From Ancylostoma caninum (lineage: Eukaryota > Nematoda > Chromadorea > Rhabditida > Ancylostomatidae), in the NCBI GenBank assembly GCA_037903475.1, contig JBAJFG010000626.1:62001-126000 (forward strand): a DNA stretch of 64,000 nt, written 5' to 3'. The translations under genes and the position numbers were made by a program. The notes beneath the pieces were generated by a model. It saw only the letters and a list, made by a program, of their open reading frames with translations, made no database searches and was not told where the DNA came from. Positions 1 through 64,000 of the stretch are shown in pieces (the stretch's first letter is position 1; the number at the start of each line of letters is the position of its first letter).

Positions 1-205
1 ACTTTCGAGATGAAATTTGGCCGGTGGGAGCCATTTCCCCCTAGTTGGGGGAGTGAGTTTTTCTTTCACGTTCGAAGCGACTACACAATTTCCAACTCTT
101 TCCTTTGGTAGAGGCGTCTCAATTATAAAATTTTGTTTGCTGAAGTACTAAATCTTATTTTTCCCAATCAAACTGCTTGCAAGTCAATGCTCAAATGTGT
201 TTCAG
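1..205. other. Probable intron upstream of the phosphatase exon
   Basis: No coding pattern is seen. The stretch ends in a TGTTTCAG acceptor directly before the first recognisable exon of the phosphatase gene. Confidence 0.5.
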
Positions 206-2684
206 GTGGATTCCAAAATTTCCGGCTACAATTCCCGCAACAGTGCGAAAGCGAACATTCTAGCGGTGGTTGTGCGATGAGCCGTTTGTCGGCCAGCATC
301 TCACAACCGTGCCTTTCTTCCATAAGTTTGCAATCGACTCCAGATGGTCCAACACAGATCTTTCCATTTATGTACCTCGGCAGCCAACAGGACGCTCTTG
401 ACACGGAGCAGATGCGGGTTTGTGTTTGTGACTCGTTGAACTGCTACTCATGCGCACCCGCAGCAGTGTCGATGGATACATTAGTCAGCGTATTTCTTTC
501 CAGAAGCGAGGCATAACCCATGTCGTTAACTTGTCGATCGGATGTCCACGAGCGTCATCGATCACGAGTGATGAGAACTTCCTCCGGATCCCCGTCAACG
601 ATTCATATCAGGAGAAGTTGTCGCCGCATTTTGAAACCGCATGGGAATTCTTAGGTGAGTCATCAGGATGGGCACGCGGTCTCAGCTTCCAGGAGAGCAT
701 AAGAGCGAACATTGCTATGAGACATTGTGTCGTACTCATATCCAGGACACGGCAGCCTTCTAGAAAAAAAAACTTTGAAACATTCCTTGGAATATCTTAC
801 CAACGGGAATGACACGTTTTCGAAATTGGCTGACGTGTATTGAATTTAGAAGGAGTTCGACGGTCAGGAAATGTGGTTCTCATCCATTGCCTAGCCGGAA
901 TATCACGTAGTCCCACCCTGGCCATTTCGTATGTGATGCGGTATAAGAATATGTCGTCCGAGGATGCCTATAGGTACTTTACTTTGAGCATTTTCTGCAC
1001 TTATGTGCGTCTTTGAAAGTTTTCCTCTTCTCTGGAGTGTCCTTGTTTTCCAGACTGGTCAAGGAGAAGCGGCCTTCAATTTCGCCAAATTTTAATTTCA
1101 TGGGTCAACTGCTTGAGTATGAGCAGTTGTTGATAAAGAAGGGCCTCTTATCGGCAGAGGCCTCGTCAAAGCGGGTAGATCGGCCACTTTCGCTGAAACA
1201 AGAATTTGACTCAGAAGTAAGTTTCAGAGAAATATCATGGATTTATTTGTATTTACGGAGCACATATCTTAGTAAAAGTGAAGTACTTTCCAGGATGCTG
1301 ACACCACTTCTGGTCCAGCGACGAAAGTGCCAAAGTCTGCCTCCACACATTGTGTGTTCTTCGATCGGCCACGCGACTTCTCCACAACAGTCACAACGCG
1401 AGTGAATGAGCATGGTAAACGAGGCCTGAATGATTCACTTGATCGCCCGAAAGTGCTCGGACTGTACAACGCGGACACAAAGAGACACGTAGCGGAAGAA
1501 TTGCCGTCGCCGTCGACGGAGTTGTCGAAACTCACATTTGCCGGTGGTCTGCCGTCACCGTCGTCACCTGTAGCTGAACATGCAAATCTGTCTCTGTCAA
1601 ATCCGTGCTTCGTCTCGCCCACTCGGGAAGCGCTTCATCCGGAGGCGGCGAGCTCGCACACCGAAGAATGCGAGACGAGTCGGCGCAGCTATTTCAAACA
1701 TCGCATCGTGTCATTGTTTAAGGTGAGGCTTGATGTTTTATTTTCCTTGTTTATTAACTTTATAGCGAAAAAATACTGTTGGGAACCGCACTAAATTCAC
1801 GTCAGTTTTCTGCTTAATTCGTTTACATCTGCATAATTCCTAAAGCTGTCCTTAATCCTACCGTATTTTCATGCTAATGAAATAGCACACTGGGTCTCAT
1901 TAGAAGCTAGTTAGCCTGATGCTTTTCCTTGTCACACATGGATGACCTGTACAAAGACTGATTTAGGTAACGTTTTTGTACTGTGAAGAATATTTGGGCG
2001 TGATTTGCAGGGTTTCATGACAGCAGGCACCGAGCGGTTCATTGAATCTGTGCGGTCTTCTTCTGTAAACGGGTCACACTGCACAAATCAGAACTGATTT
2101 TGGTTCGAGAGAAAACATTCTGACTCATACATAACTTGTTTGAGGAGGCGGCACATGACTGGTCCATCTTAAGACTGTTTTCCGGATTGCTTCACAAGAT
2201 TTTCAGCACACATTTACATGATTCAATTTTTGTCGTCATAGAATTCAAATAATCCGAAAAAAAGCAGTTTAGGACAACGAAAAACAAATCAAGGGGAGAA
2301 GGAGAGAGTTTTACGAAAATCTAATATTTTTTGCAGTCACATCACTCCACGTCATGCTGTGCCCAGTCTCCGACACTAAAGTCTCCGACGATCAGCACTC
2401 CTCGTCCAGAAAACCTGCAATCAGCTGGTGTTCCATTTTTCGGCGTGAGAAAGTTGAAAAAAACGAACAGTCCTATGCTTCTTACCACCACTGAAGAGGC
2501 AGAATCGCCTGAATCAGGCTACCAGGTTGGTAAATTTCATTTTCAACTACTTACCACCTCAGATATTTTTTCTTCTGTAACTAGCTGGTATTTGTAGTTT
2601 CAGGATGACGAGTACAAAACATCACCGGAAGACTTAGACAGAGTCTCGATCAGTTCTGCAGGTAGCGAAATAGCGGTTCAATAG
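206..2684 (+). CDS. vhp-1: MAP-kinase phosphatase (VHP-1/DUSP8-16 type), 3' part, 7 exons
   Basis: A dual-specificity phosphatase that dephosphorylates Thr and Tyr in JNK/p38-type MAP kinases. Exons read as 206-417, 504-654, 850-973, 1054-1216, 1294-1722, 2337-2525 and 2604-2684, and all phases join, giving 449 codons plus stop in the window. The first exon opens inside a split codon with GGFQNFRLQFPQQCES, which fits the end of the rhodanese/CH2 kinase-docking domain. The phosphatase domain follows (TQIFPFMYLGSQQDAL, then GITHVVNLSIG). The catalytic loop HCLAGISRSPTLAISYVM is in exon 3, followed by RPSISPNFNFMGQLLEYEQ. The tail of about 230 residues is Ser/Thr/Pro-rich and low in complexity, as in VHP-1 (regulatory in that family). 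The start codon and N-terminus lie upstream of the window. The family call is firm; the vhp-1 orthology is an inference. Confidence 0.88.
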
Positions 2685-3228
2685 CCTCGTTCCAAAGTGA
2701 CTAGCGATCGATTTCTTGTCATTTCTTTTTTCTTCGATCTACTCTCACAAAGAACATTTTTCATCTCCGCTGCAGTTATCTGTCAGCTTTGGCAGCTGTA
2801 ACGTCCGTTTCTTCTTATTGTATGTTACTACAACACGGGTATTTCATATGTGACTTTACTCTACTACGGACCACTATAAATAGTTTAGAACTTATCACAC
2901 ACAGCCATTTACAGTCTCTCAGTCAATTGTGTTGCACATTCTTTCAGTAATGATGTACACATTTAAGCTGTATATTATATGTCTCACATTTATTTGCGCG
3001 TTGTTGTGACTAGTTAGATTTAAGTTTAAGGTGATTTCAACCTCTTAGTATAAAACGTAATAATCATGAAAGACGTCTGAGAATCTGTACATATGCTAAT
3101 CGTTCAGCAAGTTGAAGTACATTGCAAAATCTGAGCCATCGAGGACGGAGGCGCAGAATTTGTTTGGCTGAGGGAGGTGAAGGGTGGGAGAATGCTGAGA
3201 TTTCCAAAAGCACTTTCCCCTGCATTAG
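2685..3228. other. 3' flank of the phosphatase gene
   Basis: AT-rich sequence without an open frame of note. It probably holds the 3' UTR and then spacer. Nothing else is recognised. Confidence 0.4.
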
Positions 3229-3714
3229 TTAAAGGCAGTGTCCAAGCTCAAGACCAGTTTGGGTGTTGGGGATCAGAAGATGCACGGGGCGACGCTGATT
3301 ACAATGGTCTAGGTATCTCAGCTCGAAAGAGCAGAAAACCCCTTTTTTGAACCCTCCACTTTTGGAGGAAACGGGCACCTCAGCGCATCGACATCTCCCA
3401 CACGAAGTTGCGCCGCGGTCGATCGATGCTCCGGCGCAACTCCATGCCGGCATGCGGCCCTTGCATTCGACCACACATCTGCAACTTCACCCCGGCATGG
3501 AGTTGCAGGGGGGCATCGATCGATCGCGGCGCAACTTCATGTACGAGATGTCGATGCGCCGGGGTGCCCGTTTCCTCCAAGAATAGAGGATTCAAAAAGA
3601 GGGTTTTCTGCATCTTCGAGCTGAGATATCTACACCACTTTAATCAGCGTTGCCCCGTGCATCTTCTGATACCCAATACCCCAAATTGGTCCTGAGCTTG
3701 GACACCGCCTTTAA
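3229..3714. mobile_element. TTAA-flanked foldback MITE (TTAAAGGCAGTGTCC ends)
   Basis: The two halves are near-complete reverse complements. The element starts TTAAAGGCAGTGTCCAAGCT and ends with the inverted AGCTTGGACACCGCCTTTAA. The open frames inside (for example 3229-3474 minus and 3408-3695 plus) come from the palindrome and are mirror images of one another. There is no transposase, so it is non-autonomous. The TTAA at both ends matches two other elements in this window (17395-18151, 34406-35304) and, with more divergence, 3886-4314. Confidence 0.85.
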
Positions 3715-3885
3715 GACTGGTTTTCACCTGAACCAGTAACTACGGATGACCTCTAATCAGTTCGATTCTTTTGCTGGTCAAGTTACCCGTTATTTCTTCT
3801 CCATATGAGGCACACTTTCTTTGAAACATTTTGCGTCGATTTTCAGGAAATCTAGATCATTAGCTTAGCAGTTCTTTTACATGCT

Positions 3886-4314
3886 TTAAAGACAGCACTT
3901 ACGATAAAAAACGCCTTCGATTTTTTCACGAGATTCTACTCTGTAGGCTGCTCTGCTGCCCATAATAGGAGAAAGACCTTTAAAAAAGCAACGTTTGCGA
4001 GAAATACTGTGTTGTATTTTGCCAATTCATGTCCATTTGTACGAGTTCTATCGCCTGAGATGGGTGCGGCAAGGATCGTCGCCATCGGAAAATTTTGATA
4101 GATCCTGTATCAGCTGAGAAGCAGCCGCACACGGTCAGAGAGAATGGGGCGGGGTTGAGCGTACTGGGCGCATTTGTACATGCATACGAGTTTTGTTACT
4201 CGAGTAACTGCAGGATATGGAGTGATTCTTTTTGCAGTTACATCCCAATTGATGGCACCTTTGAAATGAGAACAAATGCTAGAAAACTTTTTTCAGCGTG
4301 AGTGCTGCCTTTAA
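3886..4314. mobile_element. Diverged TTAA-flanked MITE
   Basis: The left end TTAAAGACAGCACTTACG is inverted at the right end as CGTGAGTGCTGCCTTTAA, with a few mismatches. The interior has no recognisable gene. It belongs with the TTAAAGGCAGC/GTG family, and its termini are closest to the 17395-18151 copy. Confidence 0.65.
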
Positions 4315-5329
4315 ACAACTCTTAGTCTTTTATGTGGCAGGATTTGAGGTAGATGCAACGATAATGTGAACCGACATAAACCCATGAAATTTTTGGGAGA
4401 CCAGTCTTCAAGAAGGTGGAACTTAGAGCCAGATATGGTCCTCTTGGAATTTTGCAGACTAGATAGTAAGCGAGATCGACAAATTGGCCTTCACAACATG
4501 GGTACGTTGATTTGTAGCGTCCCTTTTACCCTGGTAGGGGTGCTAAATTGTACAGGAAGGGCGAGCACAACTGTTATGTCTTTCAGGATAAGCTGAGAAG
4601 TGACAACATTAGAGATCAACCACTTCCAATGTGGTAAGACATTTCAAATTCGAATTAAAAAAAACATGTAGAGCTGGAGGCTACCGCGCTCGCTAAAGTT
4701 AGCGACCATTCGAATTTTCGTCCAGTCGAAAGAACTCCATTGGTGAAATATTGGGTTGGTGAGAAAGTTCTGCAACACTTTTCATTTCCACTCAGAACCA
4801 TTGGAGCAAGTTGCAAACAAGGATTTCTCAAAAACTACTTGCAAACTGGTTAAAATAAAGTAGTTTGCAATCTTTTGCTGAAAACAGGTTGCAAACAAGC
4901 ACGATGTCATCACCAGCCGGGAAAAAATAGTTGCCGACCAGTTTTTCATTTTGCATCTATTTTACTAGGAAGTCAAAGCAACTATTTTGCTAGCCTTGCG
5001 CTGACAATCTGCTGCTTTCACGCAGAAATAAAAGAATCCTTTGTATACGGGAAGGTATTTAGCGGTGCCGTATAATGAAGAGGGGTAGGTACATCACTTC
5101 TACTCACAGCGTGTGTATAAGTTTCAAATTTTTGTCTCAATTCTTCAATATTCTTCAAAACAGGCATTCATTTGATCCACTTCACTCACTGAGTAACTAG
5201 TGAAGCTACATATATTAACAAAACAAAATTTCAAGAAACTGTATCGCAGAAATTCTGAGAAGCTAGCGTCCTAAGTTGCCTCCTCAGAATTCACTTACTC
5301 TTATCTATTCACAAGTTTCAAGTTACCGA

Positions 5330-5930
5330 CAATGTTGTTCTGTTCAAGTCCTTTGAAGAGAGCATTGCAAATCGATTACGAATTGATTAAAGAAGATCAT
5401 TTACATTCAGCAAACTTGATTTGTTTTCTCAGCATCCATTCCAAACCATTAAAGGCAAATCTTCTTGTAAGAAACTATTTAAATCAATGGACTCTACATT
5501 GAATTTGAACTCCTCCGATAGCTGTGCACCGCGAACGCAACCCGAACAGCGTAGTGCGTCAAGTAGAAACCCTAGCGGCATCTCCTCGCAGCTGCTGCCA
5601 TCCTTCCCTCAATTACTGATGTAAAAAGGAAAGCTTGAGCAGCAATCGAGGGCAGAATGACAGCAACTGGGAGGAGATGATGCTAGAGTTTTTACTCGAC
5701 ACATTACGTTGTTGGGCTGCGTTCGTGCTGCACAGTTATCGGAGACCTTCTTCGAGCATTTTCCAGGCATCTAATGTAGAAACGATTTCCTTTCGAATTT
5801 GCAGCCTGTTTGGACAATTTTGGATCTTGGCTTAGTGATGTGCCGACTGCGGAATGTGATGAACTGGTCTGAGGGGTAGCCGAAATTGGTCCAATCACAT
5901 TAAGTGAACTATGAGAATCAGAGAAGCACA
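5330..5930 (+). other. Open stretch inside the mariner relic, not identified
   Basis: Short frames such as 5421-5624 (Ser/Pro-rich, ending in a stop) occur here. The composition is more coding-like than the flanks, but no domain is recognised and no clean splice set was found. It could be a fragment carried by an inserted element. Confidence 0.2.
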
Positions 5931-6389
5931 TTACCTCCTATTGCTCTGGCACGAGTTGTTCTTAGATCTGTGGCTGAGTTTCGTCACACAGTTTGGAGAT
6001 GTTTATGAATGCCACCAATAAAGACATTGTATTTTGAATGAATGTAATCCTCAAAACGTGCCTGTTCAAACTAGTTGACTTCGGAGAACAACTATTTTAC
6101 TAGGTTTTCGTTTTGCAACTAATTAGCAAGGAAGTAGTGAAAAATTGTATTTTGCCATCTCTCGAAAAACTAGTTTCAGATGCGATCAGTTTCTCAAAAG
6201 CCGATTAAATAGTTGTTGCACAGATCCTGAGCATTTCTAAAACGCAAAAGCAGTCGGACAGGTCGGATTTTTAGTCGGTATAAGATAGTATGTTTTCGAA
6301 GCTTCTAAGTGAAGGGCATACGAGGGAAGCGGTATCAGTATCCGAGTAATAACGCCTTCGGCCATAATGCCTTTGAGTCTGACTCCGCC

Positions 6390-7190
6390 CGTTTGTCTAC
6401 GATGGTTTTCTACAAAGACATCCCGTAATAATCGCCGACGCCAGTAAATGTGCTGCGTTTGAAGAGAACGTTATTCCCCATTCGATGGTCTCTCGTTGGT
6501 ACCAGGGCTTCGAATTTGACAAAATGATGCTTGGAAGTCACCCAGGGTCTGGACGTGCGTCGACCATTAATAACGACGTTTTGCGGGGCACCCTGAAGAT
6601 GAGGTGAGATGCGGACAACTACAATTTGGCAAAGACACTCCAGCACAACTATGCGACCGTTATCAAGCATTCTCGCTTTCTCGGTTTTAGCAAAGTTGTC
6701 CGGACATGAGTACCTCGTGTGTTGTGCGAATCTGATAAGCCATGCCAGAGTCGCTGTCTCTTCGTCCACATGGGAAAGACTTTCTAAACGATATTGCAAG
6801 TGGGTGCGGAAGCTTTGTCCTGTACGCGAACAACGCACAGCAGCGCCAGGGGATTCCGTGTTCGAAATCACTCCCGAAAACAGTCAAAGGCGGACAAAGG
6901 CAGACTCGCCCGAGAAGAGGGTTTCCCATTTTGTCGGTGGATCCCCAAGAAATGCTTCACTAAGAGTTCCTAAGTGGTGGCACCACAATGACGAGGGATC
7001 TCTGCGCTACCTCAGTGAAAAACGCCCAAAACGAGCAAATGTTCTTCTTTGCAAGATAACGCATCACACGCACTCTGCAAACACAAGCGTGAGAAGACCC
7101 AGAATCTCGGTTGGGCGTTCATGTCACACCTATCGTATTCGGCAAACCAAGCCCTGTTGGACAGTCACCTTTCCCTGACCATGAGCAACC
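6390..7190 (+). pseudogene. Mariner transposase pseudogene
   Basis: The plus strand shows the helix-turn-helix part of a mariner transposase (SMVSRWYQGFEFDKMM, then SGRASTINNDVLRGTL). After several frame changes and stops the start of the catalytic region follows (a segment resembling the family's VTGDEKW-LYDN block near 6790-6830, then a degenerate WW-type segment near 6960-7000). The canonical first catalytic Asp is not recognisable. The antisense frame at 6410-6871 is a shadow of it. The gene is clearly dead. Confidence 0.7.
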
Positions 7191-7424
7191 ATCTATGGAA
7201 AATGAGGTGTGGCAATTAACAGGGACTCGAAAATGAGGTGTCAAAGTTTTTCGATCTTAACCCTGCGTTCTCAAGGGAAGGAACAGAGAATGTGCCCAAA
7301 AGATAGCCAGAGGTACCACACAATAATGGTGAATATAGCATTGATTGAGATTTTGTTTTAATGAAAAAGTCCATTTCCAAAAAACTCGTTGTGAGCGTTG
7401 CAGAACTTTTTCACCAACCCAATA

Positions 7425-8548
7425 GAATCGTGTATGATTATCCGAAAGAGAAATCCCTATCTATACTATACTTAATCGGTATATCTGGAGAGAAGGGCGA
7501 AGTTCCCATGCTGGTACTGTTCCTCAAAAGCGATGAGTTGTTAGTTATACTCTCGGCAGGATCGAGTTGCGTGGTAACGAGTCGCCTTTGTTACAGTCGT
7601 CCTGATCTTAAGGAAGCAAAACAAAGTGATCGCAAGGAAGATGTACAAAATAAATAAATAAAATGTTGGGAGGGAAAGGGACTAAGCTGGGGAATCTACT
7701 ACACACACCCCTTCTGCGTCTCTTCCAAAAAAAAACAGCAGGAAAATAACATCATAAGCAAATTGTCATCAGTGCGGTAGGAAATGATATTCTTCAAGGG
7801 AAGGGGGAAGTTCGGAGTCACTGAAATGCAGTAGGATTCGGGTCATATACAAACACAAACTCTGAAGAAATCGGTGACAGAAGGCTGGTGCAGTGTATAA
7901 ATTCGATCTAGTTATAGACTTGAGAAAGAGGTTGGTACAATCGTCTACTTCGGCAATAAAAAGTACAGACACATTGTATATTATGTATTTACAAACCGTA
8001 CTGAAGGACAAGCAACTAAGCTGAAATCCGGTGAATGTAACTGAGCGGTGGCCTATTTCACCATCACGATTCGCCGAAGAGGTACACGCGTTGCTAACTC
8101 CACGTCTTTACCGATGAATTTTACAGACTACTATCGGTGCCTATTAAGCGATTCATCCGCATAAGCAAATTGTGACAGTGCCACGTTTTACTCTCAACCT
8201 GTGAAAATTTCGGATACTTTCTCACGCACAACCAAGGTTGGAAATGTTCTGTCCACCTCAAGAAACTCGTAGATCAGGTCTCTCCAAGCCGGCATACTTT
8301 GTTTTTGAGAGAGAGACAACACAGGACCACTTTTCGCTTTTCTGAGAGAAAATGACGCTTCAGCAAGAATTAAGTTTTTTCTGGGAGAAAATGGTGAGGT
8401 GTGCGTACCCACAAAAAATTTCAGCGTGATCGACCAACTACAGAAGGAGAAATACCCTCATATCACTGGAGCGTTGGCAGAATATGTTGGGGTATGACGA
8501 CCTATCCTCCCTAGTGGTAGTCGTTGTGGTGGCTTTAGTTGCGGGAGG
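7425..8548. other. Interval without a recognised gene
   Basis: Mixed sequence. A frame around 8340-8490 plus (ENDASARIKFFLGENGEV onward) is followed by a GTATGA donor and could be an exon, but it matches nothing I know and has no partner exons. Confidence 0.25.
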
Positions 8549-8860
8549 ATGTTGGCTCTGTGCCGGTATAGACGGCACCGCTTCAGAATTAATCTGTACT
8601 ATCTATTATGTCTCTGTATTGCTCAGATGAGAACCATTATTCATGAGCCCAGTGATATGTTTATGGGCCTCGCCCAAACACTTCATGTACTATGCTTCTA
8701 CCATGCCCCTTCTCTGCAGCATTCTAGCATTGGACCACGAGGTGCAGGTGGGACGAACAAAGATCCGTACCTAACAGTGTACAACACACGGACAGGGAGC
8801 GATCCTCCCAAAAATACAGGCGCCACCCAATCGCCTAGTAAGGCACTACATTTTATTGCG
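8549..8860 (+). repeat. Dispersed repeat, copy 1 (pairs with 12760-13060)
   Basis: About 300 bases are shared in direct orientation with 12760-13060. Common stretches include GTGATATGTTTATGGGCCTC and GTACAACACACG, followed by the GGCGCCACCC block. The copies have diverged by substitutions and small gaps. The second copy lies inside a TAA-flanked TIR element, which suggests this is a fragment of the same family. Confidence 0.75.
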
Positions 8861-9159
8861 CATCGGCCAAATAGAAACCGATCAAGTGCCTTGCTTCCCA
8901 GCAACTGCACGATGGGTTAGCCAAGCCTAACCTTGAGACTCTGAAACCCTCAATTCACCTGTGAGTTGCTCCAGGCAATTGCACGGCTGGTTAGCTAAGT
9001 CAAACTAGGGCCGCTGCTGCCCAAATCTTTTTTGGTCAAAAGCAGCAGTTGGCTGAACGGAAGCCAAAACTCTAGCAAAATAGGTGAAACAAAGCCGAAT
9101 TCCGGAAACTGATGCCTGTAGAACGGCTGGTTTCAAAAAAAAAAACTGGACTTAACAAC

Positions 9160-10190
9160 ATGTCCATTCACCAACTTGAAAAGACTTATTGGCGAGCTCG
9201 TCAGCACTCACAACCTTAAGGAGAAGGTATGCATCATACGATGAGGAAATGGAATACCCATATGGGGAAAAGGGTAGACGTGAAAATGTCTCCGGAACAA
9301 ACAGTTACTGAATTCTTGCGCCTTGCAAATAGAAGAGAGTACAAAATCTCTTCAGTCTGAAGTCGACTATGCAGAAAATCTCTGCTTATAAGAGAATTCT
9401 GACCAGAAAGACTCTCTGCTCATCGTGGAGAATCTTGAAAGGAAAACAAGATTCCACCAAATAATTAGTGAAGCGGAAGTGCTGGCTTCTATGATAGTAC
9501 AACGAATAGCGATAGCCAAAGTTTGCGCAACAAAAATTGACACAGGAAGAATATTGCCATCGAGGAGATGCTACCATGATAATCCTATGTACTTGCATTC
9601 AGCGATTAACGAAGTAACCCCAGAACCAAGAGCAAAATCTGTTCGAAACTCGACAAAATCGAACTATTACAGTCCAACAACTGACACTAAAAATAGTGTG
9701 GAAAGGTACTCCAAACCAGCTGATCCAAGCGAAATGAAAACAGCTGGAGAAGCAAAAGCAATGAAAACGGCTGGTACAGAACATGGGAACCTGAAATGCC
9801 AAAAAGAGAATATTGCGTTAGCGATAATGTCATCAATCCTACCTTTCTAGATTCAGTTACGTCCAAAGAACCGTCTCTGCTCAATAAAACCGAGACCAGG
9901 CTAAAAAGCATTGGCGAGGTCAACCTAAGTTTAGTTCTCAAATCCCATCAGGATTGATTGCTGATCTAAGGAAAAGGAAATTAGACAAGCCCCATAAAAC
10001 TTACTCGATGCAGCAAAAAGTTGGTGTGGCGGACTTCACTGTTGAAAATGGTGGTCTCGAGATGTGGGAGGACGGTAGAAGTGTTGAAGTACTCCCCAAG
10101 TCTCGTAGAAAAACGATATTGGACGAAGCTCATTCGGGTGTCATGGCAGGACATCTCAGCGCACCTCTTGACCGTCACCCAACGTGAACT
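9160..10190 (+). pseudogene. Ty3/Gypsy pol relic (integrase zinc-binding end)
   Basis: The frame at 9954-10187 contains LPKSRRKTILDEAHSGVMAG, which has the form of the start of the integrase HHCC domain in Gypsy elements (residues leading to the H-x3-H pair). The following Cys pair and the catalytic core are absent. The frame upstream (9425-9850) is hydrophilic and unidentified, and may be other retroelement sequence. Both frames are interrupted, so this is a fossil. Confidence 0.5.
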
Positions 10191-10199
10191 TCCATTTCA

Positions 10200-10800
10200 C
10201 TGACTTTGATCGTCAAATGTATACAGTAAACAACGTGGCGCCGTGGAAGCATCGACGTCCCAGTAATACAGAGAATACACTAGTACTATACAGATTTATT
10301 GTCGGAGGTCTGCACACTGGCTCGGCACTAAGGGATACACATGGTAGATCACGGACGTCGTAGCGAGGGGACGGCTGGCGAAGGGTTTCGGTTGGAGCTG
10401 GGCAGTCGGCCCACCGGCTGGTCGACCGCTCGGAGTCGGCGCATCGTCTGCTCTCGCTGTGTCATCGTCACGCCCAGAATATAAAGCCTTAGAGCAGCGC
10501 AGAGGAAGCTACGGAATGCCGCTATCTATGAAAAGATCTGCACGCCCAGTCATGGGAATTTAGCATGGGTTTTGCAACCGTTTACAGCTCCCTCCATTAA
10601 GAAAATCCGTCCCGGAAGAAGAGATCCACGAGCTGTCCCTCGTGAAGATACGTTAATTCTACCTGCACCTCTACCGCCTCCTCGCGCCCGTGAGCGGTGA
10701 GACTCATATGCGCCCCTAGATGACGATGGTGGTGGCGCAGACGATGTCAACTGCTGGTCGGAACGTGACAGAGCCGGCTTATAGCCACCTGTTATGCAGT
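10200..10800 (-). mobile_element. Possible 3' end of a minus-strand LTR element with an RG-rich tail
   Basis: On the minus strand the frame 10750-10550 is rich in Arg/Gly/Ser (RARGGGRGAGRINVSSRGTA) and ends near FPGRIF-like sequence. The layout resembles the C-terminal tail of the intact Gag-Pol at 53642, which also ends in an RG-rich tail just before its LTR. The stretch below 10550 is GC-rich and may include LTR sequence, but no second LTR was found. This is tentative. Confidence 0.3.
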
Positions 10801-11050
10801 GAGTCGCGCTGGTAATAGGCGGCGAGCATGAGCGCGGGCGGTGCGGCGTGGTGGCCTGATATTTCAGGACATTAGCGCAGTCGGATTGAATGAACTCCTA
10901 ATTTGATAGAAATTCAAGTTTTTCTGTGAAGACAAGACAAGAAAGGAAAAACGACAAGTTACAATTTGGGAACTCACCAAGAAGATGAAGCCTTCCTTCA
11001 ACCCTCTTAATGTATATCAGTCTAGATGCTTCGAACAAGTCAATTTCACC

Positions 11051-11870
11051 CAGGGCGCAGCACCAGGTGGTCATTGACCACCAGGACTTAGTAGCGTCCT
11101 GCAGATTCAGGGGGCTTAGCACCAGTGTCCGGGGCGTAGCCAACCGCTAACCGTCTACTGATGTTAGAGACAAGCAGATTTCAGAGAGGCACTTCTGGAG
11201 GATCATCAAACTCGTGGCTGAAGACCACCGTTGTTCAACCATTTACTCCATCCCTACCCTGCACTCTGGTGCGCTCCAGTGATAATCAGGTGTTGCTCAA
11301 CCTGTAGGAGACGTATCATGTTGGAATTTTGACAGTAGATGCGCACTATACCAACGAGTATCCCCCAAAGTGGCACCGTTCGTTTTTGAGAAAAACCGTC
11401 ATTAATGGTCAAAACGAACGGTGCCACTTTGGGGGAGAGCTGGTACCACCTAGGCGCATTTCTTGGTGTTGACAGCGTATCGGAACACTTCCTCAAACGA
11501 GAGAAATTTCCTAGAAAAGTTCCGGGTTTGAGAGAAAAAAACCACGCTCCAATGACAATTTCTTGTGTCTGACAGGTCCTATAACAAGTTTCAACGAGTT
11601 CTAGCGGCATCAAACAGTTCCGTACTGAGATCGGTTTTCCGAGGATTTTAGCTTGAATTTGAGATGATTTAGGCTGTCTTCGCGAAATGGTACGCATTTC
11701 TTGCTGAAACACCATTCGTCGTCTTCACCGACGGCTATTTAAGTCACTTTTTTAGTGCTGTCTGCTTTTCCTGAAAGAACCCTAGTGTGTAGGTACTTAG
11801 TAGCCCATTTCGGAATCCGACTGGACTTAGTACTCCCCAACCGACACTGACCACCTAGTGCTGCGCCCTG
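11051..11870. mobile_element. hAT-type MITE with 8-bp target duplication
   Basis: The 23-bp terminal inverted repeats begin CAGGGCGCAGCACCAGGTGG, and the right end is the inverse with one mismatch. The 8 bases ATTTCACC stand directly before the left end (11043-11050) and directly after the right end (11871-11878). A CAGGG terminus with an 8-bp duplication is diagnostic of the hAT superfamily. No transposase is present. Confidence 0.88.
11361..11436. repeat. Near-perfect hairpin, 26-bp arms
   Basis: The arm CCCCCAAAGTGGCACCGTTC is mirrored by its reverse complement at 11411-11436, with a loop of about 23 bases. It lies inside the hAT MITE and could form a strong stem in RNA or single-stranded DNA. 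Confidence 0.85.
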
Positions 11871-12582
11871 ATTTCACCATGTGCCACACAGTCGTATAAC
11901 GTCTCAACTGTAGCTTCATGAGCAAACTGCGGATTCAAACTGACATTATACTGCGTTCACATTCGCTGCAGCCATTCAATAGTATGGGTAAAAAAAGGTA
12001 ATGCAATGTACAGGCGGTTCAGAAATGAGTCGGTATTGGTGAGAGATTAGAGAGGCCTTTGGCAAGTCGTGCATGTTCAAGCTTGTTAGTCGCAGTGATT
12101 TTTGACTGTTTAACATGTTAGAAAGGGTCCCGGAAATGATGTGGGAGTACGTGGAGCACATGCCTCCGATAAATGGCATACCGACTCTCCAATGAATGGT
12201 CTGTAGTTGTGGAGGCTAAAATGTATGGTGTGAAGCTTAAGAAATTGCGGAATTATACTAATACGAATCTTGGCTACAAACTTAACATGAGGAAGAAAGG
12301 CACTATTCGGCTAGTTTTGCCCCAAAATTTCGAATTAAAAATTTCCGCCTAAAGTCAGCCTAGGATGGTTATTTGAAGTGCTGAACACGAATATCGTATC
12401 CATTTCGTGCATATTCATGTTCATGTTTGCGATTTTCAAGCGCGCGGTGCTGCCGGCTGTTACAGCGCGCTCCTGTATACGGTGGTAAACGTGAAGACAC
12501 ACGATAGACAAAAGAAGGAGAAATACAGCAACGATCGCGAAAACAACAGTTCCTACAGATCGGCTATTCCAGTTGCAATTAA
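11871..12582. other. Interval without a gene; fragment of a dispersed repeat at 12310-12420
   Basis: The segment around GTGCTGAACACGAATATCGT matches the inverted-repeat family at 42614-42957. The rest is unremarkable. Confidence 0.5.
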
Positions 12583-13213
12583 GAGTATCCCCACACTTCG
12601 CCAGCAATCGTGGCGATTGCCACGACAGCCGGCGATCGCCACATGGATAAAGTGAATGAGGAGACCCCAGACGTAAGACCGATGATAATAAATAGGGCGT
12701 TGCGGTCGATAGACATCATTTCCGCTATTGCTATCATTCACATCGCCAGTTCATTTTGGGCACTGTGCCGGTTGAAGCGGCACCCTGTTTAGATGTATTC
12801 TATAGTATCTATATTCATCCGTTTTGCCCAGACGAGGGTCATTATCTATGACCCCAGTGATACGTTTATGGGCCTCGGCCATATACTTTATGTAACATGC
12901 TTTACCACGCCCCTTCTATGTTAGCATTCTACCACAGCACCGTTAGGTGCAGGTCGGACGAGTAAAGATCCGGACCAACCCATGTACAACACACGAAAAG
13001 GGAGCCACCCAACCTCCCAATATATAGGCGCCACCCTTCCGCCTAGTTAGCCACCAAAGGCACATCTTCGAGAGTACGGGCGATGAGCTCCTTTTGGCAG
13101 CGATCCATGGCGATATAACGTGACAATCGATACGTATCATTTCCACGATCCTTATCTCTTATATCGCCGGTTCATTTCTATTCATTTTGAACTGGCGAAG
13201 TCTGGGGATACTC
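12583..13213. mobile_element. TAA-flanked TIR element (GAGTATCCCCA ends)
   Basis: The ends read GAGTATCCCCACACTTCGCC and its inverse with one mismatch. TAA precedes the left end (12580-12582) and follows the right end (13214-13216). A 3-bp TAA/TWA duplication suggests a PIF/Harbinger-type MITE. The interior includes the second copy of the dispersed repeat (12760-13060). No transposase is seen. Confidence 0.65.
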
Positions 13214-13216
13214 TAA

Positions 13217-13564
13217 TCGAAATGAACAAGTTTGTGCAATAGCCCGCCCCTGATCCTTCACATTTCACGCAAAAATCAAGGTGCGCGGATAGTCCGCTTT
13301 CAGAAATGGAACGCGGATGCTCCGCTGCGTCGCCCCGCCCACATTGTGGGTCTCCGCAACCAGGGGTTTGGCACGCGGATCATCCGCTGGAAGTCCCTGA
13401 CTCAGGCACTTTTAGCTGACGATCCGAAACAAAACCTTGGTCGCGGACGGGCCGCGGACCATAAAAGTGGGCGGGGCTTTGCAGCGGACCATCCGCGCAC
13501 CTTAATTTTGGCGCGAAATGTGAAGGATCAGGGACGGGCTATTGCACAAACTTGTTCATTTCGA
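13217..13564. mobile_element. Long foldback MITE, GC-rich
   Basis: This is an almost complete palindrome. It opens TCGAAATGAACAAGTTTGTG and closes with the inverse, and the core repeats CGCGGATNNTCCGC-type blocks in both orientations. TAA lies on both outer sides (13214-13216, 13565-13567), and the left TAA is shared with the neighbouring element. Related half-copies are at 43530-43690 and 44575-44740. The frame 13232-13567 is a product of the palindrome. Confidence 0.85.
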
Positions 13565-13616
13565 TAATTTGAAGCTGGAAAGGGCGCGAATTCGTAAGTA
13601 TTGATTTGGCGACGTT

Positions 13617-14569
13617 ATGTTAATGATCGTTGCTTTACTTCCCCTTGTTTTGGGTGCTTTGTCGGCAATGTCACTATACTATTGTAAGCCCCTGACTGAG
13701 AATTGTGAAATCCGTGGTGTGCCAATGAGCACATGTTTTTGTTTTCAAACTTTTCTTGCTTTTCTTCCTTTTCAATGCTCAGTTCTGTCAGAATACGCGG
13801 TGAACATTGTTTTTTCATGAATTGAAAGAGTTATTGCCTTCTGTTCGTTTATGCCTTCGTGGTATCTTCGTGTTTAACGGTACATTTGTAATAGGAATTC
13901 TCATGCGCAATGATCATTATTTTCACTTTTGTAGTTTCAGAAATGCCACGCTATGGTGTGCCCGTCCGCGACAACACCATCCCCTCATTGAACAACATCG
14001 GCATTCGCAGATATGGAGGTACGCTTCCGTCAAGTAGTAGTGAATAGGTAGAAATCGGGATGGGCATTGGAATAGGTAGGAATCTGGATGATAATAGGGT
14101 GAAAAGTCAATCGGCACCCTCAATGTTGCTACCGTTTAGAGTTTTGGCATTACAGAGAGCTTTGTAAGTTCTTAATACTACTGTTTCACTAATTACATCA
14201 ATGGTTTCTCTTGTTAAGGAAAGACATTCGCGGTTATACCTACTGCGATAGTGGAAGTGGATTCAGGTGGATTCCCAATAATGTGAGTGCAGTTTTCTCA
14301 TTCATGTTCGTCTAATTGGCCTTATCCTTATTCTTCCCATAGAACGTTTCCTGTGCTCTTCTATTTCTTTTCTATAAATTGCCTTTTCCAGCGCCAGTCA
14401 AAAGCTGCCCCAAGGAATCCATCGAACGACGAAAATAGGATCACCATCACCGACGACGAGTTCGAAAATGAGTTGGAAATCCATTATTAAAATTCTCCAT
14501 TTTCCACCGTGGAAAAAATTTGTATTTCTCCTAATTCTCGTTTTGCACCTCTTTGCAACAGAAAGGTAA
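13617..14569 (+). CDS. Candidate small secreted or membrane protein, multi-exon
   Basis: The ATG at 13617 opens a signal-peptide-like stretch (MLMIVALLPLVLGALSAM) followed by YYCKPLTENCEIR. Plausible later exons follow TTTCAG-type acceptors at 13941-14018, 14219-14282 and 14392 onward. With exon 1 ending at 13716, exon 2 reads EMPRYGVPVRDNTIPSLNNI. The last two exons are open in two alternative frames. One ends with a hydrophobic segment (stop at 14567-14569). The other ends with an acidic tail, ITITDDEFENELEIHY (stop near 14490). The final frame cannot be chosen by eye. No known domain is recognised. The locus lies between a foldback element and the outer LTR element. Confidence 0.35.
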
Positions 14570-14687
14570 CGACAGTTTGGGGGGACATCTGTTCCGAATG
14601 TACCCAGGACAGCTTGTGAAATTTATGCGTACTTCTTAAGTATTAGTCAGGTCCTGTTTAGCAGGGAAACAAAGTCACTCAAATGAC

Positions 14688-14966
14688 TGTCAGGTTATGG
14701 GTCGTACGCTCCCATTCCTGAGGTGTAGGGGTGTATGAGATACTATTACTATAATATTTATTATACATGAATGTTACATAACAAGAGAAGGGGAAGGGGA
14801 TTGGGAGCAGCCTGGTGGCGTGGCTGCAGGAGCTGGCGACTGGCTGGGGTCAGTTGGCACCACGCTCTTTTATAGGGTGCTCCGGCTAGTGGCGTTACAC
14901 TGCTCGGCTAGGGCAGGTCATCCTCTTACCATCAGCTATACGAATAGCTGAAGCTACATCTCGACA
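14688..14966 (-). repeat. 3' LTR of the outer element
   Basis: On the plus strand it starts TGTCAGGTTATGGG and ends CTCGACA. It matches 33168-33447 throughout, including the block GGAGCAGCCTGGTGGCGTGG. A TATAA-like AATATTTATTATA motif lies within. Confidence 0.85.
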
Positions 14967-15180
14967 TCTCCATTCCTTCAGTAAGCTCGTCCTCGAGCTT
15001 GTATTCTGGTGGCTGGCACTTGTGCAATGGGTCGAGGTTGCGGACATCTATTTCCATTAAGGCATCGAGCAAGGAATTGCACTGCGAGGGTTTGGATCCG
15101 GTGAACTGGGGCAACAGTCATGACCTTCACCATCCCTAGGGCGATGAGAAAACTCGTCCTCGAGCGACGTTAGTACACAA
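14967..15180 (-). mobile_element. 3' internal end of the outer element
   Basis: On the minus strand, just before the LTR, AGCTCGAGGACGAGCTT and GGAATGGAGATG occur. The same pair of motifs precedes the 3' LTR of the inner element (30826-30858), which ties the two elements to one family. The purine-rich GGAATGGAGA is the likely polypurine tract. Confidence 0.65.
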
Positions 15181-17394
15181 GGATGTCATAGGTGCCGTAT
15201 GGATGAGAACAACAATATCTTAATGGTGCTGATATGGAGATGCCAAAGGAGGCAGGCATATTTGTAGATTGGTATTAGCTGCTGGTGCATTGGAGAGATA
15301 TAAGGACATTCTGCCAGGGTGCCCAGATAGAAAGTTCCAAGGAGAGATTGAATTAGTACAAAAAAATTACAACGAAGTAAAAATATTGTGGCATATGAAT
15401 TTATAATGTTAGGGATACAAAAATGCACATGCGTATTATAAGAAAGTATATTCATATATCTTTCGTGGACACCAAAAAAAGAAACATATTCGTAATTAAA
15501 TTGAATGACAATATTATAATAATACATAACATAATATAACAGCTGTATCAATGTCTCGAAATAATTCAACAATACAAAAATTACATGTGAATTACCATTT
15601 AATGATCAGCACAGTTTGTGGGAAAAAATGAGCTAACAATTATTAGGTGCACATTTCCTCAGAAAATGGTGTTGATTTGCTTTCGATCCTTGTAAATACA
15701 TTGAATTATCGAATCATATGCTGAACTTGACACTGCACACAAGTTTGCGTTCAGCATAAGGGCGCAATTTCTTTCTTTGTAAAAATTTTGGTTTTGAGCT
15801 GCTTGTTGCTAAATCACTCCTTTGAACCGCCTATTCAAAGGAAATTCTTTTTCGCTGCGATGCGGCAAATAACAAGAAAATACTTGAAGACAAACTTACC
15901 TAGAAAGATTGATAACAACTTTTTCATGTTAACAAAAAATAAATGGTGCAGTTGTCAATCTTCCTGCTATTGCTTCGATGTAACTGAAAGTTGTAGATTT
16001 CTGTTTTCTGGAAGAGATTCAAATTTGGAAAGAGTTTTTTTCCTTACATTTTCTGATGTTTCCACCTGTCGCGCAAATCGATGTTTTTTTTTTTTCAATG
16101 AAGGAAACATTAGCCAATGAAGGATATTTAGTACAATGAAGCAAAAAGTAATACATCTACGTTAGACTAGGATCATCTTACAGTTACATTAAAAACAACT
16201 ATAGAACACTTCCGCTGGAATTTTTTTTAAACAAGATTCGCTACAGGATTAAGTATAGCACGAATTTTGCAGAAGTGTCCTTTACAAAGTGAATATTTAA
16301 CACTGAAAACTGCTACCTGTCTCGATAATGTGGCCCTCGTTATGCATTGTGGTTCTCTGAGACTTGTGCGGGTGCGAGTATTCGTGACTGCTCGGAAATC
16401 TTGTAGTGATGTTCGCCCGTAGAAAGTAGATTCTCGTGGTGTTTTTTTAATTCGCTAGGTTGTCTTCATAAATATTTTTGTTATGAAAATGTCCTCTGAG
16501 AACATTCTCGCTTTTTATCTCCATCCCAGTACTGTCCTCTGAAAACAGTGTGGTGGAGCATAGAAATTTTGCACAGATGCAAATACTTGGATGTTCTAGC
16601 AAGTTTTTTTTGACAAACTTGCAGAAAAGAACTCCACACTGATGACTTAATTATGAGTTGATTTCTTCCAAGATTCGATAGCGCATGAAGTGCACAGTTG
16701 AGGACAAAATGTTTGTGGATATTAATCAATGCACTGATCCACACATCCATGCAAACAAAATAATTGTCTAACAGGTTATTGAGGTGATTTTGTTTCATCC
16801 TCCGTAGGAAAGAAAGAAGACCGAAAAAGATTGCCACTCTGACGGTATCTGTGAACCTTGCGATTTGTTTACAGAGTTGTTAAAAAAATCGTTTCACTAG
16901 CTAAATATCAACTTGTAGAAGCTTTAATTTTATCTATAGCATTTTTGATATTTCTAGCCCTAACATTGCTTTTTTCATCCGGAAGAATTCGTATACATAT
17001 AGTCACTATTTTGCTTAGATCTAATAAAATCACTCTTGCTTCAGAAGTGTTGTCTCATTTTTTAAAAATGTGTGCGCAGAATGAATTTTGGTTGAGGTAT
17101 TTTCAGAGAAGAGGATCAAATAAGTTCGTAAAAAATTGGATTTTACTGTCATAATGTGAGAGTTTAAATCTATCAAAATTACAAACTGGCTAAAAATGGT
17201 ATTTATTAGAGGAAAAATTTTGGAAAAAAAACTTGACAAACAAGATGAACTTTTCTATCTCTCCTTGAGTTGCCATGGTCACGTTGGAAGCAACAGGAAA
17301 TCTGATAAGAGAGCAAGAAATTCGGCAAAATTCACGGCTTTTCTAAGTGATACTTTCAAGGTACTGAATCGAAGCTACATTTTCGCTCAACTAC
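15181..17394. other. AT-rich interior of the outer element, no gene recognised
   Basis: Open frames such as 15186-15572 and 16481-16837 (minus) are rich in Phe/Ile/Tyr/Asn, typical of AT-rich noncoding DNA. They show no family motif. Confidence 0.5.
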
Positions 17395-18151
17395 TTAAAG
17401 GCAGCACCCACGCAAATTTTCGACCTGGAAATTTTGGTGCAATTTGGGGAAATTCTGAGCGCTTAACACTGTTACAATGCCAAAAACATTCGGAACCGTC
17501 GAAATTCCTGTTTTCTGGAATCGCTTAGCTCACTGCTTTCAAGCAGGTTGGGCCGAGTTGCGCGGTCTGATTGATGTGGACCGATCCAAAAAAGTCGATA
17601 CCGCTGCCTTTCGTGTCAGCTGTTTTGCAGGCGAAAGAGGATTTTGGCCATTTTTTGCACCGTTTCTGGAGTTTATGGAAGAAAACAAACTTCGAAAAGG
17701 ATAATCTGACCAGCCAAGGTATAGCAGTAATACAGTCGAGTTGAAAACGATTCCAGAACCATGCGAAAATTCGAAAATGAGACATTGCTGGAATCGGCCA
17801 GATAAGTTACTTAAGAAGAAGGTTCCTTGCAAAGCAACAAGTATAAGAATTTGTTGTGCTATAAAGTGCAAAAAAGGAAAGCAAAGAGTTAACATATAGC
17901 TTCTCAATACCATGAAAAGAAATGTTTGCCCACCAAATCAGCTGGCAGCGACGCTCTGCTGCCGCCCCGATTCGATCGAACGACCCCACGCTGATCCTGC
18001 TGATCCAGGATCTTGGACATTCGACTAATTATATTGTAGAAACGGTTGAGTATTCCGCGCTACTTTCTTCGTCGAATTGTTAGGACTATTGCTAAGGTTC
18101 GAAAACGATCATAACCTCAGACAAGAAAATTTCCGTGGGTGCTGCCTTTAA
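17395..18151. mobile_element. TTAA-flanked MITE (TTAAAGGCAGCACCCACG ends)
   Basis: The left end TTAAAGGCAGCACCCACG is inverted at the right end CGTGGGTGCTGCCTTTAA. The ends sit directly on TTAA, and no transposase is present. It belongs to the same family as 3229-3714, 3886-4314 and 34406-35304. It sits inside the outer LTR element. Confidence 0.82.
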
Positions 18152-19070
18152 GGTCTGAAGCTGGTGGAAAAAGTAACCCAAGCATCTATCTTTTCGGAGA
18201 GTGAGGGTGCAAAATTAGAGATTTACGGAGCCCCCATGCTCAACTGTGTGATTAAAAAAAACTCAAATCCGATCTGATTTAATTTTGAAATCTTCTCTTG
18301 AATTAAATTTATTGTTCAGACAAGTTGTAGGAAATTTAAACAAAATTCTCTTCAGAATAAATGCTCGTATGTCATCACAATGAGCGCTTCATTAAAAGTA
18401 TTCACTTCATTTCCTTTTCTGCTGCTAGAAACTTTGGCTGTTTCCCATCGAAATATTTTTCAGCAGGTTTTTTTTTTGATGGTTTGTTTAGCTTTTCCCC
18501 ACTAAACGAGCAAGTTGTTCTAGTTAAAATTTTATATTATATATATATATATATATCTACCTCAAAAATACATCTACCCAAAAAATGCGAACAAGTTTGA
18601 GATCACCCGACTGAAGGAAAATGTTGAAAGCCTTTTTTTACTTAAATTTGACCTTTTTTTAAATTTTGGAAAAAAATGAATTTAACTCGCTAGAACAACG
18701 AAACTTGCCACGCATAAAGGTGAAGCGTGTCATAGTGTGGGAAGATGTTTTGGAAAGAAACCAATATATTGCTGAAAATATACCGCTACTTAGAAGTAGG
18801 ATCGAATCAAGAGGTAGACTGAAGCGTCATTGACTGGAGCATGGACGTTTTTTTTTTTCACTTGGAGTGTAGAGATCAGTGAATCAGCAGTTCTATTGTA
18901 GAAATTGTATGTTGTTTTATAAAATTAAAAACACATTTTCTCTTCAGAATTATTAAAATATTGAAATTATAAGTATGCCGAGTATTTTTTAAGATTGTAA
19001 GGTTAATAAGAATAACTAATAGGAATTAAGAGATAGGATTATTAAAAGATTGAGATAGAGTAAGTTGATG
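18152..19070. other. AT-rich interior of the outer element with a TA microsatellite
   Basis: No gene is seen. A short (TA)n run lies at about 18537-18556. The last four bases (GATG) form the left target duplication of the inner element. Confidence 0.5.
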
Positions 19071-19715
19071 TGTCAGAATGCAGCCCACGCATCCTCTTTT
19101 TATCTTCAACTCCCCGCCTCTCCGGAGCATGTGTAACGCCGGAGGCGGGTCCGAAAAAAAGAGAGAGAGAAGAGCTGGCTCCCTCGAGGATGGTCGCATC
19201 CATCCTTCGCCTACCTACTAGACTTGGGACTAATAAAAACCGAATAATTTTATTACTTTGATTAACGATTCAGAAAACAGTTTCAACATCCAGACATTCG
19301 AGAATATGAAAGCCCTAGAGCTCTTCTTCTCTCTCATACAGCACTTCATTGGTCTCCAATGTAGAAACATTGGAAATTTCCATTTATTTGAAATATTCGA
19401 TATTCGATAGCAAGAATACTCGGTCTCGAATAAATAGAAATTTGGAATGTCCCAACATCGAAGTCCAATACAATGCTGTACGAAAGAGAAGAAGAACATC
19501 ATGGCTTTCTCATCCTCAAAGATCTAGACCCATAAATCGTTTTCTAAAGTGTAAATTGAAGTAACAAAATTATTCGGTTTTTATTCGGTCCCAAGTATAC
19601 TACCTGCCTTTTTATACTCATTATTGTAATCCTTTATATATAATAAATCATATCAAATTAGCTGTGTACGTAGTAGGACTCCCCGACTATTCAGGTTCAC
19701 CCTATGATCCTGACA
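19071..19715 (+). repeat. 5' LTR of the inner element, interrupted
   Basis: It starts TGTCAGAATGCAGCC and ends CCTATGATCCTGACA. Apart from an insertion at about 19212-19600 it matches the 257-bp LTR at 30859-31115, including the TTTTTATACTC TATA-type motif and AATAAA-like sequence. Confidence 0.85.
19221..19595. mobile_element. TA-flanked MITE nested in the 5' LTR
   Basis: Inverted termini are CTTGGGACTAATAAAAACCG on the left and the inverse of a closely similar sequence on the right, with TA on both sides. It is absent from the 3' LTR, so it inserted after integration of the retroelement. Confidence 0.7.
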
Positions 19716-19733
19716 TGGAGGTCCCGGGGAGAT
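19716..19733 (+). promoter_or_regulatory. Primer-binding site of the inner element
   Basis: TGGAGGTCCCGGGGAGAT directly follows the CCTGACA end of the 5' LTR. It begins TGG, as expected for pairing with a tRNA 3' CCA end. Nearly the same sequence follows the 5' LTR of the outer element on the minus strand (33150-33167). Confidence 0.7.
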
Positions 19734-21384
19734 CTCTAAAACTTTTGAATATTCTATTTCAAAATGATATATTTCTCTTGGAAAAAAGTATTAATCAAGC
19801 TGGTTTCGAAAAAAAAGGTTTCTGACCTCAAAGTTTCAAATAAGTTGAAAATGATACCTCGTATCTTTTTTTTTCCCCGACAATCCTCCAAGCCACAACT
19901 CTTCTTCCCACGGATCCGGATCAAACGACGTGAGTTTTTTTTTTTCATATTCATTTTATTAATTAACCTGTGTGCTGTGCGTGTGCATTATATGAGCATT
20001 TAACCCTGCAGAACTCTGCAAGAGCTTTGTTTTCAGACAAAAAACACAATAAAACTGATAATTCTTCATAAGATGGTAAGAATATAAAAAAAGAGTCCTG
20101 GCGACGAGTGCCAGCTTATTTTCATGTTATAATGGAAATTTCTGGAATAATAAAACAAATTAACAGCAAATCCTTATTACCCTTAAATCCTTTTCCTTAT
20201 TTTTCCTGAAAACTGCTGAAATTTTTCCTTCTTTTCCCTGGTCCAGAGGCGTTGTACTCATACTTCGCGAGCTAGCCCTGTTTGCGTGCCTAGAAGAGCC
20301 AAATGGACACAGGCGGGAAAGACTAACGGTACGATATTTGAATGAAAATTCGCGATACGCTCCGAATTTTCCATTATTGACATTTCTCTACTATCTTCAC
20401 AACCTAAATGTAATGCTAATCCACAGTATAGTGGATTAAGCAATAAAATAATAAATCCTTCCTACTTTTGATGAGAACAAAAAGATTTTTTTCTCAAAAT
20501 AAGCATTGGACTCAGTCGTCATTGCGCGCGCACAACTATTTTCTGGCCAATCTTCGATCAAAGTGATTAATTGTGTCCGAGTGGAAGCAGTGATCGCGCT
20601 TCCAGACAGCTTAGTCGCTTTTTTCTTTTAAACTCGAGAGATACGAGCTCAAAATAATTATCTCTGGATTTTCGCGAGCAGCAGTTGCCCGTGGCCTCCG
20701 CCCTCAGGCAATATCACAGTCATTAATTTTGTGGCGAGACAAATAGCTCCGCCAACGCTTGCGAAACTTGGGCAATAGTCGGACAGCTGCGCGGTGTCAC
20801 TGACTAATTGCCGCACACATTTACAAATCGCCATGCGCATCGTTGCGAAACAAATTACGCACTATTCTGGTCCTGATTTACTGAGTAAACAAGTCTGCCA
20901 ACAAAAGAATTTATTCTTTTGAAATAAAAACAACAACAATTCTTCAGTAAGGCACTATCACGCCTTTATCGACTAAAGTTTCGCGGATGCTCTCCAGGCT
21001 GTGGAACCCACTAAAGCACACGCTTTAAAGCGTGCTTCTCTTTAGAGTATCCGAAAGCGAATCCGGTAGTCGACGTGTAGTCCCAAAATTCGCAATTTGC
21101 ACTGCTCCCAAGCGAAGCACAAGTCCGTTTCTGTCCCCTAGCTATTTGTCCTCGCGCCACAGATGGGGTACAGTTTGCCCACGGAATAAGTCCCCCGTTT
21201 CGGAGGTCGCATAAGCTGAAATTATACGAGAGATAATTTTTTTACTGACACTTTCTACTGAAAAAAAATATGAATAACTTACCGGTCATACTCTGGCCAC
21301 CCGTCGGTGTGCCAACAAGAGCCGATGTTTTCACCTTCCCATCTTGCATTATTGTGAAATTGGAATGTATCGCCCCTTTCGTGG
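19734..21384. other. Leader of the inner element, no gene recognised
   Basis: AT-rich at first, then more GC-rich from about 20500. A hairpin-capable stretch, GCACACGCTTTAAAGCGTGC, lies near 21016. No domain is recognised in the short frames. Confidence 0.45.
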
Positions 21385-22004
21385 TTAGATAGATAATAAT
21401 AATTTCTTCAGTGATCCTGGAGCAATTAGCGCGTTCTCCTGAATCAGTGGTAACATCCATCGCGCGCGCTCCAAGTCCTGCAGGAGTAAGGTGTTTTCCT
21501 GAAAAAAAAGAGAATTTTTTCCCCACTAGGTGAAGAGAAATCTTTTTTCTATTCACTTACTTTTTTCAACTCTCCTGTGATTGTCTTTTCGGCGGCCGCA
21601 TCAACTCGAGCCTTTCGGAGCTTGCGGGCGAGTTCCTCACACTCTTCTTTTCTTCTCCTCTTTCCATTCTCGGCTCTCTCCTCAAAGTATTCGACCCGTT
21701 TGCGAGTCTCTGTGAGCCGACAGTTGAGATCAGTAATCTCGTCGTCTTTGTCGCCGAGTATCGTCTCCGCGAGCGTCAACGCCCGCCTCAAATGATACGC
21801 CTCATCTTCAACCTCCGGAACCACCTAAAGTCGCATACATTCAACACATACATACACTATATGCCATTTAAAATTTAATCTCAAAATCAGGAATAAAAAA
21901 AAACTTCCTTTTTCTTGTTTTCCTACTATTAAATCAAGTAAAAACTGAACTACCTCCGGAATCTCATCGTATTCATCACTTCCACTAAGGCTGATAACGC
22001 TCAT
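21385..22004 (-). CDS. Antisense coiled-coil protein, 3 exons, inside the retroelement leader
   Basis: Exons on the minus strand are 22004-21954, 21824-21561 and 21498-21385. All join in phase 0 with GT-AG borders and encode about 142 residues. The ATG follows a TTTTTTTTCCAGA acceptor-like site, as expected for spliced-leader trans-splicing. The N-terminus is acidic (MSVISLSGSDEYDEIPE). The middle is a highly charged heptad-type coiled coil (TLAETILGDKDDEITDLN, then REQ-rich helices up to ELKK), and the last exon continues the helix (ENTLLLQDLERARWML). No family is recognised. It opposes gag in direction and lies between the primer-binding site and gag. It may be an accessory or captured gene of the element, or a later insertion. 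Confidence 0.55.
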
Positions 22005-22802
22005 TCTGGAAAAAAAAATTGAATACACTTACTCAAGGAGTAAAATCTTTAGAAACATGTAGTTATAACTACCATAAAAATAACTACTAGAGACAATGGG
22101 ATAAGAATTACTAGCCAACCGGCTGGAAATGAGAAGTGCAGATTTAAAGTTTAGACTGAGTTTAACGCCTCTTTTATACGGAGCACCAAGAAAGAATGAC
22201 GACTAAACTTAGCGGATCACAGCCGCCAGGTTCAAATTAGCGGTGTACGACGAGCAGCACACCAAACTGATTTCGTAAGCACATAATGATGCTTGGAATT
22301 CAACATTTAAATATATATATATATATGTTTTCAGAATGCTACCGTAATTTTTTCCTCACTTTCTCTCTCGCAAACTAGGCTCCGCCCCTTATCCTATCCA
22401 ATGGAGTGTAAAAAAAAGAAGTGATCCGTTGATCCCACTTCCATGGAAGCCATTCTTCGCATCAGTGCTCCTCCCGAGCGGCGGCTTCCTCCATCTGGCA
22501 CCAACCTTCTCCAAAAACCATCTTCAAACACAGGTACGCTTTCTCGTACGCAATTAGCGCGGCTTGCTGCCAGCGCCCTGAAACATTTATCTTCACCCTC
22601 CTCTCTGCTCGCTCATTGCGCTCGCCGCTAACTCGCGCTATTACACATCATTACGCGAAGCACCATTAAAAACAAAAACAAAACAACAAAACAAAACAGA
22701 AAATAACAAAATAAAATAAAACAAAAAAAAAGAGATTCTTTTTAATCATCTGTCGCAAACAAGTTTTCTCTTTCACAACTAGAATTCTAGTTCTCATATT
22801 CT
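22005..22802. other. Spacer between the antisense gene and gag
   Basis: It contains a (TA)n run near 22310-22326, a GC-rich block (22440-22640) without a credible gene, and an A-rich run before gag. It could hold the promoter of the antisense gene. Confidence 0.35.
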
Positions 22803-23986
22803 ATGAACACTAGAATCTCTGAAATCACATCTGATTCAGAGAACGAACGTTTGCGCCCCTATAGCATTAGCAATAGAGCATCCAAGAAGAAAAGATCAAA
22901 GTCTCTTCCCGGAAATTTCGCCAAAAAGCTTAAAAGAAAGGGAGAATTCAAGCAACTACCCCAAAATCATTCTTCCACAACACCAAAGACTTCTAGTTGC
23001 CCAATATTATCTCCTAGTAATTCTATTGCCCCGATTCCAAAATCAATTGACCCAATTTCCAACGTTTTGCCAGCATACCCAGTAAATCCACTTCCTAATA
23101 TTCTTCGTTCTTTACCCGAGCTTCCGGAAAGTGACTCTTTTGACGATCTTCTAGAAGAAATGGACGTTAACAATTTGGTCGACCGCCTAGATGCCGCTTT
23201 CAATAAGCTTTGTCTAGCGGCATACACTACCAAATTGCCCACTTTTTCTGGGGATCAGGGTGGAAAAGGTCTAACGAGTTTCCTTGAAAAATTCAATGAG
23301 ATTGGAAACATAATGAACCTGTCAGAAAATAAGATGGTACGTCTACTTCCCGCGCATCTGAAGGGAATAGCGAAATCAGTTTTCGATGGTTTCTCAGATG
23401 GAGAAAAACAAAATTGGAGAGTTGCAGTTACAGAACTAAAAGCTCAAGCCTATCAACCCAAATCAAACAAAGGTTGAAAATTCTTGGACCACTACCGAAC
23501 GACTACAATAAATCGCTCCGTGATGCAGAACGAATGTGGTATCTAACCGGAACTGATACTTCTTTATCAGATAATCTGGTTCTTTTGGAAAAAGTCGATA
23601 AAATTCTCGACAAAATAGAACCTAATAAACCACAGGTGCATATGATACATCGACGTAATTTTTCGCGTAATCCATACTCTCGCAACCTTCAGTATCAGAA
23701 CAGGAATTTCAATACAAATTCCTCTCACAACTATTTTAACAGAAATCAATCTAACAATGATATCTACCCAAGAAACAAATGTGTTCAGTTTATGCCAAAC
23801 ACAAGGGGTGCATTTAACCGAAACCAAAAAAATCTTCCTCGTTCGCGTTCTAATTTAAGATCTAGAACACCGCCCTATAGGAATAGATCTAGAACGCCAC
23901 CACATAGGGGTAGACAAAGTAATTTCAACAATTCCAGACCAAAACGAAACGTGAACTCTATAGGAGCAAACTTTTCCACCGGAATT
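22803..23986 (+). pseudogene. gag of the inner element
   Basis: The frame from 22803 begins with a basic, low-complexity region. A capsid-like helical part follows (LPTFSGDQGGKGLTSFLEKF, then ENKMVRLLPAHLKGIAKSVF), a layout seen in Gypsy capsids. The frame closes at 23477, but the adjacent frame from about 23450 continues the homology. It ends in a nucleocapsid-like basic tail (RSRTPPYRNRSRTPPHRGRQ) without a zinc knuckle. The change of frame may be programmed or a mutation. The second frame runs without a stop straight into the envelope-like protein. Confidence 0.65.
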
Positions 23987-26160
23987 ATGAGACATTCAAA
24001 CTCTCTATTCCTTTTTGCAATTTTCTGTATTCTTTTCCAAAGCTCCTCCTCATTTTCCATGAAATACCAGCTCTGTGCAGCAGGAAAATCCGGTTGGCCC
24101 GTTGCATATCCCGAAACTGTTTCTTGTTCTAGTAACATAAACTCTTCAAATATTTTAATAACAACTGCTTCCGTTTTTGTAGAGAGAACAGAACCAATTC
24201 TTTTGCAGGCTTTTCACTGTTTCAACAAAACACGGAAAATTTGTGCATCATCATATTTGCATATTTCTTTTTCCGTAAACAGTGGCGAAGAATTCATATC
24301 ACCCATCGAACCAGCCCTCTGCCGTTCCATCAGCGAAACTAAAAAGTTCATGGGAATACCTTTAGAAACACTTTCACCTAACGTTTATGGTTCTGAGAAC
24401 GACATTCACTATTCCTACCCCTGGTTCTTTGGAGAAAAATGTACGTATACAATAAACGTATATGTAGAAAAAGCTAATATCGCTACGTATGATGGCAATT
24501 CTCTGATAGGCCAATTTGGAGACATGGCACACTGCCATGTACAAGACAACCGTTGTAAGATGGCGCACGGAACTATAGTTTGGAACACATCACCTGAAGC
24601 ATCTGCAGCATGCAAATTTGTAAAAGCCACTGATGGCGTAGCTTATGTGACACCTACACATATAGTTATGGATAGCATCCAGTCCGCTTTTACTTACAAA
24701 AATATCACTTTCCATCCTTTACAAATATCATCTTGGTGTTTACCGAATATTTCTGTTGCCATGGATAATGGAGTGTTTATATCACTCCCAGAAATGCATA
24801 ACTTTAACCCTCGGACAGTATTTTCACAATACCCTACCTTAGTTCAAGAAATAAACCAAAAACACTTCAATGCGTCGAAAATTTTGCATCTTTTGAACAC
24901 TGTGTACCAAGGAAAAATTAGACGCACAAGAAACTCTTCAGTATTTTTGAAAATGACCTTACTAATGGAGAACACATTTCCCTCATTAATACAGTATTTG
25001 AACTTCTAGATTCCGCAGCATTTCCGAAACCATTCAGATATAAACCATTTCCAAGAAGAAGACCACGTTCCCGCACTAATATTAACAACCACAAAGAACT
25101 ATCCGTTATTCTGTTCCGAAACAAGGATAAATTACTAAGTAAATTTATAGGTAATGACTCAACCGCTGTAGCTCAACATATTACTTTAAACACCGAACCT
25201 GACTTTACTCTTTTAAATAACGACCCTTCCTTAACACATGAGCAACGTCAAGACCACCGCCATTATGAGCTAAACACTAAAATGCAATTTTTGAAAATAA
25301 AACTCGAAGAAGTTATCAAGCATGACTTCAACTATCTTTTCGATCGCACATGCGCACTTACGAATTTCAAAATTCAATCAATTAAGAGTATTGCACAAAT
25401 CAATCCAACTAGTGCAGCTCGAATGTTGCTCAATAGAAATGATATTTTTGCTATTCATGCAGGCGATGTACTGATGATTTCTAAATTCAAAGAAGTTCAG
25501 GTAGGTGAAATCTACCTTAATCACAACGTTAATGGTGTGTGCTATCTTAATACTCCAGTTCGCGTTGGGAAGACGATCTACTTCGTCCACCCAGGAACTA
25601 GAGATCTAACTGTGCAAAGTCCTCAGGCTGACTGCGGTCATCTACCTTACGGAATTTATAATGATGGTACTAATCACTATAAGTCACCATCGGGATACAC
25701 ACATGTATCACATATACATATGAATCTCCCGAATGACGTAGTAACGCAAGATTTTGTCTTCAATTCACCCCCGCTATTTCACTCAGATCTTGCAAAACTT
25801 GCGACCGATGTTTACCTCATCAAGAATAGACTAAATTCAATCAACGCCCTCTCTTCCCCAACCACAAAAACACGGAAAGAGATTAGTCTCCTTGATTCCA
25901 TGTCCGAGGAAATTGAGAAAGAAACAGTACCCACCATCGAATATATCGAATCAAATGCTGGTGACATTCTCCAGTCTTAGAAGGAGAAAGTCTTGCATTC
26001 CGTAGGCTTGCATTCTTTTCTGAGAACAATGGTTTATATAGTACTAATTGTTATATTTATCATTCTATTAGCACTCTTATATTGGTATTTTAACTTTATT
26101 CGCATTATTTTCCACTTTGTAACCCAACCTATTTGTGTCTTTCTTTCTATGCTTTTAACT
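23987..26160 (+). pseudogene. Envelope-like glycoprotein of the inner element
   Basis: From the ATG at 23987 there is a typical signal peptide (hydrophobic SLFLFAIFCILFQ core). A Cys-rich ectodomain of about 650 residues follows, with several N-x-S/T sites. A polybasic furin-like site RRRPRSR is encoded near 25054-25074, and a strongly hydrophobic anchor (VYIVLIVIFIILLALLYWYF) near 26032-26091. This is the layout of a viral surface/transmembrane fusion protein. The copy is broken: a frame change near 24955 and an in-frame TAG at 25978-25980, just before the anchor. The fusion-protein class is not determined. The position between gag and protease is abnormal for Gypsy-type elements. Confidence 0.65.
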
Positions 26161-27096
26161 AAAATCACAACAAGAACAAGGCCTTCACCGTCTGATTCGA
26201 ATCCTCCAAATGACAGACCCAAAGCCATAGCAAAGCGAATAAATCCAGAAAACCCGCTTGTGGCATATAATCGTGAGGATGAAACTATCAGCGTCCGTTA
26301 CACAAAACCACAAGAAGTCTCCATAGACGTAGAAGCCCCTTCAACGTCCACATCCTCACGAAACCCTCGCCCCAGTAAGCAGCCATTTCTAAGCTTCTTG
26401 CCTGACGTATCTCAAATTGAGACAACAGATACCACATCAACGATATACATTCTGCTTATAGTTGATGGACTCTCAACTGTAGCTCTTTTTGATACTGGAG
26501 CAGCTATTACCGTAATTTCTGAACGACTTGCTAAGAAACTGAAGAGAGTTATGGAACCCCGCGCCATCTCCGAAGGTATTGCCGCAAACGGCACTTCTAT
26601 AAAATTAATTGGACAAGTACACTTTGTACTCAAGGTTGGTAAGAAATCTATTGAAAGCTCTGCTTTTGTAGCTGAAGACGATCAGTGTTCGGCTGACCTT
26701 CTTCTGGGTAACGACACAATTCGTCAATTTGCCAACAAAGTTTCCATTGATTACAAAGTCAGAGAAATTACCTTTGACGAAGAAATTATTTCCATAGTTA
26801 CACTTGGAGAATCAACCTCTTCCGATTTTTCCGCCCCGGTGTATTTATCATCACACACCCTTTTGAGGCCCAAAACGGATAATATAGTGCTAGGATCAAT
26901 ACGTACATCATTTCTTAATAAATGGGAATTTTTCGTTCAAGATGACCCTACGATACCCCTACCCTATGGTATCGCCATCGGTAAAACTTTGTCTTGTCCT
27001 GAGTTAGAGGGAACAGTAGCACTACGAATTTTCAATGGAAATTTTCCCCAGTTAATCTCAATAAAGGCAAAATTATCGCAACTGCAACGTATGTAG
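26161..27096 (+). pseudogene. Retroviral-type aspartic protease of the inner element
   Basis: The frame containing the membrane anchor (25993-27096) continues into an aspartic protease with the active site ALFDTGAAITVIS, a flap-like region, and LLLGNDTI matching the ILG motif of retropepsins. Anchor and protease are thus in one uninterrupted frame. A frame change near 27060 separates it from reverse transcriptase. Confidence 0.75.
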
Positions 27097-28660
27097 GCAA
27101 AGAGATGGAATGGCCATCTATCTTTTCTGTCTACGCTTCCTCGAATCAACCTAATAATCTTACTAACCCTCAAGAAAATTTCGAATGCGTACCGAAAGAA
27201 GCAGATGTTTCGAAGGAAATGCCAATTTTCCCGTCCAAAAATCCACTTCCACTAATGAATCGTATTCGCATTAACCGATCGCTACTCTCCAGTGACCAAT
27301 CTTACCAATTCAACAATCTTTTGAAAAAATGTTTCGTTGGAGATGATGGTGATTTAGGTCTTTACACTGGCCCAATAACTCACAAAATTAATTTCATACC
27401 ACATGCCAAAGCGCCTACACAACGCCCTTATCGAGTTCCCCTTGAAAAACGCAGCGAAATCAGACGTCAAATCGAAGAAATGTTACGTACGCGCATTATA
27501 GAACCGAGCACTAGGAAATTCGCTTCACCAATTGTTCTGGTTCAATTAAGGACCAATGGCGTTTTACTGTCGATTATCGACAAATTAATGCAATCAAAGA
27601 AAGCGAAACGTATTGCATACCGCACGTTCAAGATATTATAGACCTTACCAGTGGAAAGGAAATCTATACCGTTCTTGACTTTAAGAGCGGATTTTTTCAG
27701 ATACCACTTGAGAAGAAACATAAGGAACGCACAGCGTTTTCCTCCTTTCTTGGCCTATATTAATTTACAGTGATGGCACAAGGCCTTAAAGGTGCACCTG
27801 GAACTTTTCAGCGAGTAGCAAATAGCCTCATACGCGAACTGAAAGCTTGTTGTTTTGCTTATATCGACGATATAATTATCGCAAGCCAATGTATCGAGGA
27901 ACACTTTCGTGATTTGGAAGAAGTCTTTATTCGCATCCTCAATTTTGGCATAAAATTGACAGCCGAAAAATGTTCTTTTTTCCAAACCGAAGTGAGCTAT
28001 TTAGGCGTTTTGCCAAGTAAAAATGGGACGCGTCTCAATTCTGAAAAGACAGCCAGTATTGCAAATTTACCTCGTCCGAACGATGCCAAAACTGTAAAAT
28101 CATTTTTATGAGCAGCATCATATTTTCGTCGGTTCATACCACGATTTTCTTTCATCGCAACTCTTTTGAATAACTTACTAACGAAAAATGCTCAATCCGT
28201 CTGGACAGACGACCACGAAAACGCATTTTTAACGTTAAAAAGAGCTCTAGTACGAGCACCACTTCTGGTCCCGCCCACATTAGGCCAGCCGTATGTTATA
28301 CATACGGATGCGTCTACAATAGGTATTGGTGCTTGTTTGCTACAAAACAATCCAAAAACGAATAGAGAGCACCCAATAGCTTACTGTAGCCGCCCTCTCA
28401 CCAAGCACGAGAAAAACTACGCTGTCATAGAATTGGAAGACTTAGCAATTGTTTTTGCTTTGAAACATTTTTACCCATACGTGGCAAATGCTTCCATAAC
28501 GCTAGTAACCGATCATGCACCTCTGAAGTCACTCATGCACAGATCAGATCTTGTTGGACGACTAGCTGAATATCAAATGACCATACAGGCGTTTGAAATG
28601 AAAATCGAATATCGTGCTGGAAAGCACAATACACTTTGTGATTTTCTGAGTAGATACCCA
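27097..28660 (+). pseudogene. Reverse transcriptase and RNase H of the inner element
   Basis: Reverse transcriptase motifs are spread over three frames: PYRVPLEKRSEIRRQIEEML, the VDYRQINAI block, LDFKSGFFQIPLEKK, QGLKGAPGTFQRV, and the catalytic AYIDDIIIAS. RNase H follows (YVIHTDASTIGIGACLLQ, YAVIELEDLAIVFAL, LVTDHAPLKSL). Frame change near 27545, a stop near 27763 and a TGA at 28109 interrupt it. The order and motifs are those of Ty3/Gypsy. Confidence 0.85.
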
Positions 28661-30036
28661 GTAACGAATGTAAATTCGATTCAAATTAATTCGTTACCTA
28701 CTCTACAAGAAATCCAACGAAGTCAACTACAATCACAATGTAAAGGCCTCATACAGTTTCTCTCTGGAGAAATTAAAGACCCACCAGCAAAGTTTTCTGA
28801 ACAACTCGATAAGTATTCCATCTTCAACAATACTTTGTATTCTAATTTGCATGGATCACCAAAACTGCTTGTACCTGATCAGAACATGCAAACCAAGATC
28901 ATCGCAGTATTTCATGATAACCCATTAATCGGATCCCATCTTGGCATACGAAAAACGTATAAGTCAATTTCTTCCAAATACATTTGGCCTAAAATCTAAA
29001 ACAACATAGCCAAATTCGTAAAAACTTGTCCTGTCTGTCAAACAGTGAAAACACCTTTAGGAAACATCATTCGCGAAGAGTTAGGTTCTTTTCCTATACC
29101 TCAACGACCTTTTGAGCGAATCCACACTGACATAATTGGTCCTCTACCACAGCGTATTTACGGAAGTAAATTCATCTCTATAACTGTTTGCGCATTTAGT
29201 AAATTTATAATTTGCACACCCCTCCTTAATCAAACCACTGACATGGTGATTAAAGCATTAGTAAATGATGTAATCTCTAAACATGGTATCCCAAATGAAA
29301 TTGTTTCTGATCGAGGATCCAACTATACCAGCGATCTTTTCGCTCAACTCAATAAAACGCTAGAAATCTCTAACAATTTTACCACCAGTTACAACCACAA
29401 AGCGAATGGGCAAGTCGAAAGACTAGTGAAAGTTATCACAGATTCACTTACATCTTGTTGCAGTCAAGCAAAAGACTTGTGGTCTGATTTCTTGCAGCCT
29501 GTTGTATTTGCTTATAACTGTAGTATTAACGACACTACAGGGTATAGCCCCTTCTATGTTGTATTCGGAAGGCACCCGATCACATGGTGTGATATTAGCA
29601 TCACGTCTCTCGTTTGCCACAGACAGCTTCTCCGATCAATTCCAAATGGCGTTGAAAACCACGATTATCGATGTTGGAAAGCAGATCGCCGAAAAGAGGG
29701 TCAACTACAAATCAGGTTACTACTTTCAACATAAAGTTTATTCAAAGGACATTTCTACTGGTGATTTGGTTTTGCTGAGGGACGATACCGTTCGCCCGAA
29801 ATTCACAAATCAATGGAAAGGTCCTTTCGAAGTAACCCAAATTACTCGCCCTAATATTACGATTGTCAGTGTTATAAGTTCATCTAGACCTCAGACTGTA
29901 CATATTGACAGAATGAAATTGTATTGTGGACGTCCAACGTCGGTTAGCATTTCCACCCAAAATCAACCCAACCGTAATTCGCAACCAACGGAAATGCCAA
30001 AAGACAACCTACAAGGCGTTCTCAACGTCTACTGAA
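28661..30036 (+). pseudogene. Integrase of the inner element
   Basis: The zinc-binding H-H-C-C domain is present (HDNPLIGSHLGIRKTY through CPVCQTVK) but cut by a TAA at about 28997. The catalytic core is visible (HTDIIGPLP, VSDRGSNYTSDLF, NGQVERLVK), with the three acidic residues D, D and E in place. After a frame change near 29590 a GPFEVTQI segment follows, the GPY/F domain typical of Gypsy integrases. The frame ends at 30036. Confidence 0.82.
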
Positions 30037-30858
30037 TAAGAGAAACCCTTCCAGGCTTACCACAGAGCAGCCCGCTGAGAAGGGTCAATAACTGTTCAAT
30101 CACGTTCCAAAGAACGATGATAGTTATTGTTAGTTAATGGTGAAGTTTTGTTTCATTTTTTCCTTTGCAAAAGTATGTTCTTTAAATTGGCGGTTCAAAG
30201 AATATCAGTAGTGGAAAACAAGCCTTCTTCTTGACTGATTCGCCCACATGCTGAATGAAAACCGGTGTGCAGTGCTCAATTCAGCGTGTGCAAATCGCTG
30301 TATTTCGTTTTCTAGACAACAGTCAATTTACGCTAAGCTATAGTCACAACACCTAGTATTGTCAAATAATTAACATAGGAAATTTTTGCTAACATAAAAC
30401 ATAAAAGCTATACAAGATTTAAGTTTTTCTTCGCTGTATTTTATTTTTTTTTTTGCTTTCGCCTGTACCACATAGATACCATTCCATGCAACACATCGAC
30501 AAGAGAACATCGCATGTCAGACCCATAGCTTAGAATTGAAATGTCTGCATAACTATTTTTACTATCCCCCCCCCCCCCTCACCTCCATTTGGAATCGTTC
30601 AACATTTCCACACGTCAGCTCTCATCGGAATCCTTCCTCTCAACACCACACCACCCGCGACAACTACTCCATTCCGTTTCGTCTACGCTCGAGGACGAGC
30701 TCCACACTTTGGGGAGAGTGCAGTTGTAGGTCGTAATCACGTGTCGTGATTCACCGAAGCGGCTCTCCTCTGAAGCAGACCGAAAGACCTCAAATCAGCC
30801 GATCAATGCCTTCGCTTTTTCTCAAAGCTCGAGGACGAGCTTTTCCTAGGAATGGAGA
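30037..30858 (+). mobile_element. 3' internal region and polypurine tract of the inner element
   Basis: Noncoding. It contains a C12-type run near 30565 and two copies of GCTCGAGGACGAGC (about 30689 and 30828). It ends CCTAGGAATGGAGA, a purine-rich tract directly before the LTR. Confidence 0.6.
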
Positions 30859-31115
30859 TGTCAGGATGCAGCCCACGCATCCTCTTTTTATCTTCAACTC
30901 CCCGCCTCCCCGGAGCATGTGTAACGCCGGGGGCGGGCCCGAAAAAAAGAGAGAGAGAAGAGCTGGCTCCCTCGAGGATGGTCGCATCCATCCTTCCCCT
31001 ACCTACCCTTTTTATACTCATTATTGTAATCCTTTATATATAATAAATCATATCAAATCAGCTGTGTACATAGTAGAACTCCCCGACTATTCAGGTTTAC
31101 CCTATGATCCTGACA
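30859..31115 (+). repeat. 3' LTR of the inner element
   Basis: 257 bp, from TGTCAGGATGCAGCC to GATCCTGACA. It is uninterrupted, unlike the 5' copy. The frames over it (30746-31186) are not genes. Confidence 0.88.
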
Positions 31116-33149
31116 GATGTAATTTAAAAAATTATTTTCAGTGCTACATACTATTAAAATTAGTCGCAAAAAATCGAATTCTATAAAAAACTGTTTTGAA
31201 AAATTGTATTTGAAATAAAATCAGCTTAAAACACTTTTTTTTCAAATCTCAGATGAAGCTATTACTATAGAAATATCTTCAGAGCCGAAGAAATTTTAAA
31301 TACTTTCATTAGAAGTGATAATAATGTGCAAGTAACTAAGCTATCCCCCTATATAATCTATTATTGGTTACAATGAATACAAGAAAATATGCATATTATA
31401 AGAAAATCATTAAAGAATGTTATTAATTATATTAAAATCGCACATTTGTTGGAATCTTTTTTTTTCCTTGGAAAACAGTATCAACTAGCATGAATGAGTC
31501 CCTATAGCAAGTATAATTAATTAGTGCACTCTTAATTATACTGTGTACGATCACCGCTCACATAGATGTGATCGAGAACTTTCAGCTTACTTCAAATGGA
31601 AATAATTTTCTATTTCAGAAAATTATTGCGTAGAATTGGACTAGCGATTCCCAAAGAAATATCCAATATCACGATAAAAAATATTTCAAGTTAAAATTTC
31701 TTCAGTAACTGCCGTTCCATCTTATTCAGTACTTTTGTGCTGCCGTTGCATGGTGTCGAAATTTTTTTCTGCTTTGCCATGTGTGACTTCTTCCAATGGC
31801 GTTCTTATTGCTCTATGATATCGCAATTGTCAAGGCTTTGGGAGGCTGTCTATTCCCTTAATTGTAATTGGTAAGGCCTCAGGCGGCTGTCGCTACTTTG
31901 TACAACAGAATTTAGCAACTGTTGCTACTCTGATTCTCTCAGCGTTGGAGGGCTGTCTTCTCACACTCGACCAATTTAGCATCAGCAAATAGCGCGAAAG
32001 TTTGTAGCGCAGCTGCCGGGCTGTCATTGTTCTTTATGGAGCTCTGGATCACTGAGGTGGCTGTTGCGCAGCTGTTCTACAGCTGCCAACAACAAACTAA
32101 TTTGTCTTGGGTGGTACGATCCTCGGAGGGCTGTGTTTTCACACTCAACCTGCTGTGGCTCAAGAAATAACGCGGAAAGTTACAACGCGCGTGGGTTGGA
32201 GGGAGCAGTTGTTCAGGATCTGCTCAGGGTGCCGGCCATCCGCTCCTGACTGCTGGCGTAAAGCGTATCCTATGCCACACATACGTTATCGTATAGAAAT
32301 AGTAAAATTTTCGTATAGTGGGCAGAGGATACCATAGGATCCATTTAAAATGTGCTAGCGAATGCGAACGAGTCCTTTGAGTAGTTAAAAATAATGTAGG
32401 TAAAGAAAAAAAATAATAGAATGAAAAATGTGAGTGATTTTTGAATGATAAAATTTGTCGTTTGTACTTAAATCGACAGCGTACGCAACAACCTTTGGAT
32501 AAAAAAGTGTATACAGAAAGAAATTATAGAAATGATAATTAGCGGACATATTCTCCTCTAATTTCAAACGCTACTAAAACTGATTTATTTCGAAATCAAT
32601 AGTAGGCTTGGAAAATAGTAAAATATGATAAAATGTAATAAAAGGGAGTTTCTATTGTAATATATTATTAGGATGTATACTCCTACACTTGGTGCAATAC
32701 CAAAAAAAAACTAACTTTAGTAAACTGAACTAACTTAAATGTCTCTATTGCTCGAATTTCCTTTATCATCTCGATGGCGCGCGTTATGAATTGCAAGGAT
32801 TACATAAAATATTCAAGATTTGTATTATTTATTAACGTACAACCAAATAAAGTTACTTTGCATAAACTATTCTAAAAGTATAGGATCTCGTTCGCGAGGA
32901 TTGGACTTTTTTTTTAGGTTTTCTACTCTTTTCTTCAACATCGAATAGTATTTCTGTTAGATTCACGGCACTCTATAGTTAGTGTTAGTTTAAAAAATAA
33001 CTCACACAAGTCGTTGGTTTTCAAGTTTCAAGTCGTTGGTCTGGCGTGCCGCAGGCAGATCGACGAAGGGGAAGGAAAGGGAAGGGGGTATTTATTTCCC
33101 AATTTCAACAAAAATTTGAATTATATCCTAAAATTAGTTTTTCAAAAAA
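31116..33149. other. Interior of the outer element, right part, no gene recognised
   Basis: AT-rich. Between about 31820 and 32240 a diverged tandem pair repeats a GGAGGGCTGT...CACACTC...GCGNAAAGTT pattern. No family motif is seen in any frame. Confidence 0.4.
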
Positions 33150-33167
33150 ATCTTCCCGGGACCTCCA
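33150..33167 (-). promoter_or_regulatory. Primer-binding site of the outer element
   Basis: On the minus strand, directly after the LTR, TGGAGGTCCCGGGAAGAT is found. It differs by one base from the inner element's site. Confidence 0.65.
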
Positions 33168-33447
33168 TGTCAGGTAATGGGTGGATCCATCCATTCCTGA
33201 GGTGTAGGAGTGTATGAGATACCATTACTATAATATTTATTATATATGAATGTTACATAACAAGAGAAGGGGGAGGGGGATTGGGAGCAGCCTGGTGGCG
33301 TGGCTGCAGGAGCTGGCGACTGACTGGGGTCAGTTGGCACCACGCTCTTTCATACGGGTGCTCCGGCTAGTGGCGTTACACTGCTCGGCTAGGGCAGGTC
33401 ATCCTCTTACCACCAGCTATACGAATAGCTGAAGCTACATCTCGACA
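33168..33447 (-). repeat. 5' LTR of the outer element
   Basis: It matches 14688-14966. TG...CA termini, with TGAC after it on the plus strand completing the target duplication. Confidence 0.85.
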
Positions 33448-33451
33448 TGAC

Positions 33452-33952
33452 TTACTTCCCCTAAAATTGCTATTTGATTGGGTTTGGTTCGGAGATTAGC
33501 GAATTAGTGTAGTATGGGAGCAGATACATATTCGAAAATACAAATACTTTGATGTATATGGCACTGAATAATGTCGGAGCAGATGTTCTTCCGGATTGTC
33601 TTTAAGTTTCTGTCCTCTGTACATTACATTTTATCATCTACATGGTCATCTACGAGTATCATGCACCGGTTGACGTCTGTATTCGCATAGTTCTTGAAGT
33701 CACTTTTTTTTGCGTTTCTTTCATTGTTTTTGCTTCTCTTGAAAGCAAACTGTGTTCGAAGGAGAATTTGTATTCGAATTTTCTTTGAAGTCACTTGTTA
33801 CTTTGTGTCCTTGTTTCTACCTCGTTTGAAACCAAAATGTATTTGAAGGAAGCTTTGAATAAATATAGATTATAATATTCGCGATGTTATAAGCTTATTT
33901 GTTTGAAATACAAAGTGAAAAAATGGTATAGAACCGAGCTATCTATCCAATG
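33452..33952. other. Interval without a gene
   Basis: Plain AT-rich DNA. Nothing is recognised. Confidence 0.4.
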
Positions 33953-34090
33953 ACCCTCAAAGGTGCGCGCGGATGGTCCTGTAATGGGTGCGCGGCTGGT
34001 CCGGCAGGTAAGAGCGGACGGTCCGCGCACCCAAGTCCTGCCCAATTCTCATCCCTTACGCGGGCCGTCCTGTATTGGATGCGCGCGCGT

Positions 34091-34409
34091 AAAGGGGAAG
34101 GCATGCTTGGCGACCATCGCGTCGCGGAGCAATCACAATCTGTTCAAAATCTGCCGTTTTAGCTCACACCATCCTTGGCTGTGCCGCTCTTTTCGAGAAA
34201 ATGTGGCAGCTGTCCCGCGCGATGACATCGCGGACGCGTCGCTCCCATGCCATGCTCGGTCATCGCGACGCCCTGATTTTCAATGGCTGGACCCCATAAA
34301 AATGTGCAGTTTTTCGTGAAGAATGGGCGGCCAACGGTGAATCGCGTCGCTAGCATCGTGCCAACAACCCGCGACAACATCGCCGTCGCCAAGCATGCCT
34401 TCCCCTTAA
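34091..34409. mobile_element. GC-rich foldback element
   Basis: The left arm AGGGGAAGGCATGCTTGGCG is inverted at the right arm before 34405. The right end abuts the TTAA where the next MITE begins. Both sit within a wider foldback (CAATTCTCATCCCTT near 34045, inverted near 35305), so three elements are nested here. Confidence 0.6.
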
Positions 34410-35304
34410 AGGCAGTGTCCAGGCAAAACCCTTGGGGTTGAGTGCTCATTAGATTATGATAGCGTATCGGCTCCATAGGCAATTGCCGAAGTTTCAGCGA
34501 AAAAGTCGCAGAAATAAGCGAGATATCCGCCTTAGACCCAGTACCCAAACCCATCTCCAGTGCCCAGCCCGCCCACCCGGCGTCTGCCATTTCGCGCGTG
34601 GAATTGGTGTAACGTGAAGCATCGTTGGAAAATATCGGACTGATTGTGGCGGCGTTTCTCTACTGTGATTGTTTCATCTCTGTGTATGCATCTCAAGTTC
34701 GCGTATGTGTTCTAAACATCCAGGTACTGTTGCTCAACACTCCAGTTCTTCGTTTCAGATGATCCTGGATCTACGGTTTACGAGTCTATACTTGGGGGAG
34801 TGTTCCACGATCACATTACGGAGGTGATTATCGGGCAGCGAAATATTTTGATAATCAATCTCGACCTTCACATCAATTAGTTACAATGATACCAAGAAAC
34901 GGCGAAAAAGAAAAACTTATTTTCTGAAAAAGACAGTTTCCGCACTGCGAACATTTAATTGCCGACAAAAGCAATAATCGAAATATACCTCTCCTTGTTA
35001 AATCTGCTCAAAAAGTATTATAGCAGTGATAAGGACCCCTGAAGGAAAACAAACTGACTTATTGAAGCTAAAACTGAGGCAGTGAACGGGCGCTATCGAT
35101 CAATGAAAATTTTCTCTGTGCCCTCTCTGACGAGAGAGAGGGCCGTCGGACATCTCGTCCGAATCAGTTGAGAGGGGTCTCAGAAAAGGGTTTTTCCGAG
35201 GGTTTTTTGATCTGTAAGTTTCTTATCTGGAATCAGGGAGCCAAACTGGCCTAGGAACCACAGAAACCGAATACTCGAAAATTTTGCCTGGACACTGCCT
35301 TTAA
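34406..35304. mobile_element. TTAA-flanked MITE (TTAAAGGCAGTGTCCAGG ends)
   Basis: The ends TTAAAGGCAGTGTCCAGG and CCTGGACACTGCCTTTAA are perfect inverses. No coding content. It belongs to the same family as 3229-3714. Confidence 0.82.
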
Positions 35305-35693
35305 GGGATGAGAATTGGGACGAGGGATGAGGAATAGTCGTAAAATTCGGTGTAATGCGTTGACTACAAAATGAACACAATTTGATCGATCCCTAAAAAA
35401 TATTTCTGTAAGCTGGGTGTTTCCTACACAATCTATCCACTGTGCTAGAACTGTTCTTTGTTGTTTACTTATGTTATAAATTAATTGAACCCTGCTTGAA
35501 GCTGCATAGCGCCTGAACGCTTTTTATTTTCTTAGGCCAGTGGCATTATCGAATATGTAACTAAATTTTTTCTTTGTTCTGTGAGCAGATTTCTTCTGGG
35601 GTGCTTTGCTATCATTTTTGATAAATTTCGCCCACTAATTGACCTATTTCCGCCCTTGGTGTTTTGTACATTGAGTCCTGTTGAGGGTAAATT

Positions 35694-38600
35694 ATGGCCG
35701 AGTCTACAAGTCTAGCGGATGATGAATTTGAAGGGGAATGCGATCCAATGGAAGCACTACTTGCTAAGCACAGGAAGGAAAAGAAGTCTCTCAAAGGTTT
35801 TCATTTTATCAATTGACAGCGATCTTTCGTTGGATAATATTATTTTTAGAAAAGACACTGTCCATGAAGAAGACTGCGAAATCTGGCAATAAACAAAAAC
35901 AAAAGGAGACAAATGCTGAAATCGAACGACTTGAAGCTGAAATGACTGCCAAGCATGAGAAGGAAATTGCTGATTTGAAGGTTTGTCCTTGGTTATATGC
36001 ATAAGCCTTACTAAAGAATCAGAGTTTTTGATCTCATCGTCTACGGATATTTACTACTACTACTACTATTATTTCTCTTGCCTTTTTGCACTGCGTAAAA
36101 AACATCCAAGCATGGTTCACATAATAACATCAATAACTTTCGCATTCATTGTTCTCCTTTTATGTCCTTCTTACTAACAGTAAGGTATAAAATCTTTTGT
36201 TTCCCGCAGTGGCGGACGCAGAAAGTGGGCGGGAGGGGGGTCTTGGGAAAAAGCTGTTCTCGTTTTGGGGATCCAGATGGAAAAAAAATAAGCAAAAATA
36301 TTAATCATACTAATAAACTTTTAATAGAAGTTATTTTAAAAATAACAATAAAATGAACTAATGCAGGATTTTTATTTGTACCGTAATTTCGAGCCCCCCC
36401 CTCCCCGTCCGTCACTGGTTTACCGATACCCGAGATTGGTAAACTTCTTTAGTCCTTTCCAGCCAACGTTTCGGCTTCATTCGTCTTCTTCAGGGCCTGA
36501 AAGAAAGGACTACAAATCGTGGACTCCACCAGACCGAGTGCATCAGCAGATCAAGCCAAAAACCCAACACATAATGTTCCAATCAGCAAAAGGTCCGCAA
36601 AGCTAGCACAAACCTTCGGTCGTTCCACCCCTAGCTAGTCACTACTTGCTAGTAGCGAATATATGTATATGGTTAACCGGTTCAATCACGTTTAGGATCA
36701 AACTGACATACAGGAAGCTCCAAATGTCCGCACTCAAGATGGGCGTGGCCACGACGCGGCTTTAAGCAGAGACACAGACGCTCTGCATGCTGCCACTGGT
36801 TGTCTGCAGAGTCAGAGAAGCCAGAGGCAGCATAGAGAGCGCCTGTGTATGATCAAGGAGCCGTGCCGTGGCCACACCCCTTTGACCGCGGACATTTGGA
36901 GCTTCCTATACATAGATCTTGATATGATGCCAGTTCATTTGTGATAGTCAGACATTCATCCTTTCGGTTCATTTGCGGGCATCTGGATTTTATCCAGAAA
37001 GCTTCAATTGTCTTGCGGGTTTCTATTTCAGTTTCGTGAGCTAGTATGCTCACTTGGACTTCGAAATCGTTGTCGTTATGCCTGCTCAGCCGATGTGCCC
37101 GTAGTGGTGTTGATTTACGGGAGTTTCGTTTTCCATTTAAGTGCTCTTTGATTCTGAGTATTAAGGGTCGCGCTGCTTCATCTATGTAATTGTTGCCACA
37201 GAGTTTGCATGATATCTGGTACGCGGTCCCAGAAATCAAACAATCTCCCTCTCTCCTTGATGGACATATGATACAATTCGGTATCGAGCAGAGGTGATAT
37301 AGGCCCTGATAAAGGCGAGTTGAGCTGAAACGTTGGCTGGAAAGGGATAAAGAAATTTATCAACGTCGGGTATCTTTAAACAGAAGATTTTATACGAATT
37401 CGTAAAATGCCGGAATTAAATGAGTCATACATGGAGTCTATTACGCAACGTAAGAGTAAGGTACTTTTCAGTTATCGACACGTGCCGAACCTTCCCCGGA
37501 AGCAAACGTTTCATCTGAACATAATAAAGCTGAACTTGAGGGATTGGAGCAGTCATTTTATAAAGAGGTTCAAGTGTCTTCCAGAAATAGGAAAAAACAG
37601 GTTTGCAAATTGTTTTCATTTTGACTCATTGAAGTTTCTTTGATCATATGCATTGTAGGCTAAAAAAGAAGAAGCGGTCCGTCGTATGCACGAGGCTATG
37701 CAGAAGGATCGTGAAAACGCAGCATCATCATTACGCGTGACGGAGATGGCCGCCATCCAGAAAGTTTGTTTGCTTATCAATGTATCTGAACTTAATTTAC
37801 TCTCACTCTGTGACATGCTGCGTTTCCGGCCTTCGTGAAGAATCCTTCATGGCTTCTGCGCGCGTCTCATACACGCACGCATTTACCACATATAAACCAA
37901 CAACACAAGAATTTCATTTGTTTTCTGTTGAGAAGAGAAATACGACGGCGACTGAATTCATTGAAAAAACTCTATCCTTTCGAAATTTAGTAAAACAAGA
38001 ATCTCACTGAACACGCCTTCTTAATTTAGATTCTCGATGAGCGCGGACTGAGTTTAGTTGACATTGCTCCGGATGGAGACTGTCTTTATAATGCTGTAGC
38101 CAATCAACTCTCTCGAGTGAAAGGTTTTGAACAGGTATGTATTGCTCGTTTTTATTTCGAATTTTCATTTAATCTTTCCGTCAATCACGTCCTGTTAAGC
38201 TTTTTTTATCGCCTGTATACTGCCTTTACTTAGTTCCCATTATAATTTTTCTCTCACTACAGCTCATCATAGACTTCAGCTTCCGCTAACATCGTATTTT
38301 TGTTCTTACCGATTACAATAATTAGTAGTTTCCAATTAATTTTTGTTTCTCAAACCCTCAGTGAAGTACTGAAGCCTTGCGGCTATCCTAGCTTCAAAAC
38401 AAAAACAGGCAGTTTTGTTCGCGAGGGTTATCATTGCACAGACACAACTTTTTAATCCCAGGTTACTGGCAAAGACATGCGCCGGCGAGCTGCGAAGTAT
38501 ATACGTGAAAATAAGAACGATTTCATACCTTTTCTCACTAATGTGAGTTTTTGCAAGCTTGCCGTTTTTTTTTCTTCATGTTTATTCAACCTTTCAGGAA

Positions 38601-38928
38601 AGCGACGACCCTCTGGACGAAATCGAGTTCGAAAAGTATTGCTATGGAGTGGAGAATGAGAGTAAAGATGGTGGTGTCTGGGGAGGAGAGCCAGAATTGA
38701 ATGCGCTAAGTCAAAGTCTAGAGAGAGCAATAGAGGTACAGTATGGCTCATAGACATGGTTATCAAACACCCAAATGAGATTTTGTTCAGCTTATTCAAC
38801 CAATTGGTCCACCGGTGATATTTGGGGAGAACTACAAGAAGACGAAACCGTTAATAATTGTATATCATCGACATGCTTACCAATTAGGAGCTCACTACAA
38901 TTCGACCGCTGTAAAGACAATGGCATAG
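35694..38928 (+). CDS. OTU-domain deubiquitinase, OTUD6 type, at least 9 exons
   Basis: A cysteine protease that removes ubiquitin. Exons: 35694-35796, 35850-35980, one ending at 37460, 37472-37600, 37659-37763, 38030-38134, 38462-38542, 38598-38735 and 38791-38928. The N-terminal 150 or so residues are a charged coiled coil (MEALLAKHRKEKKSLK onward), as in OTUD6A/B. The catalytic Asp-Cys is in VDIAPDGDCLYNAVANQLS (exon 38030). FIPFLTN and the DGGVWGGEPELNALSQ block follow. The catalytic His is in YHRHAYQLGAHYNS near the C-terminus. Exons from 37472 onward join in phase 0. The link between exon 2 and the exon ending at 37460 is not settled, because about 1.2 kb of transposons fill that intron and the phase does not fit, so a small exon may be missing. 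Confidence 0.85.
36207..36417. mobile_element. hAT-type MITE in the OTU gene intron
   Basis: The termini CAGTGGCGGACGCAG and the inverse of CAGTGACGGACGG are flanked by GTTTCCCG (36199-36206) and GTTTACCG (36418-36425), an 8-bp duplication with one change. Related ends occur near 47888 and 52794. Confidence 0.75.
36711..36908. mobile_element. TA-flanked MITE (CAGGGAACTCCAAATG family), copy 1
   Basis: Inverted arms of about 50 bases start CAGGAAGCTCCAAATGTCCG, with TA on both sides. Related copies are at 62668-62854 and a half copy at 42459. Confidence 0.75.
36909..37300 (-). pseudogene. GIY-YIG endonuclease end of a Penelope-like retroelement
   Basis: The minus-strand frame carries CKLCGNNYIDEAARPLILRI, a GIY-YIG core of the type found at the C-terminus of Penelope-like polyproteins, with a Cys-rich start (CIICPSRREGDCLISG, CKLC). 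AFWIKSRCPQMNRKDE near the end resembles the conserved tail of that domain. The reverse transcriptase part is absent, so this is a 5'-truncated copy. Confidence 0.7.
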
Positions 38929-40386
38929 TGGATGTATAGGTTGTACTATTTAATGTTTTGTATTTTGGAGATGCTTTGTAAGAAATTATTAACTTATTTG
39001 ATAAACAGAGTCCCTGATTTGGAGTTTTAGCATGCCTTTCTATCTTTTATGTAGAACTTTTTCAGTGAATCGGCGCTGTCTACTGTTTTTTTTTTTCTTG
39101 CTTTAGCGGTTAAAAAGTGTCTGTTAAACCAATTACGGTTCGCTACCTGAAGTTAGTAGTTATGCTATAAATCAAAAATGTTTTAGTCTATATAGCATTA
39201 CATTACATCTACCAAACGCCACTAGGTTTACGATTTACGCTGCTTTCACGTGGCAACCATACCTCGTGGCGGGGCATCTCAGTGAGATGGAGGCTCAATA
39301 TTCCGAGCAAAAGTTTACTTTTTGGTTCTCATTAAGTTCTCGTTTAATTATCATAATTTCCAGTGGAAAGTTGTAGGCAGAGTGGGTTGGGAAAGGCATC
39401 TTCTTGAATGGAGTTGTACGTGAGCTGACTTTTTATCATCGCCATACTCGATCCTAGAACGTGTACATCTCATCTGCCCCTGGGGTGTGTCAGAGGTGCG
39501 CTTGGGCCTATCTTTCATCATGCAGCAGCACCCACAATAAACACACACATCTATTATCCAATAGTATAAATTGGTTTTATTTCCCTATCCTAATCTGGTG
39601 CCCAACGTAGAGGCAGAGTCATCAGCTCCGCTCCCTTTCTGCAACACTATAGATGAAAGACGTAGAGGGTGTTACCAGATGTTGGGATTTGTATTCCCGC
39701 TCTAGGAAGCACCTCCTTATCCTGAAACATTCCTGCCAAAGCGTGGCCGCGCACCACAAAACAGGGTGAAGGCTATCCAAGTTGTGTAAGAATTTCAATT
39801 TCTCTATTTTGGACATTACAATTAGGCCGAAAACGACCCGTAGTGATATATGTAATAGGAATAGTGTGATTTTCTTCCAAATTTATACGGTTTGCTGCAC
39901 AATACATTACTAGACATCACCACAAGGTCTCGAAACAGCATCAGAAATGAGAACTACCAAAATGATCCATTCCAGAAATAAGTTATTCTTTATCACATAA
40001 AATTTAAAAGAGGCTATACAAAACCTCACTCAGTGGCAACAATGGCAAGAAAAGAAGTTAACACAACTTTCACAGTGTCCTATAGTGTCTATATATAGTG
40101 TCATGTGTATGAGAGGCCATTCTTAGATTCTCTTTCACATTCAAAGAGTTTTCAGGTTAAATTTGGGAAGTAGAGGATGTATGTCTACAGATTCCATCAA
40201 CTTGGAGACCTCTTAAAAAGGTAATGATACGTTGATAGTTAGTGCCGCTATGCATGCAAAACCTTATTCACCCAAGACTCAATAAATAAGCATTCTTTTT
40301 ATAGACAAAGGCTATTTTGAAAAAAAAAACATTCTAAAGGCTAGAATGGGTGATTCACAGACTGGTATCATAGTTTATTCATATCT
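38929..40386. other. Intergenic, between the OTU gene and CFAP20
   Basis: The 3' UTR of the OTU gene, then spacer. The two genes converge here. No further gene, RNA or repeat is recognised. Confidence 0.45.
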
Positions 40387-41794
40387 TCATGCACTCACAC
40401 TCATTGGTAAAGAGGACCGCCCTCTTATGGGAAGATAGAGTTTGAACTCAGCGGGTAATTCATCTTCTGTATATAAGCGGTCGGCGAAGTAAATTCGACG
40501 AAGCCGGCAGTTGGCGTGCACCTGGATCCGTAAAGTCTCGACATAATTCGTCCCATAGGCACGTTTTGTGAAGTCGGCTAGATTGAACTGGATCTGATTC
40601 CATCCTTCATCGAGCCGCATGGGCATTGTACATATGAACGGTTTCACACGTGTACTGGACTGGTAATTTGAGGCGCGAAAGCGACGTTTTACACCTTTGT
40701 CGTCTAAAATCTGGAAAATTCCGGCAGTTTTGTTTGAAATGCAGAGGAACGTTAATTAGAGTCTACCTGAACTTCAAATGTGAAGTATTTCTTGAGATTC
40801 TTCACCACCATAACGAAATATGGCAACTTTATTCCCAACGTTTTCTTCGGGTCATGTGGGCATGATATATATGATGTGCTGAATACACATGATTTATTTG
40901 AGCTCCGCATATGTTCAAATCAAACGACAATATCAGTCGAGTATTTAAGCAAAAAAAAAACCTGTATTTCTTTGAATTCCTTTCTATTCTCTCACCATTG
41001 CAGAAGCTGCTCTAAACGTTGGAAGACTTACCTCACATTGGCTCCAATTATTTCAATAATTAACGACTGAATTTCGTCATCTGTCACTCGCTTTATGTGC
41101 CCGTTCTTTACCTGCAACATACATCGAGAAGCTTTGAAATCAGTCTCCGAGGTTTTAATGTAGTACTAGAGAAGATAAGTGTGATGTGTCATAGAAAGAA
41201 CCTGACGCCTCTGGTGATCCGGTAACACGAGTGGTGAAACTTCAAAAATTAAGTTACAGGAAAATGCACATCAAGTTTGAATTCTTGAAATTAAATATTT
41301 AGAGGATAACATTTAGAAGAAAAATAATGACAAATGAGTAACTACTTGACTTCTATCCATTTCATGAGATTCCTTTTTAAAACTTCCCCTCCGCCCTCCC
41401 TTCACTTATCCACTGTACCTATCAGAACTTATCAGAGTCTGAACAATTTCGGTCGATTCATGTCCATTTTGGATAGAGCTAAATTCAGTGTCTTGAAAAT
41501 TTAAGTACAGTAAGTCTCGAAAGTAAAACTAGGAAATAGAACAAGATGGAATCTGGTTGATGGAAATCCTATGCTGTGGCTCTGCTATGGAATCTTGAGA
41601 CAGAAAGTACGTGATAAAATTTACACCAGCATCTACGATTAGGAAAAAAGTTCATATTCGGATGCCCAAAAGCTCTGGTTATTACATTAAAAAGTTTCAA
41701 GCCTGCTTACCTGTTTGTCCCAAAGTTGCAGTGGGTTGCTGCCAATACTATACAGAACGGATAACAGGCCACTTTGGAATGTGTTGTGGAACAT
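40387..41794 (-). CDS. CFAP20: Cilia- and flagella-associated protein 20, 4 exons
   Basis: An inner-junction microtubule protein of cilia and basal bodies. Exons on the minus strand are 41794-41711, 41111-41032, 40878-40767 and 40710-40387, with clean GT-AG borders and compatible phases, totalling 199 residues against 193 in human. The sequence follows the family nearly end to end: [106 protein letters not shown] and [13 protein letters not shown]. The ATG lies 2 bases after a TTTGTAAG, a possible trans-splice acceptor. The gene looks complete and under constraint. It is head-to-head with the fragment at 41923, about 130 bases apart. Confidence 0.95.
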
Positions 41795-41922
41795 CGCTTA
41801 CAAATATGGTAGAGTCTACTTATTTTTTCACATGGAAGAGATCTGTCGACGCTCGAGAGGAATGAAGCGGGCCTGCAATGGAACCAGATTAATCCTGTTC
41901 CCATGACGACAACGATACACAT

Positions 41923-42367
41923 ATGAGGGAGATTATGATACCATGCGCGAAACAACTGGAAGAATTGCGGCTAACAACACGTAACGATAAGGAGGGTCAC
42001 AAAAGCATCAAACATTATAGTCTCTTGCAATTAAATCAGTGGCTTCCGGAGCCAACTTCTTCGGAATTCGTGGAATTCATCTACAAAGAATATGAAACTC
42101 AAGCGAGATCCCTTAGTTGTTTTGAAAAGGCATGATAACGCAAAGGATAGCTGTAATTTACCGAGAAGCTTTCAGAACTTCGCGAAATCCAACACCGTCG
42201 GAGCAGACTTTTCCGAATGTTCCCCAATGACCACCAGTGAATTACTACAGGATTACTATTGGCGCGTGGTTTTTTGAACTCCAATCTCCAATGGTTGTGC
42301 GAATTCACAGGCTGTTTTGTGGGTATGTTTGCTGGGGCAATTCCTACTGTAAACAACAGTAGGTTTG
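41923..42367 (+). CDS. Possible 5' part of a TIMMDC1-like gene (complex I assembly factor)
   Basis: Segments in order: LNQWLPEPTSSEFVEF, then KLSELREIQHRRSRLFRMFP, then WLCEFTGCFVGMFAGAIPTV. They resemble the start of TIMMDC1, where a PEP motif and R-x-LF block precede a first membrane helix ending in GGIPAF-like sequence. The joins between them were not resolved, and the later membrane helices are missing. Repeats begin at 42459. It may be a truncated gene or pseudogene. The match is loose. Confidence 0.3.
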
Positions 42368-42458
42368 CCGAGTGACCTCTTTCCTAGTCTGTGAAAGCTT
42401 GTGGAGGCGTTCAGCTCCGATCGCCCTTGGCACGCGGGTATTATTAGGTGTTAACATA

Positions 42459-42530
42459 CAGGGAACTCCAAATGTACGCAGACAAGGGTCGAGACCGCGG
42501 CGCGGCTCTCTTGGTCACAGACACGGAGGG
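42459..42530. mobile_element. Half copy of the CAGGGAACTCCAAATG MITE
   Basis: After a TA, CAGGGAACTCCAAATGTACG and the CGCGGCGCGGCT block match the arm of 62668-62854. The right arm is missing, and a G-rich run follows. Confidence 0.6.
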
Positions 42531-42613
42531 GCGGGGGGGGGGGCGGTCGTATGGCGCGATTCTTCGGGAGGCACTATAGCCAAACGGCATCTAAGCGCAC
42601 TCCTACCACCCGG

Positions 42614-42957
42614 TCCCCAAAATCTTCAAAAAATATTTTTTGGCCGAAACTTCGCCTAGGGGAGCTGTTTGAGGTGCTGAACACGAATATCGTATCCGTT
42701 TTGTGCCGTAACCCCATTTTTGTAGGGTTACGGTAGAGTAACGGTAAATACAGTAGCATCGTTCAGCACACCAAATAACCCCCCTGCGTGAAATTTGAGC
42801 GAATTCCGTGAGGTACCGTATTTGCCCTTACCCTACCGTAGCCCTACAAAAATGGGGTTACGGTGCAAAACGGATAAGATATTCGTGTTCAGCACCTCAA
42901 ATAACCCCCCTAGGCGAAGTTTCGGCCAAAAAAAGATTTTTTGAAGATTTTGGGGCC
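42614..42957. repeat. Inverted repeat with arms of about 140 bases
   Basis: The left arm runs from CCCCAAAATCTTCAAAAAAT through GCTGAACACGAATATCGTAT and CCGTAACCCCATTTTTGTAG. The right arm is its inverse. More degenerate units continue to about 43260, and a fragment is at 12310-12420. No coding content. Confidence 0.8.
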
Positions 42958-43289
42958 AGTAAAGTTGAATAGTGCCATTGATTGTGCAAATTGAAAGCAA
43001 TTTGAAGTTCTCCTATGGACTGTACTCCTCCTAACCCCACCGTAACCCTACCCCAGTGGGGTTACGGCACGAAACGAGTACGAATATCAAATAACCTTCC
43101 TATAGAAAAGTCCAGATGATTCTGTGAGATACCGTACTTACCCTAACCCCACCATAATCCTACCTGAATGAGGTTACGGTACAAAACGAGTGTGATATTC
43201 GTGGTCAGCATGTCCTCCTTAGCGAAGGTTCAGAGAGATTTTTGATTTTGAGATTTTGGGGCAGAAAAAGTGGAATAGCGCCGATAGGG

Positions 43290-43438
43290 ATATTAATTCG
43301 AAAAGAAGCACTTTCTCTCCCTTGAAACCAGAACATTCACTGGAAGTTGATGAAGTGGTTTCAAAGCTTGCGAAACTACAAGAAGAAACTACAGAAAGGC
43401 GAAAAGCTCGACGTGGAAATACCGGAAACGTATGAAAA
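43290..43438 (+). other. Possible orphan exon
   Basis: The frame reads STFSPLKPEHSLEVDEVVSK followed by a charged helix and ends before a GTATGA donor. It is coding-like but not identified, and no neighbouring exon fits. Confidence 0.25.
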
Positions 43439-43529
43439 ACAGCTACAGACTCCCCCTTACTTTGAAACCAAAAAAATAATGCCGTCATTAGGCGTAGTTT
43501 CTGCAGTTGCGGAAGCAGTGCCGTATTCA

Positions 43530-43690
43530 GCGCCTACTCAGGCACTTTCAGCGGACGGCGCGCGCACCCAATACAGGACGGCCCGCGTAAGGGTTGAGAA
43601 TTCGCCAGGACTTGGGTGCGCGGGCCGTCCGCTGCTGCTTGCTAGCGGACCAGCCGCGTGCCTTCAACGGACCAGCCGCGCGCCTTTCTG
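43530..43690. repeat. GC-rich foldback fragment
   Basis: Blocks such as GGACGGCCCGCGTAAGGGTT and its near-inverse relate it to 13217-13564 and 33960-34090. Confidence 0.6.
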
Positions 43691-44574
43691 AGAACCGGTG
43701 AATAGCTCCGTCCTCTACCTTTTCTTTAACAGTCTAAACGCTTCATATGAAAAAAAACAAAGCAAATATAGCTTCAAATGACAGGAGTCTACGTGACAAC
43801 GTCTATAAGCTTGAAATAATATCAGACAAGAATGAACGAATAAGTAGAAGGAGGTGTACAATACATCAGTGACCGTGGCGTCACGAGTATTGTACATATC
43901 CTCTATATATCGATATTCATATACACACCCTTCTTGCCGCTTGCACTGCCTGCTTTATTAGGTGTCGTATAGATCATTCGTATCTCTGAAAACCCAAACA
44001 CTCCTCAATAACAGTGACGTTGGGAACTACAGAAACGAACTCATTGTAAAAGGTTATGAACTTCAAAGCCTTCTTCTCTGTCACCCATAGATGCAGCCGT
44101 AGTGCTTGTTCCCTTCAAAAGTATAATATGTGGTATCTATAGCTGTTCACTAGATGAATTAGTAAAAATGACAGGTAAGCTAAGAATTATAAAGAGGTAA
44201 CCAACTGACGATGTGCTCTTTCTGAACTTCTCGGCCTCACTGTACCATTGCTTGATTCGGCTGCTCAGCTTGTGAAGCGGCGCCAGACGCAACTTCTTCT
44301 GTCACTTCGCCTTCTCCGACAATGGTCTGAGGTCTGAGGGGCAGTAACGCACTTCAAGTGGCCCTAAATTTTGAAAAATGTAAAACAAGAGCATTCCTCT
44401 ATGTATAAACACGGGAGACGATTGAAAACCAAAGCGTGTGTGGCTTCACCCCACACCAAGACACTCAAAACAAACGAAAAATAGGTAGAATAGATACGAC
44501 GTTCAGTCAGCACTGGGTTCGCGGCAATTTGAATTCAAACGAATAAAATGCTGTAATATTTCGTCGCGGTTGTT
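43691..44574. other. Interval without a confirmed gene
   Basis: The frame ALSELLGLTVPLLDSAAQLV (about 44211-44330 plus) looks like a coding helix ending at a GT, but no acceptor opens its frame. Confidence 0.25.
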
Positions 44575-44740
44575 TCACAGTTCACGCCAAAATTAAGGCG
44601 CGCGGATGGTCCGTGTTCAGAATGGGTCCGCGGCTGGTCCGCTGCGAAGCTCCGCCCACATTTCGGGTCCGCGGCCCGTCCGCAACCAAGGGTTCGGCAC
44701 GCGGATCGTCGGCTGAAAGTGCCTGAGTAATAGCCAGTCC
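44575..44740. repeat. Half copy of the GC-rich foldback family
   Basis: AAATTAAGGCGCGCGGATGG and the following GTCCGCGGCTGGTCCGCTG-type blocks match one arm of 13217-13564. Confidence 0.65.
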
Positions 44741-44810
44741 TTGATTTTTCCATCTTTGTATGTAGATCAAACTCAACTTTGTGTAATAGGATAATCCCAG
44801 CAGAGGAATG

Positions 44811-45410
44811 GGTACTATTGTACTTGAAGCGGCCCCACTATCGAGCACAAACTCAAAATCATGACTTCCTCTGAAAACTTGCATGCAGGGGTAATTGGAT
44901 GTGCTGATCACGGATATCATATTCATTTCGCATGGTGGTATCGATTTTATTGATTTTATCGATTTTTCCCCAACTTCGACTCGTATCTCAAATCTCTCTG
45001 GAAAACTGCACTCAGAGGTTTTTGAAGTTGCTGATTACGAATATAATAACCGTTTTGCATCATAGTCTCCATTTCGTTGGTTTTCCCCAGATTTTTATCT
45101 GTAGGGCGATGTAATCGCCGACTTTACTGGAGTTTTGCCCATCAAGACGACCTTTCCTTGCGGAATCTTCATCATATTTGTAACCAGCACCTTCAGAAAC
45201 CCCAGCAGGCAAGTTTTCAGAGAGATCCGGGAGGAGGTCCATACTTGGGAAAACATCGATAAAATCAACAAAATCGATACTATCATGCGAAGTGAATATG
45301 ATATTCGTGATCAGCACATCGGATTACCCCCGTATGCAAGTTTTCAGAGAAATCCATGATTTTGAGTTTGGGCTCGATAGTGGGGCCGCTGAAGTATGTA
45401 CAATAGTACC
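44811..45410. repeat. 600-bp palindromic element
   Basis: The left half (GGTACTATTGTACTTGAAGC, then TGGATGTGCTGATCACGGAT) is inverted in the right half (GATCAGCACATCGGATTACC, then GTACAATAGTACC). Short frames over it are palindrome products. Confidence 0.75.
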
Positions 45411-45699
45411 GAGGAATGTGTGCATTTCCTGTTGACAAGAAGTGCAAAATAAGACCTGTAGATTGTCATCCTATCGCTGACAGACGCAGGAAAACCCCTT
45501 CCCACCAGGTTTTATTGTGCTATACCTCAAGGATTCCGCATAACTCACAACAAGTGTATAGTAGTACTTACTGATAATTTGTGTCCATTAAAGCCATGGG
45601 GATGTTTTGAGTCGTGGCCGAATTTTTCCTTTTGAGGAATGGTCGTTTGTCTTCTTGAAATGAAGCTTCTCTCTACTTGTTACTCCTTTCCGTTTCAGA

Positions 45700-48600
45700 A
45701 TGGCGAAAAAATCGAATAAGAACAAGAACTCTAGCCCGTATTGGTTCTGGTTTATCGAGGTGGGTAGGGAACAGTTCCATCGGAAGTACGGACGGCAATA
45801 CAATCATGACTGTGATGACGACAGAGCACTCATTACCCAGCTATGGGACGTAAGTATTCTTACTACTTTTTGCCTTCCAGTTTTCTTTCTTTTCTGTGTT
45901 TTCGAAGCTGTTGGACTGCATCCAGTATCTTCTCGGTCATGTCTTGCAAAGTGCTCCTGTCACATCTGATACGCGTTTGAAGTTTTCTTGATGTAATAGA
46001 CTCAGGAAACTTAAAAACCGTGTTTTGCATGTGATTGGAAGATGCAAATCCCATGATTAATACATGCAGTTTTTTAATCAATAATCCTATACCAGCAATG
46101 GTCAAATCCATGCAAAACCCATGCACATCTACGCAAAACCCATGCATACCCATGCAGATCCCATGCGTCTCTAATTATCCGGTGCAAATTCGATACGAAA
46201 CGCACGAAAAACCCATGTATACCCATGCAAAGCCCACGGGAAACCCATGCATATCCATGGGGTGCATGGGTTTTGCATGCATTGGCTATTGCTGGTATAG
46301 AACTATTGATTCAAAAAACCGTGTTTTGCATGAGCACACATGTCTTAATCGTACGATTTGCATCTTTCAATCTCATGCAAAACACGGTTTTTAAGTTCCG
46401 TGAGGAAGAGCTGAGAACAAGGAGGCTTCATATTATTTTTCGTATGCGTATTATTTTTCGACGCGAAACTAATGTTATTCATATTATTTTTCGTGTGCGT
46501 ATTATTTTTCGACGCGAAACTAGTGTTAAAGGTAGGGACCCACCTCACATTTGTGGTTGAGGTAATGGCAGATTCTGGATCTCCTCGACACTCTGAATCC
46601 AGCGGTATAGGTAATTTGTCTCAAAACGGTGTCTGAACCTGTTTTCCGCGACGGGGTCTGCAACAGTTTGCCAACCCGAGTTGACGTGTGAAGCCGTTGA
46701 TCTTATCGATTGAACACGCAGAGACTGGTGAACGCTGCAGCCAGCACAAGCTCACAGATGGCGCCTGATCTGACATTGTCTGCAATTACGACTTTGCCTG
46801 CAGAATGCGTCTGGAAGGATATTTTAGCGGATGGCAGTGGGGAAACATAAGAATGGAAGGAACCACGCCATATGGATATCAAAAAAGTGCAAAAAATAGA
46901 TCGGTTAGCCTAAAAATGGTGAAGTCGTAGTTGCGGACAAAGTCGGATCGGGCGCCCTCTGTGAGCTAATAGACTGTATATACTTCCAACAGGCGGAATG
47001 AGGTGGCCCCTGCTTTTAAATGCGGGGCTCCTGATACCCCTGATGTTCCTGCTCCCCACTTTCGGCTGAAAACATGCAAAAAAGCCGGTCCAAATCGCCA
47101 GTGTTCGGCTGAGTATTTCTGCTATCTCAAGTTAACATTTTCTGCAGTGAAAGTGTTTGATAAAAGCGTCATCTATTTCCTCGATCCCTATCTATTATCA
47201 TTGGCGTGCTCGTTAACTAGTGGCAAAGAATAGTACATAGTCTGTCCGAAACGACAAGTCCGCCCACGCACGCAGAGATGGAGGAGCTGCCACGTTTGCC
47301 AGCGCTCCACGTCATCATCCCTGATCCGTGTATCACGTTTCATCGTTATCTTCATGGTATTGACCAATAATTTGGCTGTGACGTGGACGACGTGGCAGCT
47401 AACAACTTATGTCCCAGCCGCGCCGCCTCTCGATTCCGCGTGCGGACTCGTCGTTTCGGACGGACTATACAGTTCTATAGATCAGGAGCGAAGGATCTCA
47501 GGACGCTTAGAATCCTCCACGTCGTTATCTCCAGCAAGCAGATCATGGGTCGACATGTTAGAGATGACTGAAGACAACGTTCGACCGTGATATGTCTAAC
47601 ATGTTAATCAATAACCAAGCCACTATTTCACCCAAAAAATAGCAATTTTCTCACCTCGACGATAACAGATGGCTGCTGATATTTAAAACTTTGCACGAAT
47701 CTGGCTTCATCACGTTGCGTTTATGCTTGCCGTTACATGAAAGTTTCAGAACGTTCAATTATATCAACAATATATCAATATATTCAATTATATCATGAGT
47801 ATGTAAGTTAGGAAAAAGACAAGACCACAGTTTTTTTTGAGGCGTAGGTTACGACACACAGATTATGGTGGAGTAATAAATGTTCTCATGCCCCCACCAG
47901 TGGCGGATGACTATATTTTTGCTCCCTTTCATGACTACTTTCAAGTATCTTTCTACTTGTTTGATATTAATATTTGATATTAAGGGTAATGCTTTTATTA
48001 TTTTCATTTTTCTATCGGATTCCCCAAATTGACAGTGATCCTTAGATGCTGCCATCACCAGTCTCTATAACTTGTTCCTGCAGAGGTCAGCCTTGAGACA
48101 TAACGCATTATAGCAGGCGATCTGGAGGGATGGGTCCACGATGAGCCTTCAGGGCATACCACGTCAGGCTTTGAGCTTTGAGATCTTATTATGCTTTCTG
48201 TCCATCATAATATCAGCGATGGCCAACTGGTCCTACACTGGCCGATCGATAAGATCAGTGGTGAAACATGTCTTGCCAGTTCTATTCAGTGAGGTATTGC
48301 AGACCTCGTAGCAAGAAAAAACGGTTAGGAAGGCCGTTTCGAAGCAATTCAGACTCTAACTCTTTGACTATCTAGCCTCAAAGGTTTCTTAACGTAAAAG
48401 CTACAGGGTAGCCAAAAAGTATGGGCGTTCCGAGAAGCAAAGGCAAAGCGAGGCACGAGTTCGAGCTGAATTGGTGTAAAAGGGGCACACGGGTCCAAGG
48501 CTACGGATTTTTCTTATTTCTTTTGGCCCAGTGGCAAAACGAAACTCGGTCCAAGTAAAGTGGCACGGGTCCTGATGGAAGGAGCACACGGGTCCAAGGT

Positions 48601-51600
48601 TACGGATAGGTTTTGATTCCTTTTGGCACAATGGTAAAGTGGTGCAAAGGTCCGAGTTAAAGTGCACGGGTCCTGGTGGAATGAGTACATAGGCCCGAGT
48701 GGAAGGGGCATACATGTTCACGTGGAAGTGGCACACGAGTCCATGGCTACGGATTTTTCTTATTCTTTTTAGCTCAATGGCGAAACGAAGCTCGCGTCCA
48801 AGAAGTGGCACGGGTCCTTACGGAAGGGGCACACGGGTCCGAGTGGAAGGGGGCATATGAACATCGATCCTCCAATGTGGTCGACAGTGTCATGCTCGTG
48901 GATATATGCAAAAAGGAGCGTAAGCTAAAAAGCTAGGGATTGATGAAGACATTGAGGATCTACCAGAGGACATCATGTTGACCATCTTCTGTACTACCAG
49001 AAGACAGCACATCTGGGTTGAGTGATCCTGGCGAAACAGTGAGTCTGCGTCGGACGGTGTCTCATGGACATCCCATGGAGCATTAACACTATCCACAGTT
49101 GGGTTCTTCAGGAAGAGTGTTGTCTTCTATACTGCATTCGAACGGAGCTGGCCGACTTCCACAATGCTTCAGTTTTTGCGGAAACGGATCTAAGTGGAAG
49201 GGGCACACAGCTGTGAGACTATGTATGGATTTTTCTTGATTTCTGCTAGCCATATCGTTATCTTCACTTGCGTATCATAGCCAAGCATTATTATCTAACG
49301 CATGCCTGTCCATTGCGGGCTAGAGCTCAAATAATGTAGACTGTAGCGTATTATGCTTATGTTCGATGGACTTCGAATGTGTTCAGTTCCGTCCGATTTT
49401 CTCAGAAGGGTGGACATCACACGTGGTTGTTACTCCGAATTATTAATGTTGATTAGCACGTAACTAAAAATGCCTGCAAACATTCACATGGAACTTTAAC
49501 AGCAACACTATCAGCATACGATGAGACGTGGCACATGAAACGCACGCGGATCCTCAGTTTTTTTTATTATGCATTTTCAGCCTGTGAAAGAAGTATGGGA
49601 CAAGAAAGTCAAGAATCGGAAAGGAGATCTGAGAGGTATCCTTCGAGAGCTCTATGTTGAAGACGAGGTGAGTCACACCCAAACGTACATACTTGCCAAA
49701 AATCACCCATGCACTTTAGAGCCATTAAAATCCCGTACAAATCTGTAGTGAGCGATTCGCTGCAAAATGTTGACAGCTGTTTTCAAGAAAATTCTGTTGC
49801 TGCATTTAAAAAGACCACGTGAGCATGCACGTTGAATCACACTTTGATCTTATTTAGTTATCAAGCATTTAGGACTGCCCCCGATAAGATTTCATTTGAA
49901 TCCGTTGAAGTTCGTGCACCAATTTTGGTATTCCTTTAGTATTTGCGTGGGCGCGTGTGGCGCTGTAGTAGGAGGCTCGCTGCGTGCGCACACGATTGAT
50001 GGTTCGATCACGCCCCTGGCCAACAAGCCATCCATCCATGGGTAAATTGGTACCAGAGCAGTGTGGGAGCATGAAGCACTGATTTGGCGCATCGGATAGC
50101 CCCTCCCCCCACAAGTCAGTGTACAGGGCGCATACGCATTCAATGACTTTACGATGTTCAGATGAAGTCGAAAGTGTGGCGCATCCAACGTGACGAGATT
50201 GATTAACGCCGACCACTTTATCCTTTATCAACTAAAGGGTACTGTACTCAGTGATCAAAAGCTCAGCTTAAAAACTTGTGTCTATAAGTGCCTAGCAGGG
50301 AAAAAATGCGGCCAATTGCTCCTGAACCTCACATTGTTGTCGGACTCTTTCTGGGAGCATGGGTGGTTGCAGCAGTAGGGGGGGGGGATTGTTTGCGTAT
50401 TTTTTGAAGTCATATATTATTTTTGCTTGCCATTGAAAGCAGGGCAAAATCTTGCTCTTCTTAGGCATGGGTGGTTTTGGGCCGAAAATGCTGTAGATCC
50501 TGTTATGAATTGTACGAATGAACGCACTGTAAACTTACTGTAAAGATATTAGACAGCGAACATGTCTGTGATCAGAAGACGACCCACGGATCATCGACCT
50601 TCGAACTTTCCACTGCCGATTCGAAGTTGCGAATCAATCGTAAGCTCGTTATTCTACTAGTTTTTGTATTCTTATGTGATGACGTCATCAATACAAATCC
50701 TAGGAACACTACGACATACGTGCCAGGCGAGAGAATGGAAGACGTGATTTACTGGACAGGCTCAGATTTCTTGATGCACAGAAAAGTTAGTGCTGTATTC
50801 AAACTTATTTGCACACAACTTACGAATGTATCTTTCTTAGCCGATTTCTCATCTGTCGTGCTGCAATTCATTGCTGTCTATCCATACACAGTTGCCTTTT
50901 CTTCCATTGGAGACTTCCTTGTTTATCCTGCAGAAATCGCCCTTACTCATTTCACGCTTGCGAACGGTAGGTCACGGGAAAATGTTAGCCTTTTAAATTT
51001 GTCAGTTTTCTGCAGGGATCAAGATTCTTCTATTAGGATAAATTCAGGAACAAGTTCATGTTGGTCGAAACTAATTAACTTCGACTCTAGTTTATTCTAT
51101 GGTGGTGGATTGCCAGCATGGGATCAGGGTAATGTTGTCCGTAATGGTGAGTTGCAAGTGGTAGTTATGGGTCGGGATGCTTTCTTGGAAAAATCGGTAT
51201 TTTATAGACAACGTCACCCATAGGTAAACATGTCGATTGTTGCTATGTGGAGCTTAAATTCGAGCCTTTAATGGGTTTACCTTGTGTTATCTTAATTATG
51301 CATCCGATCCTAGGGCTATTTCGTTTGCTGCTAAAAATTGCCTTTCTTGACAAAAAAAGGCATTTCAGTTTTTCTCATGGATAGCAAAAATATCCGAAAA
51401 ATTCGGTCTTGAAGAGGCAATATTTTGAACCCTAGTTATTAGTGAGTGCTTCTAATAATAGTTTAGCAACTTCACTGGATTTTCCGTTGAAACAGTCTGT
51501 TGGGGTGGCACCGCAAGAAGTATGGAAGATGCTCTGGGAACGACGAAGTGCTCGTGCAATCACAGTTTGTGATGCTAGTCAAATGTTGATGTTGGATCGT

Positions 51601-52496
51601 GCGCTGTTCTTTCTTGCCAGCACCGTTGGAGAATCTCAGCTAGCTTCTTATAGAGGTTACTTTTGGTGAAATAGTTTATTCCCTCTCGTTTTCGCTATCG
51701 GTTGGTACTTTGGTTTTAGAATTCATGTCCACCATGGTCACAGCCCAAGATCTTGTTGCTGCCTTGGCTTTGCATAAGGCCAATGTGACACGCGCCAATC
51801 TTCCAGACACTCTTACTGTTGAATGCATAGATCAAGAGTTTAAGGTAAGTTCTGCTCGGTAATGAACGGATGAGGAATTGTAAAATAAATTAGCGACGAC
51901 ATTGCCACCACGCCCTGTATCCCAGAGGCGCTGACATTTGTTTTTCTTTCTTCAGTAATTTTTTTAATGGAGACTGCAACCTTTACCAGTGTTAATGAGA
52001 CAACTTCCTGCAATAATTTTTGTCTGAAACATTTACGCGTCACATCTAAGTTGGAGGTTATAGATTGGGTGTGGTGGGTAACCGCAGCAAAAAGTGGTGC
52101 AATAGAGCTGTACCCAGTTGGCTCTAGACTTATCCAGTTGGCCAATCATAGAGCAGGGCTGTACCATCCTTTTCAGGTACAATGCCCTAGGCCAATAAGA
52201 ATTGTGTACAACTCCTCTCATTGTTTAAACGGAATGTTGTCGTAATTCATCATGCCTGTGAAATTGTGCACACCATTCAGCGCTTAAGAGAAACATCGAG
52301 ATGCTGCAGCTATCACCAGAGCAGACCACCGAATCATGAATCACGCCAACTCTGTGCGCTAGCGAAAACCGATGTTCTCATGTTAGTCTTTGTTGTCTTT
52401 GACGTTGTGAAAAATTTTATCATCTACTATGCACATACAGTAGCAGCCAAGAAGACATGTTCGTCACCTTTTCGACAAGAGAATCTCTTGCTGTAA
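45700..52496 (+). CDS. mael: Maelstrom-like protein (HMG box plus MAEL domain), multi-exon
   Basis: Maelstrom acts in piRNA-guided transposon silencing in animals. Exon 1 (45700-45849) starts right after TTTCAGA, a likely trans-splice site, and encodes an HMG-box-like N-terminus (SPYWFWFIEVGREQFHRKYG). Exon 2 (49581-49667) continues it in phase 0 (PVKEVWDKKVKNRKG). The MAEL domain starts in 50576-51000 (DFLVYPAEIALTHFTLANG). It goes on in an exon ending at 51655 (VAPQEVWKMLWERRSARAIT), in 51720-51844 (VTAQDLVAALALHK), and in 52281-52496 (SYHQSRPP, RQLCALAKTDVL), where the C-H-C residues of the domain's E-C-H-C set appear. Joins 45849/49581, 51655/51720 and 51844/52281 fit in phase. The stretch 49668-51450 is not fully resolved. 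The function is inferred from the family. Confidence 0.62.
46005..46405. repeat. Palindromic element with ACCCATGCA-rich core
   Basis: The outer arms around AAAACCGTGTTTTGCATG are inverted at the two ends. The centre has about ten loose repeats of CCCATGCA. It lies in the first intron of the Maelstrom-like gene. Confidence 0.75.
46428..46538 (+). repeat. Two tandem copies of a 54-57-bp unit
   Basis: The unit CATATTATTTTTCG...TATTATTTTTCGACGCGAAACT occurs twice head to tail, with few differences. Confidence 0.75.
46748..46978. mobile_element. TIR element of the AGCTCACAGANGGCGCC family
   Basis: Left AGCTCACAGATGGCGCCTGA, with the right end its inverse plus a TACAGTCTATT extension. A second short copy is at 61114-61228. 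Confidence 0.65.
47240..47465. mobile_element. TA-flanked MITE (GTCCGTCCGAAACGAC ends)
   Basis: The inverted ends are GTCTGTCCGAAACGACAAGT and the inverse of GTCCGTCCGAAACGACGAGT, with TA directly outside both. Symmetric inner blocks such as CTCCACGTCATCAT are present. Confidence 0.75.
48420..48870 (+). repeat. Degenerate minisatellite
   Basis: A unit of roughly 100 bases recurs at least three times with losses: GGCACACGGGTCCAAGGCTA, CGGATTTTTCTTATT, then a TGGCAAAACGAAGCTCGGTCC-like part. A stray piece lies near 49190-49260. All of it is intronic to the Maelstrom-like gene, and the frames over it are shadows. Confidence 0.7.
49940..50225 (+). mobile_element. tRNA-derived SINE
   Basis: A tRNA-like head with an A-box-like TGGCGCTGTAGTAGG near 49957 and a B-box GGTTCGATCAC at 50001, spaced as in RNA polymerase III promoters. 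A unique body runs to about 50225. It lies in an intron of the Maelstrom-like gene. The exact ends were not found. Confidence 0.6.
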
Positions 52497-53225
52497 TTCA
52501 TCTCTGGATTGAGCTATCCGAAGGAAATTTGGGTTTATATTGAGGCTTTATGGGTTCACCCTGGCTGTAGCTTTGCATGGACAGACACTCAATTCTAGTG
52601 GCATTACTGAGCCTAAACTTCAATTCTCTCGGTTTTTATGGATATCGTCCAATATCTTCACTACCACCTTTCGAGAAAATGAAGTGTTGTGCAGATTATG
52701 CATGTAATTACCAATTTTTTTCAACCAGATGTTATTGCTGCACTTTCCTTTGCTTCTCAAAAGTGAGAACCGAGCTGAATGGTCGGCTATATCAGTGGCG
52801 GACGCAGGGGGTGCGGGAGAGAGCACCCTTCCCCCGAGAATGGGTCGCCAAATTCTCGAAATAACTTTACATTACGATTGAAAATCTCGTACTAGTTTAT
52901 TTTGATTGTTTATCTTTATTATTGCTTTTAATATAATTTTTGTCAACTATTTATTATTGCAATTAATATTTCTATTAATTTTATTTCCCGTCTGGGTTCC
53001 CAAAACGGTGGAGAAATGAACCATTTAAAATGAGCCGTTTTGGGGACCATTTACAACTATAGGATGAGCAGTCAAAACCAAGTTTGAGTGTGTGTTGAGG
53101 CTCTATGGAGGCTTCCTCTCTGTCACTAATCATGAACCCAGGCTCAGTTTTAATTGGATTAAAAACAAAATTTTAATTCCGTCGGTTTTCTCAAACTAGG
53201 TATAAAAGTCTTGTATACACCTGTG
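52497..53225. other. 3' flank of the Maelstrom-like gene
   Basis: A CAGTGGCGGACGCAG terminus near 52794 marks a fragment of the hAT MITE family. No gene is seen. TGTG at 53222-53225 is the left target duplication of the next element. Confidence 0.45.
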
Positions 53226-53600
53226 TGTAATATCCCACCTAACCGGGGGATGTGAGTGATGTCTAGTGGTATCTAAGCGGTTTCTGCTTAGAGAAGGATT
53301 GAGGGTGTGTGAGAGAGAGAAATGAGATCTTAAGATTTATTAAACCAACAAGTTTAACAGTCGATTGTGAAGAAGAAGAAGAATATTTACAAGTCAACGG
53401 GATATTTATACAAGATATTGTGGGGGCGTGGCATTGGTCTCAGCCAGGTGCATATCCCCAGGATACATGGCATATCCGCGCCAGATTTATCTAGGGCAAA
53501 GGCGCGGATGGCTAGAGTGTGCTCGATCAAAGAGCAGGATAATGATCAGAAATCACAAATCAAATGCATTTATTAGTAATAAATGCATACATATACTACA
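53226..53600 (-). repeat. 3' LTR of the intact element
   Basis: On the plus strand it begins TGTAATATCCCACC and ends TATACTACA. It contains AATAAA-type and GAAGAAGAAGAA runs. Confidence 0.9.
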
Positions 53601-53641
53601 TGGGGGGCCTCCCGAAATAAGGCGTTTCCACTACGCCGAAA

Positions 53642-56600
53642 TCAATGGAATTGACGAGGGCCTCGCCATCCATGGTGTGGTCTTCCGCCGCGTCCATGGG
53701 GTTTTGATCCACGTGCTGCGCCAACCGGCACTAGTTTGAACATCCTGTTGCCAATCATTTGCAGTGGCCTTTCGAGTAAAGGGTTCCGGGATGTAGTCGA
53801 GCGCGGTGCACCACGTCCACGGTGGTGTTGGTTTTTAAAATTCGGCTTGTATGGTCGGTGGGTGTGGTTGTTTTGAGGAGTGCGACCCTTTTCGTTTCTT
53901 CGAGTGGGTTCTTTTGCCGACCCATCAGACACTCGCACTTCCGGAGTTCTGCGAAATGGACTCAACTGTAGGAAAGCCGAATGTTGGACCATCGTGGCTG
54001 TCCAAAAGCGCTTGGCCGCGCTCTGCGTGAGTACTTTCAGCTGCTCACTCGACTTGTCCGCGAGTGCTCGAAAACCAACTCCTTGCATTTCCTGCTGCGA
54101 CCGCAGTGGAAGAAAACATCTCATGCGGGATGCCAAGGTAGGACGTTGGGCAATTGTCTCTTCAAATAAATCGCGCATCAAATCGACTGATCGTCCCCAG
54201 TCATCTCCATTCTGTGGTCCAGAAAGTGCGATCAATTCCGATCCTTTTGCAACCGCCTGCATCAGGAGCGTCCATGCTTCGCGCCATCTCGTAGTCCCCG
54301 CAAATTCCGCGGTACTGAACACAACGATTGCTGAGTAGTCCTCAGTAAACCATTCCGGTTGCACGTCCTCTGGCTTTCGCATCAACAAGACCTTTTGGGT
54401 GTCTGATTCCAGACACTTTACCACATTTTCGAATCCAGCTGGAAGCAAGATCAAACTTTTCCGTGGCTTTAGGAGTTTCCATGATGAGTTGGTCCATGGA
54501 TTGTTCTTCAAGAACTCTCTCGCTTTGTCCGCGACATTTCCCAGATTGATGGGATCCCTGCTGTTCCGCGGGGGATGTTCGGCAGCAACCAGTCCGGCTT
54601 CCGCTACGGTTGTCAAGGTCATATGAATGCAGTGCTGCTGGTAGAATGACCAAGCCAAACCCAATCCGGTAGGCGTTATGACATCATAGTTGCGATCGAG
54701 CAGTCGGGCGGTCCGCCACGAATCGGGAATATGAGATTGGGACAAAACAGCGAATATACGAGATAATTCGAAGGGGGATGAAAATGTGAGGGCTCCAAAT
54801 GGTGCGTTGGGGATAACATCTTGGAGTGGCACAGCGGCTGAGCATTCGACTTCGACTCCTTGATACATCAGCTTGCCGGGACAGCGCCAATCAACATGGT
54901 GGACATCGGACGTCGACGAGAAGGTGGTTCTGAAACATGAATGATTGAGTGCTGGGTATGTTTTAACACAAATTCTGTTCACTTTTAGTTCCGCCTTTCT
55001 GGGTCTACCCTTTTTACCACGGCTGGTTTTGCCCCTGACCGGTGCATCGTCAATCTGAGGAGGAATTTTTAGCAAATGATCGAACGGAATTTCCATTGGT
55101 GGTTTGTTTTCACCAATTAAAGTTACTGTGGCTGAATTTGAGCTCGCCTCAATTACGCGATATGGACCCTCCCAGGGTGTAACCAGTTTTGGGTGCCGAG
55201 ACCTCCCTTTTTCCGCCGGTATTTTGACGTAGACACGGTCACCGACATGGAATTTTTCCGACTTTAGAGTTTTCCACTCTTTATCGTAGGCTCTTTTCAT
55301 ACTATCGCGATATTCCTCGGAATGCTCATTAATAAATTCGCGAGCTAATTTCAGTCCACATAAGATATCCGTTTTGTACCGATCGTAATCCATCGTATAG
55401 GGCGACAAATCCTGAGAAGGAATTATTTCGGATGGATATTTAGGATCATGGCCGTATAAGAGAAAATGAGGACTTTCCCCAGTCGCTTTATGCGGAGCCG
55501 CATTATAGGCGTAAACAACGGTGGGTAGAATCCTATCCCATTCAGCCGGTACTACTGTTTTCTTCCGCAGTATTCTGGCTATGGTACCGTTGGCTCTTTC
55601 CGTTACGCCGTTTTCTCTTGGGCAATACCCCTTAGTGAATTTTTGCTGGATACCCATAAAATTACAAAGGGATTTCATGATCTCATTCTCAAATTCTGTC
55701 CCGCGATCGGACAAAATAGAGCTTGACCACCTACCGCAGCCGCAAATCCAATTACTAAATAGCGCCTCCGCTACAGTTTCCGCTCTTTTATCAGGAATAG
55801 GGTATGCGCCAAGATATTTCGTAAAATGGTCTATAATTGTGACAATATAGCGATTTCCCCGCGTTGTCATACCCATTTCAAGCAGATCTATTCCGACCAG
55901 TTCAAACGGCTTAGTTGCTAGAATTGGCTTCAAGGGTGGCACATTGCGCTTCTGACTATTGGCTAGAAAGCAAATTTGACATTCTTTGCACCATTTTACC
56001 AAATCCTGGTACATTCCGGGCCAAAAAGCGACCGTTTTTAGCTGTTGAAACATTTTGCGTGCATGAAAATGACCACCCATAGGTCCTTGGTGGGCTTCTA
56101 CAAAAAGCTCATGCCGACGACTCCGTGGCACTACGGGAATTAACGACCCATCTTCAGCTAGAAGTTTAAGTTGACCACTATCTATTGTAAAATCAATAGA
56201 ACTGAGACGGCGGTTGTATTTTGGAAGACGAACCTCTTCCTCGCACTGATTTTCTACGGCTTTAACTACTGTTTCAAAATCAGGATCTTCCCGGAGCTCA
56301 TTTAGCCAATCGCTAGCTTGTATTGCGCACACCACCTTTTCATCCGCAGCACGGAAAGGTGTATCACATCGCTGGGACTCTACCGGCCCTCGAGATAATG
56401 CGTCAGCCACGCAATTTGCGGCACCTTTAACATGCTCAATGTTTAGGTCATATCGCTGTACTTCCAGCGCCCATCGCAAAACGCGTGGTGAAACGTGCGT
56501 TCTTTTAAACAAAGAAGTTAGGGCCGCATGGTCTGTCCGCACAATGGTATGTATGCCAAAAATGAAATAATGAAACTTTTTGAGGCTGTAAATGAGTGCC

Positions 56601-59600
56601 AGCGCTTCTTGGTCAGTAACGTGGTAGTTGCGTTCCGCCGACGTAAATGGTTTGGAAGCGAAAAATAGAGGGTGTAAAAATCCATCATCCCCTTCCTGAG
56701 CTAAAACAGCCCCAACACCAATTTTACTGGCGTCCGTATAAATTATAAACGGTCTAGTTCCATTCCTAGCCTTTTCAATGTTTGGCTGCCCCAAAACCGG
56801 AGCTTTGACGAGGGCTTCTTTCAGATCCTCGAAAGCCTTGTCGTGCTCGTGGGACCACGAAAACTTGACATTGCTGCTAGTGAGCGCATGAAGTGGCTTA
56901 GCAATTTGTGCAAACCTTAGTGCAAATTTGCGGTAATAACCAGCCATCCCCAGGAAAGTCCTCAACTGGGCGATATTTCCTGGCTTTGGGTAATTTTTTA
57001 TGTTGGCAACCTTTTCCGGGTCCGTTTTTATGCCCTCTTTGTCTACCACATGTCCAAGAAATTCCAAACTGGATTCCATGAGTCGGCATTTTTGAGGTTT
57101 TACCTTCAAATTAGCGCGCTGGAATGATTCTAGTACTTTAGCAAGCACTTCCAGATGCCTTTCCTCACTTTCCGTGGCTACGAGGATGTCGTCAATATAA
57201 ACTGAGACTTCTGGGCCCTTGAGATCACCAAGAACCCGATCCATTAGCCTTTGGAACGCTGATGGAGCATTGGTGAGGCCAAACGGCAGCACGTTAAACT
57301 CAAATTGACCCGCTGTTGTGGTAAAAGCGCTTATTTCTTTCGCTTCATCCGTTAGAGGGACTTGCCAGTACCCACTGGCTAAATCAAGCGACGAAAACCA
57401 CCGCTTCCCTTGGAGATTTTGCAAGGTTACATCTATCGGGGGGAGGGGATAACAGTCTTTCTTTGTTATTTTATTCACCTCACGATAATCAACGCATAGC
57501 CGCGTTGTGCCATCCTTTTTAGCTACCAAAACTATTGGGGAAGCCCAAGGAGATTGGCTGTCCTTGATTATCTGGCGATCTTTGAGATCAGTTAGCATAT
57601 TTTCCACTTGATCTCTGATCCCATATGGAACTGGCCTAGTTTTCTGGCGTATTGGCGGGTGTCCCTGCACATCTATATCATGCTCTAATAGCTGAGTATG
57701 CTCAAGTTCGAGATCAGTGATAGCAAAAGTTGCGTGAAACTTTTTCACTACCTCAGAAAGCTGCTTTGGGAATTTCCCCAGTTTGCGATTTCCTTCTAGC
57801 ATGTTTATCAAAACTTTGAGCCGTTTTGATTTGGGTAACAGAACATGTTTTTCCATGTCTAACATGCTAGATGACGCAACCGTCTCTCTTGGATCCAGGA
57901 CAAGGTCGTCGGACCATTCCCCGAGGGCATCACCTTCATTTACCACCCAGGTTTGATTGCCTCGGTTCGCTACCGAAATTTCCGCGCATCCTTGTTCCGT
58001 CAAGCATGCCGCTGATGAAATGCGTGGATCTTTAGAGCAAAATAATCGCTCATTGGTTTTGCCAGCACCGTTAATTTCGATTACCGCAGCAGCTCCTGGT
58101 GGAATTACTACCCTTTTCGCGACTTTTGCTTCGTCCGGCAAATTTTGCGCATTTTTGGGTGGTTCAGGATCCTTGGGATTTAATTCCAAATCTCCAAAAT
58201 GAAGTTTTATTCCTAATGCACTCAAAACGTTGGTTCCTAATAAGAGTACCTCGTCTTTGCCCTTTTGAACGTGCATATTTATTCGAGCTTTACCAGCTTT
58301 TTGGACGCTTACTTCCGCGTTGATTATTGCCAAAAATTCCATTTGGTTCCCAGATGCATCAAAAACTCTGTGCTCACTACCGTTTCCAATCATTTCCACG
58401 TTTTGATCGATATCAAAACCGTTCTTTTTAGCCATTTTCAAAAGCGAAGCTGGCACTATTGAAATTACCGAACCGGTATCCACTAATGCTTTTACTTCCA
58501 GACCGAAAATTTTGGCTTGGCATAAGGTTGGTTTACCCACGGTAGGGACATTCGTGCCCGCAAATGGTTCTCCGGTGCGTACCACACCACACCATTCTTC
58601 CACAAATGTCGATAAGGATTTATCGGTAACGCGCTTTGGAGCTAAGCTTTCATCTTTGGATTTCTTTTGTATTGACTGTCGCGTTTCTCCGCGATAGCCC
58701 TTAGAATCCTTCGCTCGAGGGAATCTCTTAGCATAGTTACCACTACTGCCACCACTGAAGCACTTTTCGTTGCTTCGGTCCTCGAGGTTAGGTATGGTAG
58801 CTCGTTCCGCCCCCATATTTGGTGATTTTGTTTTGTTTTTAAGAGAATTGAACTTTTGTTTTTGTTCGGACCTCTCAAAATGCATTGCTCTAGTTTTCTC
58901 TAGCCTTAAAGCTACCTTTTTGACTGCTTCATAGACCCTCCCTTCGGGTGAGTCCAAAGCTGATAGCATGTGGTAGGAATCCCTCCAATTTTGAAGGCAA
59001 GAATAGAGCTTGGAGCCGAGGTGGAAATCCCACTCCTCGCTAGGGTGGATTTTCCTGGAAATGTTTTCCATGCGGCAGCAAAAATCGGCTACTGACTCAT
59101 CGCTTTGCTTCACAAGGGTGTCCCACTCTTGTATAGTTTTGAGCCTTTCGCAAGGGTTTCTTCGGGCCTCTTTAAGCGCTTTGACTATCCCATCAAAACT
59201 ACCTTTCTTTATCCCTATCGGTAAGCTTTTGTAGAGGGATCGTGCCGATCCCTCCAAGTGGTTCACCAAAATATCGCGCCTATCACTTTTTGACCAGACG
59301 CTTGGCGGGTATTTCACTTCCAAAGCCCGGAGGAAATCGCTAAGGGAGTTTTTACCATCATATTTAGTTAGAGCAGCGACACTTTGCGCTTTGAAAACCT
59401 CTTTAAATATGTTAAACATCCCACTCATAGCGTTAGAAACACTCGTAATTTCTGAGCCCGACCCTCTACCGGCAGAACTTTGGACAATTGAGACAGACTC
59501 ACCGATCGTCGACGCGCTGGAAGACGGCGGAGAGGATGGACGCGACCGTCCGCTGGAGGTTGACCTCTGGCGCCTGCGTCTGCCATCGCTCACGTCGCGA

Positions 59601-60292
59601 GATTCTTGCCGGGAGTTCTGAAGATGAGTATTTTTGCCATTATCTAGCATCATAAGCTGTTCTCGAACAGCTGACCAATTTACATCTAAATTGGACTCAC
59701 CTCGTGATTGTTGGGCGTCTGCCGATTGCTCCTGCCGAGCTGGCACTGGGCCCATGGTGTTGGCGATCTTCGCCACCAGGTCGTTCACGTCGTCCTGTAA
59801 TCGGTTATTTAGATTTTTAAGACTTTCAATTGCCTTTTCGCGCTCATTGAGACTAGCCTTGAGCTGCTCTATTTCCCGCGCTTTGTTTCTAAAAACCGTA
59901 GGAACCTCTGGAACTTCACAGCCAATCTCATTCGCCAAATTCTGGATGAGATTGCTGTTCCGGCTTGAAATCGGCAAAATAGTGCGTAGTTCGGCTGTTG
60001 ACATATTCAATTCACCCAAAATTAAATGCTGCGAGGATTCCCTCGCTTTTTGCCTAGCCACGTCTACAGCTCCTTGGACTGCCGCTAAGATATTTTGCCG
60101 TTTCTGCGCCGAAAGTTGCCTAATTTGGTCATCTAGAATATCCTCTAGACGACTTAGGATATTTCGCAAGGCTATGCTCAATTGAGGGTCGATTCCACTT
60201 ACCTCAATGCGATCCTGAGCCGCTTGCTGCTCCAGTGCCACAATATCCATTGGGCTGCTCTCCGAACCGGACTGCTGACTGGAGGTAGACAT
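53642..60292 (-). CDS. Gag-Pol polyprotein of the intact Ty3/Gypsy element, 2216 aa
   Basis: Domains in order (approximate residues): coiled-coil N-terminus 1-190; capsid-like Gag 270-460; a decayed zinc knuckle near 507 (CFSGGSSGNYAKRFP); protease with LVDTGS near 604; reverse transcriptase 840-1080 with PSAFQRLMD and VYIDDI at 1032; RNase H from IIYTDASKIGVG near 1185; integrase H-H-C-C 1395-1445 (HFHARKM through CKECQICF); a D-D-E core with GIDLLEMG near 1467, LSDRGTEFEN near 1530 and ENGVTERANG near 1563; GPY/F domain (WEGPYRVIEA) near 1700; an AT-hook-like KKGRPRKAEL near 1760. An unrecognised domain of about 450 residues then ends in an RG/His-rich tail. Gag and Pol share one frame, with no shift signal needed. 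All catalytic residues expected are visible. Confidence 0.93.
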   Translation of the reverse strand: MSTSSQQSGSESSPMDIVALEQQAAQDRIEVSGIDPQLSIALRNILSRLEDILDDQIRQLSAQKRQNILAAVQGAVDVARQKARESSQHLILGELNMSTAELRTILPISSRNSNLIQNLANEIGCEVPEVPTVFRNKAREIEQLKASLNEREKAIESLKNLNNRLQDDVNDLVAKIANTMGPVPARQEQSADAQQSRGESNLDVNWSAVREQLMMLDNGKNTHLQNSRQESRDVSDGRRRRQRSTSSGRSRPSSPPSSSASTIGESVSIVQSSAGRGSGSEITSVSNAMSGMFNIFKEVFKAQSVAALTKYDGKNSLSDFLRALEVKYPPSVWSKSDRRDILVNHLEGSARSLYKSLPIGIKKGSFDGIVKALKEARRNPCERLKTIQEWDTLVKQSDESVADFCCRMENISRKIHPSEEWDFHLGSKLYSCLQNWRDSYHMLSALDSPEGRVYEAVKKVALRLEKTRAMHFERSEQKQKFNSLKNKTKSPNMGAERATIPNLEDRSNEKCFSGGSSGNYAKRFPRAKDSKGYRGETRQSIQKKSKDESLAPKRVTDKSLSTFVEEWCGVVRTGEPFAGTNVPTVGKPTLCQAKIFGLEVKALVDTGSVISIVPASLLKMAKKNGFDIDQNVEMIGNGSEHRVFDASGNQMEFLAIINAEVSVQKAGKARINMHVQKGKDEVLLLGTNVLSALGIKLHFGDLELNPKDPEPPKNAQNLPDEAKVAKRVVIPPGAAAVIEINGAGKTNERLFCSKDPRISSAACLTEQGCAEISVANRGNQTWVVNEGDALGEWSDDLVLDPRETVASSSMLDMEKHVLLPKSKRLKVLINMLEGNRKLGKFPKQLSEVVKKFHATFAITDLELEHTQLLEHDIDVQGHPPIRQKTRPVPYGIRDQVENMLTDLKDRQIIKDSQSPWASPIVLVAKKDGTTRLCVDYREVNKITKKDCYPLPPIDVTLQNLQGKRWFSSLDLASGYWQVPLTDEAKEISAFTTTAGQFEFNVLPFGLTNAPSAFQRLMDRVLGDLKGPEVSVYIDDILVATESEERHLEVLAKVLESFQRANLKVKPQKCRLMESSLEFLGHVVDKEGIKTDPEKVANIKNYPKPGNIAQLRTFLGMAGYYRKFALRFAQIAKPLHALTSSNVKFSWSHEHDKAFEDLKEALVKAPVLGQPNIEKARNGTRPFIIYTDASKIGVGAVLAQEGDDGFLHPLFFASKPFTSAERNYHVTDQEALALIYSLKKFHYFIFGIHTIVRTDHAALTSLFKRTHVSPRVLRWALEVQRYDLNIEHVKGAANCVADALSRGPVESQRCDTPFRAADEKVVCAIQASDWLNELREDPDFETVVKAVENQCEEEVRLPKYNRRLSSIDFTIDSGQLKLLAEDGSLIPVVPRSRRHELFVEAHQGPMGGHFHARKMFQQLKTVAFWPGMYQDLVKWCKECQICFLANSQKRNVPPLKPILATKPFELVGIDLLEMGMTTRGNRYIVTIIDHFTKYLGAYPIPDKRAETVAEALFSNWICGCGRWSSSILSDRGTEFENEIMKSLCNFMGIQQKFTKGYCPRENGVTERANGTIARILRKKTVVPAEWDRILPTVVYAYNAAPHKATGESPHFLLYGHDPKYPSEIIPSQDLSPYTMDYDRYKTDILCGLKLAREFINEHSEEYRDSMKRAYDKEWKTLKSEKFHVGDRVYVKIPAEKGRSRHPKLVTPWEGPYRVIEASSNSATVTLIGENKPPMEIPFDHLLKIPPQIDDAPVRGKTSRGKKGRPRKAELKVNRICVKTYPALNHSCFRTTFSSTSDVHHVDWRCPGKLMYQGVEVECSAAVPLQDVIPNAPFGALTFSSPFELSRIFAVLSQSHIPDSWRTARLLDRNYDVITPTGLGLAWSFYQQHCIHMTLTTVAEAGLVAAEHPPRNSRDPINLGNVADKAREFLKNNPWTNSSWKLLKPRKSLILLPAGFENVVKCLESDTQKVLLMRKPEDVQPEWFTEDYSAIVVFSTAEFAGTTRWREAWTLLMQAVAKGSELIALSGPQNGDDWGRSVDLMRDLFEETIAQRPTLASRMRCFLPLRSQQEMQGVGFRALADKSSEQLKVLTQSAAKRFWTATMVQHSAFLQLSPFRRTPEVRVSDGSAKEPTRRNEKGRTPQNNHTHRPYKPNFKNQHHRGRGAPRSTTSRNPLLERPLQMIGNRMFKLVPVGAARGSKPHGRGGRPHHGWRGPRQFH

Positions 60293-60357
60293 CTCAAAAT
60301 TTGATTTCTGTAAATCACAGATTAGTCAATCCGACTCTTTGCCTGGCTCGGCTCTCA

Positions 60358-60732
60358 TGTAATATCCCACCTAACCGGGGGATGTGAGTGATGTCTAGTG
60401 GTATCTAAGCGGTTTCTGCTTAGAGAAGGATTGAGGGTGTGTGAGAGAGAGAAATGAGATCTTAAGATTTATTAAACCAACAAGTTTAACAGTCGATTGT
60501 GAAGAAGAAGAAGAATATTTACAAGTCAACGGGATATTTATACAAGATATTGTGGGGGCGTGGCATTGGTCTCAGCCAGGTGCATATCCCCAGGATACAT
60601 GGCATATCCGCGCCAGATTTATCTAGGGCAAAGGCGCGGATGGCTAGAGTGTGCTCGATCAAAGAGCAGGATAATGATCAGAAATCACAAATCAAATGCA
60701 TTTATTAGTAATAAATGCATACATATACTACA
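60358..60732 (-). repeat. 5' LTR of the intact element
   Basis: The same 375 bases as the 3' LTR. All three short frames over the two copies translate identically across the shared part, which supports near-identity. Confidence 0.9.
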
Positions 60733-61113
60733 TGTGGAAGGAAGTGGTGATGTGTGTGATATGAAGTGGTGATTTAAACTGAGCACTCTTCTCCTCAACA
60801 TTTTGCTGTGAAAGCTATTCGCGCACTCTCCGTACCAGGTGGAATCAGAGACACAAACAAAATGGTAAATTTTCAAAAATTTTATTTTTTGAATCTCCGG
60901 AATAACGCAAGCGTCGGAACTTTCCTGTGGTTACCTGAATGCCTGTTAGTAGCACAAATAGGAGGCGAAGCGGTGCTCTGGCTCGGGGTTCATTTTTTTT
61001 TCAGAGTTTACCTAGCCCAGAGATAAATAAATGTTATACAGCGGAAAGAAAGAGTAGTTCGACCCTCATTATATCCTCAAATTTCGTCTGAATAGCTCAA
61101 TCCTCAGTTGACG
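60733..61113. other. Interval after the intact element, possible exon
   Basis: TGTG at 60733-60736 is the right target duplication. The frame KAIRALSVPGGIRDTNKM (60808-60861) ends at a GTAAAT donor and may be an exon. It is not identified. Confidence 0.25.
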
Positions 61114-61228
61114 TATGGTCTGTTAGCTCACAGAAGGCAGCTGATCAGACTTTTGCCGCAATTGAGACCGTACTGTAATTGAGGCCAAAGTTGCATCAGC
61201 GACCCTTTGTGAGCCAACAGACTGTACA
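61114..61228. mobile_element. Short palindromic MITE (GTCTGTTGGCTCACA ends)
   Basis: Left GTCTGTTAGCTCACAGAAGG, right its inverse with mismatches, and TA at both outer edges. Related to 46748-46978. Confidence 0.65.
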
Positions 61229-61318
61229 GTAAAAAATTTTTGCCTCCAGCAGTGCAATTGATCGTATCTTTTTGATCGCTACTGTACGTGGTTGTATGTA
61301 ACCAGGGAGGGTTTTTAG

Positions 61319-62583
61319 CGACACCACCTGTACCATGTGTTTCGCTGGTGATCTGGCCAATTTTCGTGCTCTTTACAAAGCTGACGTGCACTCGGCTGGA
61401 ATTGTTGATGTAGGTACCTCTGACAGAGGCTCTGATCAGGATTCCATTGGGTTAGTCCTTTCCTATTTTTTTTTCACCAGAATTGGCTGGCAGACAGTAG
61501 TGGTGCACCTGTCCTCAGTCCTGATAATCTCCTGGCTCTGCGGTTGACACCAGCAAATTTTTGTTATGGAAATATCTCCATCTCTATTATCTTTGCAATT
61601 AAACGTGATTTTCAAAATTATTGTGATTCCTATCCTATGCGCTGATTTTGTGTCACCCGCCTGTTGATCGCGTCTGAGAGTTTCACGGAGACGAGTAAGG
61701 ACATAATATAGAGCATTTTCGCCATAAGCTGCCAGTTTATGATGCTCGACGCGTTTGGGAAGACCACCTTATAAGGCTGGAAAGTGATCGGTGATAGCGT
61801 ATCACGGAATTTACCTGCGAGTGTGACGTGTAGCCAATTTGTTGCATTCCCTCACAAAGGAGAGCTCTCGGCATCTGAATCACCAGTTTGTTCTCATCCT
61901 TCTAGTCCTTAATTCATTTGAAAATGGTGATGTAGCTTTGAAACAGTGGAACCAATTCACGAGAAAAAATGCAAGAGAATCATATTCAAATGTGATTATC
62001 TATGATGCAGTGGGTGTTTCGATGTAGGGAACCTGCTGGTATTAGTATTCAATCCCAGAAGAGCTGGGACGCTCGGAATGCTGAATTTGGGGGAGAGGGG
62101 GGGGGGGGTGATCATGTTTTCCAAGCATTCATACCGTTTTTTTTTTTGTTAGAAATTTCCGACCATGACGGAAATCTTTTAGAGCTTCCACAAGTACAAT
62201 AAATGTTGTAGGCGACACATCTCCTGACTTCGAACTTGAAGGTTTGTGTTCATGATTGAATTGGGTAGGGACTGAAATAGCTAATTGAGATGTTGTCGAA
62301 TATTCAGATGGTTCAATAACTGCTGATCTTTCATTCAACATTATCAATCAAATATTTTACAGAATCTCGCAGAGGATTTGTGCTAACCTATCGGGTTGTG
62401 AAGACGGTTCCAGAAACTTCGCCCCCTCGTGAAAAAAGTGAGGAGCATTTCATCGTCCAGCCATCTTCATTTCATGATTTTTCCAAGATCATCTTCGTTT
62501 TAGTAACAGTGGACCTCACTACAGCAATATCTCGTTTGTTGCGGGATCCATCGCTGCTGCCCATCGACAAGACACGTATTTGA
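61319..62583 (+). CDS. Candidate multi-exon gene, possibly secreted with a CUB-like segment
   Basis: Coding-like segments in order: DTTCTMCFAGDLANFRALYK (61320-61455), NWLADSSGAPVLSPDNLLAL (61481 onward, after TTTCACCAG), GELSASESPVCSHPSSP (about 61860), and ESRRGFVLTYRVVKTVPE (after TTTTACAG at 62360, running to the stop near 62583). The RGF-LTY-V pattern resembles the last strand of a CUB domain. Exon joins were not proven and the start was not found. Other readings are possible. Confidence 0.3.
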
Positions 62584-62667
62584 ACTTGTCCTTGCTCGAG
62601 TTAGTGTTCACATCCCGAGTTTTAGTTACTTGCTGCGGGTAGGTTTTGCTAGGTAGGCTCATATGTA

Positions 62668-62854
62668 CAGGGAACTCTAAATGTACGCAGACAAAGGGCG
62701 TGGCCACGGCGCGGCTGTCTTGGACAGAAACACGGGAGCTCTGCATGCTGGCTCTGGTTTCTCTGCTTCTGCGACATGTAGAGTGCCCATGTCTCTGCCC
62801 AACAGAGCCGCGCCGTGGCCACGCCCCTTGTTTGCATACATTTGCAGTTCCCTG
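62668..62854. mobile_element. TA-flanked MITE (CAGGGAACTC ends), copy 2
   Basis: The arms CAGGGAACTCTAAATGTACG and the inverse at the right end pair over about 50 bases, including GGGCGTGGCCACGGCGCGGC. TA lies directly outside both ends (62666-62667, 62855-62856). Confidence 0.85.
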
Positions 62855-62859
62855 TATCT

Positions 62860-63713
62860 GCTGGATGGTCAGGCACAGTTTGAGCGTTATCCACGTCGTA
62901 AATCACAGTGGAGTGACTTTTTCCACATTTTCTTTGTATCTCCCTTTATAAGGCTATTTAGAAACAACACATCGCTTTTCAATTGATGTCGCAAAGTCCT
63001 CCGTCTGTTTAGTGTGTAGTGTCGCTGTTTTCATCTTATCGTAGAGTTGTGTTTTCATCTTATCGTAGAGTTGTGCTCAGCAGAATAGTTAAGGCGATTT
63101 AAACTAGGTGCGTGTGTAAGTCGCACGTCAGACGCTCGCATCTGTTTGCGGAAGATTTTCAATGGGGACCGGTCAACGCAGTATGTAGATTTTCAATGAA
63201 AAGATCGCGCAACCGCCGCGAGAACGTGAACGTCCCATCTGCGTCAGCGATGCGACTGTCCGTGTCCTTCATCATGTAAACTAGGGATCCGTTATCCGCA
63301 CCGTTATCGGGCTTTTGGCGCCGAAAATAGTGCCTTCATTTCGCACATTGTCACCAGAGGAGAGCCTCCATTCTAAGAAGTATCACTTGCTTTGGCGCGT
63401 TTTATTAGGTGCGTGCAAAAGTTCCGGGGCAGTTGGTGGTATTTCACCGTTCGACATCGTTTTGCTTCTTGCGTTTGGGATATCCTGCAACGGTTTTCAA
63501 GTATTCTGGTAGCCTGAAACATCTGCTACCTAGACCACTTTTGGCTCGGGTCTAGGTCAGCTCGTTGCTCTGTTTTGGGTGTAAAACCAATGCTATGAGC
63601 TATGCAATAATCTGGTAGATTTCGCTTTATGAAATCAAATTTAGATGATCAACAAGAAAAGCAACTCATAGCATCAGTAATGCGTTTGTAGAGAGTATGT
63701 TCTCTAGAACGCC
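62860..63713. other. Interval without a gene; mariner-type terminus near 63403
   Basis: TTAGGTGCGTGCAAAAGTTC at about 63403 resembles the left end of a mariner-type element, and a weaker GGTGCGTGTGTAAGTCGCAC is near 63111. No inverted partner lies inside the window. Two copies of TTTTCATCTTATCGTAGAGTTGTG are tandem near 63030-63075. Confidence 0.4.
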
Positions 63714-63895
63714 ATGTGCTTGAGGGTTCCTTGGAATTGTGAGCCTGAGGAGATGAGAGCCTGGAAAATGCTTCACAAGAGATTTGATCATCGCAAACGC
63801 GCCAGGAAAGAGCAGGTTGAACCAGACCTTGTGCAGACTGCGCAAGACATCACGGGGAATTTAGTCAACAATGTCTCGTCACTTGAAGAAAATCG
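63714..63895 (+). CDS. Candidate first exon of an unidentified gene, cut by the window end
   Basis: From the ATG at 63714 the frame encodes a charged helical stretch (EPEEMRAWKMLHKRFDHRKR, then DITGNLVNNVSSLEENR). It ends at a strong CG|GTAAGA donor (63895/63896). No family is recognised. Later exons would lie beyond the window. Confidence 0.4.
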
Positions 63896-64000
63896 GTAAG
63901 AAGGGGAAGGTGGGTAGATGGATTTCGCGTGAGTTGAGCGAAGAGCACCAACGTCCACACTGGCAAGTCTGCAGATATTCGACCTTCAGATTTTCTAACA

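What the first reader, a model, noticed from the sequence alone, without database searches (positions are those of the whole stretch)
23987..27096. Envelope-like glycoprotein sits between gag and protease, and its membrane anchor is fused in frame to the protease
In known Gypsy and retroviral genomes env follows pol. Here the order read from the sequence is gag, signal peptide, Cys-rich ectodomain with N-glycosylation sites, furin-like RRRPRSR, transmembrane helix, then the DTGA protease in the same frame as the helix, then reverse transcriptase and integrase. The nucleocapsid-like tail of gag also runs without a stop into the signal peptide. If ancestral, this implies a membrane-anchored protease precursor and a Gag-Env or Env-Pol polyprotein, an arrangement I do not know to be described.
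Basis: partly seen in the sequence, partly recalled or inferred. Interest (0 to 1): 0.88.

Follow-up and report, generated by a model that had tools for sequence, protein, structure and literature searches.

The report
Retroelement family with Env inside Gag-Pol
A family of worm retrovirus-like elements carries its membrane-fusion protein in the middle of one long protein, between the shell protein and the enzymes, instead of as a separate gene at the end, which suggests an undescribed way of tying a virus's shell, envelope and enzymes to the same membrane.

Summary
The window copy is a decayed LTR element (19071-31115; TG..CA ends, GATG duplication): gag, signal peptide, Cys-rich ectodomain, furin-like site, transmembrane helix, protease, RT/RNase H/integrase. 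The glycoprotein is class III by sequence, gB/chuvirus-like (PF24664 E=6.9e-15; a family profile hits only gB in the PDB). The same genome (348 Mb) has 97 places matching this env. In 27 of 27 other copies read, env runs into protease; gag was seen ahead of env in 21. In 17 the 3.7-4.3 kb read holds no stop in frame. Of 144 integrase places, 36 share an open frame with an env upstream, 24 of them of 2256-2655 codons. 19 of 22 copies have no Met near the signal peptide. Env shows purifying selection in the better-diverged pairs; its tree shares 8 of 11 splits with RNase H. Ostertagia proteins show both junctions, a Necator protein the env-protease order. I propose a Gag-Env-Pol polyprotein threaded through the ER membrane. 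Order and shared frame are shown; translation, topology and processing are inferred. Ten paper searches listed no such order. Captured class III Envs and Gag-Pol-Env polyproteins are known, hence a new variant.

The parts
19071..19715 (+). 5' LTR, carrying a MITE-like inverted-repeat insertion that the 3' LTR lacks
   Evidence: 148+117 nt match to the 3' LTR at 96.6% and 94.9%; TGTCAG..CTGACA ends; flank GATG
19716..19735 (+). primer-binding-site-like sequence TGGAGGTCCCGGGGAGATCT
   Evidence: starts with TGG directly after the LTR; 19 of 20 bases also follow the 5' LTR of a distant-lineage copy
22803..23474 (+). gag, N-terminal piece (capsid-like), broken at its 3' side; start codon inferred
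   Evidence: 54-63% identical to parts of P0008-P0011; hits in 6 of 9 own-genome copies at 29-69%; no Pfam match
23441..23986 (+). gag C-terminal piece and Arg-rich nucleocapsid-like tail with NVNSI at 23948-23962, running on into env
   Evidence: frame of ORF 23333-25009; aligned to P0009 and P0011
23987..24058 (+). internal signal peptide (end inferred); the Met at 23987 has no counterpart in most relatives
   Evidence: hydrophobic core; 19 of 22 copies have no Met in the 40 residues before the core
24059..24943 (+). env ectodomain, N-terminal half
   Evidence: 58-66% identical to P0008-P0011; Cys and sequons
24922..25977 (+). env ectodomain, C-terminal half, with furin-like RRRPRSR at 25054-25074; class III/gB-like
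   Evidence: PF24664 E=6.9e-15; PF00606 E=9.4e-5, below its cut-off; 115 matches in own genome
25978..25980 (+). stop codon between ectodomain and helix in this copy; relatives have none here
26026..26082 (+). transmembrane helix
   Evidence: hydropathy 3.02; equivalent helix in the 27 copies
26461..26727 (+). aspartic protease domain, DTGA at 26491
   Evidence: gag-asp_proteas PF13975 E=4.1e-10
27003..28111 (+). reverse transcriptase pieces (27003-27641 and 27764-28111)
   Evidence: RVT_1 E=3.9e-18 on 27764-28108; part of the first piece 74.6% identical to the RT part of P0003
28112..28999 (+). RNase H and integrase zinc-binding start
   Evidence: RT_RNaseH_2 E=4e-34, RT_RNaseH E=2.3e-31, Integrase_H2C2 E=1.1e-8
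29000..30035 (+). integrase core and C-terminal region (two overlapping frames)
   Evidence: rve E=1e-11; Integrase_p58_C E=0.035, below its cut-off
30859..31115 (+). 3' LTR, followed by GATG

Best explanation
This is a decayed member of an old, diversified family of Ty3/Gypsy-type retroelements. In this family a class III (gB/chuvirus-like) fusion glycoprotein lies inside the polyprotein, between the nucleocapsid tail of Gag and the protease. SHOWN: gene order; one shared open frame from gag to integrase in many copies; no own start codon near the signal peptide of env in most copies examined; largely matching env and RNase H trees; purifying selection on env in the better-diverged pairs; at least one young copy. 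INFERRED: full-length RNA gives a Gag-Env-Pol polyprotein. The internal signal peptide emerges after Gag and directs the chain into the ER. Gag stays cytosolic (after signal peptidase it is anchored by the signal peptide). Env folds and is cut by a furin-like protease on the luminal side. The helix stops transfer, so protease, RT, RNase H and integrase stay cytosolic, tethered to Env. The protease, on the same face as Gag, then frees Gag (possibly near the conserved VNSI-like motif) and Pol. Gag, Env and Pol would thus be delivered 1:1:1 to the same membrane patch, with Env's anchor doing the membrane targeting that a matrix domain does in retroviruses.
For: Env halves then TM/protease in 27 of 27 other copies read (L002-L028), RT next in 26; gag seen ahead of env in 21 of 27 (18 in the same stretch, 3 in a neighbouring one); 17 of 27 have no stop in that frame over the 3.7-4.3 kb stretch. 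Integrase search: 36 of 144 places share one open frame (judged by equal frame length) with an env upstream, 35 of them at 2.88-3.12 kb; 24 of these frames have 2256-2655 codons; 39 more have env upstream in another or broken frame. In 9 copies examined in separate pieces, gag hits lie in the env frame in 8 (only partly in L004; none in L026) and RT to integrase in the env frame in 8 (L012 shifts inside RNase H). Ostertagia P0003 joins ectodomain-TM-protease-RT; P0009 and P0011 join gag-signal peptide-env; Necator P0007 has env then protease. No Met in the 40 residues before the signal core in 19 of 22 copies. Env dN/dS 0.062-0.169 in the 4 pairs with dS above 0.03. Env and RNase H trees share 8 of 11 splits; 11 Cys columns conserved in >=11 of 13. 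A copy with identical LTRs (171 of 171 bp) and CTGT on both flanks has a 2383-codon frame.
Against: No transcript, protein or virion data. Splicing could still express parts separately. Of the 7 env pairs with dS below 0.03, three give dN/dS near 0.5 (0.468, 0.539, 0.556) and one is undefined. The trees conflict on 3 splits, among them where the deepest lineages join (env 0.94, RNase H 0.558), and one shared split has only 0.359 support for env. In deep lineages RT-integrase lies in another frame than env, and in L064 protease does too. K+R exceeds D+E after the helix in 22 of 22 copies, but copies near the window also have 2-4 basic residues just before it, so the positive-inside rule is weak there. 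Structure prediction of both env halves failed (pLDDT 40.8 and 32.9). Gag was not found in L026, and no gag hit came in the deep copies L058-L064. L009-L028 were picked by me with a preference for long frames. The window copy itself is dead.
Confidence: 0.72

Rival explanations
1. The order is as described, but Env (with or without Pol) is translated from a spliced mRNA that joins a short gag leader to the signal peptide, so no Gag-Env fusion is made in quantity.
For: In insect errantiviruses Env translation starts in an exon upstream of gag or, in the idefix subclade, within gag (PMC12992720, passages seen). Env has no own Met in most copies, so a spliced leader could supply one.
Against: No splice-acceptor-like TTTNCAG/TTTTAG is conserved before the signal peptide: 6 of 22 copies, from 2 lineages, have one within 250 nt, at two different places. 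Env and protease share a frame without a stop in 17 of 27 copies read, so a spliced Env would still be an Env-Pol fusion.
Confidence: 0.2
2. This copy is a rearrangement or chimera: an env fragment landed between gag and protease of one element.
For: The copy is decayed and has frame breaks within gag and env.
Against: 27 of 27 other copies read show env running into protease, 21 with gag seen ahead of it, and proteins of Ostertagia, Cooperia and Necator show parts of the same order; the element has LTRs and a target duplication.
Confidence: 0.01
3. The element is a nested pair: an env-bearing element inserted into an env-less Gypsy element.
For: Nested insertions are common (recalled); the leader is 3 kb long and may hold inserted DNA.
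Against: In-frame joins on both sides in several lineages, env-to-integrase spacing of 2.88-3.12 kb in 35 of the 36 same-frame pairs, and 8 of 11 shared tree splits.
Confidence: 0.01
4. The central domain is no longer a fusion protein but a membrane-bound structural spacer kept for assembly or RNA handling.
For: Fusion activity and fusion loops were not tested; the N-half has no relevant Pfam match in the window copy.
Against: Signal peptide, R-X-[KR]-R in the middle of the ectodomain in 5 of 6 upper lineages, sequons, 11 conserved Cys columns and matches to the gB ectodomain.
Confidence: 0.06

Closest known systems
Atlas virus and nematode belpaoviruses (PMC9094657; passages read)
   Same: Nematode LTR element coding one Gag-Pol-Env polyprotein with a captured viral fusion protein.
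   Different: BEL/Pao pol, class II phlebovirus-like Env, and Env is the last part of the polyprotein.
Anakin (PMC7642597; passages read)
   Same: LTR element with a chuvirus-derived glycoprotein.
   Different: BEL/Pao in mosquitoes. The passages read do not state the place of the glycoprotein in Anakin itself; for earlier BEL/Pao examples the paper puts it downstream of the polyprotein.
Tas/Cer elements with herpesvirus gB-like env (mentioned in PMC9094657 and PMC7642597, which disagree on which element; passages)
   Same: Nematode retroelement with a weakly gB-like env.
   Different: BEL/Pao; env downstream of the polyprotein (PMC7642597).
Jingchuvirales glycoprotein EVEs in arthropods and nematodes (PMC10084718; passages read)
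   Same: Chuvirus-type glycoproteins in genomes, some near Gypsy fragments; two nematode EVEs.
   Different: The authors report no clear evidence of capture by Gypsy; the nematode EVEs were flanked by simple repeats.
Insect errantiviruses / gypsy (PMC12992720; passages)
   Same: Ty3/Gypsy-type elements with env (their pol type is recalled).
   Different: F-type Env in a third ORF.
Cer1 of C. elegans (PMC10309623; passages)
   Same: Nematode Gypsy element with no stop between gag and pol.
   Different: No Env-like protein reported; [quoted passage not shown]

Membership tests
Ty3/Gypsy (Metaviridae)-type LTR element | order protease-RT-RNase H-integrase | tested here: met
Ty3/Gypsy (Metaviridae)-type LTR element | TG..CA LTRs with 4-6 bp target duplication | tested here: met
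   window GATG and copy C4 CTGT; two copies tested
Ty3/Gypsy (Metaviridae)-type LTR element | integrase GPY/F module | tested here: inconclusive
   Integrase_p58_C E=0.035, below cut-off; WKGPF at 29814-29828, motif recalled
Ty3/Gypsy (Metaviridae)-type LTR element | RT placement in a tree with reference clades | not tested
   no reference RTs were fetched
Env-bearing Gypsy elements / retroviruses | env is a separate gene after pol | tested here: not met
   env runs into protease in 27 of 27 copies read; no credible env after integrase among 144 places
Class III fusion proteins (gB / chuvirus type) | sequence profile match | tested here: met
   PF24664 over cut-off in window and in 59 of 62 genome matches, 0 of 14 control genomes whose names were not shown; PDB profile hits are all gB: 44 of 44 and 45 of 45
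Class III fusion proteins (gB / chuvirus type) | fold | tested here: inconclusive
   models with pLDDT 40.8 and 32.9, not searched further
Class III fusion proteins (gB / chuvirus type) | fusion loops and fusion activity | not testable with these tools
   needs structure and assay
BEL/Pao elements (Atlas, Anakin) | BEL/Pao pol | tested here: not met
   pol pieces match protease, RVT_1, RT_RNaseH and rve families and no BEL/Pao family; that these point to Gypsy is recalled
BEL/Pao elements (Atlas, Anakin) | Env last in the polyprotein (Atlas) | tested here: not met

The most novel reading that the evidence does not exclude
A lineage of retroviruses makes Gag, Env and Pol as one chain that crosses the membrane, with Env as the internal, membrane-threading domain, so that Gag and Pol are carried to the budding membrane by Env itself and a membrane-anchored protease triggers release. 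This would be an assembly strategy not described for any retrovirus that I know, kept through long divergence in parasitic worms and recently mobile.
Probability: 0.6. Interest if true: 0.9.

Novelty: new variant of a known kind. Interest (0 to 1): 0.82.

Why it matters
Gag-pol-env order, with Env made apart from Gag-Pol, is treated as basic to retroviruses. A family that has kept Env inside the Gag-Pol chain through deep divergence shows that a retroelement can become env-bearing by an in-frame insertion within the polyprotein. It raises direct, testable questions: how Env and Pol dosage is set, how protease is kept off until budding, and whether an Env anchor can replace a matrix domain. As far as my ten paper searches show, it is also the first Ty3/Gypsy-type family with a gB/chuvirus-like class III Env, a capture that PMC10084718 looked for and did not clearly find in Gypsy.

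Tried and rejected
AlphaFold models of the two env halves were of no use (pLDDT 40.8 and 32.9), so no fold search was run. IMG/VR scans with the env C-half, an RNase H piece and alignment A6, and a GTDB scan with A6, found no relatives. LTRs of the nine copies were not within the pieces compared; for one copy, two further small stretches gave them. A host-species check with P0001 did not complete. The antisense ORF in the leader had no Pfam match. A 2A-like NPGP motif was looked for in L002-L028 and not found. Rejected: chimera, nested insertion, env after integrase, class I or II Env. Two of five parts of the Troyka paper were read and proved not relevant; passages of the zebrafish and bdelloid papers gave no gag-env-pol order. 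Limits: copies L009-L028 were chosen by me from the 115 env matches with a preference for long frames; of 24 close integrase places without env, 11 were read. The Met and splice-site count left out L005, L017 and L023 (broken there) and L026, L027 (stretch starts after the signal peptide), and L024 had only 8 residues before its core. Deposited strongylid proteins are gene models that may contain false splices.
Full report
What was checked. The window copy is an LTR element from 19071 to 31115: a 3' LTR of 257 nt and a 5' LTR enlarged by an inverted-repeat insertion, about 4% apart (10 mismatches over 265 aligned bases in two slightly overlapping pieces), TG..CA ends, GATG on both flanks, and a TGG-starting primer-site-like sequence after the 5' LTR. 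The copy is dead: gag changes frame near 23.45 kb and lacks part of what relatives have; env changes frame near 24.9-25.0 kb; a stop at 25978-25980 lies between ectodomain and helix; pol is broken in several places.

What the central gene is. The C-terminal half hits PF24664, Monjiviricetes fusion glycoprotein, at E=6.9e-15, and herpesvirus gB, PF00606, at E=9.4e-5, below its own cut-off. Of ten env pieces from different copies, 9 hit PF24664 at E<=0.01 and 8 of the 10 pass its cut-off; L024 had no hit. A profile of 6 or 7 family members against the PDB matches only gB chains: 44 of 44 hits (best E 2.2e-6) and 45 of 45 (best 1.1e-9), up to E=1. Eleven Cys columns are conserved in at least 11 of 13 copies. 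R-X-[KR]-R stands near the middle of the ectodomain in 5 of the 6 upper lineages compared (L021 has only R-X-X-R), at varying places in L024, L026 and L028, and only R-X-X-R in the four deepest. So Env is class III by sequence; the fold could not be modelled.

Relatives in other worms. A search with the env C-half found 6 proteins, 5 of them named: Cooperia, Ostertagia (2), Teladorsagia and Necator. P0003 (Ostertagia, 611 aa) joins ectodomain, helix, protease and the start of RT; P0007 (Necator) has an env piece followed by a protease piece, without the helix. A search with the gag tail/env N-half found 5 proteins. P0009 and P0011 (Ostertagia) run from gag through an Arg-rich tail into the signal peptide, P0009 without a Met there; P0008 and P0010 (Ostertagia, Cooperia) also have gag before env. 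P0003 and P0011 bear neighbouring locus numbers. These are deposited gene models. The protease piece found one Ancylostoma ceylanicum protein. The window's own species was not identified.

Copies in the same genome. The env C-half has 115 matches, merged to 97 places, the window included. Loci L002-L008 were the tool's best; L009-L028 were picked by me, favouring long frames. In 27 of 27 env N-half, env C-half and helix/protease follow one another; RT follows in 26 (not seen in L009). Gag is seen ahead of env in the same stretch in 18 of 27; it lies in a neighbouring stretch in L021, L024 and L028, was sought and not found in L026, and was not seen or not sought in L005, L022, L023, L025 and L027. 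In 17 of 27 there is no stop in the env frame over the whole stretch of 3.7-4.3 kb. In 9 copies neighbouring stretches were read apart: gag hits lie in the env frame in 8 of 9 (only partly in L004; none in L026), and RT, RNase H and integrase lie in the env frame in 8 of 9 (L012 shifts within RNase H).

A test that does not start from env. Integrase has 150 scored matches of 713 candidates, 144 places. In 36, an env lies upstream in the same open frame, judged by equal frame length: 35 at 2.88-3.12 kb, one at 2.34 kb; 24 of those frames have 2256-2655 codons. In 39, env lies upstream in another or broken frame. In 2, the nearest env is downstream at 5.8 and 9.1 kb, beside other copies. In 67 no env match lies within 10 kb: 24 with integrase identity of at least 65%, 12 at 40-64%, 6 at 35-39%, 25 below. 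Twenty stretches of up to 5 kb upstream of integrase were then read, 19 from those 67 places and one (L066) from a place already paired with an env. Of the 11 close ones, all are fragments or internally deleted; L049 and L056 keep the start of env after gag; none shows an intact gag-protease junction. Of the 9 distant ones, 6 show a weak env match ahead of protease or RNase H (L058, L060, L061, L062, L064, L066) and 3 do not (L059, L063, L065), so the count of 67 is too high for distant lineages. In L060 the env piece scores PF24664 E=4.3e-10, above cut-off; in L066 a zinc knuckle, PF24664, gB and protease matches follow in one frame, the last three below their cut-offs. L065 has a zinc knuckle and RT, a gag match below cut-off, and no env or hydrophobic segment found: an env-less outgroup.

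Ancestral and selected. Env C-half and RNase H trees share 8 of 11 internal splits; they disagree on three, among them the joining of the deepest lineages, and one shared split has 0.359 support for env. Env dN/dS over 11 within-lineage pairs: 0.213, 0.062, 0.169, 0.169, 0.047, 0.468, 0.092, 0.556, not defined (no synonymous change), 0.135, 0.539; five deeper pairs are saturated. The 4 pairs with dS above 0.03 give 0.062-0.169; the three high values come from pairs with dS of 0.0025-0.025. One copy (contig C4) has LTRs identical over 171 of 171 bp, CTGT on both flanks and 19 of 20 primer-site bases in common with the window: the arrangement moves as a unit and has moved recently.

Mechanism. 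In 19 of 22 copies no Met lies in the 40 residues before the signal core; the three with a Met (L024, L025, L028) belong to one lineage group. A splice-acceptor-like site within 250 nt is present in 6 of 22, at two different places. There is no NPGP motif. So env seems to be read as part of Gag. K+R exceeds D+E in the 30 residues after the helix in 22 of 22 copies, which by the positive-inside rule (recalled) puts protease and Pol in the cytosol; but copies near the window also have 2-4 basic residues before the helix, and some have a second, weaker hydrophobic stretch after it, which leaves topology open for that lineage. A D[TS]G[AS] protease motif follows the helix in 21 of 22 (not found in L004). 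The proposed threading, cleavages and tethering are inference. In L058 and L061 the RT-integrase frame overlaps the gag-side frame that holds env and protease, by about 60 and 110 nt, which suggests frameshifting there.

Literature. The listings, and the passages read, showed no paper on env between gag and pol in an LTR element, with five direct phrases, listed one unrelated paper. Most subscription papers are not held. Nearest: Atlas (Gag-Pol-Env in one polyprotein, Env last), Anakin (BEL/Pao with chuvirus glycoprotein), and a survey that saw no clear Gypsy capture of such glycoproteins (passages). A report of gB-like fusogens in nematode Mavericks is recalled only and was not found.

Noticed in passing
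window 19219-19599: Inverted-repeat insertion (arms of 160 nt, 74% complementary) inside the 5' LTR and absent from the 3' LTR: MITE-like.
   Followed up: partly
window 21242-22006, minus strand: Open stretches antisense to the element in its 3-kb leader that read, by eye, like an intron-interrupted, charged gene; no Pfam match for 21245-21556.
   Followed up: partly
L058, L061, L064 (deep lineages): The frame holding protease overlaps the RT-integrase frame by about 60, 110 and 20 nt, as in programmed frameshifting; in L064 env and protease also lie in different frames.
   Followed up: no
L065 (contig C59) and contig C69: 2120-codon frames with Gypsy-type integrase; L065 has a zinc knuckle and RT but no env found, a possible pre-capture or env-less outgroup. 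C69 was not read.
   Followed up: partly
window 23951-23962 and 28670-28681 (gag/env and RNase H/integrase borders): VNSI occurs near both borders of the window copy, and VNSI/INSI/VSSV/VASV/IASV-like motifs stand before the signal peptide in 19 of the 22 copies: a possible protease site.
   Followed up: partly
P0001, P0005 (Ancylostoma ceylanicum, Teladorsagia): Deposited host gene models (M13 peptidase, lactate/malate dehydrogenase) fused to pieces of this element, probably annotation artefacts.
   Followed up: no
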